A stretch of DNA of 64,000 nt, from contig CAIIXF020000010.1 in NCBI GenBank assembly GCA_903813345.2, positions 23,231,740 to 23,295,739 of the forward strand, in the 5' to 3' direction. This DNA comes from Owenia fusiformis (Eukaryota > Annelida > Polychaeta > Sabellida > Oweniidae). How positions within the stretch are numbered: position 1 is the first letter of the stretch; each line of letters opens with the position of its first letter. Below, piece by piece: positions 1-64,000 of the stretch. The position numbers were made by a program, and so were the translations under genes. The notes under the pieces are model-generated. The model saw only the letters and a program-made list of their open reading frames with translations, ran no database searches and was not told where the DNA came from.

Positions 1-600
1 TAAAGATATATGCTTTAACGACATGTGTGAATCTTTTCATAGATACCTTCCAATATTAACATGTGATTACTTGCATTTCAGTGATGAATAGATGGATTCC
101 ACGACAATAAACTGAGATACTCGACCAACAATATATTGCCCAGTAGTGATATGCCAGTAAAGCTTTATTCATGACCTACTAAAATGTACTGACTACACCA
201 TTATTCAATCCAGAATGATGTCACTAAAATGGACTAATGGGATATGATATGCATATTTTGGACATTATTGTTTAGTCAAATCACTAACATATTCAGTATT
301 CATTATTATAATTACAGGGTTTAATTATATTTTTCAATAAATACCCTAGTTATGTACAATATAATTACAATATATACATTTTTACAAGAATGAAATAAAT
401 GTATGCCATGTTTCATGAAAAAAGTGAGATAGATACTAAAAAGTAAAAAAAGGTTTGGCTATTCACACAAGCCAGCCTACTCTTTACAGTAAAACTATGC
501 ATGGCATAGGAAAGTCAAATTTTGGTACAGTGCTACTGATATACATTCAGGATAGTCCAAATACACAAAAATTGAATTTCAAATGTATAAGTCATACATG
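1..600. other. AT-rich stretch without a gene
   Basis: No splice-bounded coding frame, RNA gene or inverted repeat is visible. The short open frames here have no recognisable sequence. Confidence 0.5.
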
Positions 601-1561
601 CATAACATACTGTAACATTAATCCTCATTTAATACTGTGATAACAAAAGGTTCTTAAATATACTGCAGTAAAATTTTAAATGATTGGAACTACTTTGAAT
701 TTGAAAAATAAGCAATCAAATGACTATATTGCAACAGTATATGAAAAAATGGAAACATATGAACAAGTTCTAACTTTTGTATATTTCAGATAGTTATCTA
801 TAATGTGCAGCAAAGTTGTGGCCTTTTGTAACTTAGGGAGTTTCAGCCATGTTAATTTTTTCGAAAATAACATGGCAGAGGAGCATTAAAATATAAGATA
901 GATATGATATGATAGCTAAACTACAAAACAAACTAAAATAAACAAAAGTTATAAATGTTTCTATTTCTACATATTCTGTTTCAATATGGTCCTTTAATTG
1001 CTTATTTTTTAGATTCAAAGTAGTTCCAAACATTTAAAATTTTACTGTATGTATGCTCCTGCAACTTACAAAAATTAGACGTTCTCACCACATGAAAACA
1101 TCAGTTATGAAAAATTCTATATTCCGTAAGATTCCTTTTTTGATTTTGAAAAAGAAACACAAAAATGTTCCAATTTATCCAACACTTCATAAAAACAATC
1201 TAAAATGTTAAGTTGGATCAACAGCAGATTGCTTCAAAGTTTTGGATGCAAAATTCTGACATTAAATAATGATTGTTCAACCCTTTTACAGAAGCAGACC
1301 TAGAAAGGTTTGAATGAAATTCCTGAACTAAACAAAGTTTGCTTTTTAAGTCTATCTTCACTTTGACTTCTGAAAATTTTTTGAGGCCCATTTTCCAAAT
1401 AAGGCAGAAGTAGATCCCACTATCTAGTATCCTAGTAGTTTATGGCCAGAGATGATTGATTAAGAATAGAGGATAAACAATGATTATTGTCCAACCTACC
1501 GCAACCAACATAACATACTGTAACATTAATCCTCATTTAATAATGTGATAACAAAAAGGTT
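601..1561. repeat. 52-bp direct repeat pair flanking a palindrome
   Basis: About 52 bases starting CATAACATACTGTAACATTA at 601 recur at 1509-1561 in the same orientation with one substitution and one extra A. The two copies bracket the palindromic element at 660-1050. The right copy is joined directly to the relic TM2D3 exon. They are too far from the palindrome ends to be an ordinary target duplication. Confidence 0.6.
660..1050. mobile_element. Palindromic foldback element, copy 1
   Basis: The two halves form an imperfect inverted repeat: the left arm begins near TACTGCAGTAAAATTTTAAA and its reverse complement ends near 1050. At the centre is a short stem, GCCATGTTAATTTTTT against AAAATAACATGGC. 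The same core lies at the centre of the palindrome at 8599-8987, so the two are one family. The arms here have diverged much more than those of copy 2, suggesting an older insertion. No coding capacity is seen. Confidence 0.7.
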
Positions 1562-1602
1562 GTTGACCATCTATACTCTGATGTCCAATTGCATTTTTTC
1601 AT
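1560..1602 (-). pseudogene. Relic duplicate of TM2D3 exon 4
   Basis: Read on the minus strand this stretch encodes a C-N-W-T-S-x-Y-R-W-S-T-T string. It matches the functional TM2D3 exon at 4545-4620 at about 38 of 42 bases over the shared core. It is preceded by a CAG that could be a decayed acceptor, but the matching donor is lost and the frame runs to a stop after HY. It lies downstream of the last TM2D3 exon and past its poly(A) signal, so it is not expected in the mature protein. Confidence 0.75.
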
Positions 1603-1635
1603 CCTCATTCTAAACTGGGGTTGAAATATACAGAC

Positions 1636-1641
1636 TTTATT
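1636..1641 (-). promoter_or_regulatory. Poly(A) signal of TM2D3
   Basis: AATAAA on the minus strand, about 36 bases past the TM2D3 stop codon, the normal spacing for a short 3' UTR. Confidence 0.6.
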
Positions 1642-1676
1642 TCTGTGTCATATAGAACGTGTACCAGAGTGAAAGC

Positions 1677-1845
1677 CTAATAGATGTACAATGTTCCATC
1701 ATGTGGTCCAACATATCCCACTGCAACCAGGATAACATCAACTAATGTCCATACGCCAAGACCACCAAAACTGAATAGCTTCCCTATTCCTTCTCTCCAT
1801 TGGCCAAGATAGAAACGATCCGCTCCAAATCCTCCAAGAGTTACA
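1677..1845 (-). CDS. TM2D3: TM2D3 exon 5 (TM2 domain)
   Basis: Acceptor CATTGTTTTCAG. It encodes SVTLGGFGADRFYLG through the two membrane helices to GPHDGTLYIY and the stop. An open frame continues upstream to 1889, but that part is intron. Confidence 0.95.
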
Positions 1846-4800
1846 CTGAAAACAATGCTACATATTATTACTATCATTGTCAGGGTCATTAGTGAGCTCT
1901 TTTAAGTCTGGCTTACTTACTAATTCATTAATGTTCTCAATAATCCACAAGTATTATCTAACAATTAGATTAAGGCTCCATGATTAATTCTTATTTTCAT
2001 TGGCTGACACAGTACATGTATATACATGTACTTTAACATTGAAACTGAAATACTGAAAACACCTATATTAAAACCATGAAGTACAGGATGGGCCAAAAAA
2101 ATGTCCACATTTTTGTTTTGCTACAACGTTGTTAATATAACAGACAAATGTACAAACTATATATCATTGGAAAGACAATTCAATTTCAAACAAGATGATG
2201 TATAATGAACTCCCTGGGAATTTTTCTCAGGTGGGTGCAAATTTTTTTGTGCAAATATTTTTCACTTGCTTTGCTCGCAGTATTAAAATTCTCACCGCTC
2301 GAGGAATTTAAATCATTTGTGCCCCCCGTTTCACTAATGATATTTATTTCTTCATAATATCATCCTCCCAATATACTCACATCAAGCCACCTTTATGGCT
2401 AAAGATTCGTTCAAAATCATGCAGTTTTTCAACATTCTGACCATTTTTCAAGTGATTTTGGCTTTTGGGCCAAAGTTTTCAAAAATGAACCCCCCTTGGC
2501 CCAAGCTAAGGGACTGTCTAGTGAATCCAAATCGATTCCACAGTTGGTGAATCCAATTAATTTAAGATGAGTACAGAAAAATATTATGTCAGTGGAATAT
2601 TTAAATGCATGGATATATGCAATAAAATAGGAATAAACTTCAAAAACATTTTTTTAATTCTGCCATCGATGTTTTGATACATGAAAACTACGAACAATTT
2701 AAGTGTTGACAATCATATTTTATTTAGAGAATGGATTGAATCACTGGTAATTGCTATATAAATTATAATTCACAAATTTATCGTTATGAAAAGAATATGC
2801 AATGTCCGTGTTACAATATAAAGTTAGTTCTGAACATTTGGTGCAAATAATCAAACATTTTGCCTATACATGTATTTACAAATGATATACATGTACATAT
2901 TTAGGAAATGGTGGAAATTTATTCCATATCATGAGTCATGGCAAACCATGTTTAAAGCAAATATCAATGTATCTAACAATATAACTTTATAACTAACTAC
3001 AATGCATAAAAACAGGTTCCATGATTATTTTAAAGATAATAAATGAATTACTAACAATAAAACTTTACTCAAATACTTTTTCTTTATATGTAAAGGCCTA
3101 AAAGTGATGATTAAACAATGCAAAATTTTGCAATAAATTCAAAACATGTAGCAAAATCTTGTTTTTGACTGTTACTACCTCATTATATGGAAAATATCAT
3201 GGAGTCACCAATAGCCATTCATATTTTATGAATCATACATCATTATGTTGCAAATTGAATTGCCCCTCTAATAGTATATAGTAGTGGTGTCAATTAACTG
3301 CTTGAGCATTAACCGGTTAACCGGATGTTTTTACCGGTTAAAGTCGGTTAACCGGCCGGAAATTTGAACTGATAATTTCAAATGAAATCTTCATCTTCGA
3401 TCTTGAAAGTTGAAAAAAATTGGGAAAATGATATATCAGCGTTTATTTTTTACGTTCGTCAAGCTTTACTCTGTTCTATTCATACACTACCTGACTACAG
3501 GTACCTCTAAATTACCACACTGGTTTACCCTTGGAATCTCCACGAACGCACCATAACAACGAGAATTGCAGCTGATTAGTGTTTATTTTGATTTTAATTT
3601 TCTCACTACCATAGCGAGGCTTTGACCTTTGACATTTTGGCGACGTTGATAGACAACAATAATAACAAAACTGAAGAATTAAAAAATGCATATAATTTAT
3701 TTATGAAATAGTTTTGCAACATGAGTTGATTACACATGGCTGACACTTGAAAAACAAACAGATTAACATGCAAAGTAAGCGCGGGAAAGCAATGTGGCAG
3801 GGATTAAAGGTGCTGATTGGATGTTTGTAAGGAGTGATCGGAACTATCACATGTATGAGTAGCTCACATGAAACTGACACTTGAAAAACAAACAGATTAA
3901 CATGCAAAGTAAGCTCGGGAAAGCAATGTGTCAGGGATTAAAGTTGCTGATTGGATGTTTGTAAGGAGTTATCGGACTTATGACATGTATGAGTAGCTTA
4001 CGTGAAACTGACACTTTAAAACCAAACAGATGAGCATGCAATATTAGCGCGGGAAATAACAGAATTATACACGGTCAACTAACCACCCATAAAAACACAG
4101 ACCGGTCAAGGCATTATCGGCGGTTAACCGGTTAACCGGTTAATACTTGACACCTCTAGTATATAGTAATTCATGGATATTTCCAACATATCAGCAAAGA
4201 TAGTACAAAAAAAAATGGGGGCATTCTTTGGGCCCAACCTGTATAATCAAATCTCTGAACTATTTTTCATCACTTTTTGTATCGTGTGAATTAGACTAGA
4301 TTAGTAGATGCAAGGAGAAACAATCTTGATTCCATACTTTAAAATTCAAAGGCAAAGTCCTAACATATTTGAAATATACATAAAACTATTTAAAGATGGG
4401 GGTTTAATAATTTAAGTTTGAAATCTTAATGTTTTAGTAAATGTAATTATTAGCTTGTTTAGATTCCCAAGAGGCCATGTTATACAATTATGATGGTATC
4501 TGAAACTGTTTATCAACTACTGGCACTGAATTAATTGATGTCACCTGAGAATTAAAGTTGTTGACCATCTATACCCTGAGGTCCAGTTGCATTTTCTTCT
4601 TTTCTTAAAAGTTCTGTGACCTGCAAAAAAAGTTAGTTTATCTTTAAGTAAATGTGTTTAAGAATTATTTAAACTAAATCAATGAAAGGAAATACTTTTC
4701 ATAGATGTATCCTTGATCTTATATTCAATGACAAATAATGATGACAAGGCCATATATAGCATACATTTAAATTAAGTCGAATAAATGTAATCTTGTGTTA

Positions 4801-7800
4801 AGAAAGTTCACCATCGTTGCAGCTTACTACCGTGACACCATTGAAAGAAAAATTGTGCTAAGAATCTTCAGATGAACAACTTTCCTGGCAATGATCACTG
4901 GGTTTCCATTTATCTATAATTCATTCCAAAATTGTATATCTTTTGTTTTCTTTTTATGATGTCATAATTTCCAATTTATTTTCCTTGAGAGAGACTCATG
5001 AGACAAAACGTGTCCCTAGCAAGTGCATTCTCCAAGAAAACCAGTGGATATAGAGGAATGAATTATTGCTTGTCAAGAATGTACATTCTTATTCTCCCAA
5101 ATATATTACATTAAATTCATTTCAGAGAGCACTCTTAGTGGTTCTTGTTTTTATTGTTACAATATTTTTTCTTATTGTTTTCCAGTTTAAACTTATAGTT
5201 AAACCAAAATGATCATACTAATGACTACAAAGGATTATTCAAGATGGAATTCTGTTTGACCACACTCATTATATTTACTCATGTAAAGATTATTTTTTAT
5301 TTATTTTTTGTAAGGATTGAAGTTTTTATAGCACTAAGTGTTTCTCTAATTTTTTCAATGTTCGATATTCAAAAGGTTCTTTTTTCAACCATAAAGTGAT
5401 AATGTTTTAATTATTTTGTGAATATACCTTACGAATGTCAGATAATTCCGGAAGCTCAAAATGAAAATATTCCACTCCACTGATTTGTTTAAAACTGGCT
5501 ACCATTGTGTAAATCCTTTAACGGTGTAATCAATTCACGTAAACATATAATTTTGTAATGAAATATTTTCGTTCAAAAATAGTGAGGTGTAATTTAATTT
5601 GGAAGTCTCTCTGTGAATGTTTTCTCGCATTTCCAGACCTGGCAATATGCTCATCACGTTCCCAGCAGATTGGAGGAATAAATAGACAGCTATCCACCAC
5701 TTTTTTCCAGAAACTATTTTTAAAAAAATGTTCCGAGAAATCAACGTATAAGCCTACTTTTTAAATGTAGTGTATTTTCGCAAGGGAACAAGTTAGCGGT
5801 AGATCTATTGGACTAAAAATTTTGAAAATGAATCCATCGTTTAAAACAGAAAATGTTGCATGTAGCAACACACTGAGCAACAGAAAAATAATGTTTTGGT
5901 TAATAATAAATGATGACCAGGGATATTCTTTATTTATTTGGGTACCCAATGGCGGATTCAGGGGAGCACCTTTTGTTAGAACGTAATGATTTCATATGCA
6001 AGATATTGTGCTCTGAAATTGCTGAGAATGCACCGAACGATGTTCAATTTTCGAAATTTTCTGTGGGGAGAACCCCCCATATCCCCCTATTCTGGTCCTC
6101 ATGGTACGTTTAGTTGCGCTTACTTGTCATGGTTCACTTCCCTCATAGCCATTATCAATCCCCCCTCCCCCTAACACAAAATCCTGGATCAGCGGCTGAT
6201 ATCAACGGAACTACCAATATCAATCTGATAAATCGTAAAAACACCGATTTAATGTTATCAGAAAAGAACTATTTATAGTCCTTGAAAAATATGATCCGAC
6301 GCCCCTGTTACTATGTCACATAAGCTAATGCCTTCTCCTGATACTCATGATTAATAAGCTGATTCTTTTTGATTTAAAGGCACACTGTACTTGATTTAGA
6401 GGAAAAAGGAATACAAAATAATCATTGAAACATGTTACTCACACACTTTCTCAAATATGACACAAAGTTTGATTTGCTTTAATATTGAACCCAGAAAAAT
6501 AACTCACATAGAAAAAATTATTTGAAGTTCGGAGATCATTAGACATGCATGCACATGTTAAACAAAGTGCATGTTTTAAATTACTATTGCTTTAAAAGAT
6601 GGCGACACTTCTATAAAAATGAATGTATCATGTAATACAAACAACTTTGCCATCTTTCAATGACATTGATAAAAACTTGATATATAAAGCTTGACAGATC
6701 AAAAATATTTTTTGATAATTTATTGTAAGCTTTGATGTGATCCATTTGAGCTGTTGTTGGTGTCAAATGAAAAATAAAGTTCTTATCAATAATAAGACAT
6801 ACTATGGATTTAAATGTAAGTCTTTATTTTGCCCAAAAATTTGGAAAATTCCTAAAGTGGACCTTTAACTGGTCCTTTAATTTTAGGCTTGAAAAGATTT
6901 TCTGCAGTTGTTATCCCACAGCCTGTGTATTCTAAGGGATCATGCAGGCTGTGGATCCATAATTCCAAAATTGTGTATTACCTAAACATAAAATGTGTTG
7001 TTTGACTGTGCAGTTAGATATATAGACACCCCTAGGGTTGCTGGTGCGTGTTGTATTGACAACTTTACAGTTGGTAGTGTCTGTACAAGTATGTTCCCAT
7101 GGTTCTGTCTGGTAGCAGAATCTGCATATGGGTCTCTTCTCAAATTGCTCTGGTCCCTAAAAGGAAAAAGAAAATAATGTTTATGACAGAAATAGTGCCA
7201 TAAAACAATTATTCGTTTTACTTTGGAGTCACTTTGATCTACACAACATACACAAATTAGATTACATGTACATGTATAAGGTATAATTAGCTGCCCACAC
7301 TACCTCAAAACCAACATTTGCCAGTGGGGATACAATCATTACAATGTATGTGAGGAAAATATCGGTAGAACTCTCCTTTGTACCATTGAGATGCATGTTA
7401 AAATAACAAAGTACATATTAGATTTTCTCAAATCGCAGCTCATCGATTTTCAAAGAATTTTAGAGAAATACAGCAAAACATCTGACCTTCATCAAAAGAA
7501 AATCAAAAGTTCTGCTCTCTTACATAGTTGGAGTGCCAAAACGTCATCATATTTATGTACATTGACCAATTCACCACTACCAAACACATCCATCTGCAGA
7601 AAATTATCCCAAATATTTTACCGTTCACTGTTATGATCACATGTTTCCCAGTTACTCTTGGCATTATATGTCTGCATATTAGACTATTTTATCCAAAGAT
7701 GGTGCTGTAGTATACCACTGAATGAAGTCCCCAAACAGGTTTTAAATAGAACTACTTTCCTCATACCATGAAATAAACAAACTGAGTAAGGATATTACAC

Positions 7801-9673
7801 TCATATCAAACTATTAAAGAGAATGTGGGTAGGAGTACTTTACTTACAGTGCAGTTCAAGCCAGGCTTAGCAGTACAGGTGACAGCAACCTCATCTCCAT
7901 ATATACAATTTATGGTGTAACCTGGACATTCTATGCAATCAGGACCAAGTAAGTTGCACTGTACGTTACTAGGGCACTTTGTAATATGACTCCAGTCTGT
8001 CCTGTTAGGTCCCTTAGTTGTTGTTGTTATTGTCTCTGTGGTGGAACTTAAGGTTGATTCTATAGTTTGATTGATAGCACTTGTTAGTGTAGATGTTTCA
8101 TCTGTGGTGGTAATATCGGCTGAAAATTAAGGTATGTTTATGCTCAGCACAATATGGTTTCGAAAATAAGTTACAGTATATCATCATAATAATAATATTT
8201 TGCAAGAGTAATGATGAAGTGTTCAGTGGTACAAATTTACAAATAGATAGTGTACATATAAGGACCTAGCTTCATTTCCATTTGACAATATGCTGTGTTA
8301 CTTTTTATAGTGTACTTTACTACTTATTGAATTGTTATAATGCTTATTTTTGGGATGTTAAGTTTCCTAAAATTGATAATTGTGTGCAGGGAATTTCCTG
8401 TTTTTGCCCACAGGAGGGACATAATGATCAATAGAGTGAATTCTCAGGAAATTCAGTCAATTGGATATAGTCTATATTTACAAGGCCATAGCCAGCAATT
8501 GTCATGGGGGTACAATTTTTAAGGTTTGCATCGCTGGGAAGAAAGCCCAAATAAGGGGTACGGGGTTCACCTCCGGAAATTTGTAGATAACATTGTATAG
8601 TCCATTTCACTGCTTCATTTCGTCAGTAGAACGGCAAAAATAAGAAATTGGGAGACCATTGTGCAATAATATATGGAAAAGTATATTCATAATGTACATG
8701 AATGACATTTGTATATTTCAAATTTTTTAGTTTTTTGTGCAATAAGCCTGTGCCGTCTTGTAATTTGAAGAATTTCAGCCATGTTAATCTTATTGAAAAT
8801 AACATGGCAGAGAAACATCCAAATATAAGAGGCCACACACTTTATAAGCCAAACTAGAAGCAATCCAAGATATACAAATGTCATTCATGTAGATTATGAA
8901 TATACTTTTCCATATATTATTGCACAATGGTCTCCAAATTTCTTATTTTTGCCGTTCTACTGACGAAATGAAGCAGTGAAATGGACTCTAATACTGTATG
9001 GTGCATTCTAAGCATTTCAAACTATAATCCTCACCTCGGCAAATCATGCCCGGGAAATCATGACTCATTTACTTATGGACAAACTCCAAACTACAGTTGG
9101 GGACATAAATAAATGACAGGTGGATTTGCTTAAGTGAGGATTTCCCATGTTAAAAATAAGAGAATTTACAAGAGGCCATACATCAGTGGATGAGATTATA
9201 CAAAATGTAAAATATACAAATTTTAAGGGATATATATCTAGACAATATTTGAAATTATGGGCTTTCAGAACACCATAATTAGGAAATGGTGATCGAAAAT
9301 CGACCTGTCATTTATTTTTGTCCCAAACTGTACATAGTCTTGGAATCAGATAAATGTACAACAATGTCCATTGATAAATTTATATCATTCTGCACTGTAG
9401 AAAATACAAAAGTCGATATGCAACCGTCCCTCAAAAATTCACAACTGGTTTTAGCTGAGTTTATTTTCGTTTCAGTATTTCCTGACAACAAATTAACAAA
9501 ATTAGCCAGGTTTTAACAAAAAATTGTACAATTAATCGAAATACTACAACTACAAATACACACAATAGTCAAAAAAATATTTTTGTTTATGTATACAAAC
9601 CATCTGTTGATGACCAAAATGCAAGTAAGAGTAGTAAACACGAATAATATAGCTCCGATTTATTCTTCCGCAT
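1677..9673 (-). CDS. TM2D3: TM2 domain-containing protein 3 (Almondex orthologue), 5 exons
   Basis: Exons on the minus strand: 9601-9673, 7848-8119, 6982-7156, 4545-4620 and 1677-1845. They total 765 nt in phase, or 254 residues plus stop (human TM2D3 is about 247). Every junction has GT-AG borders. Residues 1-24 are a signal peptide with a Leu-rich core; about 27-62 are Thr/Ser-rich; about 65-180 hold the conserved Cys-rich ectodomain; about 190-254 form the TM2 domain with two membrane helices, the DRF motif at 208-210 and the family's GP-x-DG-x-LYI tail. The string GGFGADRFYLGQWREG is diagnostic of TM2D3 rather than TM2D1/2. An in-frame TAG 24 bases upstream supports the start. In Drosophila the orthologue acts in Notch signalling near gamma-secretase. 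Introns are filled with transposons. Confidence 0.93.
3282..4158. mobile_element. Non-autonomous hAT-like element
   Basis: TIR TAGTGGTGTCAA against TTGACACCTCTA, flanked by an exact 8-bp duplication GTATATAG (3274-3281 and 4159-4166), the hAT signature. Both subterminal regions carry repeated AACCGGTTAACCGG. There is no open reading frame of note. It is nested inside the mariner-type MITE. Confidence 0.88.
3740..4055. repeat. 134-bp tandem repeat inside the hAT-like element
   Basis: Units starting CTGACACTTGAAAAACAAAC begin at 3740, 3874 and 4008, the last partial. Units one and two are about 90% alike. Confidence 0.85.
4545..4620 (-). CDS. TM2D3: TM2D3 exon 4 (juxtamembrane)
   Basis: A 76-nt exon with acceptor TTTTTTGCAG and donor GTGACA. 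It encodes HRTFKKRRKCNWTSGYRWST and then TLIL, equivalent to the human NRTF...CNWTGGYKWSTAL block. A decayed duplicate lies at 1560-1602. Confidence 0.92.
4621..6981 (-). other. TM2D3 intron 3, with a small MITE-like insertion
   Basis: No coding frame of note. At about 5948-6200 a stretch begins GGCGGATTCAGGGG and ends near CCTGGATCAGCGGC with C-runs before it. This resembles the inverted ends of a short MITE. Confidence 0.45.
6982..7156 (-). CDS. TM2D3: TM2D3 exon 3 (second Cys cluster)
   Basis: Acceptor CTTTTTCCTTTTAG and donor GTAATA. It encodes ICRFCYQTEPWEHTC and CTVKQHILCLG, matching the CRFCWQ and CTVRDHVHCLG blocks of human TM2D3. It ends one base into a codon. Confidence 0.92.
7157..7847 (-). 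other. TM2D3 intron 2
   Basis: Splice sites at both ends. I see no repeat or gene inside. Confidence 0.7.
7848..8119 (-). CDS. TM2D3: TM2D3 exon 2 (Thr/Ser-rich linker, first Cys cluster)
   Basis: Acceptor TTTTCAG and donor GTAAGTA. It encodes a Thr/Ser-rich stretch, then CPSNVQCNLLGPDC and further Cys residues ending in GLNCT, aligning with the ectodomain of vertebrate TM2D3. Confidence 0.9.
8599..8987. mobile_element. Palindromic foldback element, copy 2
   Basis: Left arm 8599-8720 (AGTCCATTTCACTGCTTCAT...) and right arm 8870-8987 are nearly perfect reverse complements, about 115 bases each. Between them is a 150-base spacer centred on GCCATGTTAATC...AATAACATGGC. The core matches copy 1 at 660-1050. 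The near-identity of the arms suggests recent insertion or gene conversion. It sits in TM2D3 intron 1. Confidence 0.85.
9601..9673 (-). CDS. TM2D3: TM2D3 exon 1 (signal peptide)
   Basis: Encodes MRKNKSELYYSCLLLLLAFW followed by SSTD, a short basic start and a hydrophobic core typical of a secretory signal. The donor is GTTTGT. The exon ends one base into a codon, which fits the two-base start of exon 2. An in-frame TAG lies just upstream. Confidence 0.8.
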
Positions 9674-10059
9674 TTTGATGAATCGGAAACATTTCTACGG
9701 AGTGAATTTCTATTTCAGCCAATCAAAATTTTTCGATTCATTCAGTCCTAACAGGAAGTTGGACAAAATAAAAACATCCATACATTTTGTAAGTAATTTC
9801 ACTTTTTATCCCACCCATACTTGATTCTGCATATTGTGATCCTGTTATTTTGAGAGCTATTGATATATTGTTGTTGTTGTGTTGCATAAGCCGCTGTTTC
9901 CTCGGCAGTTCGTCTCGTGTACTGTAGATTCTCTTTGTGCTCTCTCATGTGCTTCAATTTACACTTGTTGCGCAGATTTTGTATTCCATTATTTTATATA
10001 TATTGTATGTCTTGATTGACTCTCTCATAAAAGAAGAAATTATAATATTAAATCACTGT
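9674..10059. other. 5' flank of TM2D3
   Basis: Likely 5' UTR and promoter region. A CCAAT pentamer at 9719-9723 is the only core element I can point to. There is no clear TATA box. Confidence 0.35.
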
Positions 10060-11145
10060 ATTCAGTCACTTTCTGTTTATACAGCCATTATCTATTTATT
10101 TATTTATACAGTCACTTTCTGTTTACACAGTCACTATCTGTATCGTGTTTTTGGTTTGTTATATTCTTTTGGTTGTTTTTAAGTATGCCATTAACAAATG
10201 TCTCATACTTTGATTTTGGGTCCTGTTTAGTGATTGATTAAATCCTGAGAGCAATTTTAGGTCAATAGATGGGTTTGGGCTCTCTACCCCTAAAAGTATA
10301 GTCTCTGCCTTGTGGAGCATAAGTTCACGATCTTCCTGATATAATTCACAATCAAAGATATAATGTTGGACTGTCTCTGCCCGATTACAGTGCTCACATA
10401 GATTGGAAATGTCAGTTTGAACTTTTGCTAGATGGTGATTCAGCTTTGAGTGACCTGTTATGAGTTGGTTTATTTTGCAGAATTCTGTTCTATTGCTCTC
10501 ACAGAGATTATTTTGTACATCTACAGTCTCTATAATCTCTTGGATGAATTTAACTTTTGTAGAATTGTCATAAAGATTCTGCCATTTTTTCAAGGCAGTC
10601 TTTTTAATGGTTCTGTAGACCTCCTCTTTGCTTTGTTTCATAGAGGTTATTGGCAGGGTCGCTGCTTCCGCCACTGCTTCCTTGGCATATGTGTCGGCTA
10701 ATTCATTGCCTTGAATTCCGAGATGACTTGGCACCCAGTAGTAGGTTAATACATTACAGCTTGCACTCAGGCAGTGGACCAAATACCTAGAATTTTCTAT
10801 GCATTGAATTTCAGACCTGGGTTTGCTACTTCTGAAAGTACTTAAAAGTGCAGGTTGGCAATCGCCAAAGATGTGAATTTCAGAATTGTTAATAGGTAAA
10901 GTGTGCAGGAAATCAAGTGCAAGGTGTAAAGCATGAACCTCCCCACTAAAGTTATTGCTTTTCGCACTGACTGCTTTTTTCAAGCAAACAGGATCAGACT
11001 TTGTTCCGGCTAGAAAAATGATCGCGCTAGACCCTGTTGGTCCTGGATTAGTCAAAGTTGAACTGTCAGTGAAGACAATCACAGATTTATTGTTCAATGT
11101 TTTTATCTTTTCTTCAATATAGAAAACAATCCTCAGCTATGAAAA
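10060..11145 (-). mobile_element. 5'-truncated RNase H-bearing LINE
   Basis: Only the 3' part of a non-LTR retrotransposon is present: an RNase H domain, a C-terminal zinc-finger-like tail and a 3' tail made of short repeats (10060-10140, units like GTCACTTTCTGTTTA). Similarity to a LINE frame runs up to about 11140, where the insertion stops. A 3' RNase H domain points to the I/Jockey group of clades. Confidence 0.75.
10159..11097 (-). CDS. LINE RNase H / C-terminal domain, N-terminally truncated
   Basis: An open frame of about 312 residues. RNase H fold residues are all visible: D11 in VFTDSS, E53 in SGEVHAL, D79 in IFGDCQPAL and D135 in GNELADTYAKEA, plus WVPSHLGIQGN. Around residue 230 a CEHCNRAETVQHYIFDC motif forms the usual C-C-H-C knuckle. 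The endonuclease and reverse transcriptase are absent, so the copy cannot mobilise itself. The first listed codon is TTG; the frame continues a little upstream, so no true start is present. Confidence 0.8.
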   Translation of the reverse strand: MNNKSVIVFTDSSTLTNPGPTGSSAIIFLAGTKSDPVCLKKAVSAKSNNFSGEVHALHLALDFLHTLPINNSEIHIFGDCQPALLSTFRSSKPRSEIQCIENSRYLVHCLSASCNVLTYYWVPSHLGIQGNELADTYAKEAVAEAATLPITSMKQSKEEVYRTIKKTALKKWQNLYDNSTKVKFIQEIIETVDVQNNLCESNRTEFCKINQLITGHSKLNHHLAKVQTDISNLCEHCNRAETVQHYIFDCELYQEDRELMLHKAETILLGVESPNPSIDLKLLSGFNQSLNRTQNQSMRHLLMAYLKTTKRI

Positions 11146-11916
11146 GATCTGAACTAAACAGTGAGTAAACTACAGTGGGGAACATAAATAATTACTATCG
11201 CTATCATGCTGTCGCACATGTAAATATACATGGCTAAGATTTTCGCCAAATAAAATGTCATTCGACTTTTTTTCGAGGTCTCCTCTGCTGAAGGCAGCGC
11301 GAAGTAGGAGCGTAGCGACTACTTTGCGGGAGACCTCGAACCATTGATCACGTTTGCTCCTGTAATTATTCACTTCTTCACCTCTTTAAACTGTGATTTC
11401 AATCAGTTGATCAAATTTTCGAACTTTGACCTCAAATTCAAATATAAATATTTATTAGAAAAAATACTGACTCATTATTATATTTTTAAAAGTCTTTCAA
11501 ATAAAGTGAAATGAAGCCAAAATCAGCTAAAATTATGCAATGTCGTAAAATGGCGTGACTTGAATATGATGCAATCATCTGTGACGTCAGACACTTATTG
11601 CCGCATCAACAACTAAACAAACAATTAACATAGACTTCACTGATTGGTTTAAAGATTATTCGCATCATTTGTGACGTCATAAACATGTTACCCAACCAAC
11701 AACTAAACAAATAACAAATTGGCATATAGGTTCGTTCAGTGCAACGCTCTTGAATCAGTTATAAACAGGATAATCAACAGATAAGAGGATCGGGCATTTT
11801 TTTGACTTGGAGACCTCGACTCGAGGAGTTCTGCTGCATTTTCTTGTTTGTGATTTTGAATCACAGAAGGCATTCTGAAGTTTCAAATTGGCGCCATGTT
11901 TAATTTTTGGCATCCG
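11146..11916. other. Intergenic, one GC-rich hairpin
   Basis: No gene. At about 11268-11340, CGAGGTCTCC and GGAGACCTCG bracket a GC-rich loop; GGAGACCTCG recurs near 11809. Confidence 0.5.
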
Positions 11917-11924
11917 CCTAATGT

Positions 11925-12519
11925 CACGGATAGTGGGAAGTCCTCCATCTAGGAGGTATATACATGTATACACAAGGTAATGTTAGTAAAATGAAAAAAA
12001 TATGGTCACCTGTCCTCTAGATTCAATTTTTGAATGAATCGTAGCATAATGTACAGATTATTTGATATCATGCTATTCTTGAAACATTTATACGCAAAAA
12101 TAACTGGGTCGCTCACCTCTTATGCCTATATGTGTTTAGTAATCATCAATTATCATGAGTAAAATTTCTCCAGCCCATTGAAGGGTCCGCTCAGTAAATT
12201 GACAATTTCTACTGCGCATGTGTAAAACACTGGACGAAATGGTTTGGAGATACGGCTCCGTCCCCTTAAATTTTTATTTTGAACAACCATTATGATTTGG
12301 TGCTTTATCTGACCAATAAAGCAGATTTGGAGGTATGAATATTTTTTTTATTTTTCTGTTTAGTGTTTTCTACAGGCCCTATGTGTCTCAGGATATTTGT
12401 TTAACGAAAACTAGACAAATAATTTATTTTAAAAATACATATTTTTTATTTTGGATGGAAGATGCGTAACCTGAGAAATAATATAATAGTAATATATGGA
12501 GGACTTCCCATAACCGTGG
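11925..12519. mobile_element. Short TIR element with 8-bp TSD
   Basis: Inverted ends share TGGGAAGTCCTCCAT. The flanks carry an exact 8-bp duplication CCTAATGT (11917-11924 and 12520-12527). No coding capacity. The length of the TSD fits hAT or a related superfamily. Confidence 0.8.
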
Positions 12520-12527
12520 CCTAATGT

Positions 12528-13283
12528 ATATCACTTACCTTTTATTGATTCTTTCATAAGTGTCAAAAACTCAGTTTGACCAGAGTCGCCCAAAACGAGG
12601 GGTGTCAAACGCAAGATGGTAGAGATGCAGACATGTCGCCACTCTCAGAGAATCTATTCCATAATTTCAACATTACTACGCGGTTTTACAAGCGAAAAGG
12701 ATAAGGGCAGGTTGTATATAGGACTGGACAAGATGAAAATAAATATTCTAAATAGATGACACCCCTTTCGAAATAAGATGAACTGAACCTATCACGTCAC
12801 CGATTTCTTAGAAGAAATTACGTCAGAAAAACAAAAGCTCCGTAGAGAATTTTCGCTTGAAATGTTGAAAAGCAAGCCCAGTTTTCTATGGGAATATACG
12901 GTAATTAATAGTTACGTGTGCAATATTACCGAGTTCGATGGTGCATACATTAGGCGGTGGATCATTTTGTAAGTGCGACAATGTGAATTAATGTGACTGT
13001 TACTTTTTGGAAGGTTTTTTGCAAAAAAGTCGAGTGACATTTTAGCTGGCGAAAATCTTAATAAATTCTTCGGACTGTCTCCTGCATCCTGTACTGACAA
13101 TTTTCGGTACTGGAGACTACCTAGTATGTATTTGCTTGGGTACCGACAATAACGCAGATGCGAGTAGGTAGTTACCAATTTCACCACCAGGTGGCTCGTT
13201 CGGGTCAGATAGCATGGCGGGTATGGTAGAAAGTTCCCTTTAACTTAAATTACATCTGTTTTGGTGGTTCAATTTTCATATAA
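12528..13283. other. Intergenic region, no gene seen
   Basis: No supported coding frame. A 50-bp block at about 13150-13200 recurs at 25297-25345 and includes a CTCF-like CCACCAGGTGGCTC at 13184-13197. Confidence 0.5.
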
Positions 13284-13309
13284 CCCTCATGCAGTACTGT
13301 CAACCCCTA

Positions 13310-13650
13310 AAGAGTTTCTCGCGGGACAGATTTTTTAGACCAAGTGCCCAAAATTTGCGGGATTTTGTGGGACATCTACTAAATTCGCGGGATTTCGCGG
13401 GACATTTAAGGGATTTGCGTGATTGTGCTAATAGGCCAATTTTTTTATCAAATTCGCGGGATTTCGCGGGACCATTCGAGGGACAAACACCCTAATTGCG
13501 GGACAGTTAACAGGGGTACCACCAAAAACTTCATAGAGGGACAGATTTTTTAGACAAAGTGCCCTAAATTTGCGGGATTTCGCGGAACATCCACCTAAAT
13601 TTGCAGGATGTCCCGGGACATTCAAGGGATTTGCGTGATTGAGACTAATG
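13310..13650. repeat. GCGGGA-rich subterminal repeats of H1
   Basis: Repeated variants of ATTCGCGGGATTTCGCGGGA. The block appears twice in tandem (from 13310 and again from about 13530), each starting near a GGGACAGATTTTTTAGAC string. This looks like a duplicated left terminus. Confidence 0.75.
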
Positions 13651-13862
13651 TAAAAGCGTGTAAAAGTACTTAAATCAAACTTTCAGATACTGATTAATCA
13701 AATATAATGCACCGTTACATTGTAACTTAAATAAACGTCAACACAATTTCACAAAATACGCATAGGAATATTATTATACTTCATTGTAATTTATCAAAAA
13801 CAAAAACCATGCTTCAGGTGTGTACCGTAATCTAACACGAAATTCAAAAATTCGGAACAATA

Positions 13863-14933
13863 CAGGGTGTCCGGAAAGTAAAGATACAAATGCTCTTGTT
13901 TTAAGAGATTTGGGTCTTTTGAAATGAAACTGCTACAGATTGTAGAGCAAGATTATTACAATATATCTACCAATTTTCATCACATATAGTCTTAGCGTGA
14001 TCAAGTTACGGTTGTTATGGTTACGGCTGTGAGGGGTATGCGGAGCAGTTCCAGAACATTGCTAAAATGTCAAAAATTGCTAAAATACAATCATCTGAAA
14101 CAGCGTTTTTTGTCGTATTTTCTATCAATGTTTTGCTAAATTTTGTTTGTTGTTTGTATTATTACTGCCATAGTTTTTCTTTTATATAATGATGTCATTG
14201 TTACATATCAGAACTATTTTATTTCACTAACCAGTATAATCAAAGAAATATCATACAAGTGTTTAGAGCCTCTGGATTTAGTTGGAAAGTCAATATTGCA
14301 TCTCCATAATACACCCATTCTCAAAGCAAAGAAAACAATTCTTACAATGGATTGTCTTGACATTAAACCTTCCTATGCAATGCCCCATATTCACCTGATA
14401 GAGCCTTTTTTGACTTCTACCTAATGACCATCTGAAAGCAATATTTGTAAGAAGTTCGACATACAAAATGAGTCTCAGCTGGAAGTCAATGCTATAAGCA
14501 ATTTGAGAGACGGACAGCAATGATTTTGTCAAGTCTTTGAATCGGCGGTCAAGATGCACCAAAAATGTTTAGATAATGGGGAAAATATTGAATATTCAAT
14601 GATAGTAGTTATATTAAGAGATCAAATAATGTTACAGTACTAGTCCTTATGCTGTTGTAGTACATAATTTGATGTAATATAGAAATAAATGGAAGAATGC
14701 CAAGATGCTATGAGCAGGAAAGAGATTTGTAAAACACATATGTGACGTTGCTCCACATACCCTTGACTCCCGTTACCATAACGACCATAACTTTTTCATT
14801 TTAAAACTAAAAGCCATGACCGTTGCAGGATATATTGCTATAATGTCATTCTACATTCTGGAGCAATTTCATCTCATAACATATAAATCTCTTAAAATGA
14901 GAGCATTTGTATCTTTACTTTCCGGACACCCTG
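13863..14933. mobile_element. Mariner-type MITE inside H1
   Basis: TIRs of about 50 bases begin CAGGGTGTCCGGAAAGTAAA at the left and are mirrored at the right end, with TA on both sides. No intact transposase. The uninterrupted target is preserved in H2 near 18506-18507. Confidence 0.88.
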
Positions 14934-15107
14934 TAATTTGCACTTCTGGCGCCGTGACCAACTATGAAACGCTTACCCCCATAATGTTATATATTAAAAT
15001 GTACCTATTCATATACTGTAGGCATGGGATTTCAATTGAAAGCCCATGATATAGGGGTTCGATTAATCTACATCAAATTATAGGAAATGAGGTTACTTTT
15101 CTAGATA

Positions 15108-15868
15108 GGGTTTGTAGAAAAAACCGGGTACTGGGTAGTAAATCCTCCATGCTGGGTTCAAACTTGGTACCCGGTCGAAAAAAACGGGTACCCAAAAAAC
15201 GAAATATACGAATATACAACATAATTAGATCATTAGAAAACGTGTAAGATTTGTTTTAAATTATAAAAATGTATGTTACTTCCTTCAAAATTGAGCTAGA
15301 AGCTTCAAATAAAAATTATTTTAAGGCTCTTTTCTTCCTCTATCATCATGGTCATATTTCCATTGGTAATGAAGGGGGGGGTGCGATCGCACCCCCTCCT
15401 GGCTACGCCAATGACATTGTAAGACGATTTGAATAACAAGACAAATCAATCTTACTCTATTTTCAATACTTCGTATGTTGGTACATGAATTGTTTTGATT
15501 TTGATTTAAACCTGTAAATAGCTATCGTTGCTTTAGCAGAGAGGTGACGTGTGTTAATTTAAATGATGCAACGTGTAAGATTTTGATTATTAATCATAAT
15601 TTAAGTTATCCCAATTTTCGACAAAATGTCGATAGAGGAAGAAAAGAGCCTTAAAATATGCTTTTTATTTGAAGCTTCTAGCTCAATTTTGAAGGATGTT
15701 ACATACATTTTTGTAAATTCAAAACAAATCTTACACGTTTTCTCATAATCTATTATGTTATGTATTCGTATTTTTCGTTTTTTGGGTTCCCGTTTTTTGA
15801 CCGGGTACCAAGTTTGAACCCAGCATGGAGGATTTACTACCCGGTACCCGTGTTTTTCTACAAACCCC
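15108..15868. mobile_element. Long-TIR (MULE-like) element inside H1
   Basis: Arms of about 250-300 bases, starting GGGTTTGTAGAAAAA, are reverse complements of each other and contain several GGTACCCGG motifs. The flanks carry an exact 10-bp duplication TTTCTAGATA (15098-15107 and 15869-15878). Long TIRs with a 9-10 bp TSD fit Mutator-like elements. The centre has a GTGCGATCGCAC palindrome near 15380. The right arm recurs alone at 19400-19712. Confidence 0.82.
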
Positions 15869-17149
15869 TTTCTAGATATCAGCGTCCATTTATTGTAACT
15901 CGCGTTTGCTAATATTTGCTCAGTTCTGAGATGAAGGCCACACGGGTAGTAAAAAGGCCAACGTTGGAACTATTTGTGACCTACATCCCTATTTTCGAAA
16001 TTAACATGAAAGTTGAACCTTTCCCCTTTATTTTGATACCAATCAACAGCATGCTAGGTACTTAAAATTAGGTAAACTTTACTCCTCAAAAGTGCAAAAA
16101 CTTAGCTTCTTATAAAAGATAAGATAATCACAATAAAGGGGATTGCAACAATTTCGGAAATTTGCGGAGGTCAAAGCCACATTCAGTCAATATGGTATAA
16201 CGAAAATGGGACTTCTGCGCATTTTAAAATTTTTCGTCAAAACTCAACTTTTGTTCAAGTTGATACGATTGTCTTTCGAACTAGAGACTTACCTCATTCG
16301 AAAGATCATAAAAGACTTTATCTATACTGAAAATCTTAGATCCAAAAATAGTAGAATACGCCGTCAGTCCGCATTTGATTTTTTGAAATGAGTTTCGTAG
16401 ATCGTCAGATTTCTCCGACTGATACCGGGTTATCTCAAATTGGTTCGTTTATAAATACGAATTTCTTTACCGTTGTAAGGCGCATGCGCAAAATTGATTT
16501 ATAAACGTTATTGGTTGATGGTTTTTCTCCTGAGCATGCGTGAAGTCTGATAAACACTTATGACGAAGACCGGAGCAAACATTACTAGCTCTCAAACGAA
16601 ATTCCAAGATTCAGATCATTTCGCCGTGTTTGCTAAGTGTGTATACGTGAATGACAAGCTGTTTTGAGTAGATCAGGTACCTGTTTCCGACACAACATTG
16701 ATTTAGCTTGACATTGATGTGCACATTGACACTTTTGAGCATGTTAATACAAGTTTTTACACGCTTAGCACGAGACGGGTTTCCGAAAAATCTGTTATCT
16801 GATTCACACGATTATCGTATGGATATGTATTTCTGCTGACATTTCAACATCACATCACATAGAATTACGATGCAGAATGATAATAAAACCCAAAACAACT
16901 ACTAAATGCCACTTGTTATTTCACAGGAAGTAAAAATGCACACTGCCTAGATTCTTTGTAAGGGTCGTCAGACATCGGATTGGCTGCCATATTTGAAATG
17001 AAAATATCGCTAAATAGAGGTCTGCGCATGTCTCAACATTTCGACTGCATTGCGGGACTTCGCGGGACATTGCGGGACACGCGAATTAGCCTAATTTTGA
17101 TCAAATTCGCGGGATAATCCCGCCATTCGCGGGACACTTGACAGCTCTG

Positions 17150-18404
17150 CTCATGTATCTAATAGTTATGCTAATTAAAAAAATTCCAGTAAAGGAAAAT
17201 GATATTTGTCGATTACAAGAAAAGATATTTCACTTTTTGTGACTTTGTAACATGGGGTCCATGGGGATTCAACCCGAACTAGAAATCACATTTTCAAAAT
17301 AAATTAAATTTTCAAAGTTGATAAACAATTTTCGAAACCATATTTCTAGATGTACTTTTACATGTAGATTTCAAATATGACATCACTTTGACTGAATTTT
17401 GAATATTTAATGACGTAAATCAAGATTATTTCTACTCGCATCTAGTTTATTGTCGTCACTCTATCGTCTCCTAGTAGGGCAAGATAGAGGACTGACATTT
17501 TCAAAAATACATGTAAATACACTACATTCTAATTTTTTATTCTGTGAACTTCATATGGTTGAAATACTGAAATGTTACCATGTGTCTACTTAGCAGTTTG
17601 TTCTATGTCATCCATCCTGCTAGGTTACATTGTGTCAAACACGACACTGAAGGCATTTTTTTGCATATCCACCAAATTAAATAGCCGCCAATATGCCAAA
17701 AATGGCAAAATCGCCAAATTAAGTAGCACAAATTAAACCAATCTACAGTATATCGAGACTTTTGGTTGAAATGTCTGAAGATTTGCATCTTCTCACATCT
17801 GGTGACCAAAATGCCGCTAAAACGAGTGACTCTATACACAAATGCAATGTCTCGACTGAAAGGTATTTCTGTGAAGGTTTTAATGGAACAAGTTTGAAGA
17901 AAAATGGTGTATACTATGAGGCTCACAATCATTGATTTTCCAAAGAAAGGGTAGGTTTGAAATTCAAATTAACGGTTTTGCGGGGTGTTTTGGTTTCGAT
18001 TACCCTTTGCATTCGTTTGACTTCACTTCTTAAAAGAGAGCTTCGTCTTCACTCTTTCAAACTAAAATAAACCTGTGAACTCACCGCGCCAATCAATGTT
18101 CGTCGGCCAAATTTGACCGACGTTCTATATATGGTCATTCCTTCTGACGTCATCGTTGAGCCCGGAATTGACCAATGACATGCGCATATTTAATAAGAGC
18201 GCATTTGGCGTATGTTTCTTCAAGCTCGCTGATTGGTGGAAGAAAGGTCAGCGCGTAGGTCAGAAGTGATTTATTTCCCAAACTGTCACCGGTACCCGTC
18301 GTGGGGCGGGGCTACTAAACTGCAATATGGTCTCTACTAGGCAGAGTGTAGTTTAACTAGACTCTGCATGCAGGGTAGGTTTCGATATGCCCCGGTGAGT
18401 TAGT
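17150..18404. other. Intergenic region with dispersed repeat P copy 1
   Basis: No host gene seen. About 17770-18000 is a diverged inverted copy of 44735-44985; both contain TTTAGCGGC(G/A)TTTTGGT read in one orientation. The stretch 18100-18350 is GC-richer with no frame. Confidence 0.5.
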
Positions 18405-19065
18405 ACCGCATGATTATTAAACTTTATTGTAATTTATCAAAAACAAAAACCATGCTTCAGGTGTGAGTACCGTAATCTAACACGAAATTCCAAAATTCTG
18501 AACAATACTTTGCACTTATGGCGTTCGTGACCAAACTATGAAATGCTTACCCCCATCAGGGGCGGATCTGGGAACCAACAAGGGGGGGGGGCAAATTTCA
18601 TGTCAGAGAAAAAAACTTCCGAAAAAGAATTTGGGCCCCTAAAACTCAAAAGTGGGCCCAAATTTTGAGGCCCACTTTCTTCGAAATTTGGGCTGAAATT
18701 AAAAAATAAGGCCTTAAAAGACCCAGTAATGACCAAAAAGGCCCACTTTTTGGGGCCATTAGGCTTTTTTTGGCCCCAAATTTTTTTCTTCCTCTTTATT
18801 TTGATACCAAACAACATGCTACATGTAGGTACTTTAAATTAGGTAATTTACTTTACTCCTCAAAAGTGCAAAAAAAACTTCTAAAAAAAGCTTCTTATAC
18901 AAGATAAGATAATCACAATATAGGGGATTGCAACAATTTTGGAAATTCGCGGAGGTCAAAGCCGACATTTGTGGGATTTCGCGGGACATTGCGGGATATG
19001 CCTAGTTTTGATCAAATTTGCGGGATAATCCCGCCATTCGCGGGACACTTGACAGCTCTGCAATT
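18405..19065. mobile_element. Second copy of the CAG-ended element (H2), left-truncated
   Basis: 18408-18550 aligns with 13775-13862 plus 14936-14990 of H1 without the mariner MITE. The part from about 18790 aligns with 16020-16185 and then the right terminus, ending GACAGCTCTG. The left terminus is missing. Confidence 0.8.
18557..18790. mobile_element. MITE-like insertion in H2
   Basis: Begins CAGGGGCGGATCTGGG at a point where H1 is continuous (after CTTACCCCCAT). It contains mirrored GGGCCCA / GGCCCAC blocks. The right boundary is approximate. Confidence 0.5.
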
Positions 19066-19399
19066 CCCGCTTTCGGATGCATTTTTTGTGTCTAGATTAT
19101 ACATTTTGCTTCTTTTGCGGACCCAGTTTTGAAATTGTTCTTTTTATTTCTTTTTATACCAGTAGTAGCTCAATAAATATTTTGAGCCATTGACACTATT
19201 ACAATGATCTGGCTTACTGGGTAATACTCACTCGGGACATAAGTATAAACCCTGCCATAGGATTACAAATTTATTGCCAGTTATAATGTCAGTGAATACC
19301 GACATCTCAGGACGGAGCCAGTTTTTTCTGATTCAAGAGGCCAAACCTGGAGTATTCAGTACACATATAGACAACTTCCCATTATCAATGCCCTTATTA

Positions 19400-19712
19400 T
19401 GTCATAGGCGTAGCCAGGAGGGGTGCGATGGTGCGATCGCACCTTCCCCACATAACCAATGAAAATATGACCATGATGATAGAGGAAGAAAAGAGCCTTA
19501 AAACGCTTTTTATTTGAAGCTTCTAGCTCAATTTTGAAGGAAGTTGCATACATTTTTATAAATTCAAAACAAATCTTACACATTTTCTAATGATATATGT
19601 TATATATTCGTATTTTTCGTTTTTTTGGGGTACCCGGTTTTTTCGACCGGGTACCAAGTTTCAACCCAGCATGGAGGATTTACTACCCGGTACCCATTTT
19701 TTCTACAAACCC
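19400..19712. repeat. Solo arm of the long-TIR element
   Basis: Starts near AGGCGTAGCCAGGAGGGG and GTGCGATCGCACC, then follows the right arm of the 15108-15868 element to TCTACAAACCCC at about 80-90% identity. The left arm is absent. Confidence 0.75.
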
Positions 19713-20507
19713 CGTTAAATGCGTCAATGTCCCAATCTAAAAATCAGTGTTTTTGAAAAAATATGATCTCCTTTAATCAATCATTTTCCTGTGTTGTTTT
19801 CATGCAAATAATTTATATGTATCTTACTTATTGTATAGTCTAATGACCCTAGGGCACCTCCAGATACCAAATGCTGAGCCTAGTATAACAACTAATTTAA
19901 GCCAGATATAGGATATACATGATCTGGCATTCATACAATTTAAAATTGATGCAATCTTTAGACTACATGTTGTTGCATCCATTTGTTTATATATACATGC
20001 ATGTCAATCATGCAGTTGAAGCATAATATAATAATTTCTAATTCCGCATCCTACTAACCTTTTGAATTAAGAAAGGGAGATAGGATAGACATATCATCAT
20101 TGGATATTGATATGTATAATTTAACAAATTGAAAATGCATGACATGTTGAATATGGCTCTGTACTTCAAAAGCTTGCCTTGAAGAATTGGTGTTTTGATG
20201 AAATAAAATTATGGCATTTATCATTAGTATTCCCTCTCCGCAAAAATGTTGTTTAGTTTTTAGTTGTTTTACATCAGCTGATGTATTGTACTTATCCCAA
20301 GGGTAAGAATATTTGTGCACATGTAGCAATCTAATCACATCTTGCTGTAAGTGTCAATGCCAAGTTAAGTATCATGACACATGACATGCAAAAAGTCTTT
20401 GTTTATAGAGAACTAATCTGTAAGCAATGCAGGGTTATCAAGGCATGAATTCTTTGATTACATTGTACAGCACTCATTGTCTTTAATATGTCCATTTATT
20501 ATTTCAG
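19713..20507. other. 5' flank of PGPEP1
   Basis: Ends in a pyrimidine-rich TTATTATTTCAG acceptor at 20506-20507 just before the coding exon. A non-coding first exon and the promoter probably lie in this stretch or further left; I cannot place them. Confidence 0.4.
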
Positions 20508-20528
20508 ACCTAGTTTACTCTGTAAGCT

Positions 20529-20592
20529 ATGGGTGACAACACAGAAGCAGTTCAACATATACAATCCCCTCGATCAAAAGTGGTAGTGACAG
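20529..20592 (+). CDS. PGPEP1: PGPEP1 coding exon 1
   Basis: Encodes MGDNTEAVQHIQSPRSKVVV plus T, ending one base into the Gly of TGFGPFG. The acceptor of this exon is at 20506-20507, so its first 21 bases are 5' UTR. The donor is GTAAGC. Confidence 0.9.
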
Positions 20593-23500
20593 GTAAGCAC
20601 TCATCTCAGTGATCTCCACAGGTTTTTTTCTCAAATGGGTGCATAATTCTCATTTTCACAATTCAGACCAAAATTGGTCAAAATATGCCAATTTCCACGA
20701 TATTTCTCATTTCCAAGTAGGTGCAAATGGATTTTCAGGTGGAAATTTTTCAGGGGCAAATGGATTTTGACCTTGATGATGTAATGAAAAATATTCTATT
20801 TTATCAACATTGTATAACCTTGTGTAATGTTTTTCTGTACTTTTCTGGCACATCATGTAACTCTGCATCTAATATGTTAATATGTAGTTTTTATGTTAAC
20901 CAAAATTACTTTTTTGGGTTCAAAATTTTCAAATTCAACCCCCCTTGGAATTTAAAAAATCGAACATCCCCCCCAAAAAAAAGAATGATGATACCATTAT
21001 TACTCAAAAGATGGCATGTGTTGCAATGAAAAGCATGCATTCACCCGGGCATTCACCTCACAACAGTGCAGTTCTAAAATAGATGTACATGTAGTTATCA
21101 CAGTTGCCATTTTTTTTCTTCTGATAATTATCTTAATCAACTTTAAACTAGATTTCTGTTGACGTCAAGGGTAGTTATAAATGTGACACCATTTTGGCAG
21201 ATAGACAGATTTACAGATGGAGTAGAGGGAGATTGAATTGGCCTAAAAATAAGATTTAAAATGTTTAAAATGTCATCTAGTTTGTTGTGTTGTGTAGTTT
21301 AAGTAAATAAATGAATTATATTTGCACTCTTGACAGGATTATGACAATGAATAAAGCTGAGAATCATGGATATGTAACATAGTAATGTGATTTTCAAATA
21401 TTTTGTAACTATATTCCCAGGCCTCAAGGCTAACTATGAAGCTAAGATATAATTAACTTGTAAATTTTCAATTTTCACCAAATATTAGTTGATGGATTTT
21501 GTTCATATTTGGTGGAAAGATGTATATTGATAAATAGTTTTACGCAAAAAAAAAAAAAATTTTTCATTCTAAACCAAAGTAATTAATATTATTGTTTGAA
21601 ATTTTGGTAGTATATTCGCAACCTCTATCTTTTTCACATATATTCCGTGTTTTTCATCCTGATCCCCAGGGGCCGTGTATGGGGGGTCAGGAAAACAGAA
21701 ATTTTTGCTAATTTTTAGATCTTTCTGAAGTATAGCTTTATTATACTCAAATGAAAGGCAATTAAGAGTAGATTGCAAATATTGTATCTTTTTTCTGACT
21801 CGAGCCTCGTAAAATTCAAAATGGCCGTCTAATGTACGATTTCGCAATAATTTTTCGATCCCTTCAGTATGGCTATATTATACTCAAATTGAAGGAATTT
21901 TGGAGTAGATCACAATTATGGTATTATTTTTCAGATTTGTACCTCAGAAAATTCAAAATGGCTGCTTTGCAGGAATTCGCAATTCTAAAATCTAAATTTT
22001 TCAATTTAAACCAAAGTAATGAGTATAATTGATTGGAATTCGGTAATTGATATTTTGTTCGTTGGGATTTGCTACTCCGCGGAGTTGCCGTTATCTAGTT
22101 TTATATAAGAAACTATGTTCAAATGACTACATGACTATGATCATAGTTTATTTAATGGTTGCTTAGATATCAATTATGGAGTTTTGTAACTAGTAGATAT
22201 TTTGACATATTTGCACCTAAAGGATGAGTCTGGATATATGCCCTTTTGGTCCCTCAGTTAAATGTATGTGAAATATGTTTTTTATTACTGTCCAAGTTAT
22301 ATTTGATAGTACATTTTCATGAGTTTTGATGCATAATTAACCCCCTGCTGAGAATCAAAATAAGTAAATAATCCTAACAGAAAACAAATAATCATTATCC
22401 CGGGTCATTATCAGAGAAAAAACACCAATGGCAACATGAATGACATATAAAGTAGACATAACTTAAAGACCCATGAAGAATTAAAAGTAAATCATGTCTT
22501 TTAAATATAATTTAGGATTTAGTTTTTATTAATTTCCAGCCACTTTAATTTGAAAGGGGAAAAACAAGATGGCTGCCATACTAATCCTTTAATTACATAT
22601 GTTAGAAAATATTTGTAAGCCTTGGCATTTTCAGAAAATAAGCTATTTATCAAAGTCTCTTGATTGCTGACTTAAAATGATATTTTATTTAAAGGTGCAA
22701 CAATGAGTGCAGGGGGGGGGGCATTCAACAATCATCGACCAGTGTCAAAATATATTTAAGTTTGGATATTTCATCAAGACTAATACTCTGGGAGCTAGCA
22801 AACATTTATAAGACATCTCCAGAACAAACGGTTTGAGGCCTGTAATTAGTAGATGTGGGTCTAACATCCCAAAAAAGGCAAGTCTTAAGTGACAAATTTG
22901 GGGCTACCACCAGGGGGCACCTTTTGAAATGCCGCTAAAATTAGTTTTAAATGACATCTCGAGTACATCAATGAAACCTTTGTCAAAATGTTCCTTTGGA
23001 CCCTCTGAAACATTATAAGTCCTTAAGAGTAGCCAATTTTTGGATTTAAGCCATTTCTGAGTGAGTTTAAGGTCACCATGGATCCAGCCACACACAATCA
23101 AAATGCTGTATCAGAGCCTTGTGAACTTGAATATAATGATATTCTGATATATCCATAAAATATGTAAGAAGACCTTTCTTACAAGCCATAATACATCAAT
23201 CTGTTACAACTTAATCCAGAGATATTGAACTTTTTGTCTCAATTTTGATCAGAAATGTACATTTTTAAGCATCTGTTTGTTAATTGTAGCTTCATGCAAA
23301 AGGTGACAGATTAAACAGCTCAAAATAGTATTCCAAGAACATTTCCAAGGTTTGGATGATATTGTAATACAATTTTTATAATGATGAATCACTTTTTTGT
23401 AATTTAAATATGACGTTATAGTGCCCTACCCCTTCAAAATTAAGGAAAGCAGGCATAGTCAATGTCATCAATGTCAAACAACATATACTATGAAGATGCT

Positions 23501-26500
23501 TTGGATGCATTGATTCACTTTCTAGTGCCACATGTTTCCAACTTAATGCTGCAAAATGATTACATTGACTATGCCTGCTTTCCTCTATTTTGAAGGGGTA
23601 AGGGCACTATATAACGTCATATTTAAATTACAAAAAAGTGATTCATCATTATAAAAGCTGTATTACAATATTACACAAACCTTGGAAATGTTCTTAGAAT
23701 ACTATTTTGAGCTGTTTAATCTGTCACTTCTACTGATCTGTCACCTTTTGCCTGAAGCTACGAATGCAAATTAGACGAGACTTAAAAATGTACATTTTCA
23801 GATCAAAATTGAGACAAAAAGTCCAATATCTCTGGATTCAGTTGTCATAGATTGATGAATTATGGCTTGTAAGAAAGGTCTTCTTACATATTTTATGGAT
23901 ATATACAGAATATCACATCATTTTGAGTGATATCATTTTTATAGCTGAGTTGATAGCAAATATCAACATGAGTGAGCAAAGCGAATGAGTGTTGATATTT
24001 GATATCTACGAGGCGATAAAATGATATCACGAGAAATTATGTGATATTGGGTTTATCCCATGATTACAATCACCTTGTGATGTTCTGATCCAATTTCCAG
24101 GACATTGGCAGACAATATAAACTAGAAATTAGAATATCAATTGAATATTTGAAACACTTTATTTTAACAATTAAAAGTATATAACATGATATTATTATAT
24201 AGTTCGTCATAAATACCATTTTTTAATAGTTAGTTAGCAGCCTTCTAATCAAATTACATGTATATACACAATCGTAATTCAATACACCAATGAAACTTAA
24301 AGAGAATAAATTAACGGACCTATTTTCTCAAAAGAGAATAAATTATCTGACCTAATTTCTAACAATATTGTGACACGAAATGCAAATGTGATATCACACG
24401 GATATGCGTGAGATAAACGATATCACACGCATATGAGTTTGATAAACGATTTTCTGGAAAATATCACACGGATTTCAATAATATCAGAAATATCAATAGA
24501 TGTTATTGTACAGATAACACATTAATCGTGGGATATATCAGAATATCAAATATATTCAAGTTCACAAGGCTCCATCCTCCGATCACAGGGCTTCAAAATC
24601 CAGAATATCTTCTTTCTTTTTACCCCCTGCTATAACCAAGTTGGACGCGCCCGATTAAACTGAATCACGTGATCTAATTATGCGCCGATGACGTATACAT
24701 GATTGCTGTCGCAGTGTTGCGACAGCCAATCAAATTGCGAGTTCTTAATCGGGGAAATGCTAACTGCTTATAGCAGGGGGAAGAAGGAGGTACGGATTCT
24801 GGACACCTGCTTAGGAGGATGCAAGGCTCTGATACAGCATTTTGATTGTGTGTGGCTGTATCCATGGTGACCTTTAACTCACTCAAAAATGGGTTAAACC
24901 CCAAAATTGGCTACTCTTAAGGACTCATAATGTTTCAGAGGGTCCAAAGGAACATTTTGACAAAGGTTCCATTGATGTACCACCTGGTGGTAGCCCCAAA
25001 TTTGTCACTTAAGAGTTGCCTTTTTGTGACCCACATCTACTAATTACAGGCCTCAAACCTTTTGTTCTCGAGATGTCTTATAAATGTTTGCTAGCTCCTA
25101 GCATAACGTATATTTTCATTATCTACAAAGAAACCCCCTGGGTGAACATTATTTTAGCTGATAACGTGGTTGATCCTAAAAATCTATAAGTGGGACTCCC
25201 TTTATAGAAGCGTTGAACTGAATTTACACTTCTAAATGCTGAAATTGATAGTTTATCCATACATTTTAAGAAAATAGGTATATAAAGAATTACTCAGATG
25301 CGAGTTGGTAGTTACCAGTTTCGCAACCAGGTGGCTGATTCGGGGGGAATAACATGCACACTATGCAGACAGAGCCTGTGGGAAATATTGGGTGCGGAGC
25401 AAATGAGCGGAGGGTGCGGAGCTAACGGTCATTTTTGAATTTAAATTTGGGATATTTCTGAAACTAAGCCGTTTTGGGACTTCAAATATACCAAGATATG
25501 TGTATTTGACACCAAATATCAATACAATTGTGAAAATAGTAGCGCAATTCATTCTATAGCGACGCAGTGTGCCTTCAACCTTTCCCAGACCTGTAGATTC
25601 CAAATATGACATCAGTTTGACTTAATTTTGAATTTTTAATGACGTAAATCAAGATTTTTCTACTAGCATCTAGGCTATTTGGGGGGGGGGGCATAAGGGC
25701 TTGATATTTGACTAACTACAGACATACTAGTTTCATCAGTCAATATATTTTTGTTTCTATATGGAATTCGTGTACTTTTTCATTGAACAGGTTTTGGACC
25801 ATTCGGTAACCACTATGTGAATGCCAGTTGGCTTGCAGTCCAAGAACTGGAAAAACTTGGTCTCAGAGAAGATATTGAGCTGATAACCTTCGAGATACCT
25901 GTAAAATATGCCTCAGTTAAGACAATATTACCTGAACTATGGGAGAAACACAATCCTATGGTAAGTGATCTAGGTTTTTCTGGGAATAAATATATTTTGT
26001 AAGAAATCAAAACACAGCTGCATGTACTATGTACATTTTTGATTTTGAAATCAATATTTGAGGTTCTGTTCATTCCTCAAGTGGAATATAGAAGTATTTC
26101 GTAAAATTACAAAACAATTATTGATTTAGAGGTCTACATATTGAAATACATGTTATAAAAACATAAATTTCTTTTTATATTTGATTTAAATTTAACCATT
26201 TTACATGTACACACAGTAGTGTACATTGTCCTCTCAAGCATTAAAACATTGGGTTAATACTTTTCCCTGTTAATAATGAAAAAGTTATGTGCTACTCTGC
26301 CAAACATCTTTTTGCATGGATGTGTTTTCATTTATTGTTAAAGCAGGTAACATTTTGATTTAGCACCACCAAAAATCATGACACTAGCTCATGTTCATAT
26401 TGTTCTGAATTCAAAGCAATTTGCCCTTCAAAAAAATGGAATCATCAAGGATTATATAAGGACCCATTGAGTATGTACTTGTGCATTTACTTAACACCAC

Positions 26501-27693
26501 ATGACTAATAAATGGTGAATAAGTGATTTGGAATGTCTTAAATATATAATATTTGACATTATTAGATAAACGTTAGCATAGAGTTACCTAAATGTACTTA
26601 TAGCTGGCTGGAATCCCTTGAATAACCAAGTTATTAATTGTTTTTATCATTTTAAATTTGGCACACCCATTGTCGCAATACTAAAGCTCAATTTGAAATT
26701 TTTCTTGAAAACAAGTTTTTCATGTTTTGAAGTTTCGCCAAATATCGTGACTTACGATTCAAATTTTATCTTGTTTTATATAGTACAGTGTACTCTACAG
26801 TTTGAGTCAATAAATTTGGACTCACTCCATTTTTAATTTGTCTATAGTACCCCTAACATCGGAAAAACATAACCATTAAATTTTAGGTACAGTCTTCCAT
26901 AGTTTAATAAATTTCTTACCTGAACTTGTAGATTTGTAGCATGAGGGCATTTTAAACATTGTATGTTTTAGCTTATGATTCATGTTGGTGTATCAGGGAT
27001 TGCTAAATCACTTACATTTGAACAACAAGCCCACAATGACGGCTATGATAAATATGATGTTGACAACTGTCACCCTGACAGTGAATGCTGTATTGAAGGG
27101 GGCGACCAGTGCCTTGTATCGCAAATAGATATGAACAGAGTGGTCGAAGCTGTCAATAATTCAACAAAATGTAGCGTCCAATCTATTGTTTCTACAGACC
27201 CTGGAAGGTGGGTGTTTTTTATTAGTATTATTGTCGTCAAGATAATTTTATTCATGAATAATATGTTGAGAGCAAGCCAAGTCAGACTCATGGTAAATTA
27301 GACATAAAATATGATGAAAACATCATCAATGAGACTACATCAATGTTCCCATGTGGAATGTAATGAGACAATCGGCAATTTAGAAAAGATATATATTTGG
27401 TGTTCACATTGACATTTTTCACGTCCCCAAGTTGTCATTTAATTCTGGTGTCATGAACACTGATACTATACATCTCCCACTTGATTGTTTTATAATATGT
27501 ATGTCTGTTATATTTCAGGTATTTATGTGACTTCTCCTTTTATACATCTCTCCACATCAACCGATCCTGCTCAGCCTTCATACATGTACCACCTATAGCT
27601 AAGCCTTATTCTGCCTTACAGCTGGCAGAGGGTATCAAAGTAGGCATATTGGACATGTTGGAACAATTGAACACTACATGTGAATGTGATTAG
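20529..27693 (+). CDS. PGPEP1: Pyroglutamyl-peptidase I, 4 coding exons
   Basis: Coding exons 20529-20592, 25791-25960, 26972-27207 and 27519-27693 join in phase to 645 nt, or 214 residues (human 209). All introns are GT-AG. The protein is a cytosolic Cys peptidase (family C15) that removes N-terminal pyroglutamate from peptides. Visible features: VVVTGFGPFGNHYVNASW near the N-terminus, and the catalytic triad Glu95 (LTFEQQAHN), Cys160 (GRYLCDFSFYTSL) and His179 (SAFIHVPPI), matching human E85, C149 and H168. An in-frame TAA directly before GCT-ATG supports the start. Nothing is missing, so it should be active. Intron 1 is about 5.2 kb and full of repeats. Confidence 0.95.
20612..20770. repeat. 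Dispersed repeat (also at 29825-29965, inverted)
   Basis: ATTCTCATTTTCA...ACCAAAATTGGTCAAAATATGCC and a GGTGCAAAT motif recur in reverse orientation at 29825-29965 and, weakly, near 2215-2255. Ends are not defined. Confidence 0.55.
22907..22920 (+). promoter_or_regulatory. CTCF-like motif, left arm
   Basis: CCACCAGGGGGCAC is a near-perfect match to the vertebrate/fly CTCF core (CCACNAGGGGGC). It lies in the left arm of the foldback element; the right arm carries the mirrored version. Confidence 0.4.
23130..23915. repeat. Inner palindrome of the foldback element
   Basis: Arms of about 345 bases (23130-23475, 23560-23915) with an 85-base loop; CCTACCCCTTCAAAATTAAG and its mirrored partner flank the loop. 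Such a structure would form a long RNA hairpin in the PGPEP1 pre-mRNA. Confidence 0.85.
23917..24535. mobile_element. GATATCA-rich insertion in the foldback element
   Basis: Asymmetric between the mirrored arms. GGATATAT(A)CAGAATATCA occurs at both edges like a long target duplication. Inside, GGGTTTATCCCATGATTA and TTAATCGTGGGATATA form short inverted ends (about 24051 and 24535). Many GATATCA(C) words. Confidence 0.55.
24573..24821. mobile_element. 249-bp TIR element with 8-bp TSD
   Basis: Ends CATCCTCC and GGAGGATG, with inverted similarity continuing through a CCCCCTGCTATAA block. Exact 8-bp duplication CAAGGCTC on both sides (24565-24572, 24822-24829). The mirrored left arm of the host foldback element (near 23120) has a single GAGCCTTG, the empty site. 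The centre holds a GCTGTCGCA / TGCGACAGC hairpin. Confidence 0.9.
24978..24990 (-). promoter_or_regulatory. CTCF-like motif, right arm
   Basis: Minus-strand CCACCAGGTGGTAC, facing the left-arm motif. One core base (C to T) is weaker than in the left arm. Confidence 0.3.
25297..25345. repeat. 50-bp dispersed block, second copy
   Basis: CAGATGCGAGTTGGTAGTTA and the following ACCAGGTGGCT match 13155-13197 at about 85%. Confidence 0.65.
25791..25960 (+). CDS. PGPEP1: PGPEP1 coding exon 2
   Basis: Acceptor TTGAACAG, donor GTAAGT. Encodes GFGPFGNHYVNASWLAVQEL through to LWEKHNPM. Confidence 0.95.
26972..27207 (+). CDS. PGPEP1: PGPEP1 coding exon 3
   Basis: Acceptor ATGTTTTAG, donor GTGGGT. Encodes LMIHVGVSGIAKSLTFEQQ with the catalytic Glu, and ends two bases into the Arg of PGRYLC. 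Confidence 0.95.
27519..27693 (+). CDS. PGPEP1: PGPEP1 coding exon 4
   Basis: Acceptor TTATATTTCAG. Encodes YLCDFSFYTSL with the catalytic Cys, SAFIHVPPI with the catalytic His, and a C-terminus rich in Cys (TTCECD) before TAG. Confidence 0.95.
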
Positions 27694-28200
27694 TATAAGG
27701 TACAGACTACAGATAGAAATAATAAGGTCCCAGGGGTTAAGCTAAGGGCTGATTAACTTTTGATATTGGTCAGCTGATTTTTTAATTTGATCTAGGAAAA
27801 TAACAAAGCTTATGAGGGGATATTGTAATGTACCTTTAATCTGATTGGTTCCTAGACTTATTGGTATTTGGTATACCCTACTTCTTCAAACATTTAATTT
27901 CAAACGTGTTTTTATTAAGTAAAAGTATCTATCGTCAGCTTGAAATGTTCATTGTGAAAAATAGGCAAATATTTTCTATCCAAGTGTACTTTTGTTAACA
28001 TATTTTTGGCTTGTTTTCAAAAGTAGCGGTTGTTTTTATGTATCATCCCATTTATAGCTAAGGGCCAGAAGTATATGTAATTCTGATCCTAAATTAACAA
28101 AAAAATTTTTAAAGGAGCACTTTTCAAGTGATTTTAGGCCGAAGTTTTCAAATGCGAACCCGCGAACATTTTTTGTCACTTCCTGTTTTGTCATTTCCTG
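27694..28200. other. 3' flank of PGPEP1
   Basis: No further gene. I see no canonical AATAAA close to the stop; AATAATAA at about 27719 is the nearest weak candidate. Confidence 0.35.
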
Positions 28201-28204
28201 TTAA

Positions 28205-29035
28205 AGTCCCCGTTTAAAGTTTAAACCACTTTGGCTTATATTGTAGTCTTACCCAATGTTATCAAAGTGTGATATGTGAAACTTTTTTTTTTAATTTCAA
28301 AAAGTGGTTTTTGATAGACTTTTTGTTCAAAAATTTGTGAATTTATTTAAAACTAACTTTTAGAGGTCACATATATCTTTTAATTAGCCACAATTCATAC
28401 CAATGCATAGCATTCATCCTTGCATGTTTTTTGCTGAAAAAATTAAGAAAATCGGTTCATAAATAAGCGAGACATGAACTTATCAGTGCAAGAAAATGGT
28501 TCCGAGAAAAATGCATTTCAAAATTTTAGTTCTCATAGAAACCAATGGTACAATGATATCTAAATCATAATATATTTTTCCTTTTAACCTAATTAGACAA
28601 TCAACATTGATTGATTATTGAAGTCTAGCATATTGAGAAAAGATAGACATCGAAAAAAAAATTTCAATTTTTTTCAAAAAGTTTTTGGTACCTTTGTGAC
28701 ATCACTAATGTTTCAAAATATTTTTGATATGCTAAAACATTGAAGTGGCCCATTAAATATGGCATTTTATTATTGAAATAGTGTGTCCTTTGTTCAATCT
28801 TTGCATTGGTGTTAAAAGGATAATCTTTTTTGAAATGCATTAAGAAATATTTGATAATTAAAAAATTTCAATTTTTTTTGAAAAATGGCGGGAAATTTGA
28901 ATATTTGAGAAATGAAATGCTCACAACTTTTTTTTCAAAAACTTTTTTTTTCAAAAATCTCTAAAATAACTTTTTAAGTCATGACAAATAGTAAATGAAT
29001 GATAAAAAAATATTTTCAAACTTTAGACGGGGACT
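28205..29035. mobile_element. TTAA-flanked TIR element
   Basis: AGTCCCCGT(T/C)TAAAGTTT in inverted orientation at both ends, with TTAA directly outside (28201-28204, 29036-29039). TTAA suggests a piggyBac-type target, although the terminal CCC of classical piggyBac is not at the very end; a TA-target mariner-like reading (TAAAGTCCCC) is the alternative. Non-coding, poly-T rich. Confidence 0.75.
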
Positions 29036-29824
29036 TTAAGTTTCACTGCACCTTAACTGAGTTGCCTTTTAAAATGCCAAAATAGGATCAGAATGACAGA
29101 TACAGCCCCTTTTAAATTCAATCATTTGACTTTTTTGCACAGGCCTATTATACAAGTTTTATGCCCATGTTTCTTAAAAAACTCTGCCAAGTTTAAGACG
29201 TCATGAAAGCAAGGTCTGATGTATTGGCAACACTTAACTATGAATTAGAATTGACTTTGAGCTTTATTCAGATAGATGCGGTCCAAAAGAAACAGGATAT
29301 TGCCAAGATCCAAAATACAAAATTTTGATAAATACCATTTTGTAACTTAGAACCCTGAGTCTCAGAGGCCAGTGGTAGTAACCAGCCTCTTAAAAGGACA
29401 AACACATGTACAGCACATGCTTATAACATCTTTATGACCTCAGAAGTAGCAGTCATCAGATTTGAGTTTGAATATGAAATAAAGGCTAGCATTTTTTTGA
29501 GGCATGAAGTTTTGTTATTGCAATTTTGATCAGGTAGCTGAAATGTGATCCATCTATTCCGGGTAAGGATGGCATCAAAATATCAATGTCTGATGGGAAA
29601 CTAAATAAAAGATTGGGGGGAAATGCATGTTTTAGTTCCTCTCGGAAATCTTTCAACATTTCAATGTTTTCCAAATGTGAAAATGAATTGCTTCCTACCC
29701 CATTCAAATACTACAATAGAACATAAAACAGATCATAAATTATGATTTATTCAAAAATAATGATAGATATCCACCAGCATTTAAGCAAGTGGGCATAGCA
29801 ACCACCTAAAATTTTGAAAATAGG

Positions 29825-29965
29825 CTTGCATACACCTGAAAATCTATTTTAACACACTTGAAAATGAGAAAATTGGCATATTTTGACCTATATTGGTCTG
29901 AAAATGAGAATTTTGCACCCACTTGAGAAAAATTCCTTTGGAGAAATGGAGATCACTTGAAATTT
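29825..29965. repeat. Dispersed repeat, inverted relative to 20612-20770
   Basis: GAGAAAATTGGCATATTTTG and GCACCCACTTGAGAAAAATT mirror the sequence in PGPEP1 intron 1. Confidence 0.55.
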
Positions 29966-29970
29966 TAGAC

Positions 29971-30618
29971 CATTGCACAGAATTGGTCGAATAGCCGATA
30001 GATGTTACGTCGTAACTAAAATCGTGACGTAATTTCACTAAAAAATATGTGGCTCGACATAAAGTGTAAATGCCCGATTCCGAAATGTAATATTCTGTTA
30101 GTTACCATTTGAATGGCCCTTGTTCAATAAAAAGGGAAAGAATATACCATTTAATTGTCATGTTAATTTTATTTTCGCATTTTTAATGAGCTGTCATTGG
30201 AAATAGCTCTTTGTAAATAAGTCCAAAGCATCCCTGTGCACCCAAGAATGGCGTCACGCTTGAATTCATGCTGATTTTATCACTTTTTCAAAACAAATGG
30301 GCCGAAAAGTTAGAGGTATGCGGACCCTATTCTAAATGGAATCAAACAGATCTACCTTTAAAGTTACAGAAACCTGAGATTATATGCTTTGAAGTTTGCA
30401 AATGTACATCGATTGAAACATGTTAAATCAAAAGAAATTGATGTCTAGTTAAGAATGTCTAGTTATAGAAACCTGATATTACTAAGGTGTCAAACCAGCA
30501 CCACTCGCACAGTAAGCGTTCAAAAAATGTCTCCATTATAAATCCCATAGGCTTTGAAAAACCGGAAGTAATGGTTCTGTGCATGCGTAGTGAAATATTT
30601 GACAAATTCTGTGCAATG
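29971..30618 (+). mobile_element. 650-bp TIR element R, copy 1
   Basis: CATTGCACAGAATT at the left and its reverse complement at 30605-30618 form the ends. The interior includes two related blocks containing CGGCCAA / TTGGGCCG near 30300. A second copy in the opposite orientation occupies 63352 to the window end. Confidence 0.8.
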
Positions 30619-33600
30619 CCATACCCAAGGAAATAAAAGTGGTGTCAGTTTCCTACCAGGCATTGATATTTTGATCACACACCTAAGGCTAGATCAAAGG
30701 AATATCTCTCATGCTCTCTTTTGAAGAACCGAAATCACATTTTTTAAAAGGGTAGTTTGTTACACGAATTTATGAAATGTTTTGACAGCTGATTTAAACT
30801 TGAAGAAGCCTTTTTTGAACACAACTTGTGGACTACTCACCGGGCCAACCAATATGCAGTGCAATATTCACATGGACAGATAATAGAAAAATTGGCAAAA
30901 TGAATGAACAAAATAAACATGTCTGATTGCTACTTGATTTGACATTTCTATCAAACATTGCGTTTTTATCCCCTTTACATTATATTGTCACATCTTTTTG
31001 GCTTTCACTATTTGGAATATTAAGTCAAACACAGATATGTTACATTGATAAGGATGTTGTCAGTACTGCATCCAAGAACCCTTTGTAAAACAATTGAACT
31101 TTTAGAGATCTTATTAGCAGCAAAACTGTAAATTCATCTTTATAGTCAGAGTGTGACCTTACATGTAGCAACACAGGAATGCCAAGTATGGATAAACTAC
31201 ATGTTCTCTCTTTTGACAGTACATTATGTCAGACCACATAAAAAGAGTGCAATAATTTTGCTTGCATGCTAACTTTAATTATTATGTTAGGCAGCAAGAT
31301 ACAGTTAGTTTGATTTTAGTGTGAATTCCAATGTGCATATATTTTACAATTATTATGCACTGTCAATATATGATGTGTACATGTATATGTTTCAATGGAA
31401 ATAAAGATAGTTAATTTATTACATACAGAAATATGTTCAATGTTAATATGATTTTTTTAATAATTGAGTAATTAAACTGGTCCTAACTAAAATACCCCAA
31501 ATAGAAATAAATTATTGTGAGACCTTTACCTGTTTGATAAAAAAATATATTTATTTGTTTTGATGCTCGATCGATGAAAACACATTTGATGCATATCTTG
31601 ATAATATAAGAAACATTGATTTACAATTGATCGTCAGAGATTTTTATCTACTTCAATTAAATAATATGTAAAATATATATGTGTTTTAATCTAAGGGACC
31701 GCCCCCCCCCCCCTTCCCCTTGGGTGGGCCCAGAAAAAAAATATTGGTGTCTTTCTATTTCATTCTTGAACTGGTTGATACTTTCAACATATTGTTACCA
31801 AGGACATTTTTTCTCACATCAAGTCTGCTATATCTCACTCTATGTATAGTCTGTCGTGACTTCATGGATGTGTGTGCGAACGGTTCGCGAGTCTTTCCAC
31901 TTCGGATTTATAATGATACTTGTTTTTTTGTTTTTAACGTATTTTATAAATAAAAAAAAATATGATACTTGTAACATAGTTTTAGACTTTGTATCTTCTT
32001 GAAACTTGTCCTTAACCATCAATGATGAAAGACGATTTAATTCTCCAAATAGCTCATTCATGCGATTTTGTGTCTCGAAAAATGATGTGTGGGCGAACGA
32101 AACGAATTTCACGAAGGATGTGTTGGCGATTGAAGGAATAAATAATGATAGGCCATTCAATATTGTCAAATTTAGCACGATGATGTCTTACAAAGCACGA
32201 ACTGATCGGTGAGTGCATTTGTACTGACATTCTGCTCAACTCTCTAAAGCAGAAATCTTGATATTTTATCCAAACTCTTCATGTGCAATTCATTTATTGG
32301 TAAGCTTCTTAAAGAAAATATTGAATTTTCAAAAAATCGATTTATTTTCTAGATCTTATACATTGACGGCACAAAAGCGGGCGTTTTTCCACTTGCATGG
32401 TTTATCTTACTGGTTTCATTGAAAAGAGAAAGTTGCTTGAGAAAAGAAGATTTTCTGCCCATTTATGAGAGTCCATAGTAGGACAATCTACTTTTTAATA
32501 CAATGAGCATATGAGATACATGTTACGTAGACAAAGTTCAAATTATAATTTCTCAAATCTCAGCCCATCGAATCCGCACATCCAATCTGATCATTCTGTC
32601 CCATTCAAAAAGTTCCCGTCGGCTTATATAGTGAGACAAATATCGCATGAATGAAAACAATATCAATTAGATCATAAATCAATTTTTCTCTTTAACTCAG
32701 ACACAATATTTTCAGAGTAACTGGGTCATTGATTCTCTCATATGATATAAAAATTTTAGATGCTGGTAATGAACATTTCTGAAGTTATGGTTGCTGTGGT
32801 AACCTCAATAACGCTATAACGGGACAGGGTAAAATTTGTGAAGTTTGAAATTGGACTTCTTTTGAACAAATGATCGAAACCCCATTACAAGGTTACGTAA
32901 TTCTACAAATGTCTATTTTAACAATAACTGCTGTTAATATTCTCTTCTCATAAGTGTGAAATCATTATAAATCCTGTTTGATACAGAAAACATGAACGCT
33001 GCTTGATACATTAGACAAGTGATAAACACACAAATTGCTTCCTGTTCAACTACGTAAAGCAATTCAGAAAAAGCGACCGAACAGAGCCAAAGATTCAAAC
33101 AAGTTTGCTTCAGACACACATAAATTGGAATTCCAGGATTATTTTTATATAATATGAATCTTTAAGAAGTTCAACAAATCACAAAAATAATGTTTAGAAT
33201 ATGGTAAAAAGTTGTTTTTTACACATGTCATTCTGACTCTTAAAATGAGACATTTTCACATATTTTCACAAAACCTTGAATAAAACCTTGATTTTGTAGA
33301 TATACTTACATTGAATTGTCGGTATAAATCTACATTGTGTCTGAGCATAATAACCTTCACTAAGCAGCTCAACCATGCAGAGATACTTTGTAATCCTATT
33401 GTTTCGAAAGGCACCCTATTGTGTTCTTGTTTTTTAGAATGAATGACCTTCTGCAGTCACTGACAGATTGAGGTGCTTCCGCAGGTCAGACCCCCTCTGA
33501 TTTCACCTTTATTGTTTAGTATTGACATAATTGCATAGTTCAAACATGAAATGAGAGTCCTGGCTGCGGAAGATATACAATGTGAAAGTATAGCAAAAAA

Positions 33601-33639
33601 ATTAGTTTAATAAAGGAGGCCATATTGGATCTGCCAGAC
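30619..33639. other. Intergenic region without a supported gene
   Basis: Mostly AT-rich. A C-run at 31699-31711 next to GGGTGGGCCC looks like a MITE end. Between 31962 and 32212 both strands are open: the minus frame is helix-rich and Ser/Phe-rich, the plus frame ends at GATCG-GTGAGT. I cannot choose between them or recognise either. Around 33460-33540 is a 60-base stretch resembling the SPLLFSI block of a LINE reverse transcriptase, too short to call. Confidence 0.4.
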
Positions 33640-34510
33640 ACCAAGGCAACGAACTATCAGAAAAGTATCAAATGGGTCGATTTACTTTTGATTTATCAGT
33701 CATTCATGCCTCTGAAGAGGATACGTTGCAGAGGGACTGAATATTGATATCCATTTAGTCATTAAAGGGACGCTGTTTGTAAGGTAGTTCTCATGATAAT
33801 GAACACTAAAATGTTTTAAACAAAGAATCAAATGGGTCAATCTTCTTTTGATTCATCAGTCATGCCTATCTCTTGAGATGATATGTTGAAGAGACACTGA
33901 ATTAATATCCATTTAGCCATTAAAGGGACACTCCGTGTAAGTTAGTTCTCACCCAAAGAAACAAATAGGCCAATCTATCTCTGATCGATCATTCATGCAG
34001 GCCCCTGAAGATGATACATTGTATATTGCAGAGGGACTGAGTTATTATTTATTCAGCCATTAAAGGGACATTGCTTGTAAGATAGTTCTCATCCTAATGA
34101 AAACTAAACAATTTTGACAAACAATCAAAGGGTCAATATACTTTTGATTCATCTGTCATGCTTGCCCCTGAATGTGATATATTGCTGAGGGACTGAATCA
34201 ATATCCATGTGACCCATTTAAAGAGACACTGCTTGTAAGGTAGTTCTCAACCAAAGAGGCTGATGGGTCAATCTATTTTTGTCCTTCATTCAATTGCATA
34301 CCCCTGAAGATGATATATTGCTGAGGGACTAAATCAATATCCATGTAGCTGTTTAAAGGGACATTTCATGTAAGGTAGTTCTCACCAAAAGAAACAAAAG
34401 GGTCAATCTATTTTTGATGCCTGACCCAAAAGATGATATATTGCTGAAAGACGGAATCTATATCCATTTAGCCATTAAAGGGATACTGCTTGTAAGATAG
34501 TTCTCATCAA
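33640..34510. repeat. Degenerate tandem array, about 145-bp unit, ~6 copies
   Basis: The block AAAGGGACACTGCTTGTAAG followed by (G/A)TAGTTCTCA recurs near 33770, 33926, 34068, 34225, 34361 and 34481 (spacings about 120-157). Each unit also carries a GATGATATATTGC...GAGGGACTGAAT stretch. Units differ by indels, so the array is old. Confidence 0.88.
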
Positions 34511-34659
34511 AAGTAAAACTAAAATATTTTACTTCATAATAATTATATTTCATACAATGGATACATTAAAAATACTTCCACTTGTTTGATAGCAAAACAA
34601 AAGTTTCAAATTCTCCTGCATGTACCTTTTCAATTTTATACCAATTTTATTGAATACCT

Positions 34660-34900
34660 AGGTTTTGTGTTTTCAATATGTTGCCATTTGTGTCCTACCT
34701 TTGATAATGATGTTTAATATGTCCTCTAAATTGAATATCCTAGGTTAAACCTACTGCATACCAACTGAGGTGATAATGGTACTTTTGCTGAGATTCAAGA
34801 TTAAGATTCATAGATATATTGCATTTTAGGGGTTATTTTATGATTTGTGTTTTCAATATGTTGCCCTTTGTGTCCTACCTTAATGATAGTTTGATATATT
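34660..34900. repeat. Two-copy direct repeat, about 175-bp period
   Basis: TTGTGTTTTCAATATGTTGC and the following CTTTGTGTCCTACCTT occur at about 34665 and 34840 with few changes. Confidence 0.8.
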
Positions 34901-35134
34901 GATTGATTCATTTTGATTGAATGGTCAATATACTTAAAATAGTCATGAGTGAAGACTAGCATACCCATAACCTGATATTTAGAATGATTTGCATAGTCTA
35001 ACTTAAATGCACTGAATGACCTTAGTTTAATCCTTATGACCTAATTTTGTTTTGGATGTGTTCATAATTGATAAAAGTAACTATTTCCATGTTATATTCA
35101 ATGAAACCTTTGGGGGCATCTTTAGGTTCATGGG

Positions 35135-35300
35135 GTAACGGATCCTTTTGAGCATGCTCCAAGTTCTGGAGGACCTACCCGTTCGAGTACGTTCATGAAG
35201 TTTGTAAATAGACCCTAAACGGTTCCAAGTACGCCCAATCCGTTCGTACACAGTTTACGCTCTTTTTGAGAATATAGTGATAACTAGTTTTGTTTGATAG
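35135..35300. mobile_element. Solo end of the GAACG-rich element
   Basis: Reads like the reverse complement of 49135-49270 at about 85% (GAGGACCTACCCGTTCGAGT, GTCCGTTCGTACACAGTT), ending at a degraded ...TTTGATAG terminus. The rest of the element is absent. Confidence 0.75.
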
Positions 35301-35339
35301 TAAACTTTTGTTAACATTCGCCAAAACGTAAAATAGAAA

Positions 35340-35530
35340 AGTTGTCACAACTTTTTAAAACCTGGATTATGGAACCAATTTCATTTGTCGGCTACTGATA
35401 TTTGAGTTGTACACGAACTGAACAGGTCAGATAGTGTCATTCGTAATAACCTTATTCACCAGTTAAAGACATCCAATCCAAGGCCAGGTGTTACTACGGA
35501 ATGGCTCATACCCGGATGTTTTGAATGAAC
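35340..35530. repeat. Host duplication, copy 1
   Basis: GTTGTCACAACTTTTTAAAA through to GCTCATACCCGGATG aligns with 35550-35580 plus 39193-39305 and 39541-39670, i.e. copy 2 split by the LINE and by a MITE. Confidence 0.7.
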
Positions 35531-35574
35531 CAACGTTTATGAGGAGAAACGTTGTCATAACTTTTTAAAACTTC

Positions 35575-35582
35575 GACTATTG
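35575..35582. repeat. Target-site duplication of the 3.6-kb LINE (left)
   Basis: GACTATTG here is repeated exactly at 39192-39199 on the other side of the LINE. Confidence 0.8.
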
Positions 35583-38500
35583 TATGTATGTATATCTTTA
35601 TTGCCCTTTATGAAAAGGAGATACATGTATACAGTGTACAATGAAAATAATGCTGATATAACATTAATGTTAAATGAACATAGAATAAAAATATATACAA
35701 TATATAAAACACACTTTATACGACTACGTTAGATGAGTGCTAACCATCTTCCCCAAGGTCGATGTAAGCATCTCATCTAATGAACCACAGACGATATAAG
35801 ATGCTACCGCTACCTCATCGTCCAATTACAACCCTCAATGAGATAATTTATGCAGAGATCATAATTGAAAAAGTAAAAAAGGTTAGGTTAAGAAAGGTTA
35901 AGTATGTACATACAATTTTAATACACTTATCTCATTAGTTGAGTGCAAACCATCTTCCCCAAGGTCGATGTAAGCATCTCATCCACTGAACCACAGACGA
36001 TATAAGATGCTACCGCTACCTCATCGTCCAATTACAACCCTTAATGAGATCATTTTGTGCAGAGATCATAATTAAAAAGTAAAAAAGGTTAAGTATGTAC
36101 ATACATTTTATACATTATATAAAACACTTATCTCATTAGTTGAGTGCAAACCATCTTCCCCAAGGTCGATGTAAGCATCTCATCCAATGAACCACAGACG
36201 ATATAAGATGCTACCGCTACCTCATCGTCTAATTACAACCATTTGAGAGATCATTTGTTCAGAGATCACAATTGACAGTAGATATAGATTAAGTATGTAC
36301 ATATGGTTTATACCTTATGTATATAAAATATATAGATAGATATAAAATACTTGACGCATTAGTCAACAGATTTTAACCCATGGTTTGCATTAAAACGCAT
36401 CCGAAATCATATAAGTCAGTTATGAGTTGCATTGCAAGCACGAAGCACGGAGGTGGTATTGCTCTTGCACGATAAGTGAAACCCCTCTCAAAAAATCTAA
36501 AGACCGGGGATCATTTCTAAAGTTAATCCCTAAAATGTTGTTAATATTCATCTCTATACCAAACTTTTGGCAGTGCTCATTCAGTTTACGTCTAAAGGGG
36601 GTATAACTATTTGCTGTGCACGTTAACATAAAATGGATGACATTTTCCTGTTGAAACGTATTACACATATAACATAATTTTGACTTGTTTTCTCCGCCTC
36701 GATATTTTGTTCCTAGAGTATGTTCGTTTGTCAGAAGTTTAACCATAATTTTGCAACCACCGAGGGCAACAGGGAACTTTCTGGCAACACACCACCATAT
36801 ATTTGGACTCAAAGACCTAAAATCATTCAACCTAAATAGTTCAAGACCAGTATACATAATTGATCTAACAAACGTCCTCTGTATTTGTGCTGTCGAAAGT
36901 TCTGTAAAAACAATTTTCTTCCACCTTTGTTTGGTGATTCGAGTGTTACAGTATAGCATATCGAGAATGTATTTATCCAAGTTGTATTTTATAGCACATA
37001 TGAGCATGTTACGGATAGGAGAAAACACATCAAAATTTGTTTTCATATACGACAATTTTATCAACCGTATCGTGAATATGTGTTTGTAAATATTTGAGCA
37101 ACGGAGTTGTAAAATACTAAAGAAAAACATCATTCGGAGGAAATCTATGTAAAAGTCTATATCAAGTAACCCAAGAGGAAATGTTGAGACTGGATTGCTA
37201 GCAGATTGGGAAAGGGATTGAATCCTCCGTCCAATGCCTCTCTGTACTATGTTTAATTGTTCAATATCTTTTTGATGATAATTGATTACCGGAGCACCGT
37301 ATGTCATACAGGGTATGGAATAAGTTTTGTATATCTGACATGCTGAAGTGGGAACAAGGCCTCCGCATTTACTTCCAATTCCCAGAAGGGCATTAAACTG
37401 AGATTTTCCTTTTTTGCATTTATCATTTACATAATTACTGATGTCATTATCTACAGACAGTGGTATACCAACGTGTTTAGCATAATTAGATTTTTCGATA
37501 GGTACACCTCCAATGTTTAGCTTTTGAGTGGCTCCCAATTCGATTTTACTGTTAAAAACAAGATATGTGCACTTTTGTGGATGAACTTCATATCTCCATT
37601 GATTGCTATGTTTAGTAAGTGCGTCCAATAGGACTTGCATATTTTGAAATGAGTTTGATAGGATACACATGTCATCAGCGTAGCATGGACTGACACAGCT
37701 GGTGTCTCCTATGGTGGACCCGATACTTAGTTTAGTCATGGTTTCAATTATGTCAGACATGTATAATTGATAGAAGAGCATTGACAGCACGCCACCTTGA
37801 TGTACACCTTGGAGAATAGGAAATGAATTTGAGCGCGCACCACCTACTAGAACTGCGCACCTATAGTGTTTATATAAATTGTACAATATGTTCCAAAGTT
37901 TTCCAACAACGCCACTTTTGTGGAGCTTAAAAAATAGACCATCTATCCACACAGAGTCGAAGGCTTTGCGAATGTCTGTTATTGTAATGACTACCATTTT
38001 ACCCTGTTCGACATTATCTGAAATAGTCTCCTGCACCAATAAGGAAGTGTGAACAGATGAACATTTTTCAACCGATGCCCCTTGTAACTTTGGTATCATT
38101 TTGTAGATCGGAACTTTCAAGTAAGTTAATAATATATTGTCAAAGAGTTTACGAAACATTGTCATGAGGGTTATTCCTCTAGAATTATCTTTTATGAGAG
38201 GATCTTTGCCACTTTTTGTGAGAGGGATCATTACGCCTACACAGAAATTATTTGGGATGTGCTCTGATTGAATAATTGAATTAAATAAGAGAGCAATGGA
38301 TTCATACATTTTGCTTCCGGCATATTTTAAATGTTCAGCACTGATTTGGTCATAGCCACAAGCACGCTTACAGTGAAGTGCTTTAACTGCACTGGTGACA
38401 TCTTCATTGCTAATGCTTACTGCCATACCATCAATTTTGTCATCCTCGTTACCTTTAATAATTGTTCTGATTTTGTTCTCAATGGTGGTTTTAAACTCAG

Positions 38501-39191
38501 AATCGAAATTTGGCTTATTAAGTGGGGTGGCAAGTTTCTCAAAATGACATTTCCATTGATTTCTTATCTCGTCGGCGTCTGTTATAAGTATGCCATCGTC
38601 TGACAAAATAGGACTTACAGATCTCTTTGATGTTCTGCGATGTTTATTAACGAGGTACCAATAGAACCGTTGGTCAGTTTGTTCCGATGTATAGAGTTTT
38701 TCTAGTTCCTGTTTCTCGTACTCAATTTGGGCTGCGTGATAGGTTTTGGAGAATAACTTTTTTGAATCTTTATATTGACTACGCGCTGGATCGGATATAT
38801 CACGTGACCTACCCTGAGACACCCATACACGCCATTTTGTCTTTTTATCTTTTGCTAAGACAGTTAAAGTTGAATTCCAGAACGGCTTTACATATTTTAA
38901 AAATCTCTTTTTTGGTATATGGGCGTTAGAGGTGAGTGTCCAAATATCTAGTAATTTATCTAAAAAATACTCAATCTCATTGCCATTCAGAGACCTTTTG
39001 GACATGATAGAATGTAGCTCGGCTACAATATCATTACATTGTAAGTTAATTGAACTAGTGTATGATTCCAAGATATCGTCATTGCTGAGCTTATCCCACG
39101 CATGTCCTATAGGCGCTTGTATACTCGACCGTCTGTTTATCTTAACATCAAAATTTAAAATCGTTAAAATCGGTAGATGATCTGATCTGAT
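35583..39191 (-). mobile_element. 5'-truncated LINE (EN/RT type, no RNase H)
   Basis: Bounded by an 8-bp TSD GACTATTG. The 3' end, at the low coordinate, is AATAAAGATATACATACATA, an (ATAC)n-type tail. It contains a 930-codon open frame beginning inside the last endonuclease motif (SDHLPI), then reverse transcriptase, then a C-C-H-C knuckle, and a 3' UTR of three ~200-bp repeats. The RT layout resembles CR1/L2-like clades; the exact clade needs a tree. Both flanks are halves of an older host duplication (35340-35530 versus 39200-39670). Confidence 0.88.
35690..36360 (-). repeat. Three ~200-bp tandem repeats in the LINE 3' UTR
   Basis: AACCATCTTCCCCAAGGTCG starts near 35744, 35948 and 36150. 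Each unit contains a GACGAT...ATCGTC stem enclosing GAGGTAGCGGTAGCATC on the minus strand, the best-conserved part. Possibly a reverse-transcriptase recognition hairpin. Confidence 0.9.
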
Positions 39192-39212
39192 GACTATTGG
39201 AACAGACTTCAC
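36420..39212 (-). CDS. LINE ORF2 (end of endonuclease, RT, zinc knuckle)
   Basis: 930 residues, uninterrupted. Residues 10-14 SDHLP are the last catalytic motif of an APE-type endonuclease; everything before that is missing. The RT core includes DIRKAFDSVW, GVHQGGVLS, and YADD at 511-514, followed by HVGIPLS and the SIPCMTYGAP block. Residues 847-865 (CYMCNTFQQENVIHFMLTC) form a C-C-H-C knuckle. Residues 1-7 and the nominal start codon come from flanking DNA and its duplication, so this frame has no native start. The lack of stops over 2.8 kb indicates a young insertion. Confidence 0.88.
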   Translation of the reverse strand: MKSVPIVIRSDHLPILTILNFDVKINRRSSIQAPIGHAWDKLSNDDILESYTSSINLQCNDIVAELHSIMSKRSLNGNEIEYFLDKLLDIWTLTSNAHIPKKRFLKYVKPFWNSTLTVLAKDKKTKWRVWVSQGRSRDISDPARSQYKDSKKLFSKTYHAAQIEYEKQELEKLYTSEQTDQRFYWYLVNKHRRTSKRSVSPILSDDGILITDADEIRNQWKCHFEKLATPLNKPNFDSEFKTTIENKIRTIIKGNEDDKIDGMAVSISNEDVTSAVKALHCKRACGYDQISAEHLKYAGSKMYESIALLFNSIIQSEHIPNNFCVGVMIPLTKSGKDPLIKDNSRGITLMTMFRKLFDNILLTYLKVPIYKMIPKLQGASVEKCSSVHTSLLVQETISDNVEQGKMVVITITDIRKAFDSVWIDGLFFKLHKSGVVGKLWNILYNLYKHYRCAVLVGGARSNSFPILQGVHQGGVLSMLFYQLYMSDIIETMTKLSIGSTIGDTSCVSPCYADDMCILSNSFQNMQVLLDALTKHSNQWRYEVHPQKCTYLVFNSKIELGATQKLNIGGVPIEKSNYAKHVGIPLSVDNDISNYVNDKCKKGKSQFNALLGIGSKCGGLVPTSACQIYKTYSIPCMTYGAPVINYHQKDIEQLNIVQRGIGRRIQSLSQSASNPVSTFPLGLLDIDFYIDFLRMMFFFSILQLRCSNIYKHIFTIRLIKLSYMKTNFDVFSPIRNMLICAIKYNLDKYILDMLYCNTRITKQRWKKIVFTELSTAQIQRTFVRSIMYTGLELFRLNDFRSLSPNIWWCVARKFPVALGGCKIMVKLLTNEHTLGTKYRGGENKSKLCYMCNTFQQENVIHFMLTCTANSYTPFRRKLNEHCQKFGIEMNINNILGINFRNDPRSLDFLRGVSLIVQEQYHLRASCLQCNS

Positions 39213-39305
39213 TTCTCGGCTTTTGGTATTTTAGTTGTACACAAACTTAGCAGGTCATAGGTTAGAGCTAACACAAAGTTCTAAAAAGCAAGCTCTTTTG
39301 CTGTG

Positions 39306-39540
39306 TAAGAACCCCTATCTTACTGAAATTGAAAATAGATTCTAGCAATCCTATCCCACATGAATCTAGGTTATTGAGACTCAATCAACTTGAGTTCTTC
39401 TGAGAAAATGAGGATTTTAGCAAGGGTTTATGCATGTCATCATGGAGATAGATACAAAATCCTCATCATCTGAAGAACTTAAGTCTCAACAAGTAGATAA
39501 TATTTGGGATAGTATTGGCAAGTAAGAATAGGGGTTCTTA
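39306..39540. mobile_element. Short TIR element
   Basis: TAAGAACCCCTATCTTACT at the left is mirrored by AGTAAGAATAGGGGTTCTTA at the right; a second inner stem surrounds GGATTTTAGCAAG. It interrupts copy 2 of the host duplication. TSD unclear. Confidence 0.8.
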
Positions 39541-39670
39541 AACAGGACATGCTTACTGAGGTCTTGAAAATTTAGCTATATTAGTGCCGTTCGTATTTAA
39601 CCTTTTTTCACCAGTTTTAGACATTTAATCCAAGGCCCTTACGGAATGGCTAATCCTCGAGGATATGAAT

Positions 39671-41410
39671 GTGTGGCATAATATGGAATGTGGTGAATGC
39701 CACATATGATATGAATATTGGGAAATGGGTCCCTTATAAGGAATTATGATGGTCTAGTAAGAAACTGATAGAATTAGAATGTGTTTTTATTTTATTTTAA
39801 TCTACTCTCTGTAGTGTATGGAATATATGTTGGATGGCGTTGCAATAACAAAAATATATGAAAACCGTGCATTTTTTATATTTATAGTTAGTTTAGTTTA
39901 GTTTAAAATAGTTTATTTTTGTGTCACTGATATTACAATATACATATAAAATACATAATAAAAACAACATTTTGTAACATCACCAGCCGGTGCCGACTTA
40001 TGAGACACAGTATACATTATATCTGAGTGTCACCCATTACTACCCCCAATGGGCAGCTTGGGACAACATTCAGACAGAGACATATATCTCTGGTAAAGAT
40101 TTATACATTAAAACCAATGATATAAATTCACAACTCTGATTGATCAGTTTGGCAAGTTCAACCTTGATTTCAGAGTGCAAGATAATCTAGGCATGATGGG
40201 AATGGAATAACTATTGTATTGTCTTCATATTCCTGGCCTATCCTTGATGACTGCCCATTCCCAAATTAGTTAAATGCAAATGCTGGTTTTCATCTTGATT
40301 TACAAGAGTTTTACAAGGTTTCAGTTGTTTGAAGATTTGGAATGACATTGGAAATCGAATTGGACTTCCTGACTTCATCGTGGATAACCATGAATCATGG
40401 CAATATATTGTAAGCCAAGAGATGCGATTAGAAGTGACATAGACGGATTTTATACAGGTAAATGAAATACATGACCCGTACAATTTCAATATTCATCCGC
40501 TTGGCTGGTTCAGTAGTCAACCAAGCCTATCCACAGGGTCTAGTCATCAGTTAACGCTGGACTTATTACCAATCCGAACATGAACTGCAAAAACAATTTT
40601 ACAAAAGGATGATTACGAAACGATCAAACTATGGAATTAAATCACAATTAAACTGGAGTGCCGAAACCGAAAATTAATTACCAGCTTATCGGATTAATTA
40701 TATATTACATATTTATAATGGATTTAAAAAGATCTCAGGAACATGTACACAATTTGCTCAAACATGATGTAAGTACCGGAACATTGAAGTATAATTTGGG
40801 TTTATAATTAAAAAGGGCTAATTAAACATAAATAGCTGTAAATAAATATATGTAAATTATACAACTTAGCTTAGACCTGGATGAAAACCTTCTTTTCCGC
40901 AATAATTGAAGCTGGAAAAATAAAGTCGTTCATGTGAAATATTAGAATGATTTAATAATTATATATTATTTGTTTTTCAAAATATGTTGCATCTAAGCTC
41001 AAATTTGGAACTTGTTCTGTAAACGCAGAAGATTCAAGATCTGATATTTACAGAAAACGGAGTTAATGTTCAATCTTTTGATTATACAAGTTGCATATCA
41101 AAACTTATTGTATGGCTACTGCTTTGACGGACATTCAAGTTCAAGTAAAATAAAAATCGAGATATTTTTTTCTAAAAATCGAGATTGTTTGAAAAAATCG
41201 TGGTAAAAAGCATCTTTTTCTAGAAAATCGGGATTTCTTTAAAAAATAATCGGAACAAGATTTACTTTAATAGGAACGAAGGGTTCCAATGTACCCGAAA
41301 GATATAATTTTTTTGTTTTATTTTGTAAATCGTAAGTGTGTCTATTCAAAGAATTTTGATGTTCACATTGCCATCTCTTGCCCGAATATTTATTTGAGTG
41401 GTTACACCCC
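39671..41410. other. Intergenic region, no gene seen
   Basis: Only short spurious frames. A degenerate run of (TCTA)AAAATCGAGAT repeats lies at 41150-41265. Confidence 0.5.
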
Positions 41411-41429
41411 CCTCCCGGGGGTAACCGGA

Positions 41430-41663
41430 CGACTCATCCCTGGACAACTCATCCCCTGGACAACTCATCCCCTAGACAACTCATCCCCTGGACAACTCAT
41501 CCCCTGGACAACTCATCCCCTAGACAACTCATCCCCTGGACAACTCATCCCCTGGACAACTCATCTCCTGGACAACTCATCCCCTGGACAACTCATCCCC
41601 TGGACAACTCATCTCCTGGACAACTCATACCCTGGACAACTCATCCCCTGGACAACTCATCCT
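41430..41663 (+). repeat. Left 16-bp monomer array of A1, about 14-15 copies
   Basis: Monomer CAACTCATCCCCTGGA, head to tail, with a few single-base variants (CCCTAGA, CTCCTGGA). Because 16 is not a multiple of 3 it is open in several frames, which produces artefactual 16-residue protein repeats. Confidence 0.95.
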
Positions 41664-42110
41664 TTGGCATATATTATTCAAATGATATTTAAATGTTTTG
41701 GTTATCATTATGATCAGTTTTAAGTTTCAAAAACATATATTACATGAACACTGGTACTAAACTCGATAACATTGAAAACGGATCGTTTCGGTAGCAAAAT
41801 GTCAGAGCCTTAAGGGTACGATTTTTCTTTTTTCCTTATATCACCGGTTGAAGGCAGAATGCCAACAACATTTTTATCACAAACGTGTGTCAGGATGTAG
41901 ATGTTTGCAAACGAATACATGTAGTTCAGATCTACAGAAGACAACACGATCGTCAATTTAATACCTCACTTTTGTTACGTAAATGGAACTTCAATAATGG
42001 TTAAGATCTGCTCTCTAACTCCTTCCATTTACATAACAATATTGAGGTATTAAAGCGACGATTCTGTTGTCTTTACTATTTGTTCACAAACACGTATATT
42101 TTCTTAAATA

Positions 42111-43703
42111 CAGGGTGGTCCGAAAAAGGTGAACCCCTGCAACCGGTTATATTTTCCTTGGTAACTGGTCAACTCGTACCCAAGACAAGTCGTACCCAAG
42201 ACAACTCGTACCCAAGACATCTCGTACCCAAGACAACTCGTACCCAAGTATATATTTTGTTTTGAATCAAGCGTTGGACTGGGAATGTGAATAGATATAC
42301 ATATTATAATTGTAACATACTGTTCAGAATAGTTTAAAGTTTGAAGAAGAATTTTCGGAAGAAATTGATTTAATTTTGTGACATTTTGAGCTGAGTGTCA
42401 ATTTATATTGACTATTATTTTATATTGGTCACAAATTCAGGATGTTTGAGTGAAGAGACATATGTTTATTCCACATATTCATAATATCATTTTTCAAAAT
42501 ATTGTATGTTTATGAGTGTTTGGAACAAGTGTCAGATCTCATGTTGTAATTATATATATTTACATATATGTTTGACAAAATAATGTTGAGAACAAGCGCT
42601 TCAAGCACTTCTTTTATTTAATAAAAAATGCTTTACTGATCCATTGAGAAAAAAATTCTTCTAAATTCAAAAAAATATTGAGGATTATTTGATTCACATT
42701 ATAACATGAAAGCATTACAAACTCGATTTTTTCCCTAATATGCACCATAATACTGAAAATAATCTTGGGTACGAGTTGTCTTGGGTACCAGTTGTCTTGG
42801 GTACGAGTTGTCTTGGGTACCAGTTGTCTTGGGTACGAGTTGTCTTGGGTTCGAGTTGACTAGGAAGCTTTTCCTTAATACATGCATGAATTTGCTCATA
42901 TCATCACATCTTGTAGAGAAAGGTTTAAAAAAAATTGTTGACACCATAGTTTATTTTATTCTCAGTCTTGAAATTCGAAGAAATTACAAGACTTAAACAA
43001 ACATGCCTCAAATTAGATGTTGTGCAAAATTTTACCAATGTGATTGACGGATATTGTTGATACACATTAGATGATCTTAAAAAAGCTTTCAGTGAGAGAT
43101 AAGTTAAAACCCTACCATATGGCAAATGGGACACTATTTGAGCAGAAAACACATTTCACACTTTTATTGACCATTTTGAAGCTGTTTTAACCATTCAACA
43201 GTTTAGAGGCATGTTACCTACACAAACGGGTAGAGGTCAGGGGCAAAGTTACCCTTTGTGACCCAAAATCTGAGGAGCCCTTCATAAAAAATCTTACAAA
43301 AATCAAAAGGAAATCTAATATTCAGTGTTTTGAGCCATATTTCATTAGAATTGGTCCATGATTAATGAAGATATTTTAAGACCATTTAGGGTTATGTTGC
43401 GATTTCACTGGAAGATGTTCTCGTCTTTGGAAACATTGAACATTTCTTTTGATCACAATAACTTTGCAACTAACAGAGGTAGGATGCTTATTTTTACATC
43501 ATATTGTGTGGGATCCAAAACCAAACAAAGTCAGAAAACATTGGGTTTCCCAGACTCCGGCTTAAAAGATTTCCATGGGAAGATTGTTGAAGGATTGAAG
43601 AATCGCAGATACTGAAGTTTACATTTTACCAATTTTCAGTGATGTTGCAGGTAATAAGGGAAGTATATCCGGTTGCAAGGGTTCACTTTTTTGGGCCAAC
43701 CTG
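42111..43703. mobile_element. Mariner-type MITE (inside X1)
   Basis: Ends CAGGGTGGTCCGAAAAAGGT and the mirrored GGCCAACCTG with TA on both sides (42109-42110, 43704-43705). TIRs run about 45 bases including GGTTGCAAGGGTTCAC. No transposase. Interrupted by A2. Confidence 0.87.
42160..42868. mobile_element. Satellite-ended transposon A2 (innermost)
   Basis: Ends GGTAACTGGTCAACTC and the complement of GCTTCCTAGTCAACTC, with an exact 8-bp TSD TTTTCCTT (42152-42159, 42869-42876). Terminal arrays of a 16-bp monomer CAACTCGTACCCAAGA lie at 42168-42255 and, inverted, at 42768-42858. The monomer shares 12 of 16 bases with that of A1, and the extreme ends are also alike. It is the same family, a different subfamily. 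Confidence 0.9.
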
Positions 43704-44280
43704 TATATGATACTGACACATGATTGTGATGAAAATGTAATCATGTTAGTCTCAGCTACAACACATGAAATAAGGCAAAGAGAAAAATCGTACATTCAAG
43801 AATATTTTGTTACCGAAGCGATTTGATTCGGTAAAAAGCATAATCGAGTGGAGTACAAGTAAACAAAGACTTTCTGGAGGGGCAATCTGGAATTTTTTTA
43901 AAAAACTATTATATTTTCAAGGAAATAATCAACCAATTAATCTGTAATTTGTTTTGTAAATATTAACCTTTCATTTTTCTTTTAATACACAATTTCCCTA
44001 TTATATTAACATTGTTTGTTGTTCACAGTTCAAATATTCTTTAACATTATTTATAGATGAAGTTACTGAAGTTCATGTTTCAAAATTATGCAGAGAGAAA
44101 ACTTCATTTTTTGTCTTGAAATATTAATGATATAAGGACAAAAGATGAAAGTTTTAATGGCACCGTTTGACTGTTTGACGGTTTTATTTGTGTCAATACA
44201 GTGAAAAATAATATTTAGAATGATCCAAGGTGTATTCATTAAATATTTCTTTTCCACACTTTACAATTTGGCTTCGTGTG

Positions 44281-44395
44281 ATAATGGATGAGTTGTCCAG
44301 GGGATGAGTTGTCTTGGGGATGAGATGTCCAGGGGATGAGTTGTCCAGTGGATGAGATGTACAGGGGATGAATTGTCTAGGGGATGAGTTGTCCG
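44281..44395 (-). repeat. Right 16-bp monomer array of A1, about 7 copies
   Basis: Same monomer read on the minus strand (GGATGAGTTGTCCAGG), more degenerate than the left array. Confidence 0.92.
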
Positions 44396-44408
44396 TAAGC
44401 CCTCCCAG

Positions 44409-44719
44409 GATGCACCCCTATTAGAGGAAATATCTTTTATTTCTTCAGTATCATTTATATTTTTATTTCTGTACATGACAAACATAGAAATAACATAAGT
44501 TAATTATTTTAAGAAAGATTAATGCAGATAGCTCTTATGAAACTTGACTTGACTTGAAATGGGTACCTCAAGGGACAACATTATGAGCTGTTTTCATACA
44601 ATATTTGATATACTTATAGCGTTTTCAATAGTCAATGACAGGTGGTGATAAAATCTATGTGAAGAGCTTGGGAGTGGACCTAGTGATCCTGGAAGAATTG
44701 AGGTCTCTACCACGCGGTA
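44409..44719. other. Right flank of the transposon nest
   Basis: No gene or repeat recognised. Confidence 0.4.
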
Positions 44720-44734
44720 GTATCTCTTCGGGAC

Positions 44735-44985
44735 GTATCGAAACCACTCCGTCCCGAAAAACCGTTAATTTGAATTTAAAACCTACCCCAGTGTTTGAAA
44801 ATCAAGGATTGTGAGTCTCACACTTCACCGTTTTTCTTCAAACTTGTTCCGTACAAAGCTTCACAGAAATACCTTTCAGTCGATACATTGTTTTCGTGTA
44901 CAAAGTACCTCGTTTTAGCGGCGTTTTGGTCCCCAGCTGTGAGATAAAGCAAATTTTCATAACTTTCAACTGTAAGTCAAGTTAT
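44735..44985. repeat. Dispersed repeat P, copy 2
   Basis: Inverted, diverged copy of 17770-18000. Shared words include AACCGTTAATTTGAATTT and CGTTTTAGCGGCGTTTTGGT. Confidence 0.65.
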
Positions 44986-45344
44986 CTCGCCAGTCTTTTA
45001 CCCATTCTCGCCCATAATCTCAGAATGGACTCCCATTACAACCTTCCATCGCTACGTCTTGATTTTTGGGCATCAAACGCAGCAGTTTCTAAATCATCCA
45101 CACATCTCTTCAAATTTGACCAATACGTCCCGTCATCTTCCACTACGCCCCGCCGAGTCTATCACTATACACGTAGAGTTGCATTCTAAAACAATTTGTC
45201 CATCGATGTGTGCGTTTGTAGGTTGCCATTGTCGATTCTAAATACCAATCGGATTGTGTTTTAAGATTTACCCATTCTTGTCCATTTTCAATATACCTAT
45301 AATAGGGTGGTCCAAAATCTCCCTAAAATTTCGATTTCCCGATA

Positions 45345-45690
45345 TTGCAATATAAATGTAAAAAATTGGAGTTTATCAGAAAATCCCATATTGAAAAACT
45401 TGAAAACCTGTGTCGTAATTTTAAAAACATGAATGACCACCAAAAGACAATTTTTCTATTGACGAGTGAGGGGATCATATTAAAAGAATCTGCTGACATG
45501 ATAAAGTATCTAATGATGGGTAGAGACAGGATTCTTATATCAAAGTAACATTTTATATGTCATTTGAAGAATGTAATCCTATTTTCTTTACTTTATTGCC
45601 TATATTTACTGTTATTGAAAATTGTATATTGGATGTACGTTTGGCCCTAAAAGGGCATCAGTACTAATAAATCCTATTATTCTATATAAA
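45345..45690 (+). mobile_element. 3' fragment of a CR1-like LINE
   Basis: A 67-codon frame ends in the typical LINE C-terminus (FKNMND...FLLTSEG...LKESADMIKYLMMGRDRIL), followed by a 3' UTR with a GGCCCTAAAAGGGC hairpin and AATAAATCC. Everything upstream is missing. A GGGTGGTCCAAAA string at 45305 just before it resembles a mariner-type terminus. Confidence 0.6.
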
Positions 45691-45945
45691 GATTTTAATT
45701 ACTGAACAATTGAAAATATTTTTAAGAAACGTTTAAAGTGCCCTATCCTTGAAAAAATGTTAAAATGCGAAAGGATGGGTGATGTCGAAACATGTATCAT
45801 TTTATATGGTACACGTTTCATAATGTAATCCAATGGAATCATACAGGAGAAAGGTTGACACACAACAGTTAAAATCTTTATATTACATTATCAGACCAAG
45901 TCAGTAGATGTTGTTTATATACCAATAAGTGTTGTATGATGATGC

Positions 45946-46156
45946 CAGGCCCGTAGCCAGGATTTGCCAAGGGGGGGTTCAGTTTTCAAAAATTTCCAGG
46001 GAGGGGTTCACATTTGACAATTTTAGCCCAAATATGGCTAAAATCACTTGAAAAGTGCTGCAGTTCACTGCATGATTTTGAAAGAATTTTTGGCCAGGGG
46101 GGGGGGGGGGGGGTTCGCCCGAACCCTGCGAACCCCCCCCCCTGGCTACGGGCCTG
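45946..46156. mobile_element. 211-bp MITE with perfect 16-bp TIRs
   Basis: CAGGCCCGTAGCCAGG at the left and its exact complement at the right, GATGC directly outside both (45941-45945, 46157-46161). Contains a G-run of 18 and a C-run near the right end. The same CGTAGCCAGG end occurs near 19406 and 15395. Confidence 0.85.
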
Positions 46157-46615
46157 GATGCATTCTTTATATGAATCTAGAAACGTTTTTGTGCCAATAT
46201 TGCTCAATTTTGATAACATCTCCGTTATTTTGAAATTAAGCGTGGCAAAGTTTCCCGATGGATTTAGCTAAAAAAGTGGTGCCTGTAGGGTTATTGAAAA
46301 TCATACATGATGAAGAAAAAATACATATTCCTGAAATACAACAGTTTACATCACAAGTGGCTGAGAAAAAAATTTACGCTTTTTCAAAAATTGATATTTT
46401 AGACAGATGTCATTTTGTATAGGACTTTAGTGAACCCCTTTGGTTCTTATATTGCTCCTTCTATTGTGGTACATTTGGATTTATAGTATAGAACTAAGAT
46501 TTTAAACATGTCTAAACTTGATTTTTAAGTTTTGGATACAGTACAAGGTCTTAAATGGATGAATTTTGGGTATACTCACTATAGCAACCAAGGCTTTAAG
46601 GTTTGGAAAATCCAG

Positions 46616-46783
46616 CGTTTAAATGATCTTGATTCAAAAAGTTTCAGTTGCTCCACATTGATGGTGATCATGATGATTTTTCTTACCATATCTAAACCAT
46701 CATCTAACGTGAAAAGAAAAAATGTCTATACCCTCATTCTCCCACCAAGTACCAATATCACCATCCAAGGCCAAAACTCCAAG
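46616..46783 (+). CDS. Putative transmembrane exon, copy 1
   Basis: Acceptor AAAATCCAG, donor GTACAT (weak), 56 codons in phase 0. Encodes a short cytosolic part (RLNDLDSKSFSC), a hydrophobic anchor (STLMVIMMIFLTI) and a juxtamembrane stretch with N-glycosylation sites (e.g. TNITI), the layout of a type II membrane protein. The first 90 bases including the acceptor recur almost unchanged at 52955-53043. Partner exons to the left are not found. Confidence 0.4.
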
Positions 46784-47789
46784 GTACATTTCATTCATAC
46801 TGAAGTCATGACAATACGTGTTGAATAAAAAATTAAAATTGATAGCCAATACATCAATTATTTGATATCCATACATCATCTTAGTGGCATTGATGTCCTT
46901 CTTAACATCATTTATATTAATTTGTATCCTTCTATATTAACCTTACCTACCATACATCGATTCAATTTTTCTCAGTACTTATTTTATGTTCATGTTTCTG
47001 TTACATGGATCAAATGAAAAATAAAAGTGCCTAATCCTTTTCAAATGAAACAATATTTTGATCATTCCTCAATCTTAAAATATTAAAGGTCTATCCATTT
47101 CAGGTTATAGTTCATGATTTCTCTATTTTAATCATTCTAGAATATTTTCTAGAAATTTCCCCAAAACCTGGTTAAAATATCTTTTGGGTCTGAATAAAAC
47201 TATAAACTTCAATTTTTTTTTAACATATTATTTATTTCCTTCATAATCAAAAAATACACAAAATATCTACTACCAATCGCCATAGGCATTCTAGGTAGTT
47301 TAAATTACAATAGAGGATTAATTACAGTAATCATAGATGGTTTATTGGTAATGTGAGAGGTTGGGAGGGAGGGGGGGGGTTGTCACAAGATACAAATGAG
47401 AAAAACATTAATTTGATGGAAACTTATAACAGGCCTGTACAAATTGCATCACTATATCTATCAGGATTTTCTGAGAATCAATAGTGAGTTCATTTTCATA
47501 AATTAAGTATTTGACCTGTTCTGTCTTACTAGAAATAAGTTGAGTATCAAACAATAAATTTTGTTCACTTCAATTCATTCAGATATACTATCCCTGCTAC
47601 CTGAAACCTAACATGATTTTAATATGATTCTAATAATGGCTTGCATGGATTATTAAAGAATAAAGATTCTTAACCGTATAATAAAGGGTATATTAGGTAA
47701 TAAAATATTTTTAATATGGTTCAAATCAAAAGACAAGACAGCCAATTTATATATTTATGTAACCATTAAGTTCTGATTTCTTCAAGAAA
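46784..47789. other. Intron or intergenic, AT-rich
   Basis: No coding frame. A G-run lies at 47370-47379. Confidence 0.4.
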
Positions 47790-48710
47790 AGGTACGGGTT
47801 TTCCTTATTTCACGCGTTGTAGGCAGAATCCCCACGACGTTTTTTCTCACAAACGTGTATCAGCATCATATGTTTTAGAAAAAGCACATGTTTGCGAAAA
47901 AATAGCTCAGAAGACAACAGAATCGTCGATTTAATTTCTCACTTAAGTTACATAAACGGTTTGGGTTAAAAGTGCAGATCTTAACCGTTTTTCGAAAACC
48001 GTTTATGTAACTTAAGTGAGGAATTAAATCGATTCTGTTGTCTTCTGAACTATTTGTTCGCAAATATGTACATTTTTTTAAACATATGATACCAGTACAA
48101 TGTCGTTGGAATTCTGCCTGCAACGTTTGAAATAAGAATATAGTCCGGAGTAGGGATACTAGTTAATACTAGTTGATACTAGGTAATACTTGGTTATTTG
48201 GTTTTCTGTATAAAAAAGCTTTTCTCCTTTTCTGTCCTGTCGCAGCGCCATCTAGTGTTTGATAAATGAATCAAGGTTTATTCTCGATAGGGTAAGTACT
48301 AATCTATCAGGAAACATTTACAAGTTTGGTTAGAAACAGAATTTTTATAGATGGCGGAGTGATTTTTGAGACTATGTAGAGCAGAATAATTTTCTGAAAC
48401 AGGTAGCTTTACGGTGGTAGCTCTCTCCAGATTCAGTTATCTCAAAAACGGTGTGGTCACCGTATGCTTATTTTGTAACGGCAAGCTAGACAAGACTCCA
48501 ATGAACACTGGGCACTGTTTCGCTGAGCAAGATCTGTGCCCATGAATATATTATGAAATGAAACGTTATAATGGTCGTCAATGGGATTTTTTACTGCAAT
48601 CTTGACCCTAAGGAAAAAAGAAAAATCGTACCTTCGATGTTCCGACATTTTGTTACAAAAACGAACCGTTTCGGTAACCAGCGTAATCGAGTGGATCACC
48701 AGTGGCTTAG
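47790..48710. mobile_element. Foldback element X, copy 2
   Basis: Begins near GGTACGGGTTTTCCTTATTT, and its right end at 48600-48710 (GAAAAATCGTACCTTCGATG, ...AATCGAGTGGATCACCAGTG) mirrors the left end of X1. It includes a tight palindrome at 47885-48075 with arms of about 75 bases. The left terminus is truncated. Confidence 0.75.
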
Positions 48711-48945
48711 TCTACTTCTGATACCCGATCAGCTTCAGAGCTGTTTTTAGAACGGGAGATTTGCAGTTTTACGTTGGTGGCAACGGGAATCATTATATTC
48801 ATGTCTTTTGAATATTATGCTGGCAATTTTGATTTCGATACATAGTATAATGTTTTCTGAAGAAAATGATGTATGTTATACATGTTTAAAATATCATAGA
48901 GAACTAGCTGTATACTGTAACTATACACGAGGATGTGTAGTCTAA

Positions 48946-50836
48946 GTAACACGCCTCACCATCGACAAGGTACAGTGACAAAATATACCGTAGTACACTT
49001 TAGCTGTATGATGTCACTATTTAACCGATTTGAAGCAAAGACAATGAGGCAGGTGTGATGTAGGTTTTAAAAAATTAATCTTGGGAATACTTGAACGATT
49101 TCATGTTTAATTTCGTGTGTATTCGTTTACCCTACTATCACACCAAACTAGTTCTCACTACTTTCTCGAAAACGGGCTTCAACTGTGTACGAACGGACTG
49201 GACGTACTAAGAACCGTTTGGTATCTATTTACAAACTTCATCGAACGTACTCGAACGGGTAGGTCCTCAGAACTTAGACAATGCTCAAAATGTTCTCGTG
49301 GTCGTCACGTTCTACAATTAGAACGGGTGACAACGTACTAACGACGAGCGGGACGTACTACGAACGGAACCGTCGTACTTCAATCCTACTAGGGACGTTT
49401 TAACAACGAGTCGAACTGTCTGAGGACGTGTTGAGAACGAGGTAGAACCCATTGTAAACGGGTTTAAACTGATTAAGAACGTATTTAACACTGCTTATGA
49501 ACGAGTTAGCAAAAATATAGCTATCACACCAAACAAGTTGCCACTGCGTTCTTCAAAACTGGTTTTAAACAGTGTGCGAACGGAATGAACGTACCTGCAA
49601 CTTTCTAAGGTCTATTTACGAACTTCATGAACGTTCTCAGACGGGAATGTGATTTTAGAATTTTGAATCGATTCAAAATTCGATTGCGACCATACCGTTC
49701 TGTTATCAGGTCATGATGACCTTCAGACTAAGGGACGCGTTCTACGGCGTTGCACACCGACGTGGTGCGACCTGAACGAACTGCGAACGAGATGGACGTA
49801 TTGAAGACTGTTTAAGAACGAAGAAGCTAATTATTTCAGACATATTTCCCGACCACAGCCAGATTGAGCCCGTTTTACGACGTTTTCGTAGGATTGGCAA
49901 GAACGGGTAAGAACGAGTTTGGTGTGATAGGGGGGTTAGGAAGGCATTTAACTTTCTAATAACGTTAAAATATTTTCGAACAGTGCTCGATTTTTTTCGT
50001 AGTCAATCTACCCACAAAATTGATAGGTTGGAAAATGTTTGGTTTTTCACATTTGCATTGATAATTTTTTCCCCTGTTGCCTATGAGTGTCGATTATTTT
50101 TATGAGAGAATGTTTCTCTATACTACACAATTTAGGACGGGTGGAGATTAATAAATATTCAAGTATTTATTGTAATTTTAAAAAAATCAGAAATGTGCGT
50201 TGCCACAGAATGTACGTTGTCCCTGTAATTGAAATTCATGAGATATACATAATATTAAACAATGTAACAATTTCATTTCAAAATTCATTAAGGTTTTTAT
50301 GAGTAACAAGTGATCTTTAACGAACATGTTCAAGTATCCCTTTTGCTTTTACGAAGGTATTGTTGTGGCGATGGTTAATTTTATTGTATTTATTCATTTG
50401 GTGTGAGCTTCCAGCCCAAACTCCCATCCAGTGTCTCGGAAAAGAATATGTTAAAGATATATCTGGAAAGTTTCAATAGTTCAATCAAATTGAATTAATT
50501 CTGTGATTGTTCTGTTTCAATTTTAAATGCATCTTACCCCCCTGTCTGTTAGTGTTATGATAAATACGTTGTCTGCATTAGGGTTAACTGTGAAAAAATC
50601 GAGCACTGTTCGAAAATCTTTTAATGTTATTAGAAAGTTAAATGTCTTCCTAGACGAATACACAAAAAATCAAACATGAAATCCTTGATGCATTCCTCAG
50701 ATTATTTTTTAAAACCTACATCAAAACTACATCATTGTCTTTGCTTCAAATCGGTTAAATAGTGACATCGTACACCTAAAGTGTACTACGGTATATTTTG
50801 TCACTGCACCTTGTCGATGGTTAGGCGTGAGTAACG
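48946..50836. mobile_element. Foldback element Z, copy 1
   Basis: Outer ends ACGCCT(C/A)ACCATCGACAAGG mirrored at 48951 and 50830. The arms extend to about 50010 and 50590 once the insertion at 49130-49935 is left out, roughly 260 bases each. No coding capacity. A half copy lies at 57590-57846. Confidence 0.85.
49130..49935. mobile_element. GAACG-rich PIF/Harbinger-like element (inside Z1)
   Basis: Ends CCCTACTATCACACC and the mirrored GGTGTGATAGGGGGG, flanked by TTA (49127-49129, 49936-49938), a 3-bp TWA-type duplication. The body is unusually dense in GAACG / CGTTC words. Another CTATCACACCAAAC terminus lies in the middle (about 49523), so it looks like two tandem units. The uninterrupted target is visible in the right arm of Z1 at about 50650. 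Confidence 0.82.
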
Positions 50837-52735
50837 AGCTAAGTAAACACTGTACAGTCAAGCCGAGTAACTAAGTTAACATTCGAAAATAAAAATCTCA
50901 AAAATCGTACATCTTTGATTTCAAAAATAATTTGTGAGGTGGTTATTAAGATGATAATACACAATTTTACGTATAAATCTTGAGTACATCTCGAATCCAT
51001 TCTCAACAAAGCGTTCTCAAAATAAGTATTCCAAAATATTTGAGTTCGGGATGATAAAAGTACGTTAAGATATACCGCTCCTTAACAAACTTCTTTGGGA
51101 ACAAGATATTAATCAAATGCATATTCTTCTTATTTACTACCTGACACATGCAAACGAATGTAACATAAGTAAATATCTCCGTTTTAAATAATTTTGTAAA
51201 CGTTGTTCTCTACAAGTGCCATTTTTATAATTAAAAAGCAAAATTGAACATTTTGCATTTCTAAATTGATCTTAACCGTTGACGATTTAAGTTATTAATA
51301 ATATTTCCCTTAGTAATCCCATGTTAAATAGACAGTAACTGGGTCATTGTTTTGTGCTCAACCTTGTTTTCATGACTTTTAAACATGAGTCGACAATTAT
51401 GTAGGAAATTTCATTTCCAAATGTAAGCGTGTCAACTCCTGTTTTTGCACAAATGTAGCCTTTTATTATGATAGATCGCCAAAATCTGCATGTACCTCTC
51501 AAATAGGCGACATGTTTTTAAATTTATAGATGCTGAGCTATAAACTGGAACAAAAATTCAAACCACCCGCTATTATTTTGATTACACAAGACGAAATTTC
51601 CACTCCCGGGGAGCACTTTGGTAACACTTTGAACGAGAATTCTTGAAGAATCGTTCGAATTTTCAAAAAAAGGTTTCACGCAGTTTTATTGCTTTGTTTA
51701 AGCCTCGACTAATATCATACTCAAATCCGATACCATAATTATAAATTAAAATGAAACATTAAACTCACCAGGTTATATGATAAACCGTTTTGAGAATTGA
51801 TGATTTGAGTTAACTGTGGATATGTATATAAAATATAAGTCGGCATGTATTCCAGCGTTTATGTACACACATGATGTATGCATCAACGTGTGACTTAAAT
51901 ATCAATTCGTGACTATCATATTTGGCTTTCAAAAATTAAGTTGGAAGTGACAGTGGTTAGAGATTAACGAAAACGTCAATCACATCCAAATATCCAAACG
52001 ACGTCAAGTATTAACAATACACTTTTCGTGCATCACGAACAAGGCAAGGTTCTGTGATCTAGCAATGTGCATTCCGAAAGAAAAAATTCACAAATATCAA
52101 AAAATTTCATTGAGTTGGATATTACATTCGAAATCACAACTTTCGAAATATTTGTTTCAACCAAGAATTGTAAGAACTTAAAACATGTTGTTAGTTTTTC
52201 AAACCGCATATCCTCATTAACGTTCTTTGACAAGGATGAATTCATTTGAAAACTTGGATTTTCTTGATTATTCTTCAAAACTACCCTTGAAATATAAGTA
52301 TGTGGGATATTACAGTATAAATTGACACGCATTTGTTTGCTCCATATCATGAAAAAATAAATGCAGTACCATCTTTCAATATTTGGAAACAGAAAGTTCA
52401 TTCTGTATGTAAACAAGATAAAATGCATTTATGGTTGATTCATAATGAAAAGTGACAAATAACATACATCTTTTGAAGTTGGGGTATACAGGGACATAGC
52501 GGAAATTCAGAAATTTAGGCCATATCTCCAAGATTGCTTCACCAATATGTAACAAAACATCAAAATAATCATTTACACGTTTGCTTAAAGGTTTATTGAA
52601 AATAATTTAACAGAGCTTTACTTCAGTTGTGGCACCATTCTTAGTTAATATTGATGAACATACGAATATCGAATGTTGACTAAGTTATTTGGCTTGACCG
52701 TGTAACCGAACGATTGTTTCATGTGAGAAAACTAC
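50837..52735. other. Region without a supported gene
   Basis: AT-rich, only frames with biased composition. No repeat recognised. Confidence 0.45.
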
Positions 52736-52954
52736 ATGTATTTGTATAGGGCGATTTATACGTACAGGTTTCCCGTTCGATTTCAAGTGCACTGCTTAAA
52801 GTCCCGAATGTGTATGTGGACCGACGTGTCTAAGGATCCAGTTCTCACCTTCAAATTATTCAGTCGTCCGATTGAGTATAAAGGTCTGTTCCCTATGGGT
52901 TATAATATTACACGTCCACGTAGAAGGTCTATACCAAATATGGCCGTTGCTATG

Positions 52955-53105
52955 GTTTGGAAAATCCAGTGTTTAAATGATCTTGATTCAAAAAGTTTCA
53001 GTTGCTCCACATTGATGGTGATCATGATGATTTTTCTTACCAATTCAATTGAAAGAAATTATAAGCACTATGACCTATTTACATTACCTTCTGACAAAAG
53101 TTATG
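52955..53105 (+). CDS. Putative transmembrane exon, copy 2
   Basis: From GGTTTGGAAAATCCAG to TTTTTCTTACCA it is almost identical to 46600-46688, encoding the same LNDLDSKSFSC plus STLMVIMMIFLT anchor. Beyond that the juxtamembrane part diverges in sequence but keeps a Y-x-L-x-x-(L)P pattern. It reaches a stop at about 53120 without a strong donor, so it may be decayed. It lies 174 bases left of the next transmembrane exon. Confidence 0.35.
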
Positions 53106-53278
53106 CTAGTATACCAGTTTAGATTTTACAAGCTTCCCAATGTTTTCAATTTGGCCTTGCCCATTCGTGTTAAGAAAAGAGTTGCCTGTATCCTGATGGA
53201 TAATCTCTATCGTGAGGTCATATATATGCAACTATCCTCGAAAAATTCAGTCAATTCATGTTCAATTTTATTTTACAG

Positions 53279-53384
53279 CAAAAGTTAGGTGTCCGGAAGA
53301 AAAGGGGAATAGGCGTATTGATTGTGTTCATTGCCTGTGTTTCTACAATCATATTGACATCATTAAAAGGACAACAGTCTCAAG
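53279..53384 (+). CDS. Membrane-anchor exon
   Basis: Acceptor TTTTATTTTACAG, donor GTATAT. A basic cluster precedes a 16-19 residue hydrophobic helix, suggesting N-in/C-out topology. Ends one base into a codon. Confidence 0.6.
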
Positions 53385-56300
53385 GTATATATAATATATT
53401 TATATATTATTTTCTTTTGTTAAATAATAGAGATGGAATATGGGATGGAGTACGTAAAGGTACTGATGCAAAGCCATGATGAGACTATTATAAAAAGTTA
53501 CTTTACGAACGATACAGAGATAGAATGCAATCGGATTTCTCTATAAAATGAATGATCATACATACAGTAAATCGTATAGTTGTTTATAAAACTTTTGGCC
53601 TCATATCATTTTTTCCTTTCTTTTTCGAATTTAAATACAGTAGTATGTAGTATATTCTATGTAGTGTGTGAGTGATATGATTTTCATCCACGAATGGATA
53701 CTGTATGATATCTGCAGCGGAAGTGGCCATGGTCAAATATCCACGCGATGATAACAATTTTGTGTTTTTCGAATTTGAAAACTAAAGTGGAATACTCCTT
53801 GAATATTTAACCATGCTATTTCATGTGTGCGCGCATTATGTAAGGTAATTGATTTCAACCATAATTTGACGCCATTCACAATTTCATGATAATAGCCAAA
53901 AACAGCATTTCATTTGATTGGTTTATAGACGTAAACGAATAGTTTTGCAAACCCCCATTTTGATTCACATGGTTATAGCGGCATAACTGCTTCATTATTG
54001 GTTAGTAATAAGGTCCCGTATACGAGTTTTTAGGTAACATATACAACTGACAATTTATTATTCGCAATTCTACCGCGTATAATTCATAAAGGTCCATGTG
54101 CAGTATGGCAAGTGATTTAAGACATATCTTTCACCATGAGTATTTTCTGGGTATTACAGTGGTTTTTATTAAAACTTTATGTTTTCTTTAAAGTGACGTC
54201 CCCATGATAGGAAAATATCCCACCCTCTGAAAAACTATGGATTAGGACCCCACCTTGTCACTTTTTAAAAAAATGTAAGGCTTATTTTCTAAAAAACAGG
54301 ATCTTGTTTTTCTCAATTTAAATGTCTCAAAAGTTTCTTCTACACTATATTAATAACTTCTGAAAAGGGATTGGTATTGAAATGCGATGAAGTTAAAAAC
54401 CATATTTCCCATATTATTTTCCCATAGGGAAAACTCATGCTATATCCATTGTTTTCAGCATTGTTTTTGTCATTGAAAATTGATATCTTCAAAATTAGAC
54501 TTTCAATACTATTCTACTTTTGAAGATGTTTTAGACCCCGTGTTGAATTATGTTTTCGTGCAATAAAAATCAGAAAGAGAAGATCCTCTTTTGAGCAAAT
54601 AAGTTCAACATTTTGAAAAAATTGTTTATACTTTTTATAATCTTTCGAATTGTTTGATTGATATTTTTATCATCATGGGGACTTCTGTTATAGAGAAAGC
54701 ATGAGTGAGAGTTGATTCTTTGAAAATAACGGTGAGGCGTTAGCCGAACCGTTAATTTCAAAGAATTAACTCTCACGAATGTTTTCTCTGACTTAAAACC
54801 CATACACGGTCACCTATGCAAGCTAAACGGTAACCTTAAGTAACCTACACGCTCTAGTAATAGCTAATTTTCAATGAACTACAGTAATCGTAGTGAGTGC
54901 ACTGACCCGTGATCATTTGAATGGGCAATGGTGATTAGTATTGGATTTGTATGTATTGCATGTATGTACGTGGTGTCAACGCTATGTTCAGTATAGTTAG
55001 TTTAACATTCGAGAAGAAGCATGGAATACGAAAGGATGGATAACTTGACTCAGGATACCTTCAAGGAATTACAGATATCGACACGGATGAAGATGTTGAA
55101 AACTTTCTTGGGGAACTTATAGGAGGAGTAATAGTATGTATCCAACAGACTGACTAGAAGTCAGTCTGAATATAATTCAGACTAAATAGGATATAGTCTA
55201 GGAGGAGTAAATAAATATGAAATAGATAGTAGTGAAATTGGCACATTGGATTTACGGTACAGTGTCGAAACATCCGACATATCAGAGCCTGGATATTCCT
55301 CCGATTCTAACACTAGATTTGGAAAACCTGTATCTGATATGGATATCGACAAGAAAGGAAGAAAAAGGTATGAATATAACTGTTTTCTTTGACTGTTGCT
55401 CGAAGAATCAAGAGTGCACATTCTGAAAGTAAAATTGCCAGATGGATTTTTTTGCTAAATATGTATTCTTTGTTTTAGCTATGCAAGGTCAACTGAAAAT
55501 AAAATCAACTGAAAATTGGCTATAACTAAAGCGTGTAGGTTACTAAAGATTACCGTTTAGCTTGTATAGGTGACAATGTATGGGTTTTAAGTTAGAGAAA
55601 ACATATTTGCCCCTTTCAGCATACAGTTGTTGGCGTAAAGTGTGGATTCTTTTTTTAAGAATCCACAGTTGCAGGGGGTCCACTGTGATTGCACTCACTA
55701 AACAAAAGATTTGCTTTTGTTTCCTGATTGCATACCTCGCAGACCCCCTGTAGCTGTAGATTCGTGAAAAATAATCAACTGTTTGGTCTATTGTGTACTA
55801 CCTTCAGCGGGTTTTAACTTGAAAGAAAACATATTATTACCACCTTGCAGGGCCTGTTCTAGGGGTTTTAGTACTAGTTGAGAAGGCATTTAAATTGCTA
55901 TATTGACGGGAGGAATATTGTGTCGGGCGTTAATGACTTTAGTCGGGCAATAATGACATTATCCGCCCGGCTATGTTTCCCGGGAAAAGTGATATCGTTC
56001 AGTGCGTAAGATTTTCTATTTCAAATTTGCTATTTCAGCCCTGGGCATTAACGGTGGTAAAAATAGTAATATCGTCATTAAAAATAGACTTTGCGGGCAA
56101 AATAGTGAAATATTGGACCTTGGGCCCGCGGCCCTTGGTCCAATATTTCACTATATTGCCCTTTGAAATGACGTTATTGTACTATTGTTTTAATGAAAAC
56201 CACTGTATTTATGCCCAGAAAGTACTCATGGTGAAGATATGACTGTCTAAAATCACTTGCCATACTGCGCACGGACCTTTCGAATAAGCTGTATGTTGTT

Positions 56301-59300
56301 TTATCGAAGAAATGTTTCTTTTACGAATTTAACCTTGCATATTACACATGAAGTATTGCAGAAAGCAAAGAAATATTTGCACATTAGTGAATTATAAAAT
56401 TAAACTTCACGAATATAAATATGAGTTTACGAATACAACTGTGAGTTAACGAATATAAACTGCAAGTCTTGAGACATAGGTCATGTGACACGAGACACGT
56501 GTTTGTGGGTGGATGGTTATGACTTAGACCGTTCCTCGTTGAGAATGATCACCTGATCTCAATGAACCAATGAACATTCGAATGGCAATATTTACAAACA
56601 ATAAATCTGCACTTTGACGACAACATATTACTTTGTTACGAAAATAAATTCGACAATTCAAAAATAATATGCCAAGGCTAGTACTTGTACATTGTTAAAG
56701 GATCTAGTGCACTCCCCAGTATGCACATTTGCGAACAAATAGTTCAGAAGACAAAAGAATCGTCGATTTAATTCTTCACTTAAGTTACAGAAACGGTATT
56801 TCGAATAACAGTTAAGATCTGCACTTTTAACTCCTATCACCCTACTATATTTCATGACGATCAGACTGATAGTCACAATTTGACAGCACTTTGAATAATA
56901 TGCTTCAGATTTGCCCATTATCGCGCTGTAGGCAAAACAGCACAGTTGTCAATGACCCGAATGCATTCCTCCGCAGGTATGGCCTGAATGACACGAATGA
57001 TCTCACTTTTGAGGTTTGCAATTGTCCTGAGGACATTCCCATATACTCTATCCCTGCCATATCCCCACAGGTAGGGACATTTTAGACGATGAGTACAGGT
57101 TTCCCCACAACGCAACAGTGGCCACTTGGCATGTTGTTTAAAGTACATTGTGACTATCAATCTGATGGTCATGAAATAAAATAGGCTGGTGGCAAATTGA
57201 ATGATGTACAAAAGTGTAAATATAAGGGAGTTATTTCTTAAAATGACAAAGATATGACAAAAATGGTATTAGGGTTTCCATTTTTTGGACCACCCTTATA
57301 TAGGGATACTTGACGTGATCAACATTTGAATTTCCATACCAAAACTTTCAAGTAAATACTGAGTTCTTGGTATTAATTCTTACAAATTATAATGAATCGT
57401 CACCGTACAGCCAACGCGTCACCGTACAGATTTTATCTTTTTTATTTTTAATATACACAATGAATGATTATTTGTTCTAAAATGTATAGATAACAAATAC
57501 ATATTCTTATAGAAATAATCCATTCTCTCGGACTGCAGGGAAAATAATAACCAAACGAAAAAAGTAAAAACAACATTTTTCACTTGGGTCGATTATGTTG
57601 GCCGATTCATTAAGAAAAATCCGAGCAGTGCTCATAAAAAGTTTATCATAATTAGAAATTTAAAACCATTTCTAAAAGAATGCTTTTTTATTTCACATTA
57701 AATCGTTTTTGTTTTCATCAAATTTATTTTTTTTAAACCCTCAACATAGATTTTGCTTCAAATCAGTAAAATAATCGTCACCGTACAGAAATTGTACGGT
57801 GCTATTTTGACGCTACATACGATGACGATGGTTAGGCTATGGTAATTTCACAGGGATCTACTCCATACTCGGACTCATCTTTATGACTGCAGCCGCGTAG
57901 CATTATTGTGTTATTTTGCCAAAATCAACTGACTGTGTCAGGGACCTTCGTTATGTGTCATTTCTTTAACTGCACCGTACATAAATGTCATTTTGAAATT
58001 GTAAAATGTGTATACCATACCTATACAATTAAAAATACGTACACTTTACACTTCATACGTATGTTAAACAAATGGTACATTATAAATAGTATATGACATT
58101 CAAATTTTTCATCTTGAAATTACAGATACAGAATGGGAGTGGTATATATACAGCAAAGACATGGTATCATCACCAGACATAGAATATGTAGAAATATACC
58201 ACCCAAATGGTAGGTTTTAACTAAGTGTTTTGTATATAGAAGTATGGAATATTCTATGTTATTCTGATTTTTTTTTCTTTCCTTTGAATATTAAATACAA
58301 TTAGCCATTATTTATATTCGTTATGAGCACGGTCTATATTAAATACCTCCATTTTACATTTAATTTACATAAGGCGCACCGGAGGATGCTGTGCTGGGAC
58401 TGTGGAGAAGTGTTTATCAATACTGGGGAACCTACAGACTGCTGTGGATAAAGCCTCTTCAATTAAATAAAACACATATGAAAGTAAGTTCACCAAATTT
58501 GTATTTTTGGGAAAAGGGTGGCACTTGTAAAAAGATGACATTGATTGAGTCAATTCTTTCCACAAAATAGCATTAAAAGCAAACACAAAAGAAAGCAGAA
58601 CACATAAACATAGCGTTCTTGTGTGGACATAAAATAAAAAACGTTTCTACATGATTTAGTGAATCCTTTAGTTTAAAATGCTGATTTAAAATTTTTTCAA
58701 CACCGCATTGAAATTGAGATGTATACCTTCCAAATTATTCAGAAGCTCACCACATCTTTCAATTTGAATAATATCAGCTCATCTGATGGGCATAATGACC
58801 TCTAATTACATCAAATATAAGCTGAGATGAAAGATCTTATCATCATCGTTCACTCGGCTCCCGTCAGTCGGATGAACGCAGTGAAGACCGGAGGGTGCGA
58901 AGATGAGATCTTATAATATAACAGTAGTTAGTTTGCTAATTTTACCACCCTTCATAATGGTCAAGATTGCTCAGTCATACATGACAGTTACATATTGATC
59001 GTGGTACCATTTGATGGAAAATAAATCCTTAGAAAAAAATGCTTAGGATTCTAGTAATTTGATTTTGAAGTTGGGTATACTTTTTTGTGGACGCCCTGTA
59101 ATATTCCCAAGGTGGCTTCCATATCAGGATAAACCTCGTGTAATATTTCTAAGATAACTTCTCTAGACAACCCCTATGTTATTCCAAGATAACTTTTAGT
59201 CGAGATAAAACTCATATTCCTATTAAGGTAGCTTCTATGTCGAGCTTATATCATATAATTCCTGAGCTAACTTACATGTTGGAATGAAACTCACATAGCC

Positions 59301-59902
59301 TAATAATTCCAAGATAACATTTTTCTAAAGATAAAACTCAGAAGATAATTCCACGATAAGTTCTATGTTCAGATAAAACTCATAATATGAATCAACATTT
59401 TCTAACTACGTTTTGCGCATGACGGAAATCACTCACATGTAGCTTTTTTTTTAAAACATATCAGGTCCGTTCAGATGTATGTACATGTAACTGATATGTT
59501 AGATAAGTAAGGTATATGCATCATTCGTAATACAAATAATTTATACAATAAAAATAACAAGATAAAACTCATAAAATATTTCTAAGATAACTTCTATGTC
59601 GGTACTAAAACGCCGGTCTTTTACTCTACTTCCAGATAGACCTGAGGAAGTCCAACATCCACGATACACTTAAAGCTGGAGACTATTTTGCAGTAAAATT
59701 GCAACGCAAGAACTTGCAACTTATTGTGCCACACAAAGCGAAGCATTCACGACTTCGTATTTTGGTATCAAACGATGATGCCAATATTTCAAATACAGCC
59801 TACTTTCGGCATACAGATATGTCGGATATAGGTTTCCATCTAAATACTTTATATACTCACGAAGGTGATCTATTATTCTCGAAACCCTTTTTAGAGAAAT
59901 AA
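53279..59902 (+). CDS. Unrecognised type II membrane protein (partial gene model)
   Basis: Exons 53279-53384, 58126-58209, 58374-58483 and 59636-59902 have GT-AG borders and compatible phases (1, 1, 0). Together they encode 35 residues with a basic LGVRKKR then a hydrophobic anchor IGVLIVFIACVSTIIL, followed by an ectodomain of about 155 residues ending at a stop. The ectodomain is Trp/Tyr-rich, with WEWYIY, VEIYHPNGAPEDAVLGLWRS, YRLLWIKPL and LKAGDYFAVKL; it looks like a beta-sandwich. It has no Cys and carries NKT and NIS sites. I do not recognise the family. The 5' exon(s) with the start codon are not identified. The 4.7-kb first intron holds palindromic elements. Exon 60030-60278 fits the phase of the anchor exon and could give an alternative end or belong to a tandem paralogue. 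Confidence 0.6.
55190..55367 (+). CDS. Exon-like frame inside element Q
   Basis: Between a TAAATAG acceptor candidate and a GTATGA donor, an open frame encodes an acidic/Ser-rich stretch (LRYSVETSDISEPGYSSDSN) ending in DKKGRKR. Acidic Ser-rich N-termini are common in transposases, so it may belong to Q rather than to the host gene. It starts one 12-bp TAGGAGGAGTAA after an identical 12-mer at 55120-55131. Confidence 0.35.
56093..56162. repeat. Near-perfect 30-bp-arm hairpin
   Basis: GGGCAAAATAGTGAAATATT with TGGACC at the left, mirrored at the right, around GGGCCCGCGGCCC. Confidence 0.9.
56735..56830. repeat. Fragment of foldback element X
   Basis: One half of the X palindrome (AGAATCGTCGATTTAATTCT, AAGTTACAGAAACGGT), matching 47885-47975. 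Confidence 0.75.
56846..57297 (-). mobile_element. Internally deleted Tc1/mariner-type element with transposase relic
   Basis: On the minus strand 57100-56900 encodes YLWGYGRDRVYG, then LKSEIIRVIQAIPAEECIRV, matching the C-terminal part (LWGYvKDrVY...I..aI) of Tc1/mariner-IS630 transposases. TTTTGGACCACCC at 57277-57290 looks like the terminal repeat. A pair of arms (TATTTCATGACGATCAGACT and its mirror near 57170) bounds the remnant. The DDE catalytic part is missing. Confidence 0.65.
57590..57846. repeat. Half copy of foldback element Z
   Basis: Follows the right arm of Z1 (GAGCAGTGCTC, GCTTCAAATCAGTAAAATA, ending CGATGGTTAGGC) at lower identity. CACCGTACAG words are repeated here and near 57403. 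Confidence 0.65.
58126..58209 (+). CDS. Ectodomain exon 1
   Basis: Acceptor GAAATTACAG, donor GTAGGT, phase 1 to 1. Encodes DTEWEWYIYSKDMV...EIYHPN. Confidence 0.65.
58374..58483 (+). CDS. Ectodomain exon 2
   Basis: Acceptor TTACATAAG, donor GTAAGT, phase 1 to 0. Encodes APEDAVLGLWRSVYQYWGTY and RLLWIKPLQLNKTHMK. Confidence 0.68.
59090..59400. repeat. Degenerate tandem repeat, about 50-bp unit
   Basis: Variants of ATTCCAAGATAACTTCTATG followed by GATAAAACTCAT recur about six times, plus one separate unit at 59560-59600. Intronic. Confidence 0.75.
59636..59902 (+). CDS. Ectodomain exon 3 with stop
   Basis: Acceptor CTCTACTTCCAG, phase 0. 88 codons beginning IDLRKSNIHDTLKAGDYFAV and ending LLFSKPFLEK, then TAA. 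Confidence 0.7.
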   Translation: MDLRKSNIHDTLKAGDYFAVKLQRKNLQLIVPHKAKHSRLRILVSNDDANISNTAYFRHTDMSDIGFHLNTLYTHEGDLLFSKPFLEK

Positions 59903-60029
59903 GACAAAAAACAAGTTGTTTGAGAGTTTTTTGTTTGTTTTAAACCCCTTTTAATATAATACATACATAAGATATACTCTCTGTTCATATATGCATTGTC
60001 TAATGGGTGTTTTTATTTTGCATTTACAG

Positions 60030-60278
60030 GTGGAATTATAATAGGGGAAAAGCCTTCAAAATATAAATCTTTAGAAACGAATAGTTTTACTGACAATGAG
60101 CTGCTAACAAATACAATGAACAATTATAACCCAAAGCTTGATCAAAACAAGGACAAATATGATTCAACAAGTTACAGCCATTATGTTAAGAGAGATGCAA
60201 ACTTACGTATCCCGGATGATCTCACAAATTTGACCAGCAGCTCACAAGATTATAAAAACTCTAGTGGTACTCGTTCTG
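60030..60278 (+). CDS. Stem-type exon (alternative exon or paralogous gene)
   Basis: Acceptor TTTGCATTTACAG, donor GTGAGT, phase 1 to 1, 249 nt. Encodes a polar, Asn/Ser-rich stretch (GGIIIGEKPSKYKSLETNSF ... NLTSSSQDYKNSSGTRSG) with three N-glycosylation sites and a KR dibasic site. No fold is expected, so a stalk is likely. Its phase fits directly after the anchor exon 53279-53384. Downstream exons are not found in the window. Confidence 0.55.
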
Positions 60279-63200
60279 GTGAGTGATTTGATTATTAGTG
60301 CACAGCAGTGAAAACAAATAAGTGTTAAAAATTTCTCATGTAATTGAACATAGCTGAAACTAAACCTATTTTTGCTCATCATATTATGTATTTCAAAATA
60401 TAATGCCTTCATATGAACTACGTCAGCATACTTTTTTGATCGTTCTGAGTGTAAGTAGCTTTGATATCTGGCTTCAAAATTGTGAATTTCGTGAAATTGT
60501 CAATGTAATAGGACAACACAAATAAATGGTCGCATCTTTCAATTTTGGTTATGCTGGCATAGAGAACATTCATTCAGAGTGTGATCTGGTGATGAGAGCA
60601 CTGTATTTGATCTCAACCTATTACCGATTATATGGACCAAATAAAGTAAATGTAAAGTTTATTCTGTGAAAATCGACATTGTCGTTTACACACACCCACA
60701 CTGCATTAGGGGAATCCGAGAAAAAAAATTATATGTGGTTAGTCCTTGATTCAGTTTATCAGACCAGCATGTTCCAAATCATTAGCATTATCTGAAAACT
60801 GAAAATTCTTCACCATTTTTCTTGTAAAAACGACCAAGATGTAATCCACACATGGGCAGCATTCTAGTGTAAAGACGGACACTATTCAAGAAAACAATAT
60901 ATCCACTCTGTTTAAACGAAAACATTTTACGAAATAACCAGCACGACCCCATCTATGAGCGAATATGGTGTGACTCTGACAATCGACATGCGTGAAAATC
61001 GACATGGTTATACCATTGAACTCAAAGCAGCGAATTAGTCATTTCTATAAATCACACATGGATTGATTTGATTTTATATGATTACCAATACACTGATAAC
61101 ACATGCATAACAGTTTTCCGATAATTACGCAAAAAGATCAATTGGTAGACAATGAAAATATAATAGCTAAGGAGTTTTCTCTTTGTTCAGCGTACCCTTT
61201 CCATTTTATACGTCTTTACAAAAATACGTTACATGCAAGCAGATGATAAATAAGTTATTTGGAACTTCCATAAGCATAATTTACCGAGAGACTTTCACTA
61301 CAAAAATCATTATGGAGACCACTATAGTCCAAACGGTGTCAACCTCTGTAAATAGCGTTTCGTTAAGTGCATTCCCGGGGATTGCTGACTTAAAGTCTAT
61401 TAACGTTTGGGTTCAGTTTCCTTTTTAATGAATGCATCAATCTCAATGGTGAACAGCATAAACAGGCATCTCTTATTTGTAATATGAAAGATTTTATAGC
61501 TTTTCAACGATGTTTATTTGCTTATCATTACTTTAAAATTTCATTATTACGATCTGATCTACTAGATACGATCTGATGTACACGATTTGGAATGCCTTCG
61601 TCAAACGTAATTCGTTGCAAATCAATGTCCGAGAATAAAATAAATTTAAAAAAATCAAAAGATTAGGTGCATAAAATTACGCTCCTCATTGAAAAATATC
61701 GCCAATCGCACTAGCATTATATTTATGTATAGAAACACAAAGCACAAGATGCGCATGCGACGATAGAGGCAACAAGAGCGAGATGATGGTAGACCACTAA
61801 AATATATAGAAAAAAGATTTTCCTCAAAAGCGGAAATTATAGCGACTAAAACAAAAATCTCGGAATGAAGCAAAGCATAGTAATAAAAACACTTCCGGTG
61901 GAAATTGAAAAAAAGTATTGGGATAGGAACTTGAGAGGGAGGATCGGCGAAGCGCTCCGCAGATAATGGTGTCAAGAGAAACGTCTCTACACCGGTGCAG
62001 ATGATTTTTATAATTGAACTATACGTATACGTCATCCTTACTGGACTCGACTCGACATCAATATCATTTGTTTCAATTGATAACGTTGACTCGAGTAGAA
62101 TAAGGATCGGGATCTTGATTTGAAATATGTTAAAGGGACATTTCAGATCTAGATAGATGCTGATTGTGCTCCAATATTACGTAAATGGTTCTCCTGTTGT
62201 TGTGATACATGCAGGAAAAACGTCACTACGTCAACCTGCAACTGGTCTAAGCATGCATTAAAAGCTAAACCCAAAGGAAAAATTACTTCAATTGTAAAAA
62301 CAAGTCAAGGTACCATACCTGGTATATGAGATAAAGGGAAATATATACCAAGGGTTTCAAAAAATTATTTTAACGACATGGCATCTAATCTAAAAATGTA
62401 AACACTTGTCTCATGAATCAGTGCAATGTTTTGGTAAAGTTGGTGTGAAAAGGATGTAGAAAAGATGTGTTCAGTGCATATAAACTTTGCGGACGTAATA
62501 CGTACATGTCCTAAGTTTCTTTTATTTTGACGATATTTTAGAATAAAATGTGAAACACGACAGGATTCTCCAAATCATGTTTTATGTATGTCGGGTTTTG
62601 AAGGGAAATTTTTACATAGACGTGGTCATATTTGGATACAAATACAAACTGGATGTTTCTCAATTCAGCTAGTTATATCCTACATATCAAAAATGTCGAT
62701 TCGTGGAGTAAGCGTTCCCTAAAGTGAACTTTTTAAATCATTGTCATTTGTTTCTTGTTGTCTTGTGAAAATCGACATGCGGTTGAATAGTGAACTAACA
62801 TAATGATCAATTTTTCCAAAATATAACTGTTATCATTTTTATCGTCTTTAGGATCATTTTTCATGATCGCATCCATTCATGTTTCAATAAAGTCGACCCT
62901 TTCAATTTTATTCAAATGAAAAACAAATGGTAAGTAGAAAATCGTGAAAAATGATAGATTTTTTTGGTTCATGTTGACAAGTGATGCACATCAAAAAGGA
63001 AAAGCTTGCAGTCCAAATCCATTTGCGATTTTAAAGGGCAGTTGAGTACTACTTGTATAAGGAACGTTCTCGGTTTTTTGAAAATGCTGCATTCTAATTT
63101 GAATAGCTTGACATATTAATCAGGGGGTCAAGATCGACATGTTTGAGACGGACCCTAATTTCAAGTTGAAAATTCGCCTATTTTTCCTTGGAGTTTACTT

Positions 63201-63350
63201 CAATGCCTTGGGTAACGAATGTACAAATGTATACAGATATACGAGACTATATATTTCTATTTGAAACAAACATTTTAGAATTTTTTTCACTTTTTCAACA
63301 AAATCAATTTTACACTTAAGTGGTTTTGAGTGACAGGATTCCATGGTACC
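60279..63350. other. No supported gene
   Basis: Several short frames lack splice logic or recognisable sequence. AAAATCGACAT words recur near 60669, 60993 and 62766, with a related AGATCGACATG near 63130, without clear repeat structure. Confidence 0.4.
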
Positions 63351-63351
63351 G

Positions 63352-64000
63352 CATTGCACAAAATTTATCCAATATTTCACTGCGCATGCGCAGAACCATT
63401 ACTTCCGGTTTTCCAAAGCCTATGGGATCACGGACTTTAAGGTCCGTGATGGGATTTATAATGGAGACATTTTTCGAACGCTTACTGTGCGAATGATATT
63501 GATTTGCCACCTTAGTCATCTCAGGTTTCTATAACTAGACATCAACCTTTACTGATTTAGCATGTTTTAAGCAATGTACACATGCACACTTTTCGGCCAA
63601 TTTGTTTTGAAAAAATCATGAGGAATTCATGCATGACTCCATTGAAATCCATTAGAAATGGCGTCAAAATGGTGAAATGAGGATATTCAACGGTCTGGTA
63701 GAGGTACTTAAAATCATATGGTATCTTAGTCATCTCAGGTTTCTGTAACTTTGAAGGTAGATCTGTTTGATTCCGTTGAAATTAGAATCCTCATACCTTT
63801 AACTTTTCGGCCAATTTCAAACAAAATATGATAACTTTTGGTGATATAACTGGTTCATTACATTGGAATGACGTCAAAATAAAATAAGACAATCTCAGTT
63901 TCTATGGCACTGACGTCATGACGTCAGATTTATCTTAAGATCTCAAATATGACGTCATGTTTAATCAATGAATGACATCTATCGGCTATTCGACCAATTC
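63352..64000 (-). mobile_element. 650-bp TIR element R, copy 2 (cut by the window end)
   Basis: Reverse-orientation copy of 29971-30618 (starts CATTGCACAAAATT, runs through the CGGCCAATTT blocks, ends ATCGGCTATTCGACCAATTC). By comparison with copy 1 only about 10 bases are missing beyond position 64000. Confidence 0.85.
63428..63449. repeat. 22-bp hairpin insertion with 5-bp duplication
   Basis: TCACGGAC and GTCCGTGA are perfect complements around TTTAAG, with TGGGA on both sides (63423-63427, 63450-63454). Copy 1 of element R has a single TGGGA-equivalent and no hairpin. Confidence 0.8.

Follow-up and report, generated by a model that had tools for sequence, protein, structure and literature searches.

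In a window of 64,000 nucleotides of the Owenia fusiformis genome (C10:23231740-23295739; 498 Mb in 525 contigs were searched), two foldbacks, A1 and A2, were found to belong to one nest of transposable elements. In all likelihood (probability about 0.85) both are non-autonomous and come from two sister families of Mutator (MULE) transposons of the foldback type. Both groups are real transposons that are present in hundreds of copies in the genome. As judged from the sequences between their ends, the autonomous partner of the A1-type elements is likely to be a FLYWCH/MULE transposase. Nested transposons and MULE foldbacks are already known; what is added here is this likely transposase, by which orphan foldback arrays of 16-bp units would be tied to a Mutator enzyme of the same genome.

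The original prediction had placed A2 inside a mariner-type MITE, the MITE inside the foldback X1 and X1 inside A1, and every level was found where it had been put (Table 1). The limits given for A1 (41419-44400) proved to be one base off. Its 8-bp flanks, which had been read as CCTCCCGG/CCTCCCAG, are equivalent to the target-site duplication (TSD) CTCCCGGG/CTCCCAGG with its one mismatch, whereas the 8-bp TSD of A2 is exact on both sides, as had been stated. The MITE possesses both the TA duplication and matching TIRs, from the start of which we take it to be of the mariner superfamily. The 16-bp terminal arrays were present at both ends of A1 and of A2.

Table 1. Features of the nest, outermost level first, in window coordinates
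Feature	Position	Strand	Remark
Host-repeat left flank of A1 (level 0)	41263..41419	.	joined-flank query; many matches begin at query 41-47 (~41263)
A1 left TSD, CTCCCGGG	41412..41419	.	
A1, non-autonomous foldback; left end GGTAACCGGACGACTCAT, right end (inward) GGCTTACGGACAACTCAT	41420..44401	+	
A1 left array, 16-bp unit GGACAACTCATCCCCT x14.8	41427..41662	+	
X1, palindromic core beginning CTGGTACT; inner hairpin ~41935-42078	~41751..43859	.	also in A1-type copies elsewhere
X1 proposed 6-bp flanks	TGAACA 41745-41750 / TAAACA 43860-43865		provisional TSD
MITE left TA	42109..42110	.	
Mariner-type MITE, TIRs starting CAGGGTGGTCC	42111..43703	+	split by A2
A2 left TSD, TTTTCCTT	42152..42159	.	
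A2, 709-bp non-autonomous foldback; ends GGTAACTGGTCAACTCGT ... GCTTCCTAGTCAACTCGA (right, inward)	42160..42868	+	sister family
A2 left array, 16-bp unit CAACTCGTACCCAAGA x4.9	42170..42248	+	
A2 right array, 16-bp unit TCTTGGGTACGAGTTG x6.0	42763..42858	-	
A2 right TSD, TTTTCCTT	42869..42876	.	
MITE right TA	43704..43705	.	
A1 right array, 16-bp unit GGATGAGTTGTCCAGG x6.8	44286..44394	-	
A1 right TSD, CTCCCAGG	44402..44409	.	
Host-repeat right flank of A1, continuing level 0	44402..44610	.	joined-flank query
X1 relative, ~70%, without 16-bp arrays	47799..48703	.	X1 found outside A1 too

A search of the genome with the element ends, which had been suggested as a check, bore out the mobile nature of these sequences. 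The terminal left motif GGTAACNGGNCNACTCRT occurs in 337 exact copies, against none for the reversed control in the same 498 Mb, and three types of end or more can be told apart among them (A1, a third type and A2). The A1 left end (94 copies), the A1 right end (89) and the third-type left end (68) likewise had controls of 0. The two ends of an element differ: the left one starts with GGTAAC, the right one, read inward, with GGCTTAC, GCTTCCTAG or GGTTTCTAG. The terminal motifs that had been claimed to match between A1 and A2 do agree in 15 of 18 bases of the consensus left ends, which have the 16-bp register in common, but within a single element the two sides are not identical.

End pairs were collected from 69 sources (the window and L001-L068) without a TSD filter; the sampled loci are skewed to C1, owing to the order of the pattern search, and to best-scored matches. 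A partner within the fetched stretch was absent for 14 of the 61 distinct left ends, among them third-type ends, which the pairing script had given to the A1 type first. Two third-type elements, L019 and L030, had exact TSDs in an earlier list. The 47 pairs showed no TSD mismatch in 38 cases, one in 7 and five in 2, so that 8-bp duplications with at most one mismatch were present in 45 of 47. In the two deviating pairs an 8-bp duplication appears after a slide, of one base in the inner element of L053 (leaving one mismatch) and of nine bases on the left in L013 (by eye from the printed flanks). When left and right flanks were deliberately mispaired, none of 2162 combinations was exact and 7 had one mismatch. 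The earlier list (49 rows, filtered for at most 2 TSD mismatches) comprised 47 elements after removal of L048 and the inner L053 element, and 42 of these were in register. Each of the eight TSD positions matched in 40-42 of the 42, the ninth base in 9, which is chance level. The target is weakly palindromic, with T at position -2 (28/40), A at TSD position 7 (28/40) and A at position +2 (30/40), the flanking positions being counted outward from the TSD. For the elements of the window and L001-L068, the TSD length thus falls within the 8-11 bp given for MULEs in the pertinent passages of PMC6446971, and the composite TIRs of variable tandem units that define foldbacks are present as well. Two A1 end pairs at C5:25958206 and C5:25968772, both of 754 bp and in the same direction, lie 10,566 bases apart and possibly represent a segmental duplication.

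These data also bear on the objection, raised with the original prediction, that the arrays might be plain satellites, in which 16-bp units expanded locally and resemble element ends by chance. Uninterrupted runs of more than 1 kb of the A1 unit do exist at C10:3932561-3933900 and C5:612040-613171, possibly as outgrowths of a foldback array, and such arrays can seed satellites, as is described for Tetris in part of PMC4079207. However, the end-bearing copies carry a motif of which the reversed control has no copy, are flanked by 8-bp duplications and, in the case of A1 and A2, have empty counterparts elsewhere. The outcome that was to overturn the prediction thus did not arise for these copies, and a satellite origin is extremely improbable.

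The empty sites back the four-level nest. For A1, a query of both flanks joined with one TSD yielded 47 rows, 2 of which were the window itself; A1 was absent from 20 of the 45 others, in each of which the match runs 20 bases or more past the junction in both directions. A dispersed repeat therefore crosses the A1 junction elsewhere and adds one more outer level to the four that had been proposed. For A2, the MITE from which A2 and one TTTTCCTT had been removed gave 583 candidates, and among the 40 that were scored the A2 point was crossed without A2 in 38 of the 39 other MITE copies (84-92% identity); the exception, at C7:18111194, starts exactly at the A2 point. The A1-type copies L028 and L025 contain X1 without the MITE and represent the empty MITE site.

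The predicted foldback X1 is indeed present as a palindromic core inside A1, but it was not inserted locally. Its left junction, ACATGAACA followed by CTGGTACT, is common to the A1 of the window, L004, L013 and the remnant in L002, and occurs slightly altered in L025 and L028. As the A1-type copies with the common junction have different TSDs where these were read, X1 must have entered an A1 ancestor once and travelled along afterwards. In L004 the 6-bp duplication proposed for X1, TGAACA, is clean, whereas the window has it in degenerate form; derivatives that lack part or all of the core are common (L012, L002, L007, L029). The idea that X1 is merely the interior of A1 itself was ruled out by its relatives outside A1, namely the one in the window and 36 of the best 40 X1 places in the genome, none of these 36 having an exact A1 end within 4 kb (mutated ends would escape this count).

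It had further been claimed that the insertion order is read directly from the sequence. Nesting alone is too weak for this and is no clock, because composites jump as units, as A1 with X1 did, and it yields only a partial order. The claimed succession does agree with the divergence within the families. The A1 of the window is 71.5-79.8% identical to other A1 copies (matches of at least 600 bases) and its A2 90-97% to the 39 best A2 copies; the A2 interior is 2.1% off the majority sequence, as compared with 1.0-5.8% for 31 of 32 other copies and 21.6% for L036. Pairwise divergence drops inward from 20-28% for A1 over 8-16% for the MITE to 3-10% for A2; these are family distances, taken from the best-scored copies in the case of MITE and A2, and they back an order, not insertion dates. 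The divergence, rather than nesting alone, supports the order A1, MITE, A2 as far as can be judged from such comparisons. At the locus, A1 already bearing X1 would probably have entered the dispersed repeat, after which the mariner-type MITE would have entered the A1 core and A2 the MITE. Alternatively, some levels may have arrived ready-made, as MITE plus A2 or as A1 plus X1 plus MITE, and the nest would then be no proof of A1-family activity before the MITE and of A2-family activity after it. That A1 and X1 travelled as a composite and that nesting leaves the order partial speak for such an arrival; yet a second A1 with this MITE was absent among 10 A1-type elements, nearly all other scored MITE copies are without A2, and divergence falls inward, and we consider ready-made levels rather unlikely and the stepwise order the better reading.

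Whereas the outermost and the innermost element had been thought to be of one family, A1 and A2 are better described as sister families, because their left ends agree only to the extent mentioned above, the A2 interior gave no match longer than 61 bases in the 10 A1-type elements (the best one being of 28 bases, E 3.7e-4), and the transposase enclosed by A1 ends shares about 58% identity with those located next to A2-like ends. The reverse nest also occurs. In L053:50-2134 (C9:32055847-32059480) an A1-type element (125-1499) has inserted into an A2-type element, within the left one of its 16-bp arrays; the outer TSD, GGCTATTT, is exact, and the inner one has one mismatch and lies in a periodic array, so that it is the weaker of the two. 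As this is the opposite of the order in the window, both families must have been active in overlapping periods. It is the strongest support for the repeated activity, before and after two other insertions, that had been proposed, albeit by two sister families instead of one.

An autonomous partner with like ends had been named as a further check. When A1 ends that face each other at a distance below 20 kb were paired, 54 pairs resulted. They range in length from 138 bp to 17.5 kb and together make up 0.021% of the genome; six of the seven pairs longer than 3 kb were sampled. L090 and L091, inner pieces of two such A1-ended elements, are coding-like (47-48% GC) and 98% alike. FLYWCH (PF04500) exceeded the Pfam cut-off in both and in L070, L072 and L074, and the MULE domain PF10551 did so in L090 (5.5e-7), L070, L072 and L074. 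FLYWCH and MULE are in different reading frames in L090, and L090 and L091 contain one reading-frame change each, at different places. A genome search with the L090 protein produced 20 rows at 17 distinct places. The place of the query (C12:1372129) and only two others at 98% (C4:4983914 and C12:6634225) all fall within A1 end pairs, i.e. C12:1369957-1374459 (4.5 kb), C4:4971202-4988711 (17.5 kb) and C12:6631751-6635958 (4.2 kb); none of the remaining 14 places does. The C4 copy is the sole independent match, since A1 end pairs had been the source of L090 and L091. It has an open MULE frame of 631 aa, known from its coordinates, and the 1.1-kb piece L092 was read there outside the frame; L092 and two other 1.1-kb pieces (L088, L089) contained no transposase. 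Outside the A1 end pairs, C4:28566555-28566802 contains a degraded relative, which has stops and reaches 86-91% over short stretches. A search of NCBIfam gave no match. With the query and both copies at 98% lying between A1 ends, two of the three having been sampled there, the partner is likely to have been found in this FLYWCH/MULE transposase. L087, an A1-ended stretch of 9.8 kb, was rejected as an autonomous copy because the frames in it are LINE-type. They are enclosed by a further inverted repeat, just under 500 bp long (L087:553-1041 / 8521-9012; 98% over 288 nt, then 93% over 183 nt). One frame, of 1235 aa, has endonuclease and reverse transcriptase domains, and the other, of 360 aa, shows no confident domain.

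Relatives of the L090 protein at 54-63% identity are located on C80 and at C12:5760228, C12:4481868 and C7:32944788. The first two, L072 and L074, are 97.7% alike and have an intact 617-aa frame each with FLYWCH and MULE over cut-off, and a weak N-terminal match to the PHD finger (PF00628; 19.2 bits, under the cut-off of 24, E 0.0012), which did not match in L070. On the right of both, TRF showed a 16-bp unit (GGTCCGAGTTGACTAG in L072) repeated 6.6-6.8 times, and next to it stands a terminus reading inward GGTATCTGGTCAACTCGG. The first 16 bases of this terminus differ from the A2 motif at one position, and it is A2-like rather than A2. On this side, which was the one read, the similarity between L072 and L074 ends just past the array and the terminus. 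L070 has a 599-aa frame and a single isolated unit, CCCAAGACAACTCGGACC, with a degenerate one close by. All three loci (L070, L072 and L074) retain the D, D, C..H and E positions, which presumably constitute the DDE transposase motif. A minisatellite of 91-92 bp is situated upstream of the intact MULE frame in L072:1-327 and L074:1-335.

It may be asked whether the MULE gene is a nested passenger and the true mover another transposase that makes 8-bp TSDs (P/Galileo-like, hAT, Merlin or KDZ). Galileo, according to part of PMC3169594, is a case in which foldback ends go with a P-type transposase, nesting is common, as the LINE frames in the A1-ended L087 illustrate, and the L090 and L091 reads are inner pieces of their elements. 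On the other hand, A1 ends enclose the L090 copy itself as well as its only two matches at 98% (with the sampling of two of the three as noted), and the related L072/L074 MULE is bordered by a like array and end on the side read. Family searches of the genome gave 10 matches for KDZ and 8 for MULE, the latter missing the A1-linked copies; within ~1.5 kb of these loci there were no A1/A2-type units, the pattern being blind to the variant unit of L072/L074. A passenger MULE is accordingly regarded as improbable, and the foldbacks were most likely moved by a Mutator-type enzyme of the same genome, as far as sequence can tell.

What is established is the build of the elements, with their TSDs and empty sites, and the presence of FLYWCH plus MULE genes between or beside ends of like kind; a mechanism can be proposed in which the MULE transposase would act in trans on A1 and A2. 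It would recognise the terminal motif and the 16-bp units, the tandem units possibly serving as repeated binding sites, and would cut the weakly palindromic target with an 8-bp stagger, thereby inserting the element elsewhere. The length of the arrays might then shift via slippage or unequal exchange. Because end motifs, target site, TSD length and intact frames are in hand, the idea that tandem units are binding sites is testable.

In the TU elements of sea urchin, TSDs of 8 bp go with inverted repeats whose outer domain consists of ~15-bp tandem units. By the features tested, the present group can be assigned to the Mutator/foldback elements of the kind of Tm1 from Meloidogyne root-knot nematodes. 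As described in the passages of PMC3169594 concerned, Tm1 has asymmetric 7-bp outer motifs, GGA and ~14-bp tandem units. Its TSDs are of 9 bp, and its transposase, a FLYWCH-MULE protein of 496 aa, belongs to the Phantom subclass; short gene-less copies are many, those with a transposase few, and nesting was observed. The Owenia elements resemble this account in their asymmetric outer motifs, the GGA step, the inverted arrays of short units in variable number, the many gene-less and few FLYWCH-MULE copies and the nesting; they differ in the 16-bp units, the 8-bp TSDs, the frames of 599-617 aa, the other motifs and the weak PHD match in L072 and L074. Phantom MULEs are portrayed in part of PMC6446971 as animal elements with FLYWCH and MULE, TSDs of 8-10 bp and TIRs of up to 613 bp. 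The N-terminal FLYWCH and the MULE domain are as in Phantom, to which a weak PHD-like finger is added here. Rehavkus, of arthropods and annelids, has a PHD finger, a 9-bp TSD and a minisatellite near an end (same source, in part). The minisatellite near the end recalls it, and the sub-threshold PHD match may do so, whereas the TSD is of 8 bp here (see the ninth base above) and FLYWCH is present, of which the Rehavkus passages make no mention. Foldback TIRs with internal tandem repeats, and arrays that can grow into satellite, are features in common with Tetris/Galileo of Drosophila as portrayed in the passages concerned; in contrast, Tetris repeats are ~220 bp long and the Galileo transposase is of P-type, while a MULE was found here. 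In the literature covered, at the level of titles and abstract openings and with Repbase and subscription papers outside the scope, no account of this 16-bp family was met with. It might even be speculated, although we think it doubtful, that a Rehavkus-type PHD plus a Phantom-type FLYWCH with minisatellite ends marks an undescribed animal MULE clade bridging Rehavkus, as the outgroup, and the true MULEs, with at least four end types in one genome still inserting into each other's arrays.

Elsewhere in the window, three concentric inverted repeats of 94-95% identity at 22963-24980 (22963-23121/24822-24980, 23147-23255/23796-23904 and 23303-23420/23610-23727) may be another nest. A 936-aa open reverse-transcriptase frame (RVT_1) at 36420-39230 is LINE-like, and a tandem array of ~206-bp units (35729-36318) is close to it. 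A 325-aa frame with an RNase H domain at 10159-11136 is perhaps a further LINE fragment.
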